31,744 nucleotides of DNA from positions 1 through 31,744 of the IMG/VR virus record IMGVR_UViG_3300043592_000003. One strand, written 5' to 3'. Every line of letters starts with the position of its first letter. Position 1 is the stretch's first letter. The position numbers were made by a program, and so were the translations under genes. Shown piece after piece: positions 1-31,744 of the stretch. Source of the DNA: a virus. Below the pieces are notes generated by a model, which worked only from the letters and a program-made list of their open reading frames with translations, was not told the DNA's origin and searched no databases.

Positions 1-370
1 TCTCTTCATACTTGTTGCGGAAGTCGATGACCACTTTCTTCACCGGCTTGCCGTCGATCAGGATTGTGTCGTCACCGAGGCCGTCAGTATTCTTGAAGAC
101 CGCGATAGCTTCTTTCGTAAGGTCGTCACTCGGCGTTGCCAGCGGCGTACCTTTGTCCTCGTCGATAAAGATTTTCGCATTAAGAACTTCACCAGTGCCG
201 GGGTTCCACTCCAGTGCGTTTTGCGCCAAGGCTCGCCCCGCCAAGAAGCGACTCAGGTGCAGCCCCTTCTTCGGTGTGATCTCATAGCCTACACTATCCC
301 ACATGAACGTCTCGGTCTTGCCTGTCCGCGACTTCACGAGTACAACATCGTCTAATACAACATCAGACAT
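1..370 (-). CDS. Hypothetical protein downstream of the capsid gene (partial, cut by window edge)
   Basis: The first 123 residues are visible, beginning MSDVVLDDVVLVKSRTGK; the C-terminus lies beyond the left edge. The start ATG (368-370) is preceded by a GGGGGTG ribosome site. The protein is soluble-looking, mixed acidic and basic, with no motif I recognise. It is the gene directly after the major capsid protein in the leftward late operon, where head-completion or decoration proteins often sit, so a virion-related role is an inference from position only. A perfect 20-base palindrome separates it from the capsid gene. Confidence 0.7.
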   Translation of the reverse strand, partial: MSDVVLDDVVLVKSRTGKTETFMWDSVGYEITPKKGLHLSRFLAGRALAQNALEWNPGTGEVLNAKIFIDEDKGTPLATPSDDLTKEAIAVFKNTDGLGDDTILIDGKPVKKVVIDFRNKYEE

Positions 371-383
371 TCTACACCCCCTT

Positions 384-403
384 GGGGCGGTAATTACCGC
401 CCC
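384..403. repeat. Perfect 20-bp palindrome (hairpin) between capsid gene and next gene
   Basis: The 20 bases GGGGCGGTAATTACCGCCCC equal their own reverse complement. As RNA they form an 8-bp stem with an AATT loop, in the 49-base gap between the capsid stop codon and the next start. No run of T follows on either strand, so it is not a standard rho-independent terminator. An RNA-processing, transcript-stability or attenuation role for the highly expressed capsid message is plausible but inferred. Confidence 0.7.
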
Positions 404-419
404 GTCAGTTAGCAACAGA

Positions 420-1706
420 TTAGTAACCCGGCACGTACACCTTTGAGGTGGTGATGCCGCTCATACGGAAGTTCGTGTTCGGACGTGAGCAATGGTACTG
501 CTCGAATATCCGATAGAACGCGGACCACACGTCCGTATTACCGACTTGACGCAGAATCGCGCCGGAGTCATCTGCCCACTCGCCCTTGATTTGAACATAG
601 TGTTTGAAATACCGCTTGTCCAAACCAAACAGCATATCGTAGGGAGCATACTTGCTCTCTACCATGTCTACGCCGCCGAAGGTGATATAGGCTTTGCTCG
701 ACCGTTTCTTCGCTACAACAGTCCCGCCGTCCGGCTTGGTCAGCGCACCATCAGTATACCGACGATCCGCTTCGAGAAGCTGGAGGTAGGCCCGGCGAAC
801 CGCATGATGACAGGCCAGCACTGAGATGTCGGCGTCGCCGAGTTGATCGGCAATGTCGAAGTTCAGTTGGATCGCATCGAGAGACAATGCGCCTACGCCA
901 GTCTGCACACGAGAGTTCAGTTGCGGGTAGGTGGTACGTGACAGGCCAAACAGCGTTCCAAGGAACGTCCCATCGTCAACGAGGCCCAGAAGACCCACAG
1001 GCTCGTTCGCGTAGGCAGTATCCCCGAGTGCCGCAGACGATGCAGCATTTGCGTGGACAACGTAGTCGTTGTCGGTTCCGGTCGTTGACGCACCGAAGAC
1101 AGCGGTCAAACCAGTCGCAGCGACCGAAGCGACGGTTCCGAGATCAACCCGGAAAGCCGGGCCGGAGGGGTTGATTCCGGCGAGGTGCATCCCTTTACGA
1201 ATGTATCGGGTGCCGCCGACAGTACCGGCAATACCACCGGGCGCGTCGAACGTCTGGGTGGTGCTTGTGGCAGTACCGTTGATAAGTGCGATGATCCCGA
1301 GTCCACCGCTCCACAGCATACGTGCCTTTTCACGTTTCATGTTCCGAATAAGGCTGTCCATCGAGAAGGACATCGCATTTTTGAATGCGCCTTTGGAACT
1401 CTTTGCCGATTCCATCATCGGCTTCGTCATCTGGAAGGTTCCATAGACGTAGGTCATCTTGATAGCGAATTGCTGAGGGTCGAACGCACCGGGGGTAGGC
1501 AGAGCGCCACCTTCCGGTACACCACCGACGCCTTCGTTCAACGACATGATGGCAGATTCACGCGCTTGCCGTCCGTCGAACTCAAACTCAGTGATGTCCT
1601 CGAATTGCTCGGCAATCGGGTCGAACAGAGACATCTCTTCCGTCACTACAGGTTCGTAGATGTCTTTGAGGATGCCATCAAGGTTGGTAAGTGTCTCACC
1701 AGCCAT
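420..1706 (-). CDS. Major capsid protein
   Basis: This 428-residue protein is called the major capsid protein from its position directly after the portal and scaffold genes and from its composition: a soluble, Gly/Ala/Thr-rich protein with an acidic N-terminal stretch (FEDITEFEFDGRQARES) and a capsid-like region around residues 70-130. The family is probably HK97-fold, but I cannot prove the fold by eye. I chose the ATG at 1704-1706 (MAGETLTN) because GGAG sits about 8 bases upstream. An in-frame ATG 27 bases earlier has a poorer site. Being followed by a hairpin fits a strongly expressed structural gene. An alternative is another abundant head protein. Confidence 0.8.
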   Translation of the reverse strand: MAGETLTNLDGILKDIYEPVVTEEMSLFDPIAEQFEDITEFEFDGRQARESAIMSLNEGVGGVPEGGALPTPGAFDPQQFAIKMTYVYGTFQMTKPMMESAKSSKGAFKNAMSFSMDSLIRNMKREKARMLWSGGLGIIALINGTATSTTQTFDAPGGIAGTVGGTRYIRKGMHLAGINPSGPAFRVDLGTVASVAATGLTAVFGASTTGTDNDYVVHANAASSAALGDTAYANEPVGLLGLVDDGTFLGTLFGLSRTTYPQLNSRVQTGVGALSLDAIQLNFDIADQLGDADISVLACHHAVRRAYLQLLEADRRYTDGALTKPDGGTVVAKKRSSKAYITFGGVDMVESKYAPYDMLFGLDKRYFKHYVQIKGEWADDSGAILRQVGNTDVWSAFYRIFEQYHCSRPNTNFRMSGITTSKVYVPGY

Positions 1707-1776
1707 TGTGATTCTCCAGTCGTCAGTCATCATCCCCGATTAAGGTAGATGTATTGACGGGGTTACGATCCCACGG

Positions 1777-2604
1777 TTATTCCTCCCCGTCGTGCATTCT
1801 GGCCCATCCCAAGTCAAGGGCTTCTTTCATCCCTATCTTGGTTTTCTTGCCACCTTGCAGGTTGGTTCCGCCGGGAGTGTTGTGCAATGCCGGGGGAATG
1901 GGAGGTTGTTTCTTCACGAGCGTTGTGAGCATCCCGCCTGCCTTCAAGAGTCCGTCGAACATGGTTTTTGCCACTCCGAAATCCCCTCGAACGAAAGCAA
2001 GTTTCTCTTCGTCGCTCATTTTTGCCACGATGTACTCCTCGATGTCAGATTGATACTTGGGATCAATGTGTGCGGCAGAAAGAATTTTCGTAAACGACTT
2101 CGAGTGCTCTGCGAGCATTGCGCTTGCAGCAGTCTCCTCGGAGGTGCCCCGCAGTTCCCCATAACCTTTTTCCAGTTCCTCGATCTTGGCAAGTTTTCCA
2201 AGTTCGGGGAAGATCGCCATGAGTTCCCTGCGGACCCGTGCCGCTCTATCGGCCGCCGTTTTCTCTTCGTCGGATTGGCCGGCTTTGGCCCTCGACTCCT
2301 CGACAGCCTTTTCCCATTGGGCAAGTTTGTCGAGCCGCGACTTCAAATCCTCGGGTTTGCCGTAGGTCTGATACGCCTTCGCCATACGTTCAAAGTCTTT
2401 GGATTGGCCATATACCTCGTTGAATCGGGTGATCGGAACGTACTTGGTAGCATCTACCTTTTCTGCCGCTTCGTCACCTCCGCCTTCACCTTCTCCGCCT
2501 TCATCACCCGGAACATTGTCTTCACGATAGGTGATAAAGTCTTTCTGATCCAGTTCCTCTCCAACAGCGTCTTGTACTTCCAGTTTCATTTTGGCTTCCG
2601 ACAT
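1777..2604 (-). CDS. Scaffolding protein (putative)
   Basis: This 275-residue protein is highly charged and predicted largely helical. It has an acidic Gly/Glu-rich linker near residues 35-50, then long Lys/Glu/Ala-rich stretches compatible with coiled coil (around residues 70-150), and a basic C-terminal region (KKTKIGMKEALDLG). This profile and its place between portal and major capsid genes are typical of phage scaffolding proteins that guide procapsid assembly. The start at 2602-2604 (MSEAKMKLEV) follows a GGAGG 8 bases upstream; an ATG 21 bases further up has no good ribosome site. No protease motif is evident, so a prohead protease is less likely. Confidence 0.75.
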   Translation of the reverse strand: MSEAKMKLEVQDAVGEELDQKDFITYREDNVPGDEGGEGEGGGDEAAEKVDATKYVPITRFNEVYGQSKDFERMAKAYQTYGKPEDLKSRLDKLAQWEKAVEESRAKAGQSDEEKTAADRAARVRRELMAIFPELGKLAKIEELEKGYGELRGTSEETAASAMLAEHSKSFTKILSAAHIDPKYQSDIEEYIVAKMSDEEKLAFVRGDFGVAKTMFDGLLKAGGMLTTLVKKQPPIPPALHNTPGGTNLQGGKKTKIGMKEALDLGWARMHDGEE

Positions 2605-2746
2605 TTTGTCGGCCTCCGCGCTCATTTACGATTGAGTGTGATCGTTTACCGAGCAATCGAGTAACGTCTCGAAAGGTACGGCCACTCTACGCCCTTTATA
2701 CTGCTGCGGTTGGCGGCACCGATTTTTGCCGAGTGGCTTGCAAAAC

Positions 2747-4831
2747 TTATTGTACTCCGGGCAGCGTTGCCGGTTTCGGCGCTGCTAGACCTGCGGCCTT
2801 CGTCGCGCCCACACCTAGTGCTCTCTGGGGAGGAGCACCGGGGGCACCTCCGGGCGCAGGCGCTTCACCCGGCGCTGCTCCGCCGGGATTTGCTTCTGCG
2901 TCCATAATCATGTGGTGCTCTGTAAGGTGCTTCATAACCCGATCTTGAATTTCTGGCGCTTGTGCTTCGTCAGAGTTTGCAAATTTCCTGTGCTGATAGA
3001 CATGAACATCGCCGTTGTCGATGAACGGACGAACCTTGACTTCCTCGGCTCCATTCAGTAGCTTCTCGTTCTCCTGCACCGCACGAACCATGTCCTGTTC
3101 GATGTCGTCTCGAAGGTCTTCGATGTGTAGCTTGCGCAGAACCTTCTGCTTTACAACGGGATCACTCGCGTCTATCAGCCCTTGTCCAATAGCTCCCATA
3201 ATCTTCGCTGTTTCGACCTGAGTAGATCGCGGGATTGTCGATTCGGACTCGATCCGCACATTATACGCACCAGCCAAATCCGCACCGGCGAACTGTTGTT
3301 CTTCCCACTGCGAGAGGGCCGTCTTTTTTGTGCTTGTTCTCGAAATTTCGTAGCCACGGAAGAACTCAAGCTGATGGCCGATCCACACCCTCCAACCTTC
3401 GGCGATGTTTCGCAGCGCCGGGCCGAACCGTGTCAGACCTTGTTCCACTAACTGCTCAATAACAACACCCGGAGCGCCGGAATACGGCGTCTGGCCCTTC
3501 AATGCCTCGAACGTGGCCGCCAACTCCTCGAAGTCCTTGTCGATCTGTGCGATGAACAAGACGACAGACGAGGGAACCTGCTCACCGGGAATCCTGTCGG
3601 GCTTGTTTCCGGCGGTTTGTCCCGGCACCTGACCAAAGGTTACTATCGCGCCCGGAGCGCCGGAGAAATTTCGGACATACGTTCCTTCCGGCATCAACCA
3701 AATGGGCGACGCCATCCGAAGGATAATCAACTCGACCAACGATTCAATCTTGTTCCGCTGGACCTGCTTCGAGATCAGGTCGAACATCGGCGTTCTGCTG
3801 AATGCGGCCGCAGGAACATGATCAAACCCCATCACTGCAACCGGAATAAACGAATCACCCTTAACAGTTTGCGGCAAAATCTTTTTTTCTACGATCTTGC
3901 TTCCAGCAGTCACGATGTAAAGACCGCGGGGATATTTCTTTGACGGCTTTGCGAACAACCGCTTCACAGTGACCCGCTTCACTTTTGACATCGTGGCGAG
4001 GAATCCTGTAACCTCGGGGCCGTTCGTGATATAGCCAATGCTCTCTTGATAGTGGACACTCGCCGAAGAATCAAGTTCATCGGCGTCGATGTGCCACAAA
4101 TTTTTAACGTATTCCTTTGAGCGCCGGTTAACAATCAAAATCTTTGTTTGATCGTCAAAGTTTTCAATCGTCTGGTCGAGATACATCTCAAAAGCCGAAA
4201 CGACATCAGTGAATAACTTGTAGTTCTGCGGGACAGGCGTAGCCTCTGGGGGTTCGGCGGCTCCGCTCTCGCCGTTCATAAGTGTGTCAAACCCGCCGCC
4301 GGTATCCTCCCCGGCTTCCTCTGCTGCTTCGCCACCTTCGACGCCCGACAAAAGATAGACGTTGCCGGTATACGTCAACCACGTCGCCACGGACTCGCGT
4401 ATTCGGGCGATCTTGTTCTCTTCTAGGATCAGTGGAGTAACATCACCCGCGACCTTCGCCGCTGTTACGTCTGTCTCGTCGGAAGACGACGGCTCGAAGT
4501 TCCAGTTCGGTTCGATCCTCGACAAGACAGACTTCAAGCGTTCGCCGGTTGAGGCATACCTGTTCGTCACAGGAGTCGGCACCCAATCCGCCAGCCGCTT
4601 CTTCCGCCACTTCATCTCGCCCGTGTCCCAGATAATCCACTGATTGCCGAGCAGAAACAAAATGCTGCGATACCACTCACGCTCGAACGGCTTGCGCCCG
4701 TGCCCGTAATCCTGATAAGTCTCTTCAATAAGTTTCAGGGCGTCTTCGTCCGAAGGCAAATACTGTGCGTAGGGGTCTGTTGAAGCAGACTCAGCTAACT
4801 CGTCATCTACGATGTTCGGCACTAATGCCAT
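2747..4831 (-). CDS. Portal protein
   Basis: This 694-residue protein is the dodecameric portal through which DNA is packaged and to which the tail attaches. Portal-like features include an N-terminal helical region with LGNQWIIWD (about residues 62-70), WVPTPVTNRY soon after, and a long mixed central domain. The C-terminus is Pro/Gly/Ala-rich and probably disordered (about residues 650-694, with APGEAPAPGGAPGAP). Its size is near that of P22-like portals (about 725 residues), longer than lambda or HK97 types. It starts at the base next to the stop of the preceding 111-residue gene and lies between the terminase and scaffold genes, as expected. Confidence 0.85.
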   Translation of the reverse strand: MALVPNIVDDELAESASTDPYAQYLPSDEDALKLIEETYQDYGHGRKPFEREWYRSILFLLGNQWIIWDTGEMKWRKKRLADWVPTPVTNRYASTGERLKSVLSRIEPNWNFEPSSSDETDVTAAKVAGDVTPLILEENKIARIRESVATWLTYTGNVYLLSGVEGGEAAEEAGEDTGGGFDTLMNGESGAAEPPEATPVPQNYKLFTDVVSAFEMYLDQTIENFDDQTKILIVNRRSKEYVKNLWHIDADELDSSASVHYQESIGYITNGPEVTGFLATMSKVKRVTVKRLFAKPSKKYPRGLYIVTAGSKIVEKKILPQTVKGDSFIPVAVMGFDHVPAAAFSRTPMFDLISKQVQRNKIESLVELIILRMASPIWLMPEGTYVRNFSGAPGAIVTFGQVPGQTAGNKPDRIPGEQVPSSVVLFIAQIDKDFEELAATFEALKGQTPYSGAPGVVIEQLVEQGLTRFGPALRNIAEGWRVWIGHQLEFFRGYEISRTSTKKTALSQWEEQQFAGADLAGAYNVRIESESTIPRSTQVETAKIMGAIGQGLIDASDPVVKQKVLRKLHIEDLRDDIEQDMVRAVQENEKLLNGAEEVKVRPFIDNGDVHVYQHRKFANSDEAQAPEIQDRVMKHLTEHHMIMDAEANPGGAAPGEAPAPGGAPGAPPQRALGVGATKAAGLAAPKPATLPGVQ

Positions 4832-5167
4832 CTAATCCACCTTGTTCGTCAAGGGCGCGGCTGGATGCCGGGCCGTCATGTCCGTTTCTCCCGGTTCTTC
4901 CATAAATCCGAGCAGGTCGCGCATCATACCAGAGTCAAGAGGTTTGCTGTTTCCGGTGCCTTGTCCGATGGCTGGGGCATTTTTCACGACCAGCAGCGCA
5001 TCAACGGCCCGCTTAAACTCAGCCCGTTCGCTATTGGCTGTTTCCCTCGCCGCCGTGACCATCTCTTTTATATAAGAGATCATCGACTCTAGTCTGCCAA
5101 CCTCGGCTTTGTGCGCCGCTTCCAACATCTCACACGGCCTGCAACGTCCGATTACCATTTGCTTCAC
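4832..5167 (-). CDS. Hypothetical protein with N-terminal CxxC, upstream of portal
   Basis: This 111-residue protein begins MKQMVIGRCRPCEML. The Cys-x-x-Cys near residues 9-12 could bind metal, but no second pair is present. Residues 15-65 are charged and probably helical, and the C-terminal half is polar. Its stop codon abuts the portal start and its 5' end overlaps the next upstream gene by 38 bases, so it sits in a translationally coupled block between terminase and portal. An internal inverted repeat lies at 5061-5080. Function unknown. Confidence 0.7.
   Translation of the reverse strand: MKQMVIGRCRPCEMLEAAHKAEVGRLESMISYIKEMVTAARETANSERAEFKRAVDALLVVKNAPAIGQGTGNSKPLDSGMMRDLLGFMEEPGETDMTARHPAAPLTNKVD
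5061..5080. repeat. Inverted repeat inside the 111-residue gene
   Basis: ATCTCTT and AAGAGAT form a perfect 7-bp stem around the six-base loop TTATAT. It lies within coding sequence, so it may simply be a chance consequence of codons, but it would form a stable RNA hairpin in the late message. Confidence 0.4.
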
Positions 5168-5321
5168 TCTCCATTTCGTCTGCGTCGTCTGCCCACCCTT
5201 TTAAGAGGTAGTAGCACTTCTGGCATAAGTCCCAACTGATGTACGGACCTGTGACCGAGTACATCTGCGATCCTAGAATGGCGTCCTTACACTTATCGCA
5301 TCTAATAATCTCGATCTTCAT
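5130..5321 (-). CDS. Small zinc-finger-like protein
   Basis: This 63-residue protein has two Cys pairs, CDKC near residues 8-11 and CQKC near residues 33-36, in a spacing typical of treble-clef or zinc-ribbon knuckles, so zinc binding is likely. The C-terminal third is acidic. Its ATG overlaps the stop of the 57-residue gene as ATGA, and its 3' end overlaps the next gene by 38 bases. It is one of about ten small CxxC proteins in this phage. Molecular role unknown. Confidence 0.7.
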   Translation of the reverse strand: MKIEIIRCDKCKDAILGSQMYSVTGPYISWDLCQKCYYLLKGWADDADEMESEANGNRTLQAV

Positions 5322-5491
5322 GGTTCTACTTTCAGTTCTTTCAGTGTCCAGTCCTGACCATCGTAGACGTAGATAGTGTGTGCTTCGCCCACCTTCAGTA
5401 TCCGCTCGGGCCGGGGCGCTCCCATCCGATAGATGCCGAGTAATTTTTCGGGCGCGTCGTTACCTCGCTCAATCTTGATTTGCATTGTCAT
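5318..5491 (-). CDS. Hypothetical small protein downstream of the large terminase
   Basis: This open frame of 57 residues begins MTMQIKIERGND and ends KELKVEP. Its start overlaps the terminase stop as ATGA, and its stop overlaps the next start the same way, filling the gap exactly. A second ATG two codons downstream is an alternative start. The sequence looks like a small beta-rich domain (HTIYVYDGQDWTL). No family recognised; support comes from the tight gene packing. Confidence 0.65.
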   Translation of the reverse strand: MTMQIKIERGNDAPEKLLGIYRMGAPRPERILKVGEAHTIYVYDGQDWTLKELKVEP

Positions 5492-7098
5492 GCTTCAAAC
5501 TCCGTAACCCACGATGGTGTGTTATTCTTTCGCTCTTTCGCCCGCCGGACGGACATCCAGTAGTCACGAGACATCGGATCGAGATTTCGTAGCTCTGGAG
5601 GGATAACTTCCGGCGCTTCGGGATCAAAGATGATCCCAGTGCCGTACATCTTGAGCAAATCGAAAATATACGCGAGGGGGTCGATAAGATCGTCGTGCTT
5701 TGACTTGATCCCGTTCGTGATCTTCGTGATCTGGTCGAAAAATTCGTCTTTATAGTTTGATTCCTGCGCCAAATAAATCTTGCGACGACGGGCGAGCGGT
5801 TCGAGTTCGATAATTCGAGAATACTTCGAGCGATTTCCCGGTTTCAGGTCTTCGATCAGCGCATAACGCTTTCGTGCCCGTAACTCCTCGGTCAAGTAGT
5901 GCCGCATGTTGCCAAGACCGACCTTTTCGATCCCGATTACATAAGGATTGAACCGAAGATAGAAAGTCAGCGCCGTTTCGACGGCTTCCGTAGGATTCAG
6001 CCGCTCCATCACCATGTCGCGGATCAAAATATCCATCTGGGCATTGACCCCGACAGCCAGAATGCCGACGTAATCCGAATCTTTCTTCGTCGGGGCGTCA
6101 ACAGTCGGGTCGCCTGCTGGGTCCACGAGAATAAAGGTCTTCGATGTGGCGAAGTCCGCGTCCTTGATAATAGAAAACCATTCTTTTTTGAACCGCTGCG
6201 CCTGTTTGGAGGTCGGGTTCATCCGATACTGACAGGCGAATACGTCTGTCGTCAAAAATCCGCGCTTCCGTTTCAAAACCTCGACCGGAAGAGCGTTCGG
6301 GTAACGTGAGACTCGTTCCGTATCATCGGCGTATACGTCCCGAATGTACGTTGTCGGCTTCGGAAAGGCATTGTCTTCCTCGTGCGCCGTCAAGAGCCAC
6401 GTATGAGCGTCCGAATCACTCCAGAACACACCCGCGAAAATGATGTGCCCGGTCTTGTCAAGTAGTGGGGCCAAACCCCGCAGTTTATCTTTTACGTCGT
6501 CGATCTGGTCACGGGACTTCGTGTTCTCCAGGCTGTGAATGTCGTCGGGGAATATCCAGTCGTAGTGACGCGAGTTCACAACAACATCGAGTCCGGCTGT
6601 TTCGATTGTCGATTCGCGAATCGAGGTGTTTTTTCGTGTGGCGATGATGATTCTCTCTTCGTTCCACGAGTACCCGAGGGACGAGCCGTCGAGATTTCCG
6701 TAGGCGTTGATGAACTCTTGCCGCGAGGTGATAATGTTCTTCACGACCGCGAGACGCTTCTGGGCCTGCTCGTGGATTTCGCCGTAGAACAGTATCCGAA
6801 CGTCCGGGTTTTTCGTGGCGATCCACAGGGCGAATATCTGGAGGACCGTACTCTTGAGTGTATCTCGCGGGGTCATGACTAGATGCAGCCACTCCTCGGC
6901 GGCTTGCATGGGGTCGGCCTCTTTCTTGTCGTAGATCGTTTGCAGAAAGTCGGCCAACTCGTGTTGATCTTCGGTGATGTGCGGCCCGTAGGGATCGGGG
7001 TTGTACCCGAAGCCGCAAATCTGCGACAGGAAAAAGAAGAAGTCTGCGTCTCCCTTCGCACGCACCGCTTTTACGAGATCAAGGTCGGTCGTGAACAT
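5488..7098 (-). CDS. terL: Terminase large subunit (packaging ATPase and nuclease)
   Basis: This 536-residue DNA-packaging motor protein cleaves and translocates genomic DNA into the prohead. The ATPase domain has a deviant Walker A at residues 76-84 (TPRDTLKST) and a Walker B with DD at 179-186 (YDWIFPDD). The C-terminal RNase H-like nuclease has D326 (LVDPAGD), E391 (VIGIEKVG) and a distal acidic site in KHDDLIDPLAY, the standard catalytic pattern. Length is normal for the family. It starts two bases after the stop of a 52-residue gene and overlaps the next gene as ATGA. All key residues appear intact. Confidence 0.93.
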   Translation of the reverse strand: MFTTDLDLVKAVRAKGDADFFFFLSQICGFGYNPDPYGPHITEDQHELADFLQTIYDKKEADPMQAAEEWLHLVMTPRDTLKSTVLQIFALWIATKNPDVRILFYGEIHEQAQKRLAVVKNIITSRQEFINAYGNLDGSSLGYSWNEERIIIATRKNTSIRESTIETAGLDVVVNSRHYDWIFPDDIHSLENTKSRDQIDDVKDKLRGLAPLLDKTGHIIFAGVFWSDSDAHTWLLTAHEEDNAFPKPTTYIRDVYADDTERVSRYPNALPVEVLKRKRGFLTTDVFACQYRMNPTSKQAQRFKKEWFSIIKDADFATSKTFILVDPAGDPTVDAPTKKDSDYVGILAVGVNAQMDILIRDMVMERLNPTEAVETALTFYLRFNPYVIGIEKVGLGNMRHYLTEELRARKRYALIEDLKPGNRSKYSRIIELEPLARRRKIYLAQESNYKDEFFDQITKITNGIKSKHDDLIDPLAYIFDLLKMYGTGIIFDPEAPEVIPPELRNLDPMSRDYWMSVRRAKERKNNTPSWVTEFEA

Positions 7099-7100
7099 GC

Positions 7101-7259
7101 CTATCTCATAATGCGCCCGCCGCCAAGACGCGACAGTGCCGTCGGTGCGGCGGCAGTCGCCGGACGCGGAGGAACTCTACCAGACATTAAACCGGACGAT
7201 GCCCGTCCTTGTTTCAGTGCGCCGATCTGACCGGCTAGTGACGCAAATCCTCGTTTCAT
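7101..7259 (-). CDS. Hypothetical small basic protein upstream of the large terminase
   Basis: This 52-residue frame begins MKRGFASLAGQIGALKQG and ends LGGGRIMR. It fills the gap between the upstream 50-residue gene, which it overlaps as ATGA, and the terminase start two bases downstream. It is basic and rich in Ala, Pro, Gly and Arg, so it is probably mostly disordered. No family is recognised, and the call rests on exact packing between neighbours. Confidence 0.6.
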   Translation of the reverse strand: MKRGFASLAGQIGALKQGRASSGLMSGRVPPRPATAAAPTALSRLGGGRIMR

Positions 7260-7408
7260 TTGCCTTCCCCTTTACTAAACTGGTCGTCCTTCTTAAACTT
7301 CCCGAGGCCGTAGAGCCGCTTCATCAGGGCCAGCTTTTGAAACCCGGCCGGTTTGCTGCTAGTGTCCTTCAAAATACCGTCGCCTGTTTTTAGTGTATCG
7401 CCTATCAT
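7256..7408 (-). CDS. Hypothetical small lysine-rich protein
   Basis: I place the start at 7406-7408 (MIGDTLKTGD), just after the stop of the preceding gene and behind a GGTAGAG ribosome-like site, giving 50 residues. An in-frame ATG 66 bases upstream would give 72 residues but lies inside the preceding gene and lacks a ribosome site. The C-terminus is basic (RLYGLGKFKKDD). Its stop overlaps the next start as ATGA. Function unknown. Confidence 0.6.
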   Translation of the reverse strand: MIGDTLKTGDGILKDTSSKPAGFQKLALMKRLYGLGKFKKDDQFSKGEGK

Positions 7409-7412
7409 GTCT

Positions 7413-7634
7413 CTACCAGTAGTATCTCCACGGCTTTCGATCCAAAGGCCACACGAGATCGTCGTTGCCTTCATGGAACCGCGTCAGCGTTCGGGCCAGT
7501 TCAACCCTTCGCTTCTTGTGTTTGAATGTTCGCCGCCACCACTTCGGCTCATTGGAAAACCAATGAACGTCAACTCCCGTTCTGTCGGCGACCCGCTGCT
7601 TTCCACGATCTCCGTGATGAAATGTTCTCGCCAT
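7413..7634 (-). CDS. Hypothetical basic, tryptophan-rich small protein
   Basis: This 73-residue protein is rich in Arg, Lys, His and Trp (FSNEPKWWRRTFKHKKRR near residues 26-43; RKPWRYYW at the end). It starts two bases after the stop of the DUF3008-like gene, so translation is probably coupled. The basic aromatic surface suggests nucleic-acid binding, which is inference. Family not recognised with certainty. Confidence 0.65.
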   Translation of the reverse strand: MARTFHHGDRGKQRVADRTGVDVHWFSNEPKWWRRTFKHKKRRVELARTLTRFHEGNDDLVWPLDRKPWRYYW

Positions 7635-7636
7635 AG

Positions 7637-7840
7637 TTAGTGGATCATCTTAATTAAAATTCCAAAACCTTTATGCTTGCCGTCCGGCATGTGCTCCGGC
7701 AGGTCTTTTTCCTTCGTGCTGGCGAAGTCGTGCATCTGCTCGTGTGTCATCGACTCGCGGACTTTCTTTGCCGCCGGAAAATTAGCGCCGTGTTCTGCGG
7801 CTCCCATGAGCCGTCTCTGTGATTTGCTTTCTGCGGGCAT
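7637..7840 (-). CDS. DUF3008-like small protein
   Basis: This 67-residue protein begins MPAESKSQRRLMGAAEHG and continues KKVRESMTHEQMHDFAST. It closely resembles small phage and bacterial DUF3008 proteins, which begin MPAKSKAQQR and contain a helical segment with a DFA motif. Function of the family is unknown. The start at 7838-7840 has a textbook GGAGG eight bases upstream. The upstream extension of the same frame is better explained by the overlapping 59-residue gene in another frame. Confidence 0.75.
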   Translation of the reverse strand: MPAESKSQRRLMGAAEHGANFPAAKKVRESMTHEQMHDFASTKEKDLPEHMPDGKHKGFGILIKMIH

Positions 7841-7961
7841 TGTCGCCTCCATGCAATGCGGTGTGGACCCCGAACTCGTCCATGTCCATCCAGAGTTCTT
7901 CGTCTTCGCTTTCGCCTTCGGCTGGCGGCGCGATGTCGATACCAACGTCTGCCCTCGTCAT
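7782..7961 (-). CDS. Hypothetical small acidic protein overlapping the DUF3008-like gene
   Basis: This 59-residue frame begins MTRADVGIDIAPPAEGESED and ends SRRTRR. The start overlaps the upstream gene's stop as ATGA and follows AGGAAAAG. The N-terminal half is strongly acidic, the C-terminal part basic. Its last 59 bases overlap the DUF3008-like gene out of frame. The ribosome site and coupling support it; function unknown. Confidence 0.55.
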   Translation of the reverse strand: MTRADVGIDIAPPAEGESEDEELWMDMDEFGVHTALHGGDNARRKQITETAHGSRRTRR

Positions 7962-8470
7962 TTCTTTTCCTCTGCGTGTTCGTGTGGGACGACTAGTACC
8001 GCCTTCGGGTCTGGGCCTGCGGTCTGTTCGATCTGCGGAACCATCCCGAGCATCTGTAGATATTTCTGCCGTTCCTCCGGACCCAGTGTCAACTCCGCGT
8101 GGAACGACTTCTGTTCGATCTTCTGGATGACCGGCTCATACCTGTCGATAATCATTCGAGATGCTGCGATGACGTTATCGCCAGTGACCTTTTCCATTTT
8201 GCCGACGATCTGGCCATCAGCGAGCAGCCCGATACTTTTTCGTGCCTTATAAATCAGCGGCGCAAGTATGCCCTGACGCATCTGTTTGTCGATTCTGTAC
8301 GCCAGTTGTTTCGAGACTCCCATAAGTTGCGCCGCCTGATAGGGAGAATATCCTTCACGCTCCAGCGCCTCAAGGACCAGTGCTCGCTTCTCCGTCACAG
8401 AGAGTTCGCCGAGCCGCTTGTCTTTTTTCACTGGGACTACGGCATCAGGCTTTTTGTCGAGATCGTTCAT
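7958..8470 (-). CDS. terS: Terminase small subunit (putative), helix-turn-helix
   Basis: This 170-residue protein has a helix-turn-helix near residues 25-60 (SVTEKRALVLEALEREG, then YSPYQAAQLMGVSKQLAYRI), followed by helical segments and a Glu/His/Lys-rich tail. Phage small terminases have an N-terminal DNA-binding helix-turn-helix and a helical oligomerisation region, and are encoded upstream of the large subunit, as here. The 860 bases separating it from the large terminase, filled by small genes, are unusual. The alternative is a transcription regulator. The start overlaps the 54-residue gene as ATGA. Confidence 0.6.
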   Translation of the reverse strand: MNDLDKKPDAVVPVKKDKRLGELSVTEKRALVLEALEREGYSPYQAAQLMGVSKQLAYRIDKQMRQGILAPLIYKARKSIGLLADGQIVGKMEKVTGDNVIAASRMIIDRYEPVIQKIEQKSFHAELTLGPEERQKYLQMLGMVPQIEQTAGPDPKAVLVVPHEHAEEKK

Positions 8471-8631
8471 CGGAGTTCGTCGAGTGAATATCCTTCCGGA
8501 TACCCGAGTTCGCAGTCGATGTAGCCGGCGTGATAGCCCATTTCAAACCCACGGCTATGACCGTACAGAAAAATATTCGCCACCAGTAAGAAACCCATGA
8601 TGGCGAAAAGGATGTACTTTAAGATTCTCAT
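8467..8631 (-). CDS. Small single-pass membrane protein
   Basis: This 54-residue frame begins MRILKYILFAIMGFLLVANI, a clear hydrophobic N-terminal segment of about 18 residues with Lys and Arg before it, followed by a polar tail containing GYHAGYIDCELGYPEGY. It could be a membrane anchor or an uncleaved signal. Start and stop overlap both neighbours as ATGA. Function unknown. Confidence 0.65.
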   Translation of the reverse strand: MRILKYILFAIMGFLLVANIFLYGHSRGFEMGYHAGYIDCELGYPEGYSLDELR

Positions 8632-8819
8632 TCGAACCGTTTGCGCTCGGCGTCAAGCTGGTCGAGGAAAATTTCGATCTTGTGGGCCGGTGACTTGGCG
8701 TATTCTGCCCAGCCTTTCCGACGGGGCGGAAGATCGTCTTCCAGTTCGAGATAGATTTCCTCAAGCGCAAGTTCTTCGAGTTCTGCAAGAAACGGTTCTG
8801 CGGCTTCGTAGATTTTCAT
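8628..8819 (-). CDS. Hypothetical small acidic protein
   Basis: This 63-residue protein begins MKIYEAAEPFLAELEELALE. The start at 8817-8819 follows AGGAG at good spacing; the longer upstream reading is in the wrong frame of the exported-protein gene. Residues 6-35 are Glu/Leu-rich and probably a single helix or coiled coil, followed by a Pro/Arg turn and a charged C-terminus. Its stop overlaps the next start as ATGA. Confidence 0.7.
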   Translation of the reverse strand: MKIYEAAEPFLAELEELALEEIYLELEDDLPPRRKGWAEYAKSPAHKIEIFLDQLDAERKRFE

Positions 8820-8826
8820 GGTGCTC

Positions 8827-9324
8827 CTAGGTGGTGGGGAACGATAGAAAAATGAGTTCGTGATTCTTGAGGTCGAGGCTGAGATTGTCGCCCCACTTCT
8901 TTGCCAGCTTCGATGCGGTCCTGCCGGTAACGATGACGAAGCGGAACGCCCCGGCGTCGAGGTGATCCTCTTCATTGGCGACGCTCGGCACCATAGCCAG
9001 CGCCATCACGAGAAAGCTGCCGTAGTCTTTCAGGTAGACAGATTGTGAAATATCATGCACCCCGAGACTGGAGTGAATGAAATTTCTTGCAGTCCCTCCG
9101 CGGAGCATGACTAGCCGGACGTTCTTGTCGGATACGATGTCGGCAGGGTCAAGGTCAACACCATCGCGGGTGTCTACGACCTGCCGGATTTCAAGAGTTT
9201 CGACCCCGAAAGGTCCGATATAGGGATTTGGGGCTTGCGCCACCAGCCCCCCACCGAGAATTGTCAGAACGAATGTAACCAGAAGTAACAGTGAAAGACG
9301 TAGGAATCTCAGTGACTTGTGCAT
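8827..9324 (-). CDS. Exported protein with signal peptide, first gene of the leftward operon
   Basis: This 165-residue protein has a basic n-region (MHKSLRFLR), a hydrophobic core (residues 10-28) and a likely signal-peptidase site after AQA near residue 31. The mature part is about 134 residues, mixed beta/alpha, with no Cys pairs and no motif I recognise. It is the first gene behind the strong leftward promoter. The ribosome site is GGAAAGG about 10 bases upstream. An exported first late gene could alter the envelope (superinfection exclusion) or be a virion or lysis accessory; this is inference. Confidence 0.7.
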   Translation of the reverse strand: MHKSLRFLRLSLLLLVTFVLTILGGGLVAQAPNPYIGPFGVETLEIRQVVDTRDGVDLDPADIVSDKNVRLVMLRGGTARNFIHSSLGVHDISQSVYLKDYGSFLVMALAMVPSVANEEDHLDAGAFRFVIVTGRTASKLAKKWGDNLSLDLKNHELIFLSFPTT

Positions 9325-9390
9325 TTGACAACCTTTCCGGGGATGATTGTCAACCTACTGGTGACATTCCCTCTCTGACCTTATATATTA

Positions 9391-9419
9391 ATTATATCAC
9401 AAATTGTAACACTTGTCAA
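9391..9419 (-). promoter_or_regulatory. Perfect consensus sigma-70 promoter, leftward (late/structural operon)
   Basis: Read on the minus strand, TTGACA (9414-9419) and TATAAT (9391-9396) are separated by exactly 17 bases. Both hexamers match the consensus perfectly. Transcription would start near 9384, about 60 bases before the exported-protein gene. The -35 box lies inside the palindrome ACTTGACAAGT, which could be an operator. Confidence 0.85.
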
Positions 9420-9421
9420 GT
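9411..9421. repeat. Palindrome ACTTGACAAGT over the leftward -35 box (possible operator)
   Basis: ACTTG and CAAGT are perfect inverted arms around one central base, and they cover the -35 hexamer of the leftward promoter. A copy with one change (ACTTGACAAGG) lies at 9867-9877 between the -35 and -10 boxes of the rightward promoter. A shared repressor site is plausible; no repressor gene is identified here. Confidence 0.5.
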
Positions 9422-9535
9422 AGCTGATTTTGAAGGGACATTTTGGAGGACATTTTGCTGGAAAACGCTATGTATTCGGAGAGTTAGGTTGGGCGTCAGC
9501 CACCGGCGGCGGGGGGTACGTGCCCGACAAGTGTC

Positions 9536-9549
9536 ACCTATTGTAACAT
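9536..9549 (+). repeat. ACCTATTGTAACAT repeat, copy 1
   Basis: This 14-base sequence recurs exactly at 9607-9620, a spacing of 71 bases or about seven helical turns. Related TTGTAAC words occur at 9404-9410 and 9641-9647. Confidence 0.7.
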
Positions 9550-9606
9550 GGGCTGCTACAATAAGTGACATATATTACAATATGTTACGGTAATTTAGTG
9601 CGGCCA

Positions 9607-9620
9607 ACCTATTGTAACAT
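9607..9620 (+). repeat. ACCTATTGTAACAT repeat, copy 2
   Basis: Exact second copy of the 14-base repeat at 9536-9549, in the same orientation. Together with the partial copies it forms an iteron-like set in the control region. Confidence 0.7.
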
Positions 9621-9778
9621 TGATCGACGGGCGTAACTATTTGTAACGAAGCACTCATTCACCGACGCTCACCAGCTATCTGTGTCGTTTGGTAACGTAT
9701 AACAACATGGTGCAATAATATAACACGTTGACAAGACGTTGATATACAAGAGTATGGAAAGCCCACCGCTAGTCAACA

Positions 9779-9806
9779 TGCAATTTCTTGCATGCAAAAT
9801 CTTGCA
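9779..9806 (+). repeat. Tandem pair of 14-base near-palindromes (TGCAA...TTGCA)
   Basis: TGCAATTTCTTGCA is followed immediately by TGCAAAATCTTGCA. Each unit has inverted TGCAA/TTGCA ends and the two differ at only two internal bases, so the site has dyad symmetry as well as direct repetition. This fits binding by a dimeric or oligomeric protein, upstream of the rightward promoter. Confidence 0.6.
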
Positions 9807-9858
9807 GTCGCCAGTCACTATGTGTTAGGATCAAAGAGGATAGCTTACTGTGGTAAAA

Positions 9859-9887
9859 TTGACACACTTGACAAGGTGTGGTATAAT
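9859..9887 (+). promoter_or_regulatory. Perfect consensus sigma-70 promoter, rightward (early operon)
   Basis: TTGACA (9859-9864), a 17-base spacer and TATAAT (9882-9887) form a perfect consensus promoter. The start site would be near 9894, inside an inverted repeat of CAATAAGTGT (9888-9897) and ACACTTATTG (9911-9920). That placement fits a repressor operator. It drives a leader of about 700 bases before the first gene. Confidence 0.85.
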
Positions 9888-9920
9888 CAATAAGTGTTAC
9901 ACTTAGTGATACACTTATTG
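9888..9920. repeat. Inverted repeat at the rightward start site (possible operator)
   Basis: Arms CAATAAGTGT and ACACTTATTG are perfect inverted copies 13 bases apart. Nested within is the odd palindrome TAAGTGTTACACTTA at 9891-9905. The repeat begins directly after the -10 box, so a bound protein would block or modulate initiation. Confidence 0.6.
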
Positions 9921-9951
9921 TCAACACTTGTTATATTATATATATTATTGT

Positions 9952-9989
9952 CACTTAGTGCCACAATAAGTGCAATAAGTGCAATATTG
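9952..9989 (+). repeat. CAATAAGTG/CACTTAGTG direct-repeat cluster
   Basis: CACTTAGTG at 9952-9960 (also at 9900-9908) is followed by two tandem CAATAAGTG units at 9964-9972 and 9973-9981, then CAATATTG. Further CAATAAGTG copies lie at 9559-9567, 9888-9896, inverted at 9912-9920, and at 17793-17801 beside another promoter. Iterons of an origin or operators of an early regulator are both possible. Confidence 0.6.
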
Positions 9990-10250
9990 TGATCCTTGCC
10001 CGCGCGTCTTTTTGACTGTATGGAAAGCACTGAAAATAGCACCTTTTTTGTATGGATTTCCCTACACCTATAAACTATCAATAACATGGACCTATTCGCA
10101 TTATTGCAACTTTATAGTCATTCGAGTGTATGATAATCCCTACAGTCTCAAAGTACCAGAACAAGAGCTATCATTGATTTTATTGAATTAATGACTTTGG
10201 CATGACACCTGCAATATACAAGGCAAGAAAGTGAACACGAAACAATCCGG
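9990..10250. other. Non-coding, AT-rich 5' leader segment
   Basis: No credible gene is seen on either strand. The open frames here lack ribosome sites and show no protein-like composition. The stretch belongs to the untranslated leader downstream of the rightward promoter. Beyond short A/T runs, I recognise nothing specific in it. Confidence 0.5.
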
Positions 10251-10259
10251 CGCAAGGAT

Positions 10260-10525
10260 GAAAGAGGCGCACACCTGATACAAATAGTATCAGGACGTTG
10301 ATACCCGGTCCTCTGGGGCGCTTGTATGCTATACCAGTGAGACGCCGTGAACAGCTTAATAACTGTTACCTTAATCCAGCGATGGCTTAGGCGGGGTCAA
10401 TACGAGGGCGACGCAATACGTTAGCGGGGTACCTTTTCTTGATTCTGAAACAGAGTGGCGGTCACTATTCAGAGTCATGTTAATACCCTTTACGGTTCAA
10501 TTCCGTAACCGGCAAGAGCCGGGAA
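10260..10525 (+). ncRNA. Candidate structured RNA in the early leader
   Basis: A roughly 265-base non-coding stretch with several strong hairpins. CCTGATAC/GTATCAGG (10274-10294) forms a perfect 8-bp stem. GATTCTGAA/TTCAGAGTC (10441-10476) forms a 9-bp stem with one G-U and an inner hairpin. TTACGG/CCGTAA (10490-10508) has the loop TTCAATT, very like a tRNA T-arm. CCGGC/GCCGG (10509-10522) follows directly. The density of hairpins and lack of codons suggest a functional RNA, perhaps a leader regulator or a large phage RNA of unknown class. It is not a complete tRNA. The family is not identified. Confidence 0.45.
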
Positions 10526-10610
10526 CAAGGCATGGAGTCTAACAGCGCCGTACACTCGAATCTTCCGTTTTTTTATTGTGCTCGTTCTAATCCAAATTGG
10601 AGGTCTTGCA

Positions 10611-10898
10611 ATGAATACTTCGAATCATCAAGGACTGGAACGAACGGCAAAGATATACGAGAAGTATAACCGCGACAAAGACCGTTTTGAATTTGTCGGA
10701 AAGTGCCCTCTTTGCAGTGCAGAGCTGCACGTTTTCGATGAACACAATCATGACGGTGAACCAACGATTGAGGGAAAGTGTCAGCACTATGACTCAATCC
10801 GATGGGGATGTGGCGGCGTCATCATGTTCTTTAAGCCTACGCCTACGCAATCGGCGGCGCGGACACCTGATGGGCGTTTCGCAAAGGTCGTAAAGTAG
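10611..10898 (+). CDS. Small Cys-rich early protein, first gene of the rightward operon
   Basis: This 95-residue protein begins MNTSNHQGLERTAKIYEKYN after a strong GGAGG ribosome site; the reading upstream of this ATG is leader. Cysteines at 32, 35 (CPLC), 57 and 67 (WGCGG) could bind zinc. The C-terminus carries a TPDGRFAKV-like tail. As the first gene behind the strongest rightward promoter it is likely made very early, perhaps as a host-takeover protein, which is inference. Confidence 0.75.
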   Translation: MNTSNHQGLERTAKIYEKYNRDKDRFEFVGKCPLCSAELHVFDEHNHDGEPTIEGKCQHYDSIRWGCGGVIMFFKPTPTQSAARTPDGRFAKVVK

Positions 10899-10936
10899 TA
10901 GTCAAGAACGAGCACAATAAAGTAACGGAGGTGAAC

Positions 10937-11044
10937 ATGGACACGGCATTCTGGCAAGTCGTAATTGACGCCTTAGTTGCAGAAGAGGTCACACTTGACG
11001 ACGTGGTTTTGATTGCTCAAATTTTAGGCAGGCCGCTTTTCTAG
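10937..11044 (+). CDS. Very small early protein (35 residues)
   Basis: MDTAFWQVVIDALVAEEVTL and onward, ending ILGRPLF. The ATG follows GGAGGTGAAC, an almost ideal ribosome site, which is the main support. The protein is acidic and probably two short amphipathic helices. Its stop codon lies one base before the -35 box of the next promoter. Function unknown. Confidence 0.6.
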   Translation: MDTAFWQVVIDALVAEEVTLDDVVLIAQILGRPLF

Positions 11045-11073
11045 TTGACAATGGGCCTGCAAGGTGGTAGTAT
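11045..11073 (+). promoter_or_regulatory. Internal sigma-70-like promoter
   Basis: TTGACA (11045-11050), 17 bases, then TAGTAT (11068-11073). The spacer ends AGGTGG, resembling the end of the promoter spacers at 9859 and 14041. It lies directly upstream of the 49-residue gene, whose ribosome site is GAGGAGGTG. Confidence 0.6.
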
Positions 11074-11098
11074 TTTAACTAGAGAGGAGGTGAAACGA

Positions 11099-11248
11099 AT
11101 GAACGAACGGGAAGTTAAGACTGGACTGAAACTAAGTGAGTCGGCGCATAGTTCATCTATCCCGCAAGACGAGCAAGCCGCATATGACGATTATACCAAC
11201 AGCATAATCGACGTTGACGAGTATTGCGCCCGTCTCGGAAACTGTTAA
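11099..11248 (+). CDS. Hypothetical small acidic protein
   Basis: This 49-residue protein begins MNEREVKTGLKLSESAHSSS and ends YCARLGNC. The start at 11099 follows GAGGAGGTGAAAC; the longer reading begins inside the promoter and is rejected. No family recognised. Confidence 0.65.
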   Translation: MNEREVKTGLKLSESAHSSSIPQDEQAAYDDYTNSIIDVDEYCARLGNC

Positions 11249-11259
11249 AGGGGGCCATC

Positions 11260-11526
11260 ATGAAACGGTTCAAAATCTACACGGAAGACAAAAACCAGAC
11301 AGCGATTAGTGAACTTGTTGGCGAGTTCTTCGACGGGTTCACGGTGAACGCCGGATTGCTCGGCTTCTGGAAAGGAACATCTGAGGCATCAATCAGCATT
11401 GAGATCATTACTGATGCGTCCTATGCTGATGCAGCAATTGAGGTGATCGCAGAGCGGATCAAGGTTTTGAACCGTCAAGAGGCGGTCCTAGTCACAGTCG
11501 AAGACATCAGCGCGAAGTTCATTTGA
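11260..11526 (+). CDS. Hypothetical early protein, alpha/beta
   Basis: This 88-residue protein begins MKRFKIYTEDKNQTAISELV behind AGGGGG. It shows alternating beta and helix segments (FTVNAGLLGFWKGT, then SISIEIITD, then AAIEVIAERIKVLN), compatible with a ferredoxin-like fold. A similar layout is common in small phage proteins of unknown role. Function unknown. Confidence 0.7.
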   Translation: MKRFKIYTEDKNQTAISELVGEFFDGFTVNAGLLGFWKGTSEASISIEIITDASYADAAIEVIAERIKVLNRQEAVLVTVEDISAKFI

Positions 11527-11585
11527 ACAATTAGGGGCACGGGTGAGTGTTCGCCCGTGTCCTCAATCGTTCAACAGGAGGTCCG

Positions 11586-12173
11586 ATGGAACTAAAACAC
11601 AAAATAAAATCTATCCACGCGGGCCTTGACCCGTGGAACCATGACAACGGTCTGGCATGGTATCGGAACGCAAATAAAACCCTGCGGGGTCTGGCCGTTG
11701 AGCATGGTCACAGTCTTGAGACGGTGGCCGGTATCGCAGCGGTATTGTCACCGGGTACCCGATGGGAACAAAACCTGCGGGATGTTATGGCGGTATTGCA
11801 GGACGGTGCTGACGCGGTAGTTACCACGTACCACCCAAATCAAGTCAAGGCCGTCAAGTTATTGAACGGCGATACGTTCGACGCCGTGGCGTGCAAGAAC
11901 AAGAACACAGGAAACAAAGTCCGGTCATTCTACGACAATCTACTACGGCCCGACGATAGTGAGGCCGTGACAATTGACAGGTGGGTGGTCCGGGCGCTCT
12001 ATCGTGACGCGGACAAAAAGCTGTCACGCGTGTTTAGCTCGGCAAAAGTGTACGATGAAATTGCGGACGCATTCCGCAAGGTCGCGGCGGATCGTGGCTT
12101 GAGGCCGTGTGAACTGCAAGCAATGGTGTGGCTACAGGTCAGGCCGGGGTCGGATCAAATGGACTTATTCTAG
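11586..12173 (+). CDS. Putative HhH-type DNA-associated protein with a clamp-binding-like C-terminus
   Basis: This 195-residue protein starts at an ATG behind AGGAGG. The segment VAGIAAVLSPGTRWEQNLRD followed by an active-site-like TIDRWVVRALY is reminiscent of phage proteins related to helix-hairpin-helix glycosylase folds (DUF7178-like). I offer that link tentatively. The last five residues are QMDLF, very close to the bacterial beta-clamp binding consensus QL[SD]LF. That suggests recruitment to the host sliding clamp and a role at the replication fork or in repair. No catalytic lysine of a glycosylase can be assigned safely. Confidence 0.65.
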   Translation: MELKHKIKSIHAGLDPWNHDNGLAWYRNANKTLRGLAVEHGHSLETVAGIAAVLSPGTRWEQNLRDVMAVLQDGADAVVTTYHPNQVKAVKLLNGDTFDAVACKNKNTGNKVRSFYDNLLRPDDSEAVTIDRWVVRALYRDADKKLSRVFSSAKVYDEIADAFRKVAADRGLRPCELQAMVWLQVRPGSDQMDLF

Positions 12174-12182
12174 GAGGTTACA

Positions 12183-12377
12183 ATGGCTATTCATGTGCAA
12201 GTTCATCGCTTTGGTAATGAGGTAGCATTGTGGACGGGCGGGGAAACAATCTACTTGAGCGCACAGCTTGCCCGTAGCATAGCGCGAGCCTTGCGGGACG
12301 TGGCGAAGGATGTTGACGCGGTGCCGTCTTTTGCCAAGTCAAAATCTAAAACACATACTTATACTGTGGAGGTGTAA
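12183..12377 (+). CDS. Hypothetical small early protein
   Basis: This 64-residue protein begins MAIHVQVHRFGNEVALWTGG behind GGAGGTTACA. It reads as a beta hairpin followed by a helix (AQLARSIARALRDVAKDVD) and a basic, Ser/Lys-rich tail. Proteins of this shape recur in early regions of phages, but no function is known to me. Confidence 0.7.
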   Translation: MAIHVQVHRFGNEVALWTGGETIYLSAQLARSIARALRDVAKDVDAVPSFAKSKSKTHTYTVEV

Positions 12378-12378
12378 C

Positions 12379-12531
12379 ATGGCAGCAGGACTGTCACAAA
12401 AGCAGATCAACGAGCGAATCAAGCGGCATCTGAAAAAGCATCCTGAACTTGTATTGGATCGTGTGTTACACGCAAGTAACGGCGAGGTCGCTATCATGTT
12501 CAAAGAACGGGAGGTGAACAATGGGATATGA
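12379..12531 (+). CDS. Hypothetical small basic protein
   Basis: This 50-residue protein begins MAAGLSQKQINERIKRHLKK behind GGAGGTGTAAC. The basic helical N-terminus could contact nucleic acid. The 3' end overlaps the next gene by 11 bases. Function unknown. Confidence 0.65.
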   Translation: MAAGLSQKQINERIKRHLKKHPELVLDRVLHASNGEVAIMFKEREVNNGI

Positions 12532-12838
12532 ATCAATTATAGGCCGGGCGATATTTGGTAAGGTATCGCAGGACGAAGCGGTGCTCGAAGTGGCGCACCT
12601 GTACGCGGTGCAGCGGGCGATCTTCTGCCAGAGTTGCGGGACGATCCTTGACGTGCGGAAGTCGGTGTACTTCGAGACGCACGAAGGGCATCCGTTCATT
12701 ACGTGCGGTGAGTGCTACGACCGGGCGGCAGCGAAGCCGGAGTTTCCATCAGCGGGGTTGAAGGTCCACGATCCCAGACCGCTCAAGCGAACGCGGAAGC
12801 CGAAGGTCGAGCCGGGTCAGGGGAAGCTGTTCAACTAG
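12521..12838 (+). CDS. Zinc-ribbon protein with clamp-binding-like C-terminus
   Basis: This 105-residue protein has paired cysteines C36/C39 (CQSC) and C62/C65 (CGEC), a classic four-Cys zinc site, followed by a basic linker (KRTRKPK) and the end QGKLFN. The terminal QGKLF resembles a beta-clamp interaction motif, as in the 195-residue protein upstream. The start follows GGGAGGTGAAC. A fork- or transcription-associated adaptor role is inferred. Confidence 0.7.
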   Translation: MGYESIIGRAIFGKVSQDEAVLEVAHLYAVQRAIFCQSCGTILDVRKSVYFETHEGHPFITCGECYDRAAAKPEFPSAGLKVHDPRPLKRTRKPKVEPGQGKLFN

Positions 12839-12847
12839 GAGGTGAGC

Positions 12848-13048
12848 ATGGACGCGATGATTAAAAAGGATCGTGACATGGTTCCTCTTGCCGTATTCTG
12901 CGCCGTAATGTTCACTCTGGTCGGCGGACTTATTGGATACTTGCAGGGAGCGAAGAACACGGCATTTAAGCACGGGGTCGAGGTTGGTATCCAGCAGTCC
13001 AACACGGCACACAACGAGCTACTGAAACGTGATGGGTGTGGGAAGTAA
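12848..13048 (+). CDS. Small single-pass membrane protein
   Basis: This 66-residue protein has a short charged N-terminus (MDAMIKKDRDM) and then a hydrophobic span of about 20 residues (VPLAVFCAVMFTLVGGLIGY). A polar C-terminal tail follows. The ATG follows AGGAGGTGAGC. A GTG two codons upstream is a weaker alternative. Role unknown. Confidence 0.7.
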   Translation: MDAMIKKDRDMVPLAVFCAVMFTLVGGLIGYLQGAKNTAFKHGVEVGIQQSNTAHNELLKRDGCGK

Positions 13049-13071
13049 ATAAGGACCACTAGGGGGTTGCC

Positions 13072-13311
13072 ATGACAACGAACGAATTGAAAAAGGGTAC
13101 GGAAGTGCTTCTGAGCAATGGCTGGCGAGCGCGACTTGAAGACAACAAGAAGGGCACGATTCGTATGGCTACGGTGTTCGGGATCGAAACGGAGATAGGG
13201 AGCATCTACGCTCACGACATCGTGGCACGGATTGACCCGGTGACGGGGTTTGTCCGGCGCGACATCGAACACACCGCTGTCCAGAAAGCCCTCAAGTATG
13301 CCATCCAGTGA
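13072..13311 (+). CDS. Conserved-looking small protein, SH3-like barrel pattern
   Basis: This 79-residue protein begins MTTNELKKGTEVLLSNGWRA and contains DNKKGTIRMATVFGIETEIG then SIYAHDIVARI. The pattern of short beta strands with Gly turns, and the Gly-Trp plus YAHDI words, resemble small SH3-like phage proteins of unknown function that recur across phages. The ribosome site is AGGGGG. Function not assigned. Confidence 0.7.
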   Translation: MTTNELKKGTEVLLSNGWRARLEDNKKGTIRMATVFGIETEIGSIYAHDIVARIDPVTGFVRRDIEHTAVQKALKYAIQ

Positions 13312-13343
13312 TGCTATATATTTTTAGGGAAGTGGAGGACGCC

Positions 13344-13544
13344 ATGAAACAGGAACGCGTGCAGGGTACACTGGCGGACAAGCTGGCGGCACTATACAGT
13401 GGGCAAGTCGATGACGATATCGCGGTGCAACTGATCCTTGACGTGTTCGACGCGGGTTATGCCGTGAAGTTCGGCGGCGTGATGCACTCACGCGAAGAGG
13501 CACTGTCGGGCGGGGTGCTCAAGCCTAAGCAGGGGGTGAATTAA
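13344..13544 (+). CDS. Hypothetical small early protein
   Basis: This 66-residue protein begins MKQERVQGTLADKLAALYSG behind GGAGGACGCC. It has a helical N-terminal half and the words VKFGGVMHSREEALSGG in the C-terminal half. It ends directly before the next ATG (TAA then ATG). Function unknown. Confidence 0.65.
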   Translation: MKQERVQGTLADKLAALYSGQVDDDIAVQLILDVFDAGYAVKFGGVMHSREEALSGGVLKPKQGVN

Positions 13545-14141
13545 ATGAATACCACCGACGGGGAAGTCTGCAAGCTGCACCTTGGCGAAGGTGGCGAAGG
13601 TGTAGTCATGCGAATAGGGGAAAATCTTGTTCAGAAGAAGTGGAAAAATCCGTTCTTTACGTCGAGTGGCGATCCTGACACTAACACATCTGAGGCGGTG
13701 CTCTTGCGATTCGAAAGAGTTCAAAAAGCGATTGACCTACTCCCGCGTTCGTATCGTGAGCGGGTCAGAATGCCCGAGTTTGTCGGGTACGAGGGGTCAA
13801 GGGCCGGGGTCGGTACTTCCGGCGACCTCGTGACATACCACGAGTATGTGGATGGTGGTGTCTTTGACGGTGGTGTCTTTGTTGGCAATTTACCGGACGA
13901 TTTTAGAGCAATGCTCGGCCGGGTCTTCATTGACGCGTGGGGGGACAATATTCGCGTAGATGTGAAAGGGATTATATGCTTAGTGGATGTCGCGGTCACT
14001 CCGGAGGCGCTGTCGGCGCTGGAAAACCGGACGATCCTTGTTGACAAATACGCCGAAGAGTGGTATACTTTAGAGTGGGAGGTAAAGCCTGACGATGAAG
14101 ACCTTGCGGCATATTTTGTTGTTGATCCTACTGACGTTTGA
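13545..14141 (+). CDS. Small protein-kinase-fold-like protein (putative)
   Basis: This 198-residue protein carries a set of kinase-fold landmarks in order. A glycine loop GxGxxGxV lies at residues 14-21 (GEGGEGVV), with lysines at 31-32 in the position of the ATP-binding lysine, and E50 in a following helix. A catalytic-loop-like D130 has N135 five residues later, and D148 (in LVDVA) sits 13 residues after the Asn. Those spacings equal HRDLKPEN to DFG in canonical kinases. The usual His/Tyr before the catalytic Asp is absent, and only about 50 residues follow, so the C-lobe is minimal. It may be a small kinase, a phosphotransferase relative or a pseudokinase. Host modification is inference. 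Confidence 0.5.
   Translation: MNTTDGEVCKLHLGEGGEGVVMRIGENLVQKKWKNPFFTSSGDPDTNTSEAVLLRFERVQKAIDLLPRSYRERVRMPEFVGYEGSRAGVGTSGDLVTYHEYVDGGVFDGGVFVGNLPDDFRAMLGRVFIDAWGDNIRVDVKGIICLVDVAVTPEALSALENRTILVDKYAEEWYTLEWEVKPDDEDLAAYFVVDPTDV
14041..14069 (+). promoter_or_regulatory. Internal sigma-70 promoter inside the 3' end of the kinase-like gene
   Basis: TTGACA (14041-14046), 17 bases, TATACT (14064-14069). The following bases TTTAGA also follow the -10 box of the promoter at 17749. It would supply the gene at 14195 through a leader of about 120 bases containing a ribosome-site hairpin. Confidence 0.7.
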
Positions 14142-14154
14142 TGGCGGTGACGTT

Positions 14155-14190
14155 CATCACCTCCACAAAAAGCATTTACGAAAGGTGGTG
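14155..14190 (+). promoter_or_regulatory. Hairpin that could hide the ribosome-binding site of the next gene
   Basis: CATCACCT (14155-14162) pairs with AGGTGGTG (14183-14190) over eight positions including one G-U. The right arm is the Shine-Dalgarno sequence of the gene at 14195. Opening and closing of this stem could control translation. Confidence 0.45.
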
Positions 14191-14194
14191 CATC

Positions 14195-14488
14195 ATGCGA
14201 CACACGGCAGAAAAAAAAGCAGTATTGCTGGTCGATGAAGAGACTGCATGGTTCCAGAAGTTTATCAACACCGGCGATGTCTGGCGGCTTGAGGGCGCAA
14301 TGGGCCGGGCGGCGATGAACCTGATCGAGCAGGGCCAGTGTATTCTCGGACGTGAGGGTCACAAGGATTTTTGGGGCAACTACGTGCCAAGCCGCGACGA
14401 GGTGAAGGCCGGGACGAAAGGCAGTAAAGAGTTTGCGGCCGAACGACAGGGAGTCAAATACGCGGAAGCAATAGCGGGGGTGGAGTGA
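14195..14488 (+). CDS. Hypothetical early protein
   Basis: This 97-residue protein begins MRHTAEKKAVLLVDEETAWF. I chose this ATG because AGGTGGTG lies just upstream; an in-frame start 54 bases earlier touches the preceding stop codon but has no ribosome site. The sequence is helical and contains GAMGRAAMNLIEQGQCILG and GHKDFWGNYVPSRDEV. Role unknown. Confidence 0.7.
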   Translation: MRHTAEKKAVLLVDEETAWFQKFINTGDVWRLEGAMGRAAMNLIEQGQCILGREGHKDFWGNYVPSRDEVKAGTKGSKEFAAERQGVKYAEAIAGVE

Positions 14489-14697
14489 TGAAGACCATAT
14501 CGAAAGTTGGCCGGACGAAAGTGTACGAGATGGTTGCTGAGACGTTGGCGGCACAGCGCCCGCCCGATACCAGCACCGTCAAGGCGCGGTGGCTGCGGGA
14601 GCAATGGGCAAGTATTGTTGGTGAGTTTTCTGAACGATTTGCAGCGGACAATCCGAACTTTGACCCCGAGAGATTTATGAGGGCGTGTGCGGCATGA
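14488..14697 (+). CDS. Hypothetical small early protein
   Basis: This 69-residue protein begins MKTISKVGRTKVYEMVAETL. The ATG shares a base with the preceding stop (TGATG) and follows GGTGGAG. It is helical and contains ARWLREQWASIVGEF and NPNFDPERFMRAC. The latter resembles the C-terminal helices of small phage proteins with no assigned role. Confidence 0.65.
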   Translation: MKTISKVGRTKVYEMVAETLAAQRPPDTSTVKARWLREQWASIVGEFSERFAADNPNFDPERFMRACAA

Positions 14698-14903
14698 AGA
14701 TCAAACTCTACGTGAATCGAGTTCCCCAAGCAGGTGACACGAGCGTCTATCGCACGTTCGTCATCTACAAGCGTCTTCATGACGAGGTGCGAGTCTTGGA
14801 GATGGTCAGCATCCGTTCGAAACTGATGCGGCGTTGTCATCCTACTCTTGTTGGTGTGACACGGTGTTATCTTGAGTGGGTTGACTATGAGTGGGCCGAT
14901 TAG
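14694..14903 (+). CDS. Hypothetical small basic protein
   Basis: This 69-residue protein begins MKIKLYVNRVPQAGDTSVYR, coupled to the preceding gene by ATGA. It is beta-rich and basic, ending LEWVDYEWAD. No motif recognised. Confidence 0.6.
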   Translation: MKIKLYVNRVPQAGDTSVYRTFVIYKRLHDEVRVLEMVSIRSKLMRRCHPTLVGVTRCYLEWVDYEWAD

Positions 14904-14926
14904 GCGGTTGCAAGTGGAGTTAAATA

Positions 14927-15124
14927 ATGAAAAAACCAATCGCAGATGGAAAGCCGTGGCATAGCGGGGTCGAGCCGATGCCCTCCGGGAATGACTCAAT
15001 CATGGTAGTTGCGAAAGGCACTATCCATTTCGGTTCAGCGTATCAAGTTTCTCAATTTCTGGATGGACGCACAATCATAGCATGGTGCTATGAGAAGGAT
15101 TTTATGTTGTGGTTTTCGGACTAA
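14927..15124 (+). CDS. Hypothetical small protein
   Basis: This 65-residue protein begins MKKPIADGKPWHSGVEPMPS behind a GGAG site eight bases upstream. The second half is beta-like and aromatic (TIIAWCYEKDFMLWFSD). Function unknown. Confidence 0.65.
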   Translation: MKKPIADGKPWHSGVEPMPSGNDSIMVVAKGTIHFGSAYQVSQFLDGRTIIAWCYEKDFMLWFSD

Positions 15125-15161
15125 TGTGACCTTGAGTCGCTGGACCGATTAGGAGGTTGCA

Positions 15162-15557
15162 ATGCGATACGTTTGGCTGATTGCTTTTCTTCTTGTTGCT
15201 TGTGGCGCAGAGCCGACACATGCGCCCGATGTTCAAGGCGCGAATATCACATGGTCAGGGACGTTTCAAGAACTTGATCCCCGGCTACAGGCCGTCTACG
15301 AGAACACCGCCACCTGTCTGAAAGTGAATTTCGGGATTGAGCGAGCGGACGTTGCCCCGGTGTTCTATGAGGCGACAGGCGCGTTTTTGTGCGGCGGGAC
15401 GGAAGCACTCGGTTGTACCGTGTCGGATACGGCAATCTATTTTCAACATTGGATGTCTGGCATATTATCACACGAGACAGTTCATTGGATCGCACGCGTC
15501 GGGAACGAAGCACACAACAACATTCTATTCACAACATGCGACCAACTAGTTCAGTGA
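15162..15557 (+). CDS. Putative lipoprotein with HExxH metallopeptidase-like motif
   Basis: This 131-residue protein has a lipoprotein signal: a short basic start, a hydrophobic core (VWLIAFLLVA) and the lipobox LVAC with the acylated Cys at 14. In the mature part, HETVH at 104-108 matches the HExxH zinc-peptidase motif. It is followed ten residues later by H118 and by E116 in GNEAH, either of which could be the third ligand. Cysteines 52, 77, 85 and 126 could form two disulfides, as expected outside the cytoplasm. A membrane-anchored zinc peptidase acting in the envelope is inferred. The ribosome site is AGGAGGTT. Confidence 0.6.
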   Translation: MRYVWLIAFLLVACGAEPTHAPDVQGANITWSGTFQELDPRLQAVYENTATCLKVNFGIERADVAPVFYEATGAFLCGGTEALGCTVSDTAIYFQHWMSGILSHETVHWIARVGNEAHNNILFTTCDQLVQ

Positions 15558-15566
15558 GGAGGAGCC

Positions 15567-15866
15567 ATGACCTGCTATGTTTGTAACAACGAGATCGCGC
15601 CGAAGGTGGTGAAGCCTGAGAAGTATGACCCGCGAACACTGAACACGTTTCTTACTGTTGGGCGTGACGGTAAGTGGTATCGCAGGATTGACCTGCCGCT
15701 CTATATCGGGCAGGACATGTATCGGCATACCGCGTGTGAGCCGGGGTCGGCACGTTGGTTCAAGGCACAGGACGCCATGCCGAAGCGGAAGCGGTCCAAA
15801 CTGTACGACCTCTTCGCACTGGCTGGAACGGACGAAGGGCGGACAATCAGGGAGGATGCACCATGA
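15567..15866 (+). CDS. Hypothetical protein with N-terminal CxxC
   Basis: This 99-residue protein begins MTCYVCNNEIAPKVVKPEKY, with a Cys pair at residues 3 and 6 and a later HTAC (residues 54-57). These could together form a zinc site. A basic stretch PKRKRSK follows near residue 72. The ribosome site is GGAGGAGCC. The stop overlaps the next ATG as ATGA. Confidence 0.7.
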   Translation: MTCYVCNNEIAPKVVKPEKYDPRTLNTFLTVGRDGKWYRRIDLPLYIGQDMYRHTACEPGSARWFKAQDAMPKRKRSKLYDLFALAGTDEGRTIREDAP

Positions 15867-16288
15867 ACTACATTCACAAGGACGAGGAAATAACGTTCGA
15901 TCCTATCACCGAAACATGGGAGTGGAACGAAGAGACGTTTGCCACATTGAAACTGGCGAAGGTTGCGGTAGACGCGTACCATAAGCAACCGGCGCTTAAC
16001 CTCAAGGCGTTGTACGCGGAATGGGGCGAAACTCATGACCTTGGACCTGTTGTTGTTACATCTGTTATTCGCAAGCACGGTCGTGTGATGGCGTGGTTAA
16101 GACACGGGGGTGGACGCCGGAGCAAAGAGCCTTTGGAGTCGCTATACGAGGATAGCCCTGCGAACCTTGCCTTGGCAAAGGAACTAGCGAAGATCGGGAA
16201 AGAGGTTGCGGCACTCCTCGCTAAACAGGAGACTGTGTTTTCCAAACTCAAAAAGCTGGTGATCCCCGACACGGAGGTGCAGAAATGA
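15863..16288 (+). CDS. Hypothetical early protein with C-terminal coiled coil
   Basis: This 141-residue protein begins MNYIHKDEEITFDPITETWE, coupled to the preceding gene by ATGA. The C-terminal third (ANLALAKELAKIGKEVAALL and on) is a strongly predicted helix or coiled coil, suggesting oligomerisation. The middle is basic (RHGGGRRSKEP). No family recognised. Confidence 0.65.
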   Translation: MNYIHKDEEITFDPITETWEWNEETFATLKLAKVAVDAYHKQPALNLKALYAEWGETHDLGPVVVTSVIRKHGRVMAWLRHGGGRRSKEPLESLYEDSPANLALAKELAKIGKEVAALLAKQETVFSKLKKLVIPDTEVQK

Positions 16289-16458
16289 GTGTGTCAAAGC
16301 CAATGACAAAGCGTGAGAAGTTGGAGGCGATTCAGGCCCGGCTGTACGGCGCATGGGACGATCCAGTGTTGGTGAAGGTTGGACCGTTGACGGGAAATAT
16401 GATCGAGGACGTTCAGTGGATTCTCGATGCGCCGGATGCCTGGGAGGTGGAGAAATGA
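16285..16458 (+). CDS. Hypothetical small protein (57 residues)
   Basis: The frame begins MSVSKPMTKREKLEAIQARL and ends DAWEVEK. Its ATG overlaps the preceding stop as ATGA, with GGAGGTGC upstream; its own stop overlaps the next start the same way. It reads as two or three helices. Function unknown. Confidence 0.65.
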   Translation: MSVSKPMTKREKLEAIQARLYGAWDDPVLVKVGPLTGNMIEDVQWILDAPDAWEVEK

Positions 16459-16634
16459 AGATCAAGTTCAAGAAGATAATGAACAGGGTTCCCGAGGAGG
16501 ACCGGGAAGGACTTGGACAATTCCATCAAAGGTTCGGGGGTGAGGCCGCACTCAAGCTGATCGCACTGCGGCAGCGGTTCAACACTGGTGGCGCGTCAGG
16601 CATTGGGCGCAGACTGGAAAGGAAGACGCGATGA
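16455..16634 (+). CDS. Hypothetical small basic protein
   Basis: This 59-residue protein begins MKIKFKKIMNRVPEEDREGL behind GGAGGTGGAG. It is strongly basic at both ends (GRRLERKTR), suggesting nucleic-acid contact. Coupled by ATGA on both sides. Confidence 0.6.
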   Translation: MKIKFKKIMNRVPEEDREGLGQFHQRFGGEAALKLIALRQRFNTGGASGIGRRLERKTR

Positions 16635-16858
16635 CGACTGAGCATTATATACTGTTCACACTGATCGGACTGCTGGTCCTGTTCAGTGCGCTACAGATCG
16701 CGGGTTATGTCTGGGGGTACTACAAAAACAAGGGAGGTGAGGACAATGGTACGGAGCGTAAAACCTCTTGCGGATCGGAAGGAACAGACGAAGCAGTACA
16801 ACACGGCTGTTCGGCAGCGAGTGAAAAAGATTATTCACCCGAAAGGATGGGGCACTGA
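16631..16858 (+). CDS. Small single-pass membrane protein
   Basis: This 75-residue protein has a hydrophobic span (YILFTLIGLLVLFSALQIAG, residues 6-25) near the N-terminus and then a polar, probably disordered tail. The tail overlaps the next gene out of frame for 113 bases, so either the tail or the overlap is unusual. The start couples to the preceding gene as ATGA. Confidence 0.55.
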   Translation: MTTEHYILFTLIGLLVLFSALQIAGYVWGYYKNKGGEDNGTERKTSCGSEGTDEAVQHGCSAASEKDYSPERMGH

Positions 16859-17018
16859 TAAAGAACACACGAAGAAAGGGACGTGGTGGGAAGTGCGCTG
16901 TGACATCCACGGGACGCGTACCACAGAGGGAAAGAAGGTTCTGACTGTGGCTCCCCCGAAAGGACGGTTCGAGCGAACAATGCGAGGGTGTCCTGTGTGT
17001 CGAGGGGGCATGCGATGA
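16746..17018 (+). CDS. Hypothetical basic protein with C-terminal CxxC
   Basis: This 90-residue protein begins MVRSVKPLADRKEQTKQYNT behind GGGAGGTGAGG. It is highly basic, contains GTWWEVRCDIHGTRT near the middle and ends CPVCRGGMR. C52 and the CxxC, with H55, could form a zinc site. DNA or RNA binding is plausible. Out-of-frame overlap with the preceding membrane-protein gene. Confidence 0.65.
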   Translation: MVRSVKPLADRKEQTKQYNTAVRQRVKKIIHPKGWGTDKEHTKKGTWWEVRCDIHGTRTTEGKKVLTVAPPKGRFERTMRGCPVCRGGMR

Positions 17019-17308
17019 CAGTGACCGGCGAGCTTCTGGAATACCTCTTCGTGGCGGCGTCATTGCCGGGAGCCTTCTTTATCGCTCGAAAGAACATCAT
17101 CGGATTCTACGTTTATCTGGTGGGCGATTTGTTGGCGATACCGTTCGCATGGTACTACGAGCATTGGGCGTTCATGCTGTTGAACGTGGGCTACACAGTG
17201 ATGAACGTGTACGCCATTCTTATTTGGCGAAAGGGGGTACAAGATGTCAAAACCGTGGGGAGCGCCGAAGGAGGGGTCGATGGAGGAGGTCCGGCAAATA
17301 CTCTTTGA
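17015..17308 (+). CDS. Multi-pass membrane protein
   Basis: This 97-residue protein has about three hydrophobic segments (residues 6-22, 28-45, 50-70) containing NIIGFYVYLVGDLLAIPFAW and NVGYTVMNVYAILIWRKG. The helix boundaries and the final aromatic-Trp-Arg pattern are slightly reminiscent of PnuC-like transporters, but the protein is less than half their length, so I do not assign that role. It starts as ATGA and its 3' end overlaps the JAMM-like gene by 65 bases. Confidence 0.6.
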   Translation: MTVTGELLEYLFVAASLPGAFFIARKNIIGFYVYLVGDLLAIPFAWYYEHWAFMLLNVGYTVMNVYAILIWRKGVQDVKTVGSAEGGVDGGGPANTL

Positions 17309-17771
17309 CCGGGCACGGGAGACAGGGAATGAAGTTGGTGCGCTGATCTTGCAGGACGGGCGAGCAGTTCTCCAAGAAGGAAACAGCTACTCAATCGCAT
17401 TCCAACCCGGACTGCACGATCTGGCTGTGGGTATTATTCACACACACCCGCACCCTCTGTCGTTCAGTCTCCAAGACCTTGAGGTTTTTTTGATGGCACG
17501 GAGTGTCAAATGGGTGGAGGTAATCTTGTTGCCGGACGGCGGAGTTCATCGGTTGACGAAGACGAGGGATATGTCGTACCGGGAGTGGCTGTATGCCGAT
17601 GCTGACCTTGAAAAAGTGTATTACCGAGAACTGGTGGATCGTTGGCACAGAGCAGATGGTACACCAACGAAAGCAGACACACTTCGGCGAATATGGGCGG
17701 TCGATAGGGTGGCAGATGCTTTCGCACTGGAGTTCAAAATTGTCACTCTTGACAAATTCAAGAAAGGGTGA
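17244..17771 (+). CDS. JAB/MPN (JAMM)-like metalloprotein, putative
   Basis: This 175-residue protein has the layout of a JAMM metallopeptidase domain: E30 (TGNEVGALI), then H66-T-H68 and a downstream Ser and Asp (S75, D78). The canonical motif is HxHx7SxxD; here the loop is one residue shorter (six). The family includes isopeptidases, RadC and phage tail-assembly JAB proteins. Zinc ligands H66, H68 and D78 are all present, so the site may still function. Position among early genes argues against a tail role. The ribosome site is GGGGG before ATG; an internal ATG at residue 13 is an alternative. Confidence 0.6.
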   Translation: MSKPWGAPKEGSMEEVRQILFDRARETGNEVGALILQDGRAVLQEGNSYSIAFQPGLHDLAVGIIHTHPHPLSFSLQDLEVFLMARSVKWVEVILLPDGGVHRLTKTRDMSYREWLYADADLEKVYYRELVDRWHRADGTPTKADTLRRIWAVDRVADAFALEFKIVTLDKFKKG

Positions 17772-17777
17772 TATACT
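17749..17777 (+). promoter_or_regulatory. Internal sigma-70 promoter with CAATAAGTG downstream
   Basis: TTGACA (17749-17754), 17 bases, TATACT (17772-17777), followed by TTAGATAGG. The CAATAAGTG motif found in the control region recurs at 17793-17801 and covers the GTG start of the next gene. Likely renewed transcription of the replication module. Confidence 0.7.
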
Positions 17778-17798
17778 TTAGATAGGTGGTGACAATAA

Positions 17799-18023
17799 GT
17801 GCTATGCGATGAGTGTCATACAAACAGTGCTGTTATATTATATATAACACCTACAATTGATTTCAATTTGTGTTATCAATGTGCGGCACGTCGCGTTGCA
17901 GTAATGCGGTATCGGATGGCGCAACTGACAAAACAGCTTCGAGTGTTGGATGCAGAGCGAAAAATTAAAGAGGCTTTACCCGAGACGTGGCAAGAGTTTT
18001 TGAAGTCAAAACAAACATCGTGA
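17799..18023 (+). CDS. Small zinc-finger protein with helical tail
   Basis: This 74-residue protein starts at GTG (17799) behind AGGTGG. Cysteines 3, 6 (CDEC), 25 and 28 (CYQC) form a likely four-Cys zinc site, followed by a long basic/acidic helix (MRYRMAQLTKQLRVLDAERK). The GTG is part of a CAATAAGTG motif. A DNA-binding or adaptor role at the head of the replication genes is inferred. Confidence 0.7.
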   Translation: MLCDECHTNSAVILYITPTIDFNLCYQCAARRVAVMRYRMAQLTKQLRVLDAERKIKEALPETWQEFLKSKQTS

Positions 18024-18030
18024 GGAAAAT

Positions 18031-18270
18031 ATGCCAAAGACTGTCATAGCAAAAAACGAGATCGACGAGATCATCATGGACGCGGAAGATGGAGGCTTGG
18101 GACGGGAGGTCGAACTGCCGGGCGAGAACTTTCAGGTAGACATCACGGTCATGGCCGATGATGTTCCGACACACCCTGAACTGGTCGGCGGTACTGTCCG
18201 CGTGGTCCTGAACAAGTATCACCACTACATCGGTCACACAATCTTTTTGCCGAAAGGGGAGGTAAAATGA
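18031..18270 (+). CDS. Hypothetical small protein
   Basis: This 79-residue protein begins MPKTVIAKNEIDEIIMDAED behind GAGGAAAAT. It appears beta-rich, with HPELVGGTVRVVLNKYHHYI in the C-terminal half. Coupled by ATGA to the next gene. No family recognised. Confidence 0.65.
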   Translation: MPKTVIAKNEIDEIIMDAEDGGLGREVELPGENFQVDITVMADDVPTHPELVGGTVRVVLNKYHHYIGHTIFLPKGEVK

Positions 18271-18440
18271 AAATCACGGCGAAAATAAGCGGGAGCATTC
18301 CGGTTGGTTCACACGTACCGGATGCAACAGAGGTTGAGCAAACTCTGACTATGGCGTTTGAAGTCTTCGGCTTTACGGACGTTCTCGTCACCGAAGGTAG
18401 TGTAGTTTTGGAATCGGGCGACGAGATCACGACAAAGTGA
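18267..18440 (+). CDS. Hypothetical small protein (57 residues)
   Basis: The frame begins MKITAKISGSIPVGSHVPDA, behind GGGGAGG, and ends SGDEITTK. It exactly fills the space between its neighbours with overlapping stop-start codons (ATGA and TGATG). Function unknown. Confidence 0.65.
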   Translation: MKITAKISGSIPVGSHVPDATEVEQTLTMAFEVFGFTDVLVTEGSVVLESGDEITTK

Positions 18441-19309
18441 TGCCGGAGAAATCGTTCGAGGTTGACGAAACAAAACTCAGGAAGGTCATCACACTTTTAT
18501 CGCAGGTCTATAATAATCCGAACGAGCAGATGTTCCAACAGGCAAAGCAGATACTCGAAAGCGCGGCAGAAGTTCGATCTTCGGCTTCACCTGTTTTGGC
18601 TGCGGCTGTCGAAGCGAAGATCACAGGCGATTTCTTCGAGAGCAATACGAAGTGGCTGAATGACTGGATTGTTGGAGTGCGACCGGGCGAATTGATTCTT
18701 GTTGGCGGTTGGCCGTTTAGTGGTAAGACGCACTTCATGGTCTGGCTGGCTACGCGGTTCCCCGGAGCAAAGATCGACCACTTTTACTTCGAGGACTTTC
18801 CCGAGGACATGAAGCAGTACTACACCCTAGGATTCAAGGGGAACGGAGGTCTGGATACAGTCTGGTTCGTTGACATGAACGATGTCAAGTTCTCAGCGGC
18901 CACAGTCGGAGCGATTATCAACAAGCAAAAGGCCGAAGGGAACAAGCCCGACATCATTGTTTTGGATCACATCGACGTGATGCAGTCGGTGAGCGGTGGA
19001 AACGGGAATGATTGGCTGGATGCGGTGGGCGTTGTCAAAGAAGTCAAGTCGCTTGCTCGTCGAGAAAATGTTGTGGCAATTGCGGCGAGTCTGGCATATC
19101 CCAAGACGAACGACCGCTTCGGCATGGGCCGGTTCTACCGGGCACCGATGGTCAAGGCACATATCGCGGACGTAGTGTTTATGATCGACGGAGTGGACCA
19201 CGGCGAATACACAATCACGAGAGAGAAGGCGAAGGGTCGTGACCTCACACAAGAATCTTCAAAGAAAAATTTGCGGGTGAACTGGAAGACAATGGAGGTA
19301 GAGGAATGA
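18440..19309 (+). CDS. RecA-fold replicative helicase (DnaB-like), putative
   Basis: This 289-residue protein has Walker A at residues 90-97 (GWPFSGKT) and Walker B at 171-179 (DIIVLDHID), with the RecA-fold spacing of DnaB/T7 gp4-type helicases. It lacks the N-terminal primase-binding domain of full DnaB and is short, similar to standalone helicase cores. The primase is encoded by the next gene, coupled by ATGA, so the two probably act together at the fork. The start is the ATG at 18440; an overlapping GTG just upstream is less likely. A RecA/KaiC-type recombinase is the alternative. Confidence 0.8.
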   Translation: MPEKSFEVDETKLRKVITLLSQVYNNPNEQMFQQAKQILESAAEVRSSASPVLAAAVEAKITGDFFESNTKWLNDWIVGVRPGELILVGGWPFSGKTHFMVWLATRFPGAKIDHFYFEDFPEDMKQYYTLGFKGNGGLDTVWFVDMNDVKFSAATVGAIINKQKAEGNKPDIIVLDHIDVMQSVSGGNGNDWLDAVGVVKEVKSLARRENVVAIAASLAYPKTNDRFGMGRFYRAPMVKAHIADVVFMIDGVDHGEYTITREKAKGRDLTQESSKKNLRVNWKTMEVEE

Positions 19310-20040
19310 CAGTGACAGCGACCTTGTGCGATCACCACTATCTACGAACAATCTCGCCGACGACAAGCCTGTGCCGGTTGTGTGGAGAGTTGCTCCCGAC
19401 GCCCGAGAAGACCTATGACACCGGGCCGCTTGAGATGCCGCCGTTCGTCTACCAGATCACCGAGGACTATTGGCGGCACAACAACCCGTGGCCCAGCATT
19501 ACACGCGGGATGGCGCTCTATTACCGCTGGTACGGGTCCGTCATCTTCGGTCGGCAGTACCTTGTGATGCCGGTCTATGACGCGACCCAGACACCAGTGT
19601 TCTTCTCGGCACGGTGCCTGCGGGAAGTCGCGGATTGCAAGTTCATGGACGAGAAGGGCAAGGTCAGGGTGTCGAAGTATTACACGCCCGTGAACCGGCG
19701 GCGTGTGATGTGGAAGTCGTGGATATTTGACGATGATCCGGAGCCTGTAGAAGACGTGCTGTTGGTAGGCGAGGGGGTGGCAGATGCGGCGTGGTTATCG
19801 AATCTTGCGCCGAGCGTGGCGCTTCTTGGTACAGAAGGCAAACTTGATCGGCCCTTTATTCTACTCCTCGATGGCGACGGGCCGGGTATTGAAGCGGGGT
19901 TTGAGATTATCGAAGAGGCCAAGAGTCGCGGAATCGTCGAGTCAAAGACGGTGATCCTCCCAGCAAACAGCGATCCGACGGACTGGTCAGTTCCTTCACT
20001 ACGCGCTATGATCGAAGAACAGACGGGGGTGCAATTATGA
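19306..20040 (+). CDS. DNA primase, TOPRIM domain
   Basis: This 244-residue protein has an N-terminal zinc-type module (C8, H11, C23, C26), a middle domain, and a TOPRIM core. The core has the conserved Glu in LLVGEGVAD (E156) and the metal-binding DxD in LLLDGDGPG (D189, D191). The layout is like the primase half of T7 gp4, separate here from the helicase. It would make RNA primers for lagging-strand synthesis. It is coupled to the helicase gene by ATGA. Confidence 0.8.
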   Translation: MTVTATLCDHHYLRTISPTTSLCRLCGELLPTPEKTYDTGPLEMPPFVYQITEDYWRHNNPWPSITRGMALYYRWYGSVIFGRQYLVMPVYDATQTPVFFSARCLREVADCKFMDEKGKVRVSKYYTPVNRRRVMWKSWIFDDDPEPVEDVLLVGEGVADAAWLSNLAPSVALLGTEGKLDRPFILLLDGDGPGIEAGFEIIEEAKSRGIVESKTVILPANSDPTDWSVPSLRAMIEEQTGVQL

Positions 20041-20291
20041 AACTGCGACGAGTTGGAGTTGTCACGAAAAAAGAGGGCAAGATGATGTTGGCGGCGATGC
20101 GGAAGGACACCGAAGACTTCATCACGAAGATGCGCCAACATCGGGTGGAGCGAGAGTACCATCCAAGCTGTCCGGCGTGTGGCAAGGTAGATCACCAGTA
20201 CGAGTTGCGGCGGTGGCCGTCGTCGATTCATTATCAGTGCGGCGCGTGTCAGGCGACGTACTCGATTCGGAGGGAGGCGAATAACAAATGA
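20037..20291 (+). CDS. Small zinc-ribbon protein
   Basis: This 84-residue protein has CPAC near residues 45-48 and CGAC near residues 68-71 in its C-terminal half, a typical zinc ribbon, and a basic N-terminal half (MKLRRVGVVTKKEGK). It sits between primase and RNase HI, coupled by ATGA, so a replication-associated nucleic-acid-binding role is plausible. Confidence 0.65.
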   Translation: MKLRRVGVVTKKEGKMMLAAMRKDTEDFITKMRQHRVEREYHPSCPACGKVDHQYELRRWPSSIHYQCGACQATYSIRREANNK

Positions 20292-20443
20292 CAAAGAAGT
20301 TCGTGATTGAGTTTTCGACAGGCACATCAGCGGCGGGTCTACAGAAATCACTTGAACTGGTTGTTGGTTATTTCAATGACGCACTGAACACGAGTTTGCC
20401 TATGCCGAGGGTGCTCGGTGAGTTCAAAGAGGACGAGGAATGA
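20288..20443 (+). CDS. Hypothetical small protein (51 residues)
   Basis: The frame begins MTKKFVIEFSTGTSAAGLQK and ends FKEDEE. ATGA overlaps both neighbours. The strand-helix reading (FVIEFSTG, then LQKSLELVVGYFND) suggests a small folded peptide. Function unknown. Confidence 0.6.
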   Translation: MTKKFVIEFSTGTSAAGLQKSLELVVGYFNDALNTSLPMPRVLGEFKEDEE

Positions 20444-20874
20444 TAATCTACACGGACGGCGCGAGCCGTGGCAATCCCGGCGCTGCATCGGGCGGCTTTA
20501 CGATTGACGGTGTGCCATACGCCGTTCGGTTTTCGGGGGAGCGCACGAACAACGAGGCCGAATATCTGGCATTGATTCATGCACTTCGTGTGGCTAGTGC
20601 TGCCGGTACGCCAATGATTGACACGAGAGTAGATGTCTACATGGACTCGTTGCTCGTTGTCAAGCAGGTCAACGGTGAGTGGGCTATCAACAGTCTCGCG
20701 CTACAGCACCTTCACCAGCAGACGATAGAACTGTTGCGACACCGTTTTCACTCGTGGCAGTTCACGCACGTCACACGGGACAAGAACGGTGAGGCTGATC
20801 GCTTGGCGAATCTTGCACTGGACGAACGGCGGCTGGCATTCGATACGCCGACGAAGATTGAGGTGATGAGGTGA
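20440..20874 (+). CDS. rnhA: Ribonuclease HI
   Basis: This 144-residue protein has all four carboxylates of the RNase HI active site: D6 (YTDGASRGNPG), E39 (NNEAEYLAL), D69 (VYMDSLLVV) and D120 (GEADRLAN). The length is normal. It removes RNA from RNA-DNA hybrids such as Okazaki primers. It starts within the ATGA overlap behind GAGGACGAGG, and sits between primase and polymerase genes. Confidence 0.93.
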   Translation: MIIYTDGASRGNPGAASGGFTIDGVPYAVRFSGERTNNEAEYLALIHALRVASAAGTPMIDTRVDVYMDSLLVVKQVNGEWAINSLALQHLHQQTIELLRHRFHSWQFTHVTRDKNGEADRLANLALDERRLAFDTPTKIEVMR

Positions 20875-22442
20875 AAGACTACCTTGACCCATTGAAGTGC
20901 TCGTATTGCAGCCAGCATCTTACCGATTTTGTTCCCCCGGAAGTGCCGGAGAATCCACAGTTGATCGTAGTCGGTGAGGCACCGGGCAAGGACGAACGCG
21001 AGAAAGGTCGCCCATTTGCGGGAAAGGCCGGGCAGCTATTAAGGCCGCTTATCCCCGTGCCAGCGATTTATATAAACTCCGTCAACGTCTTTGACACCGC
21101 GAAGCCCACCACAGCAGCGATCAATCTTGAACGCGAAGCGCATTTGCTGCCATTGCTTCGGGACTACCCCGGCCTTCCGGTTATCTCTCTAGGCGGATAC
21201 GCGGCACAGGCCCTTTCAGCGAAGCATAGGATGGGAACCAAGAAGGCGGCGGACCCGAAGAAGAAAGAGAAGCCTGAGTCGTCGATGGCCGGTCAGGTGA
21301 TGTGGCTGTTCGATCATCCTGTGTGGTTCACGTATCACCCGGCGTATTACTTCTACGCCCAGCAGAATCCGGCGATCATCAAGTACATCGGGGGGTATAT
21401 CAAAGCGGCGCTGACGCCAGTTTCGGTTGTGACGAAGCATCTGAACGAGCTTCCTCCTGAATGGTTCGGCGGCAAGTTCGTACTGGACGTTGAAGCTGAT
21501 GACGGCGACCTTCCGTTTTATGGGGCGAAGATGACGCTTCTCGGGGTCATGCCCGTCGATCTTGACGAGGCTTATCAGTTTACACCTGATTGGCTGGCGA
21601 TCCCCGAGAACAGCGCCGCGCTGCAAGCGTGGATCACGAAGCAGCGCATGGTCATCGGTCACGGGCTTATGTTCGATATCCTCCACGGCGAAGCGGCTGG
21701 TCTATATTTCGACAAACTCGATTGGTTCGATACGATTATTGCCGAGAAAGACCGGGGCCACGATCCGCTGTGGGGGTATGGATTGAAGGCAACGGCGCAC
21801 ATGAAGTACGGAGCGGGCGCGTGGGAGGCGAAGTTCCACACGATGCTCGACGAGATGAAGCAGAAGAAGTGGAATCCGTGGGTGCCGGTGGACTTCCTGA
21901 ACTACAATGCGAACGATCTGTTGTGGACGACGCGTATCTTCCGTGACGCTCTGCCGGTCCAGCGGTTCGTCCGACTGGACAACGACTACTTGAAGTACGT
22001 CAAGAGGATGGTGGTGAATGGCTTACACATCGACCGACACGCGCTTGCGGAACTGCTCTGCAAGTACAAGAAGGCGCTTTATGCGGCGCGGAAGAAAGGG
22101 CTTGAGCAAGCCGGACTCGGACCTGATTTTAATTTTAACTCCCCGAAGCAGCTTTTGCCTGTTGTCAAACGATTGGCCGGAGATGTCGAGAACACGAGGG
22201 AGCAGACGTTGATGACGGTCTTCGACAAGCACCCGTTCATTGCCACGATCCTCGACGTTCGGGGGGCGGAGAAGCAGACGGAGATGCTTCGTGAAATCAA
22301 GCACAGGATCGCAGCCGACGGACTGGTACACGCAAAGATGACGGAGCACGGCGCGGAGTCAAGCCGTACGACATCGAAAGAGCCGAACATCCAGAACTGG
22401 AAGAAGGATATTCGGCGCATCCTCACATCGAGGTATAAATAA
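20871..22442 (+). CDS. UDG-like domain, 3'-5' exonuclease and N-terminal part of a split PolA-type DNA polymerase
   Basis: This 523-residue protein has three parts. Residues 31-180 resemble family 4/5 uracil-DNA glycosylases (GEAPGKDEREKGRPFAGKAG at 35-54, HPA at 156-158), as in SPO1-type phage polymerases. Residues 203-370 carry the DnaQ-type exonuclease motifs (D206/E208 in LDVEAD, a second Asp in GLMFDILH, then NANDLLWT). The rest is the thumb and start of the palm, ending just after the PolA word EPNIQNW. The frame then stops, and polymerase motifs A, B and C lie in the next gene, whose ATG overlaps this stop (TAATG). Confidence 0.9.
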   Translation: MKDYLDPLKCSYCSQHLTDFVPPEVPENPQLIVVGEAPGKDEREKGRPFAGKAGQLLRPLIPVPAIYINSVNVFDTAKPTTAAINLEREAHLLPLLRDYPGLPVISLGGYAAQALSAKHRMGTKKAADPKKKEKPESSMAGQVMWLFDHPVWFTYHPAYYFYAQQNPAIIKYIGGYIKAALTPVSVVTKHLNELPPEWFGGKFVLDVEADDGDLPFYGAKMTLLGVMPVDLDEAYQFTPDWLAIPENSAALQAWITKQRMVIGHGLMFDILHGEAAGLYFDKLDWFDTIIAEKDRGHDPLWGYGLKATAHMKYGAGAWEAKFHTMLDEMKQKKWNPWVPVDFLNYNANDLLWTTRIFRDALPVQRFVRLDNDYLKYVKRMVVNGLHIDRHALAELLCKYKKALYAARKKGLEQAGLGPDFNFNSPKQLLPVVKRLAGDVENTREQTLMTVFDKHPFIATILDVRGAEKQTEMLREIKHRIAADGLVHAKMTEHGAESSRTTSKEPNIQNWKKDIRRILTSRYK

Positions 22443-23161
22443 TGCCGGGAGTAATCATACACCCAGACCTGTCACAGATCGAGTGGAGGTTGATCGCCCA
22501 CGAGACACAGGAACCGAAACTGATTCGTGCGTTCCAGAATGGAGAAGACATTCACTCGAACATCTGCCGGGATGCTATCGGTCACGTACCGAAGGACGAT
22601 GACGAGCGCAAGATTTGGAAGACGGTCGGCTTCGCCCGCGTGTACGGCGCGGCGCTTGCAAAGATCGTCTACCTGACGGACCTGCCTTATGTCGAGGCGC
22701 GGCGGTTGTTCAAAGCGACCGAGGGAATCTATCCGGCAATCGACGGTTACAAGGACGACCTGTTGCGCAAGCTGACGAACGAAGACGAGATTAAACTGTT
22801 TAACATCTTTGGCCGATTTCGCTTTATGCGGGCCGACGATTTCCCCGGAGCGTCGCGGGGAGAACGAGCACGGAATGCGCTGCGTGAAGCGTTCAACTGG
22901 ATATTCCAGTCAAGCGGCCACGATACACTGAAAATCTGGATGATGGAAACGCTCGACCTTTTGAACAATCCGTTGGTGTTGCCGGTTGATGACGTACACG
23001 ACGAGTTCGTTCTCGACGTTCCTGACCAAGCGAAGGATGAGACGATCAAGGTCATCACGGAAACCAGCGCCCATCTCAACGATATTTTGTGGCAGGCATA
23101 CCGCGTAAAGATGCGCGTGCCGATTACGGCGGCAATAGAGGAGGGGGTGTACTGGAAATGA
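22442..23161 (+). CDS. C-terminal part of the split PolA-type DNA polymerase
   Basis: This 239-residue protein contains the catalytic core of a family A polymerase. Motif A is DLSQIEWRL (D9), motif B R56-x3-K60-x3-F64-x3-Y68-G69, and motif C HDE (186-188). Phe at the motif B position suggests strong discrimination against dideoxynucleotides, as in E. coli Pol I. It lacks exonuclease and thumb domains, which are in the preceding gene. The first residues (MPGVIIHPDLSQ) align with the sequence usually just before motif A, so almost nothing is lost between the two frames. The two products probably assemble into one polymerase. Confidence 0.9.
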   Translation: MPGVIIHPDLSQIEWRLIAHETQEPKLIRAFQNGEDIHSNICRDAIGHVPKDDDERKIWKTVGFARVYGAALAKIVYLTDLPYVEARRLFKATEGIYPAIDGYKDDLLRKLTNEDEIKLFNIFGRFRFMRADDFPGASRGERARNALREAFNWIFQSSGHDTLKIWMMETLDLLNNPLVLPVDDVHDEFVLDVPDQAKDETIKVITETSAHLNDILWQAYRVKMRVPITAAIEEGVYWK

Positions 23162-23460
23162 AGTTACTTTTTGGACCGTTTGACGGACGCGAAATATTCG
23201 TCCCGAGTGAGCACAATTATGTGGACATTCCACTTGCGCCTGAGTTTGAATCTCTTCCGCTAACATCTGTGACACCAGAGGAGTATACGCCCGTAACAGC
23301 GCGGTATGTACGCACAACATTGGTGTCGTCGGGAGCTATCGTGGGCGATCCAATTGCCGTTTTTGTCTATCAGCCGGTGACGCCAATCGAGGTGGGGCAG
23401 GTCATCAGTCGGCTAATTTCAGGGTATCGAGGGTTCAAGCCGGGGAGGGCAGGGGAATGA
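23158..23460 (+). CDS. Hypothetical protein
   Basis: This 100-residue protein begins MKLLFGPFDGREIFVPSEHN, coupled by ATGA to the polymerase and behind GGAGGGGG. It is beta-rich, with GREIFVPSE early and VTARYVRTTLVSSGAIVGDP in the middle. Function unknown. Confidence 0.65.
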   Translation: MKLLFGPFDGREIFVPSEHNYVDIPLAPEFESLPLTSVTPEEYTPVTARYVRTTLVSSGAIVGDPIAVFVYQPVTPIEVGQVISRLISGYRGFKPGRAGE

Positions 23461-23618
23461 CCGAATACAAACTTGTCATGAAAGAAAACTTCGGGGGCGA
23501 TTTTCAAAAAGAGATTAACGCCCTTATTCGTCGGGGGTGGCGACCTCAAGGCGGGGTATCCATAGTGCGGGATAACGTGGGCCTTGTCTTTTGTCAGGCG
23601 ATGGTGAAAACAAAATGA
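23457..23618 (+). CDS. DUF1737-like small protein
   Basis: This 53-residue protein begins MTEYKLVMKENFGGDFQKEI and has INALIRRGWRPQGGVSIV, ending VFCQAMVKTK. This matches the shape of DUF1737 proteins: a strand, a helix with a GW-x-P-x-GG turn, then a strand ending in QALVK. The role of the family is unknown. ATGA couples both ends. Confidence 0.7.
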   Translation: MTEYKLVMKENFGGDFQKEINALIRRGWRPQGGVSIVRDNVGLVFCQAMVKTK

Positions 23619-23815
23619 TGATTATGGTCGCCTATAAGAACACGCCTGACGCCTTGGAAAAAGCAGAGGCGCAGTACGCCGAGTTTCACCCCGGCGCAAC
23701 CTTCGGTGAGTGGCACATGTTTGAGGGGCAATATAGTGACGGTCTGTTGCGGGCCGGGTACTGGTGTGAGGTGAAAGATGAACCTGAAATACAAGTGCCA
23801 GAAGTGCGAGGTTGA
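23615..23815 (+). CDS. Hypothetical small protein
   Basis: This 66-residue protein begins MMIMVAYKNTPDALEKAEAQ. It contains HPGATFGEWHMFEGQYSDGL and ends in an acidic tail that overlaps the next gene by 38 bases. ATGATG at its start couples it to the preceding stop. No family recognised. Confidence 0.6.
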   Translation: MMIMVAYKNTPDALEKAEAQYAEFHPGATFGEWHMFEGQYSDGLLRAGYWCEVKDEPEIQVPEVRG

Positions 23816-23972
23816 GTTCGAGACGAAACACGTCTTCAATGGGTTCTGCCCGTCCTGCGGTTACGACTATTTGACGTGCCTGAACTTCGATGAGTGGGAT
23901 CGTGCGACGGGGCTTGGAAAGCGTCGAGCGGCTGAATTGGATTTGCAACGGAAAAAGCGACTTGACAAATAG
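23778..23972 (+). CDS. Small zinc-ribbon protein
   Basis: This 64-residue protein has CQKC (7-10) and CPSC (24-27), spaced as in zinc ribbons of transcription or replication proteins, then a basic helical tail (GKRRAAELDLQRKKRLDK). The -35 box of the next promoter overlaps its last codons. Function unknown, possibly nucleic-acid binding. Confidence 0.7.
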   Translation: MNLKYKCQKCEVEFETKHVFNGFCPSCGYDYLTCLNFDEWDRATGLGKRRAAELDLQRKKRLDK

Positions 23973-23990
23973 TAATTAGTGTGCTATAGT
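23962..23990 (+). promoter_or_regulatory. Internal sigma-70 promoter before the RGG/PQ-rich protein gene
   Basis: TTGACA (23962-23967), 17 bases, TATAGT (23985-23990). It lies 19 bases ahead of the gene at 24009, whose ribosome site is AGGAGG, so strong, nearly independent expression of that gene is expected. Confidence 0.7.
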
Positions 23991-24008
23991 TAAAGATAGG
24001 AGGACGAG

Positions 24009-24539
24009 ATGCCAACATTTGGTGGACGAGATTACGCAGATCAAAACAGACAGGGTGCCCCGCAAGATCAAGGACAAGGACAGCCGGGACCGACGGGACC
24101 GCAGGTACAGCCGCCACAGCAGGGCAATGGGTATCAACAGCCGCCGCCGCAGGCGTACCAACAGCCTCCGCAGCAGCCATATCAACAGCCACAACCCCCG
24201 CAGGGTGGTGGCGGATACGACCGGGGCAGAGGAGGTGGGCAGGGCGGTGGCAGCGGCTATAACCGTGACCCGAACTACGCGTTTATCTCATACTTCTACC
24301 GGGCGAAGAACAACTCCGGGGGGTTCACGGTTTTCTTAAAACGAGAGATGCTTGAAATCTTACGGACCCTTGATGAGGACGACGTTCTTGGAATTTCGCC
24401 GTCCGGCAACGACGGGTGGGCGTTCTATGCACGGCGGGTGCCGCAGCAAGACAAGGACGCCTACCGTCGCGGCGGCGGGCAGGGACAGGGTGGTGGCAAC
24501 AGGGGCGGCAACGGACGGGGCGGGCGCGGGCGGTATTAG
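24009..24539 (+). CDS. RGG/PQ-rich protein with a short folded core (putative nucleic-acid binding)
   Basis: This 176-residue protein has three zones. Residues 12-82 are almost all Pro, Gln, Gly and Tyr. Residues 88-147 look folded (AFISYFYRAKNNSGGFTVFL, then LDEDDVLGISPSG). The C-terminus (151-176) is Gly/Arg-rich with RGG repeats. Disordered RGG tails bind RNA or ssDNA and favour condensates. It lies directly behind its own promoter and just ahead of a recombination nuclease, which suggests a single-stranded-DNA-binding or RNA-binding role. Canonical bacterial SSB features (acidic DDDLPF-like tail) are absent. Family not recognised. Confidence 0.65.
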   Translation: MPTFGGRDYADQNRQGAPQDQGQGQPGPTGPQVQPPQQGNGYQQPPPQAYQQPPQQPYQQPQPPQGGGGYDRGRGGGQGGGSGYNRDPNYAFISYFYRAKNNSGGFTVFLKREMLEILRTLDEDDVLGISPSGNDGWAFYARRVPQQDKDAYRRGGGQGQGGGNRGGNGRGGRGRY

Positions 24540-24548
24540 GAGGATGGT

Positions 24549-25286
24549 ATGGCCGTAATCTTTGTGAGCCGGGACGATGTGTATGCTGCGAGCATTCGAC
24601 AGAAATTGATCGACAGTTACACGGCAGACAGCGAGCGCGAAAATAAAAAGCGCGAAACCGAAAGACTGATACACGTCTCGGACACGATCTTTCCCCGCAA
24701 GACGTATTATCAGGTTGTGCAGGGTCGGAAAATTACCGATACGGCCATTGGTTTTTGGTTCACTGGCAAGGCGTACCATGCCGAGCTACAGCGGGTTCTG
24801 GGTGCGCAGTACGCCGAAGTCGCCGCGCAGATGGACGACTTTGTGGCGCACATGGATTATTACGACGGGCTGTTGATCGGAGAGATCAAGACATCAAGGA
24901 AGTGGACGGTTCCGTTGCACGCTCCGGGGCACTACATTCGTCAGACCGGGTACTACTGTGCAATGAGCAACAAGCTAAACGCGAAGATCATTGTGATCTA
25001 TCCGACATCAGGCCGGACGTGGCGCGGAGAAAAGAGCAGCACTGTTGAAATCGGCGCGTGGGATTTAACACTGACGCCGGACCTGTTGCCGATCATACAA
25101 CAGGACATGCGGACGGTTAAGAGCAAGATCATCGAGGCGCTGGACGCACAGAATCCCCAGCTATTGCCGCCTGTGCCGCCGTGGATACTCAGTGAGTTTG
25201 AGAATGCCGATCCAGGTGAGTACAGCGAGAAGGAAGAGAACAGATTCCCGTTTTACTATTCTGACATTGAGGTACAAGCGACATGA
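24549..25286 (+). CDS. PD-(D/E)XK nuclease, Cas4/RecB-like exonuclease
   Basis: This 245-residue protein has the PD-(D/E)XK layout: GKAYHAEL (H77), D106 in DGLLIGEIKTS with E112-x-K114, and a downstream QTGYYCAM (Q132, Y135) that matches motif IV of RecB/Cas4-type nucleases. N-terminal HVSDTIFPRKTYY resembles the entry segment of Cas4-like exonucleases, but the four-Cys iron-sulfur cluster is missing. Probable dsDNA or ssDNA exonuclease for recombination, packaging repair or host DNA degradation. The ribosome site is GGAGG. Confidence 0.8.
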   Translation: MAVIFVSRDDVYAASIRQKLIDSYTADSERENKKRETERLIHVSDTIFPRKTYYQVVQGRKITDTAIGFWFTGKAYHAELQRVLGAQYAEVAAQMDDFVAHMDYYDGLLIGEIKTSRKWTVPLHAPGHYIRQTGYYCAMSNKLNAKIIVIYPTSGRTWRGEKSSTVEIGAWDLTLTPDLLPIIQQDMRTVKSKIIEALDAQNPQLLPPVPPWILSEFENADPGEYSEKEENRFPFYYSDIEVQAT

Positions 25287-25447
25287 AGCTGAGTGGGATC
25301 ATACGGACGATGCGAGCAGCAGAGGCGCACACGTTAAACCGTGACGACCTCGATGACTTTATCCAGTTGGCAATCAACAACGGCTTGGCGTGGACATGGC
25401 CGGGGGTGGACATCATCGGCAAGCAAATGAAGCGGGGGAAGGAATGA
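25283..25447 (+). CDS. Hypothetical small protein (54 residues)
   Basis: The frame begins MKLSGIIRTMRAAEAHTLNR and ends IGKQMKRGKE. ATGA overlaps both neighbours. It is mainly helical, then Gly/Trp-rich (GLAWTWPGVD). Unknown role between two nucleases. Confidence 0.6.
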   Translation: MKLSGIIRTMRAAEAHTLNRDDLDDFIQLAINNGLAWTWPGVDIIGKQMKRGKE

Positions 25448-25734
25448 CCGAATCGTATCTGCGCCGCACGTATGGATTGACGCTCAAGCGATACACGAAT
25501 ATGATGGTCGCTCAGGATGGGCGCTGTGCGGTCTGTCGGCGTCAGTTTGGTCCTCATCTGCGGGCGAACGTCGATCATCGGCACGTACCGGGATACAAGA
25601 AGCTGCTGCCAGAGGAGAAGAAAAAATACGTTCGCGGCATTCTGTGCTTTCAGTGCAATAAGTTCAAGGTGGGTCGGCACACCACGGCAACAGCGAAACA
25701 GATTTATGATTATCTACGAAAGGCGGAAAAATGA
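25444..25734 (+). CDS. Endonuclease VII-like (HNH) resolvase
   Basis: This 96-residue protein matches the T4 endonuclease VII family pattern. C28/C31 (CAVC) precedes D44-H45 (VDHRHVPG), then RGILCFQCN with C68, C71 and N72, after an N-terminal LRRTYGLTLKRYTNMM segment. The four cysteines bind zinc and the DH/N residues form the His-Me finger nuclease site. It resolves branched DNA before packaging. It is coupled by ATGA; GGGGAAGG lies upstream. Confidence 0.85.
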   Translation: MTESYLRRTYGLTLKRYTNMMVAQDGRCAVCRRQFGPHLRANVDHRHVPGYKKLLPEEKKKYVRGILCFQCNKFKVGRHTTATAKQIYDYLRKAEK

Positions 25735-26027
25735 GAAGCATTGACTGGAGTAAATCACTGGTGACAAAGAAGGAAGGACTACCGGCAAAGCTGTTGGCGA
25801 AGATTCCACGAGAACACGGGCACATCGTCCTCGTTGAAGACGCTGATTACCCGAGAGTGTACTTCGTGCGAGCGGACGGCACGAGCGTCAAGTGGTCGAA
25901 CGACGCGATTACGAACGTAGACGAAGACAAGCTGTTTCCGATTGTTGTCAACAAGGCGGTTTGTGAGGAGCTTGCCGAAGGGACGATAGTTGGTGGTGTT
26001 TGCGCGGTGACGAAGGTATGGGGCTGA
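25731..26027 (+). CDS. Hypothetical protein
   Basis: This 98-residue protein begins MRSIDWSKSLVTKKEGLPAK, coupled to the endonuclease VII gene by ATGA. It is alpha/beta with HGHIVLVEDADYPRVYFV as a likely strand pair and KWSNDAITNVDEDK following. No catalytic motif recognised. Confidence 0.65.
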   Translation: MRSIDWSKSLVTKKEGLPAKLLAKIPREHGHIVLVEDADYPRVYFVRADGTSVKWSNDAITNVDEDKLFPIVVNKAVCEELAEGTIVGGVCAVTKVWG

Positions 26028-26185
26028 TTCGCTGGCTCATACGGGCGGAAATCTCCCGAGCCGAAGGCCGTGGTCGTGCGGCCGGATACGAGTTAGGGCT
26101 TAAAGATTGTACCATGCTGATAGATAGTGCAACGAGGAGAATAATCAATGGCGATAGCACCGATTCCAAGATTAACGAAAGTTGA
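26018..26185 (+). CDS. Hypothetical small protein (55 residues)
   Basis: The frame begins MGLIRWLIRAEISRAEGRGR. It starts ten bases inside the preceding gene behind GAAGG and its 3' end overlaps the HNH gene by 38 bases. The N-terminal helix is amphipathic and basic. It has weaker support than most entries. Confidence 0.5.
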   Translation: MGLIRWLIRAEISRAEGRGRAAGYELGLKDCTMLIDSATRRIINGDSTDSKINES

Positions 26186-26477
26186 GATGGTCAATCGTTA
26201 CCGTCTTGAGCATCCCAACTATAATCGAGATCGGTTGCGAAAAGTACGGCAACTTGTTCTGAAAACTTTTGGCGGTAAGTGTGCTCGGTGTGGGTATGAT
26301 GATTGGCGAGCGTTGCAGATTGACCACATCAACGGCGGTGGACACGCCGAGCGTAAGAACTCCGGTGGTAGTGAGTCTTATTACCGGCGGATTCTAAAGG
26401 GCGAAAAGTCCGGGAAGTATCAACTTCTTTGCGCCAACTGCAACTGGATTAAACGGTACGAAAGGGGCGAAAATTGA
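26148..26477 (+). CDS. HNH endonuclease
   Basis: This 109-residue protein has C45/C48 (CARCGYDDW), D59-H60-I-N62 (LQIDHINGGG) and C95/C98 with N97/N99 (LCANCNWIK), the standard zinc-bound HNH pattern. The basic N-terminus (RYRLEHPNYNRDRLRK) may bind DNA. It may be a free-standing homing endonuclease, a packaging-associated nicking enzyme or a recombination factor. It overlaps the preceding gene, while GGAGAATAATC precedes the start. Confidence 0.8.
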   Translation: MAIAPIPRLTKVEMVNRYRLEHPNYNRDRLRKVRQLVLKTFGGKCARCGYDDWRALQIDHINGGGHAERKNSGGSESYYRRILKGEKSGKYQLLCANCNWIKRYERGEN

Positions 26478-27151
26478 AAGCACCTATTACACGCATGACG
26501 CGGGCGGAAATTGAGTCGGCGTATCTTCATCGCTGCAAAGCACACGGCCATAGGTTCCTAGAACATTGGGGTTGTTTTCTCGCAGAACAAGCGCAGCCGC
26601 AGAAGATCGGGTTCTTCGATATCGAGACAAGCAACTTCAAGGCGGATTGGGCGATTACCTTGTCGTATTCGATTCTTGATGACGCGACCGACATTATCTC
26701 CGGTCGGGCGATCAAGCCGAAGGAACTGGCCAATGGTGTCTTCGACAAGGATTTGATCGCAGACATGATCCGCGACATGAAGCAGTTCGATGTACTCGTA
26801 GGATACTATTCTACGAAGTTCGATCTCCCGTTCGCTAGGACGCGGGCGGTCATCACAGGAAATAAAGATTTTCCGACCTTCGGGACACTTCAACACAAGG
26901 ACGCATACTACATTGTGAAGTCGAAGTTCGGCGCACTGTCGAGCCGCCGTCAGGAAAATGCGGCGAAGATGTTGCTCGGCAAAACGGAGAAGACGCACAT
27001 CAATCCGACGATTTGGCTGAAGGCGTTGGTCATGCACGACCAAGCAAGCATCGACTTCATCTGGGATCACAACAACAGAGACGTGCGCGATCTCAAAGGA
27101 ATTTACCACATGGTCATGCCGTTTGTAAAGAACGGAACCAAGTCGATCTAG
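26474..27151 (+). CDS. DnaQ/PolB-like 3'-5' exonuclease (RNase H-like fold)
   Basis: This 225-residue protein has Exo I D49-I-E51 (FFDIETSNF), Exo II GYYSTKFDLP (D117), and Exo III NNRDVRDLKGIY (D203), as in predicted PolB-type 3'-5' exonucleases (RNase_H_2 group). It is separate from the exonuclease domain of the phage polymerase. The start is probably TTG (26474), in a TTGA overlap with the HNH stop and behind AGGGGC; an ATG seven codons later is the alternative. Likely role in recombination, repair or nucleotide recycling. Confidence 0.75.
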   Translation: MKAPITRMTRAEIESAYLHRCKAHGHRFLEHWGCFLAEQAQPQKIGFFDIETSNFKADWAITLSYSILDDATDIISGRAIKPKELANGVFDKDLIADMIRDMKQFDVLVGYYSTKFDLPFARTRAVITGNKDFPTFGTLQHKDAYYIVKSKFGALSSRRQENAAKMLLGKTEKTHINPTIWLKALVMHDQASIDFIWDHNNRDVRDLKGIYHMVMPFVKNGTKSI

Positions 27152-27161
27152 GGAGGGAGAA

Positions 27162-27476
27162 ATGGATAGCGAGAAAGACATGACGGCCGAGTTAGTGACA
27201 AAGACACAAGAAGAGGCAGGGGTGGCGCTGGAGCAAACGAATCAGCGCACACCGAAAGAAATGATGGCCGCGATGTTATCGGCGGTCACGACCGCTGTGC
27301 AGTACAGGCTGTTGCCGATGGAGAGCGGAATCACGATTGTTGAATTGACCCGTGAGTTGCTGCATTGGGCGTTTACGAAGCCCGGTGTTCACGCGACGCC
27401 AGCCGAGTTGTTAGCGGAGATGATTATGATGTCGCCCAACACCACCGGGAAAGGCAACGTCAAGATGGACGCCTAG
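27162..27476 (+). CDS. Hypothetical helical protein
   Basis: This 104-residue protein begins MDSEKDMTAELVTKTQEEAG behind GGGAGGG. After a polar N-terminus the rest is helical, with RTPKEMMAAMLSAVTTAVQY and TIVELTRELLHWAFTKPGVH. No motif identified. Confidence 0.65.
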   Translation: MDSEKDMTAELVTKTQEEAGVALEQTNQRTPKEMMAAMLSAVTTAVQYRLLPMESGITIVELTRELLHWAFTKPGVHATPAELLAEMIMMSPNTTGKGNVKMDA

Positions 27477-27485
27477 GAGAATGAC

Positions 27486-27803
27486 ATGGCAAAGAACATA
27501 TTTACAGAGACAATTCTGGTCGAACTGGCGTCCGTAGTCGCCATCACCGAGGAAGACCTCAAAGACATCGAGACGACGCTTGTTGGCGTCGGTTTTGTCA
27601 AGGCAAAGGTGTTAGGGACGGCGCTTGTTTCGGAGGTCTTTACGAAACAGTTCGCCGACGAACGGCTCAAGGTGACGATTCCGCCAGCGGCGATTGCGAT
27701 TCTCGAAGAAGACGAAGAGGCCGAAGCCTTGGCCGGTCGTCCGGTGGCCGAAGACGACGAGACACAGGCGGAGTCCGACTTCGACGAAACTGAAAAGAAG
27801 TGA
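27486..27803 (+). CDS. Hypothetical protein with acidic C-terminal tail
   Basis: This 105-residue protein begins MAKNIFTETILVELASVVAI. A folded N-terminal part is followed by a very acidic tail (about residues 74-105, with EEDEEAEALAGRPVAEDDET). Acidic tails occur in SSB-like and DNA-mimic proteins, but the core does not show an OB-fold pattern I can defend. The ribosome site is AGGAGAATG. Confidence 0.65.
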   Translation: MAKNIFTETILVELASVVAITEEDLKDIETTLVGVGFVKAKVLGTALVSEVFTKQFADERLKVTIPPAAIAILEEDEEAEALAGRPVAEDDETQAESDFDETEKK

Positions 27804-27842
27804 GGATCATTTCGTTGACATCAACAAAATGGTGAGGTGAGC

Positions 27843-28148
27843 ATGTCGATATTCTGTCATACGTGTCGCCGATCTTTCCCGGCCGGTGAGAAGGAAATCC
27901 TGTACGACAACGGCAGCAACATGGCAGTCTTTCGGTGCCCGACGTGCGGCATCAAATATCTTGCCATTGCCGATGACGAACATTCTCCGGTGCCGGTGTT
28001 GATGAAGTTGACGAATACTAAGTCGCATGTCATCAACACCGATCCGAAGCCGGACTCAAGGATCATCACACAGCCGGAGTCGTTGATCGTCACACCAGCA
28101 CAGGCAGTGGCAGAGGCGAGGGCAGAAGCGGCACGGAGGAGGCAGTAA
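27843..28148 (+). CDS. Zinc-ribbon protein with disordered C-terminus
   Basis: This 101-residue protein has CHTC (5-8) and CPTC (32-35), a typical zinc ribbon, then a Ser/Thr/Pro-rich linker and an Ala/Arg-rich helical end (AQAVAEARAEAARRRQ). The ATG at 27843 follows GAGGTGAGC. Possible nucleic-acid-binding adaptor; function unknown. Confidence 0.7.
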   Translation: MSIFCHTCRRSFPAGEKEILYDNGSNMAVFRCPTCGIKYLAIADDEHSPVPVLMKLTNTKSHVINTDPKPDSRIITQPESLIVTPAQAVAEARAEAARRRQ

Positions 28149-28384
28149 TGTACGACAGTATAACAGTCTTTGTTGTTGTCTCACAAGCGCAACTACACTC
28201 GGCGAAGAACTTGAACGAGTTAATCACTAGTATTGCGCCGGGTTGCGCTGTCGCCTTTGACGGGGCTACGTATGACGATCCTTTCCAGTCTTTGAACATG
28301 CGTTTGCAGTTTCGTGTGAGTATCGACTGCCTCGTGGCGCGAGTGTTCGGGTTCGACGAGCCGGAGATTGAGGAGGAGGGCTGA
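28148..28384 (+). CDS. Hypothetical small protein
   Basis: This 78-residue protein begins MYDSITVFVVVSQAQLHSAK behind GGAGGCAG; its ATG shares a base with the preceding TAA. The N-terminus is beta-like, the end acidic (EPEIEEEG). No family recognised. Confidence 0.65.
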   Translation: MYDSITVFVVVSQAQLHSAKNLNELITSIAPGCAVAFDGATYDDPFQSLNMRLQFRVSIDCLVARVFGFDEPEIEEEG

Positions 28385-28530
28385 TGATAATGACCTGCGA
28401 GGTCTGTGGACACGATAATACTCACCATCTCAAGAAGTGGTCGAAAATCCGCGTCTCGTTTCCCTGCGACCAGTGTGATTGTCACGACTTTTCGTGGCCG
28501 GAAGAAGGGCGGTTGAGCGACAGGAGGTAA
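28384..28530 (+). CDS. Very small zinc-finger protein (48 residues)
   Basis: The frame begins MIMTCEVCGHDNTHHLKKWS. CEVC (5-8) and CDQC (28-31, followed by DCH) give a compact zinc site, with a basic middle. It starts one base into the preceding stop (TGATG) behind GGAGGAGGG; the second ATG at 28390 is an alternative start. Confidence 0.65.
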   Translation: MIMTCEVCGHDNTHHLKKWSKIRVSFPCDQCDCHDFSWPEEGRLSDRR

Positions 28531-28532
28531 AT

Positions 28533-28811
28533 ATGAAGGAATCAGTCATTACAGGATCGAAGATCGGGACGCTGATCGGGGCCGTGGCGTTTGCGCTTAT
28601 GGGCGTGCTGCCGGGGGTATATGCCGGCGGGTATGGCGCATTGGCGGTGCTCCACAAACTCGTTGGTGGAGTTGAGTCGTCGGCGCTTGCCGCGACTGTC
28701 ACCATCATTGGAATGATTATCGGCGTGATCTGTGTTGCGACCAGCAGCCTAATCGTGGGCGGTCTGTTCGGAGCACTGCTCGGCTTTATCGTTTCCAAGC
28801 CGCGAGGGTAA
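28533..28811 (+). CDS. Two-pass membrane protein
   Basis: This 92-residue protein has two hydrophobic spans (about residues 10-32 and 51-85, the second perhaps two short helices), Gly/Ala/Val-rich, and no charged core. It could be a holin-like or superinfection-control protein, but it is in the early operon rather than by the endolysin. The ribosome site is AGGAGG. Confidence 0.65.
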   Translation: MKESVITGSKIGTLIGAVAFALMGVLPGVYAGGYGALAVLHKLVGGVESSALAATVTIIGMIIGVICVATSSLIVGGLFGALLGFIVSKPRG

Positions 28812-28812
28812 T

Positions 28813-29304
28813 ATGACAATCAAAGACAGTGGTAAAAGAATTGAGTTGCCGGGAATGGTGCGCGATGTTGCCGACGATAAGATGCGATACGATCTCGCGC
28901 TCGATGGCCCAATGTTCAAACGATGGGTGGAGCACCTGACTGCCGGTGCCAAGAAGTATGCGGCGCGTAACTGGATGGGTGCGTATTCCGAAGAGGAGCG
29001 GCAGCGTTTCAGAGAGTCGGCGCTTCGTCACTTCATCCAGTGGTTTTCGGGTGAGGTTGACGAAGATCATGCGGCGGCTGTGTTCTTCAACATAAACGGA
29101 GCCGAGTATGTTGCAGGTCGCATGGACGTTCCGACTCCGGCCGCCGATAAACGGTCTGTTGGTTCGATTGGTCATCGTGTGGGTCCGGCAGACCGCCGCA
29201 AGTGTTTAGACAAGATCGTGGCGCGGAAGGCGGGCTATCGTCGAGAGACTAGTGGCAGGCGTATGGATGACGCCGATCACCCTTTCGAAGTGTGCGGAGA
29301 ATAA
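28813..29304 (+). CDS. dATP/dGTP diphosphohydrolase-like (MazG-like, DUF5664)
   Basis: This 163-residue protein contains, from about residue 30 to 100, the MazG-like helical pattern of the DUF5664 dATP/dGTP pyrophosphohydrolase group: FKRWVEHLTAGAKKYAARNW, then ESALRHFIQWFSGEVDEDH and a further acidic-helix segment. Such enzymes hydrolyse dNTPs to dNMPs and pyrophosphate, adjusting the nucleotide pool. The basic C-terminal 60 residues are an extension of unknown role. It lies three genes upstream of a deoxyribosyltransferase-like gene. No PurZ-type gene for 2-aminoadenine synthesis is visible here. Confidence 0.7.
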   Translation: MTIKDSGKRIELPGMVRDVADDKMRYDLALDGPMFKRWVEHLTAGAKKYAARNWMGAYSEEERQRFRESALRHFIQWFSGEVDEDHAAAVFFNINGAEYVAGRMDVPTPAADKRSVGSIGHRVGPADRRKCLDKIVARKAGYRRETSGRRMDDADHPFEVCGE

Positions 29305-29306
29305 CA

Positions 29307-29384
29307 ATGAACTGTCCGATATGCGGAAAAAATCATAGCACCAGCGTTGTTCACCGCAAAGAGGCAACGAAGGTCGTCCGATGA
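29307..29384 (+). CDS. Tiny CxxC peptide (25 residues), tentative
   Basis: MNCPICGKNHSTSVVHRKEA then TKVVR. CPIC and the following His residues could bind zinc. It fits exactly between its neighbours (ATGA at its 3' end) but lacks a clear ribosome site, so it may be only a spacer or a remnant. Confidence 0.4.
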   Translation: MNCPICGKNHSTSVVHRKEATKVVR

Positions 29385-29557
29385 AGTGCTCGAAGTGCGG
29401 TTCTGGCTTGACTACTGTGACGTTGATCGAGACACAGACAAGTAAGCGTATGTTCGGCTTGCAGTGTACGAGGTGCAAGCACATAGAGTCAGGACTACCG
29501 GGCGTGTACGAACTTTGCGATGATGACGCTCCTGTCTGGAGTGAGAGGAGGTGTTAA
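29381..29557 (+). CDS. Small zinc-ribbon protein (58 residues)
   Basis: The frame begins MKCSKCGSGLTTVTLIETQT, with CSKC (3-6) and CTRC (29-32), a zinc ribbon, and ends in an acidic patch then SERRC. Coupled by ATGA upstream, and it ends just before the next ATG (TAA then ATG). Function unknown. Confidence 0.65.
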   Translation: MKCSKCGSGLTTVTLIETQTSKRMFGLQCTRCKHIESGLPGVYELCDDDAPVWSERRC

Positions 29558-30043
29558 ATGAAGTTTCAGGTTTACCTTGCGTCCTCGTGGCGCAATCGTC
29601 ACATGGCGGCGCTCGCCATGCGGGTCATTGAGGCTGACGGGCACAGGATCACCCATGATTGGACGGATTCGTCCGGTTCGCTCCAAACCGAAAAAGAGTT
29701 AGCGCGAGATGCGCTTCATGACGAGGTTGGCGTTCGGCAGGCTCAAGTATACGCAATGCTCTGGCCGGGGCGGTTAGGATCGGCCACTGAACTCGGGATC
29801 GCTCTGGCGCTTGGCAAGATCATCTTCATTATCGGGCAGGTTCCAAAATCGGTGTACGTCTACGCGAATCACCCGAAGGTGCGGATTGTCAATACGTTGT
29901 TGGAGTTCTTGGAGGCACTCGAAGTCTTGTCAAAGCGCGGCCTCGCTCAAATCGTTGAGCGTGATTTCGCCGAGGTAGCAATGCAGGAAGAGGACTCGTC
30001 ACTTAACGACGTGGAATCACAGCGCGAGTTGTATAATTTGTAG
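29558..30043 (+). CDS. Nucleoside 2-deoxyribosyltransferase-like protein
   Basis: This 161-residue protein has the Rossmann-like start VYLASSWRN (residues 5-13), a polar segment, and GSATELGIALALGKIIFIIG with E78. This is the substrate-binding and nucleophile region of the nucleoside 2-deoxyribosyltransferase family. The C-terminal third is helical and acidic and may be a separate extension. Such enzymes move deoxyribose between bases, or act on modified nucleotides. With the MazG-like enzyme upstream it suggests control of the dNTP pool. It is the last gene of the early operon; its ribosome site is GAGGAGG. Confidence 0.7.
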   Translation: MKFQVYLASSWRNRHMAALAMRVIEADGHRITHDWTDSSGSLQTEKELARDALHDEVGVRQAQVYAMLWPGRLGSATELGIALALGKIIFIIGQVPKSVYVYANHPKVRIVNTLLEFLEALEVLSKRGLAQIVERDFAEVAMQEEDSSLNDVESQRELYNL

Positions 30044-30059
30044 TAAGCTGCGGGGCGGG

Positions 30060-30135
30060 CCTTAACCATCCGAAATAGCCCCTTCAACTCGTGCGAGGAT
30101 GGGTGACAGCCGGAAATAGACCGGCACACTTAAGG
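30060..30135 (+). ncRNA. Candidate three-way-junction RNA element in the 3' UTR
   Basis: CCTTAA (30060-30065) pairs with TTAAGG (30130-30135), CCATCC (30066-30071) with GGATGG (30097-30102), and GCCGG (30109-30113) with CCGGC (30121-30125). This encloses a three-way junction. Both inner loops contain GAAATAG. The closing stem overlaps the 5' edge of the terminator hairpin, so the two may compete. No known ribozyme or riboswitch consensus fits; class unknown. Confidence 0.4.
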
Positions 30136-30164
30136 GCGATCCAAATGGGTCGCCCCTTTTTTTT
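30132..30164 (+). terminator. Rho-independent terminator of the early operon
   Basis: GGGCGATCC (30134-30142) pairs with GGGTCGCCC (30147-30155) including one G-U, around an AAAT loop, followed by eight T. A strong intrinsic terminator for rightward transcription, positioned where the leftward lysis block ends. Confidence 0.85.
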
Positions 30165-30282
30165 ATTTCTTCCACGGCCACCAGCCGAAAAGAAATGCAA
30201 GCGTAGCATATCCGATTGTCAATCCCACGGCGACGCAGTAGATTGACACACTCGGAAGAAAACCAAGTTCAGACCCGCTCAT
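30163..30282 (-). CDS. Very small membrane protein at the end of the lysis block (39 residues)
   Basis: The frame begins MSGSELGFLPSVSIYCVAVG and ends LFGWWPWKK, mostly one hydrophobic span. It starts in an ATGA overlap with the holin stop behind GGAG, and its stop codon lies in the T-tract of the early terminator. It may help the holin as an antiholin or spanin-like partner; that is inference. Confidence 0.6.
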   Translation of the reverse strand: MSGSELGFLPSVSIYCVAVGLTIGYATLAFLFGWWPWKK

Positions 30283-30827
30283 TTTTTGTCTCCAGTCCGC
30301 AGATCGAGTAGTGTCTTCATTAATTCGGCGCTATCCTTGCTCTTTGCCGTCGAGCCGGAACTGGTGCCATAATAATACGCGACAATCGAGACAACGACAC
30401 CGTTCAGCGTGCCGAGAAGGATTAGGAGAGCGTCCTTCGCTCCTGCCTGAATCGGGAACACCACCAGCGCCCCAAGGACCGCGAAGAAGCCAACGAACGA
30501 GACGGCAGCGATGTATTGCGGCGTCACGTCTTTGAGTGCGATCTCTCGTGCTCTGGCGTCGGAGCGATCCTTCGCGCTAACTTCCTCAAGGTCGATATCG
30601 AGTTTCTTCATTGCGACCATGAAGTCCTCTTCGGCCTCTTTCAGTTTTAGGAGGATTTCGGGTGTGGCACCGGCGAGGGCAGTGGCGATCTCCGACTCGG
30701 TGCCGTCCTTCTTTCCGAGCAGCGCGGTCGAGATGGCGGCAACCGCCATTCCACCAACCGGCCCCAGAGTAGCAGTCGCCAATCCGGGGGCGACCGTCTT
30801 CAATAATCCTTTCCAGTCAAAACTCAT
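30279..30827 (-). CDS. Holin (GTA_holin_3TM-like)
   Basis: This 182-residue protein has a hydrophobic N-terminal region rich in Gly/Ala (residues 10-38), an acidic-basic helix (60-100), and two clear membrane helices (about 105-128 and 132-155), then a polar tail with LLDLRTGDKK. This is the layout of three-transmembrane holins related to gene transfer agent holins (PF11351 type). It would form the membrane lesion that triggers endolysin action. Gene order (endolysin, holin, small membrane protein) supports it, and it overlaps the endolysin by four bases. Confidence 0.75.
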   Translation of the reverse strand: MSFDWKGLLKTVAPGLATATLGPVGGMAVAAISTALLGKKDGTESEIATALAGATPEILLKLKEAEEDFMVAMKKLDIDLEEVSAKDRSDARAREIALKDVTPQYIAAVSFVGFFAVLGALVVFPIQAGAKDALLILLGTLNGVVVSIVAYYYGTSSGSTAKSKDSAELMKTLLDLRTGDKK

Positions 30828-31393
30828 TTTATCACCCTTTCGAAGTGTGGGAGATCAATAAAATTGTGCTCTCCGACGTTCCAGTCTCCGTCCCAATCAA
30901 CACCACTCCGCAACGTAGTCGTAATCTCGTGATTTGCAAACATCACTTCCGCAGTCCGGAGGACATACCCGATGAACATGGCCGCTGCAATCGTGGCCTT
31001 GCGCTGCACCTCCGCGCCGTTCGTACCGTCTAGGTCGGCCCAAGAGAAAGGATACGGCAGGGCGTCCACCGCCTCAGAAGGAAATTTGTTATGTTCTCCG
31101 GTCGGCCACGGCTTTGTCGAGTGTCCTGTTGCCACGGCTTTGTCCTGCATTTCTTTAGTACGATGACCGTCTAGTATGACGTGATCGAAACCTTGTTCCA
31201 GTACACGTCGAAACACTTTCTGTAGATCGGGGTGGACTGTGGCGAGTTTTTGCTCCGATTCTTTACTGTACTTTTTGAACACATGCTCCTCCTGAGCCGC
31301 CGCGCAGACGTTGGTTACAAACTGTCCTTGTACGTGAAGTAATGTAAGTATCACGCAGACAATCTGACTGTGCTTCTTACAGTGGCAGATCAT
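30824..31393 (-). CDS. Endolysin, M15-type peptidase (L-alanyl-D-glutamate type)
   Basis: This 189-residue protein has the M15_4 peptidase pattern, with VHPDLQKVFRRVLEQG (53-68), DGHRTKEMQDK (75-85), zinc ligands H101, D110 and H183, and the acidic motif DWDGDW (167-171). It cuts peptidoglycan stems at lysis. There are two plausible starts. The ATG at 31391-31393 is coupled to the preceding stop (ATGA) and adds a short hydrophobic stretch (IVCVILTLLHV) ending CAAA, which could be a signal or SAR segment. A GTG at 31280-31282 has AGGAGG upstream and gives the canonical length of about 152 residues. Confidence 0.85.
   Translation of the reverse strand: MICHCKKHSQIVCVILTLLHVQGQFVTNVCAAAQEEHVFKKYSKESEQKLATVHPDLQKVFRRVLEQGFDHVILDGHRTKEMQDKAVATGHSTKPWPTGEHNKFPSEAVDALPYPFSWADLDGTNGAEVQRKATIAAAMFIGYVLRTAEVMFANHEITTTLRSGVDWDGDWNVGEHNFIDLPHFERVIK
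31280..31298 (-). promoter_or_regulatory. Strong internal ribosome-binding site and GTG start in the endolysin gene
   Basis: Read on the minus strand, AGGAGG lies about five bases before GTG (31280-31282). The product starting FKKYSKESEQKLATVHPDL matches the usual start of M15 phage endolysins. This site competes with the upstream ATG, so two forms may be produced. Confidence 0.6.
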
Positions 31394-31744
31394 TTTGGAA
31401 AGCCTTGTCTCGAATCGGCGATATGCTTGGCGATTGATTCGGCAGTCATGTCGTTTTCGAACATCGCCAGTGTTGATCCTGTTTGTGGATCGGTGAACCA
31501 GAACATTGCCCCGCGTCCTTGCATATTTTTCGGAAGACGTGCGACCGGCGTAATACCGTTCACGCTTAGACCTTGTGACTCGATCAACTGTACGTGCGGT
31601 GATAGTTCTTCCGGCACCGCAGCACCGGGACCAAAGCGTTTCATTTGACTTTTGGCTGATTGCAACATATCAGGAGTCGCACTCCCTGACAGAACATCTT
31701 CGATTGCATACGGAGTTCCTTTCACACCGGCTTTCATCCGAAGC
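31390..31744 (-). CDS. Hypothetical protein upstream of the endolysin (partial, cut by window edge)
   Basis: The visible 115-residue reading begins MKAGVKGTPYAIEDVLSGSA, but the frame stays open to the edge and no ribosome site precedes the first ATG, so the true start is probably outside. It contains SVNGITPVARLPKNMQGRGA and a C-terminal helix (DMTAESIAKHIADSRQG). It is coupled to the endolysin by ATGA. Possibly a tail- or virion-associated protein, judging only by position. Confidence 0.6.
   Translation of the reverse strand, partial: LRMKAGVKGTPYAIEDVLSGSATPDMLQSAKSQMKRFGPGAAVPEELSPHVQLIESQGLSVNGITPVARLPKNMQGRGAMFWFTDPQTGSTLAMFENDMTAESIAKHIADSRQGFPK

Follow-up and report, generated by a model that had tools for sequence, protein, structure and literature searches.

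A probable two-subunit SPO1-type DNA polymerase encoded by overlapping viral genes that meet in the palm hairpin ahead of motif A

The window analysed here, the whole stretch of 31,744 nucleotides of the IMG/VR virus record IMGVR_UViG_3300043592_000003, belongs to an uncultured phage and encodes on its plus strand a single SPO1-type family A DNA polymerase that is divided over two separate open reading frames (Table 1). The question raised by this locus is whether the polymerase is made and used as two chains, or whether an intact gene has been broken by accident, is decaying or still gives rise to a full-length product. The evidence described below indicates that the locus probably represents a real gene in pieces, in which a two-subunit SPO1-type PolA is encoded by overlapping genes, translated by coupled re-initiation and put together from both chains.

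The order of the domains, from the UDG-like domain over the DEDD-type exonuclease to the polymerase domain, is that of the SPO1-type enzymes, and the protein is assigned to family A by its DNA_pol_A profile, its PolA fold and the presence of motifs A, B and C. The SPO1-type enzyme as a single polypeptide, which is obtained when spliced, is not what the window encodes, as two closed frames and no intron are found. Chain 1 terminates with EPNIQNWKKDIRRILTSRYK immediately before its stop codon, its tail reading DIRRILTSRYK, and chain 2 begins with MPGVIIHPDLSQIEWR. The DNA_pol_A Pfam profile is divided between both chains without overlap. Within the phage polymerase family PHROG 17, chain 1 covers positions 469–1002 and chain 2 starts from position 1006, so that essentially no residues are lost at the junction. 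All catalytic residues checked are present on the two sides of the break and nothing is duplicated. Among them, Arg499 of chain 1, the equivalent of Arg573 in Taq polymerase, occupies an invariant column in an alignment with 40 relatives. The exonuclease region of chain 1 is additionally backed by a profile alignment with intact relatives and with Klenow.

A preliminary description, made from the sequence alone, had proposed a family A polymerase split within the palm and equipped with a UDG-like N-terminal domain, with motifs A, B and C in the second gene and almost no residues missing. The reading frames, the Pfam and PHROG 17 matches, the alignments and the invariant columns agree with all of these points. 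The break was also correctly placed in the palm just before motif A, but the first gene does not stop right after the EPNIQNW word, which is followed by 13 further residues.

Table 1. Positions of the polymerase genes, their domains and motifs, and the junction elements in the window.
Feature	Position	Strand	Remarks
polA-N, chain 1	20871..22442	+	523 aa, GTG start; UDG-like domain, 3'-5' exonuclease, thumb, first palm segment
UDG-like domain	20934..21365	+	residues 22–165; GEAPG and HPA words; Pfam PF03167, E 4e-14
DEDD-type 3'-5' exonuclease	21468..21920	+	about residues 200–350, boundaries approximate; LDVE, HGLMFD and YNAND words
Thumb and first palm segment	22041..22439	+	Pfam DNA_pol_A profile 3–131; R499 kept
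GAGGT, Shine-Dalgarno-like	22430..22434	+	inside the Ser-Arg-Tyr codons; final base 7 nt before the second ATG
TAATG, chain 1 stop and chain 2 start	22440..22444	+	one-base overlap; seen in the sequence
polA-C, chain 2	22442..23161	+	239 aa; remaining palm and fingers; Pfam profile 154–379, E 3e-32
Motif A, DLSQIEWR	22466..22489	+	catalytic Asp is chain 2 residue 9; invariant columns D9, E14, R16
Motif B, RKIWKTVGFARVY	22607..22645	+	R56, K60, F64, Y68; from alignments
Motif C, VHDE	22994..23005	+	H186, D187; invariant columns

The polymerase genes belong to a compact run that also includes genes for helicase, primase and RNase H. Several further reading frames were noted in the window. Positions 24009–24539, beside the replication genes, encode a protein rich in Gln, Pro and Gly with no match in Pfam or PHROG, and positions 26474–27151 an RNase_H_2/exonuclease-like protein, which is present besides the exonuclease domain of the polymerase itself. 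Positions 29558–30043 weakly match nucleoside 2-deoxyribosyltransferase and may encode a function in nucleotide modification or salvage.

Comparison with solved structures, by profile and by sequence, locates the break between residues 601 and 602 of Taq polymerase, at the turn of the palm β-hairpin which leads into motif A. Chain 1 ends at Taq 601, and residue 5 of chain 2 corresponds to Taq 606. For chain 2, AlphaFold2 predicted a model of high confidence (mean pLDDT 94.8, pTM 0.90) that displays a strand at residues 4–6. Foldseek matched this model to the Taq and Bst large fragments along the entire chain (TM 0.79 for Taq), and since palm and fingers are matched over the whole length, no palm residue is missing. 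Chain 1 was predicted with moderate confidence (pLDDT 82, pTM 0.68), with values mostly above 90 in the thumb/palm part and a short strand close to the extreme C-terminus. Its best Foldseek matches are PolA structures. Judged from these models, the palm sheet would be complete only upon joining of both chains. The last strand of chain 1 may pair with the first strand of chain 2, the two representing the opened palm β-hairpin, and both chains would assemble into a single working polymerase. In such an assembly chain 1 would be responsible for proofreading and, through the thumb, for the grip on primer and template, while chain 2 would contribute the catalytic aspartates and the fingers.

The two genes are joined by the TAATG previously described, in which the stop codon TAA (22440–22442) and the start codon ATG (22442–22444) share one base. 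A ribosome that ends chain 1 at this site could re-initiate on the overlapping ATG, and the GAGGT word within the last codons of chain 1, which could form base pairs with the 16S rRNA 3' end, may aid this step. The junction of the window, TCGAGGTATAAATAATG, is nearly equal to TCAAGGTATAACTAATG, the junction of ten near-identical contigs which possess the same TAATG overlap and belong to the family of phage MEP401 described below. The Arg of the conserved Ser-Arg-Tyr is encoded by AGG in all ten of these contigs versus 2 of 66 other members of the family; in the window, AGG accounts for a small share of the Arg codons (24 of 236). Alcaligenes phage vB_Af_QDWS535 carries GGAG 8 nt ahead of the ATG. 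Since the ten contigs represent a single lineage, and about 14% of all plus-strand ATGs in the window have a Shine-Dalgarno-like word at such spacing by chance, this evidence is supporting but not decisive. Taken together, the TAATG overlap, the GAGGT word, the lack of a slippery heptamer or an intron and the existence of homologues with the same break make the two subunits and the coupled re-initiation suggested in the preliminary description the best-supported reading of the junction.

Homologues that share the break point were found in two other lineages, cultured phages included. In MEP401, an isolated OM43 phage, gp13 ends with QNFDGEIKTLFLSRYGE before its stop codon and gp15 begins with MILNADAKALEW; the same hairpin is broken. 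The split was noted when the phage was published and an intron was suggested tentatively (PMC10580990). This idea is disfavoured by the overlaps and variable spacers among the loci of the family, where the halves either overlap (by 13 bases or by the one-base TAATG) or are separated by up to 660 bases. All 75 evaluable IMG/VR loci of the MEP401 family are split at the same point, and motifs A, B and C are present in 76 of 76 second-half reading frames tested. The cultured Alcaligenes phage vB_Af_QDWS535, for which no paper was found in the literature searched, encodes gp32 and gp31 in genes that meet in a TAATG, again at this turn; a search of IMG/VR with its C-terminal half gave no further matches. 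The other lineage consists of locus L003 and the 74%-identical L269 and L270 from other metagenomes, in which a UDG-type polymerase is split at this turn with unrelated spacers.

Lineages unrelated to one another carry small genes between their polymerase halves, at 5656–5793 of L269 (46 aa, hydrophobic) and at 7276–7506 of L004 (77 aa). In MW202796 (L098, positions 1424–6893) the PolA halves lie about 3.6 kb apart and enclose several genes, including one for a cytosine methyltransferase, which means that co-translation of the halves is not required there.

As a control, 162 PolA loci were picked by similarity to chain 2 with splitting disregarded. Of these, 159 are intact; the other three are L003, which is split here, a locus cut short by the end of its contig, and the intron-bearing L157. 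Given these numbers the split of the window exceeds chance. The 80 matches in cellular genomes turned out to be ordinary PolA genes sharing an 8-mer and were used as controls only, and a ten-sequence profile (A1) was too diverse for scanning. MW202554, the phage with the capsid protein closest to that of the window (38% identity), encodes a two-gene UDG-PolA (1727–2986 and 3138–4364). As its split lies between exonuclease and polymerase and represents a second fission site, it was rejected as support for the break of the window.

The isolates MEP401, MEP402 and vB_Af_QDWS535 demonstrate that viruses with such a break replicate; either their split enzymes function or another polymerase does the work. 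Both halves of the other split lineages are under purifying selection. The dN/dS values of MEP401-family pairs are about 0.06–0.17 for both halves, and in the L003 lineage pN amounts to 0.19 and 0.26 versus pS of 0.73 and 0.83, with synonymous sites near saturation.

An accidental split would be the consequence of a single-base insertion or deletion that broke an intact gene, introduced by faulty assembly or by a recent mutation of this one virus. A single-base change at the junction would indeed fuse the two frames. Intact relatives with the same domain type exist, and these distant enzymes of the UDG-exonuclease-polymerase type align with the window nearly end to end. Moreover, the window sequence is known from one copy only: no second copy of the virus was found, a search of IMG/VR gave two distant matches for chain 2 and none for chain 1, the helicase or the capsid protein, and chain 1 had no tblastn match at 1e-5 among phage records. 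However, the break lies no more than about 3 residues from the turn at which two other lineages are broken, an ATG, an overlapping stop codon and a suitably spaced GAGGT all coincide, and nothing is missing or duplicated while the catalytic residues on either side are intact. Position, ribosome-binding site and parallels render unlikely the assembly frameshift that had been considered from the outset, and the same judgement is given for a recent mutation.

It is also conceivable that the gene is decaying, with the phage relying on the polymerase of its host and neither half being functional. The sequence of the window is strongly divergent, with an end branch of 2.84 in the polymerase tree, as might be expected for a decaying gene. 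Yet both reading frames are of full length and keep the catalytic and exonuclease motifs, chain 2 is predicted to fold with high confidence, and both genes are part of the compact run of replication genes, all of which makes decay a very improbable explanation.

Least probable of all is a full-length chain that arises through a programmed frameshift, readthrough of the stop codon, splicing of an intron or a split intein: such mechanisms are known in phages, among them a PolB with a split intein (PMC6892783) and the group I introns of SP82G and L157, which lie upstream of the break of the window by about 25 residues, but the junction does not contain a slippery heptamer of the X XXY YYZ type that would mark a programmed -1 frameshift gene, each frame runs into a stop codon a few codons from the junction, readthrough would reach a second stop four codons further on, there is no spacer to splice, and neither chain has extra sequence at the junction that could serve as an intein half. 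Nor does the window polymerase belong to the polA genes interrupted by a group I intron, since no Rfam match was obtained in the window even at a permissive threshold, at which the intron of SP82G was detected; L157 served as a further positive control. The spacers of the split loci, which range from overlaps to several genes, likewise contain no detectable intron. The L157 intron itself (RF00028, positions 3080–3337) occupies the SPO1-type insertion site of a viral polA.

If the two-subunit polymerase is accepted, it remains to be asked how often such a split arose. In a combined tree of 58 polymerases and 400 columns, three changes of the split label are needed, and the same number is forced by well-supported branches. 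A single clade of all split enzymes is rejected by AU tests (p 0.002), as are groupings of the window with the MEP401 clade (p 0.0008), of L003 with the MEP401 clade (p 0.0002) and of the window with L003 (p 0.012). In separate trees of the N- and C-terminal halves, the window is found on long unstable branches and the starred branches force two changes each. Three independent origins of the split, as indicated by the combined tree, are therefore likely but not certain, given the long branch of the window and the less decisive half-trees. On account of the long branch, the AU rejection of common descent with the clade of MEP401 and the Alcaligenes phage (p 0.0008) carries moderate certainty. 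A Trp following the Glu of motif A had been considered as a tie between the window and the MEP401 clade and was dismissed on the basis of the tree and the AU tests.

The most likely origin of the two genes would be fission into pieces, of the kind observed at this turn in further lineages of phages, and invasion of the conserved stretch by a mobile (HNH) element may have preceded it. With its one-base overlap the window harbors no mobile endonuclease at the break, while HNH-like reading frames are found in ICP2 and in locus L095, where a gene resembling HNH endonucleases (2567–2992; phrog_3322, E 8e-29) is located between the PolA halves. The second half in L095 is frame-disturbed near motif A, and MW202697 is similar. 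The HNH-like genes and the group I introns nearby indicate repeated invasion of this conserved stretch by mobile elements. A plausible but unproven route is fission through such an element that was later lost. On a broader view, there is about an even chance that PolA possesses, in the hairpin turn ahead of motif A, a site where fission is structurally permitted and recurs in phages, and at which conversion to an obligate two-subunit enzyme took place at least three times independently. The halves would then be free to be expressed at different levels or in separate roles, for instance chain 1 alone as a UDG-exonuclease subunit.

Both PCR and a large part of phage replication rely on family A polymerases. 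Should the two chains assemble, these enzymes tolerate a cut through the catalytic palm beside the metal-binding aspartate, and evolution reached the same cut more than once. Such an enzyme would offer a ready design for switchable split polymerases and a test case for the origin and persistence of genes in pieces. Annotation would also have to be corrected, as pairs of this kind are easily mistaken for duplicated, intron-interrupted or frameshifted genes. MEP401, tentatively ascribed to an intron, is the single published case in the literature searched. A split PolA was thus already known, and its recurrence suggests a workable two-part enzyme design, not a sequencing accident.

Several known systems can be compared with the window. 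MEP401 and MEP402 (OM43 phages, Zobellviridae) share with it a family A polymerase in two genes, gp13 and gp15, broken in the same palm hairpin just ahead of motif A. The junction of MEP401 reads LFLSRYGE and a stop codon before the start of gp15, and relatives of this phage possess the TAATG overlap of the window. In contrast to the window, they lack the UDG domain, their halves are mostly separated by the small gene gp14 or by others, and the enzymes belong to a different clade. The two-gene PolA of vB_Af_QDWS535 resembles the window in hairpin and one-base overlap, but is likewise devoid of a UDG domain and is a member of the MEP401 clade (100/99 support). The enzymes of the SPO1/SP82G type (Herelleviridae) and of the uncultured L120, L125, L131 and L139 have the same domain order and can be aligned with most of chain 1, whereas they consist of one chain, interrupted in SP82G by the intron mentioned above. 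The family A polymerase of the Vibrio phages ICP2 and Saratov-12 is also divided within this conserved stretch (NLQNIS | DIKRC), and in ICP2 the two parts flank an HNH gene, although this break is about 18 residues upstream of the hairpin turn. As tested precedents, two-chain phage replication enzymes that re-assemble, with mobile elements implicated, are represented by gp43A/gp43B of the T4-related Aeromonas phages 44RR and 25 and by the genes-in-pieces NrdA of phage Aeh1 (PMC2988022). These are family B polymerases or a ribonucleotide reductase with other break points and are not homologous to the enzyme of the window; the split gp43A and gp43B of phage 25 co-purify with polymerase activity (PMC2988022).
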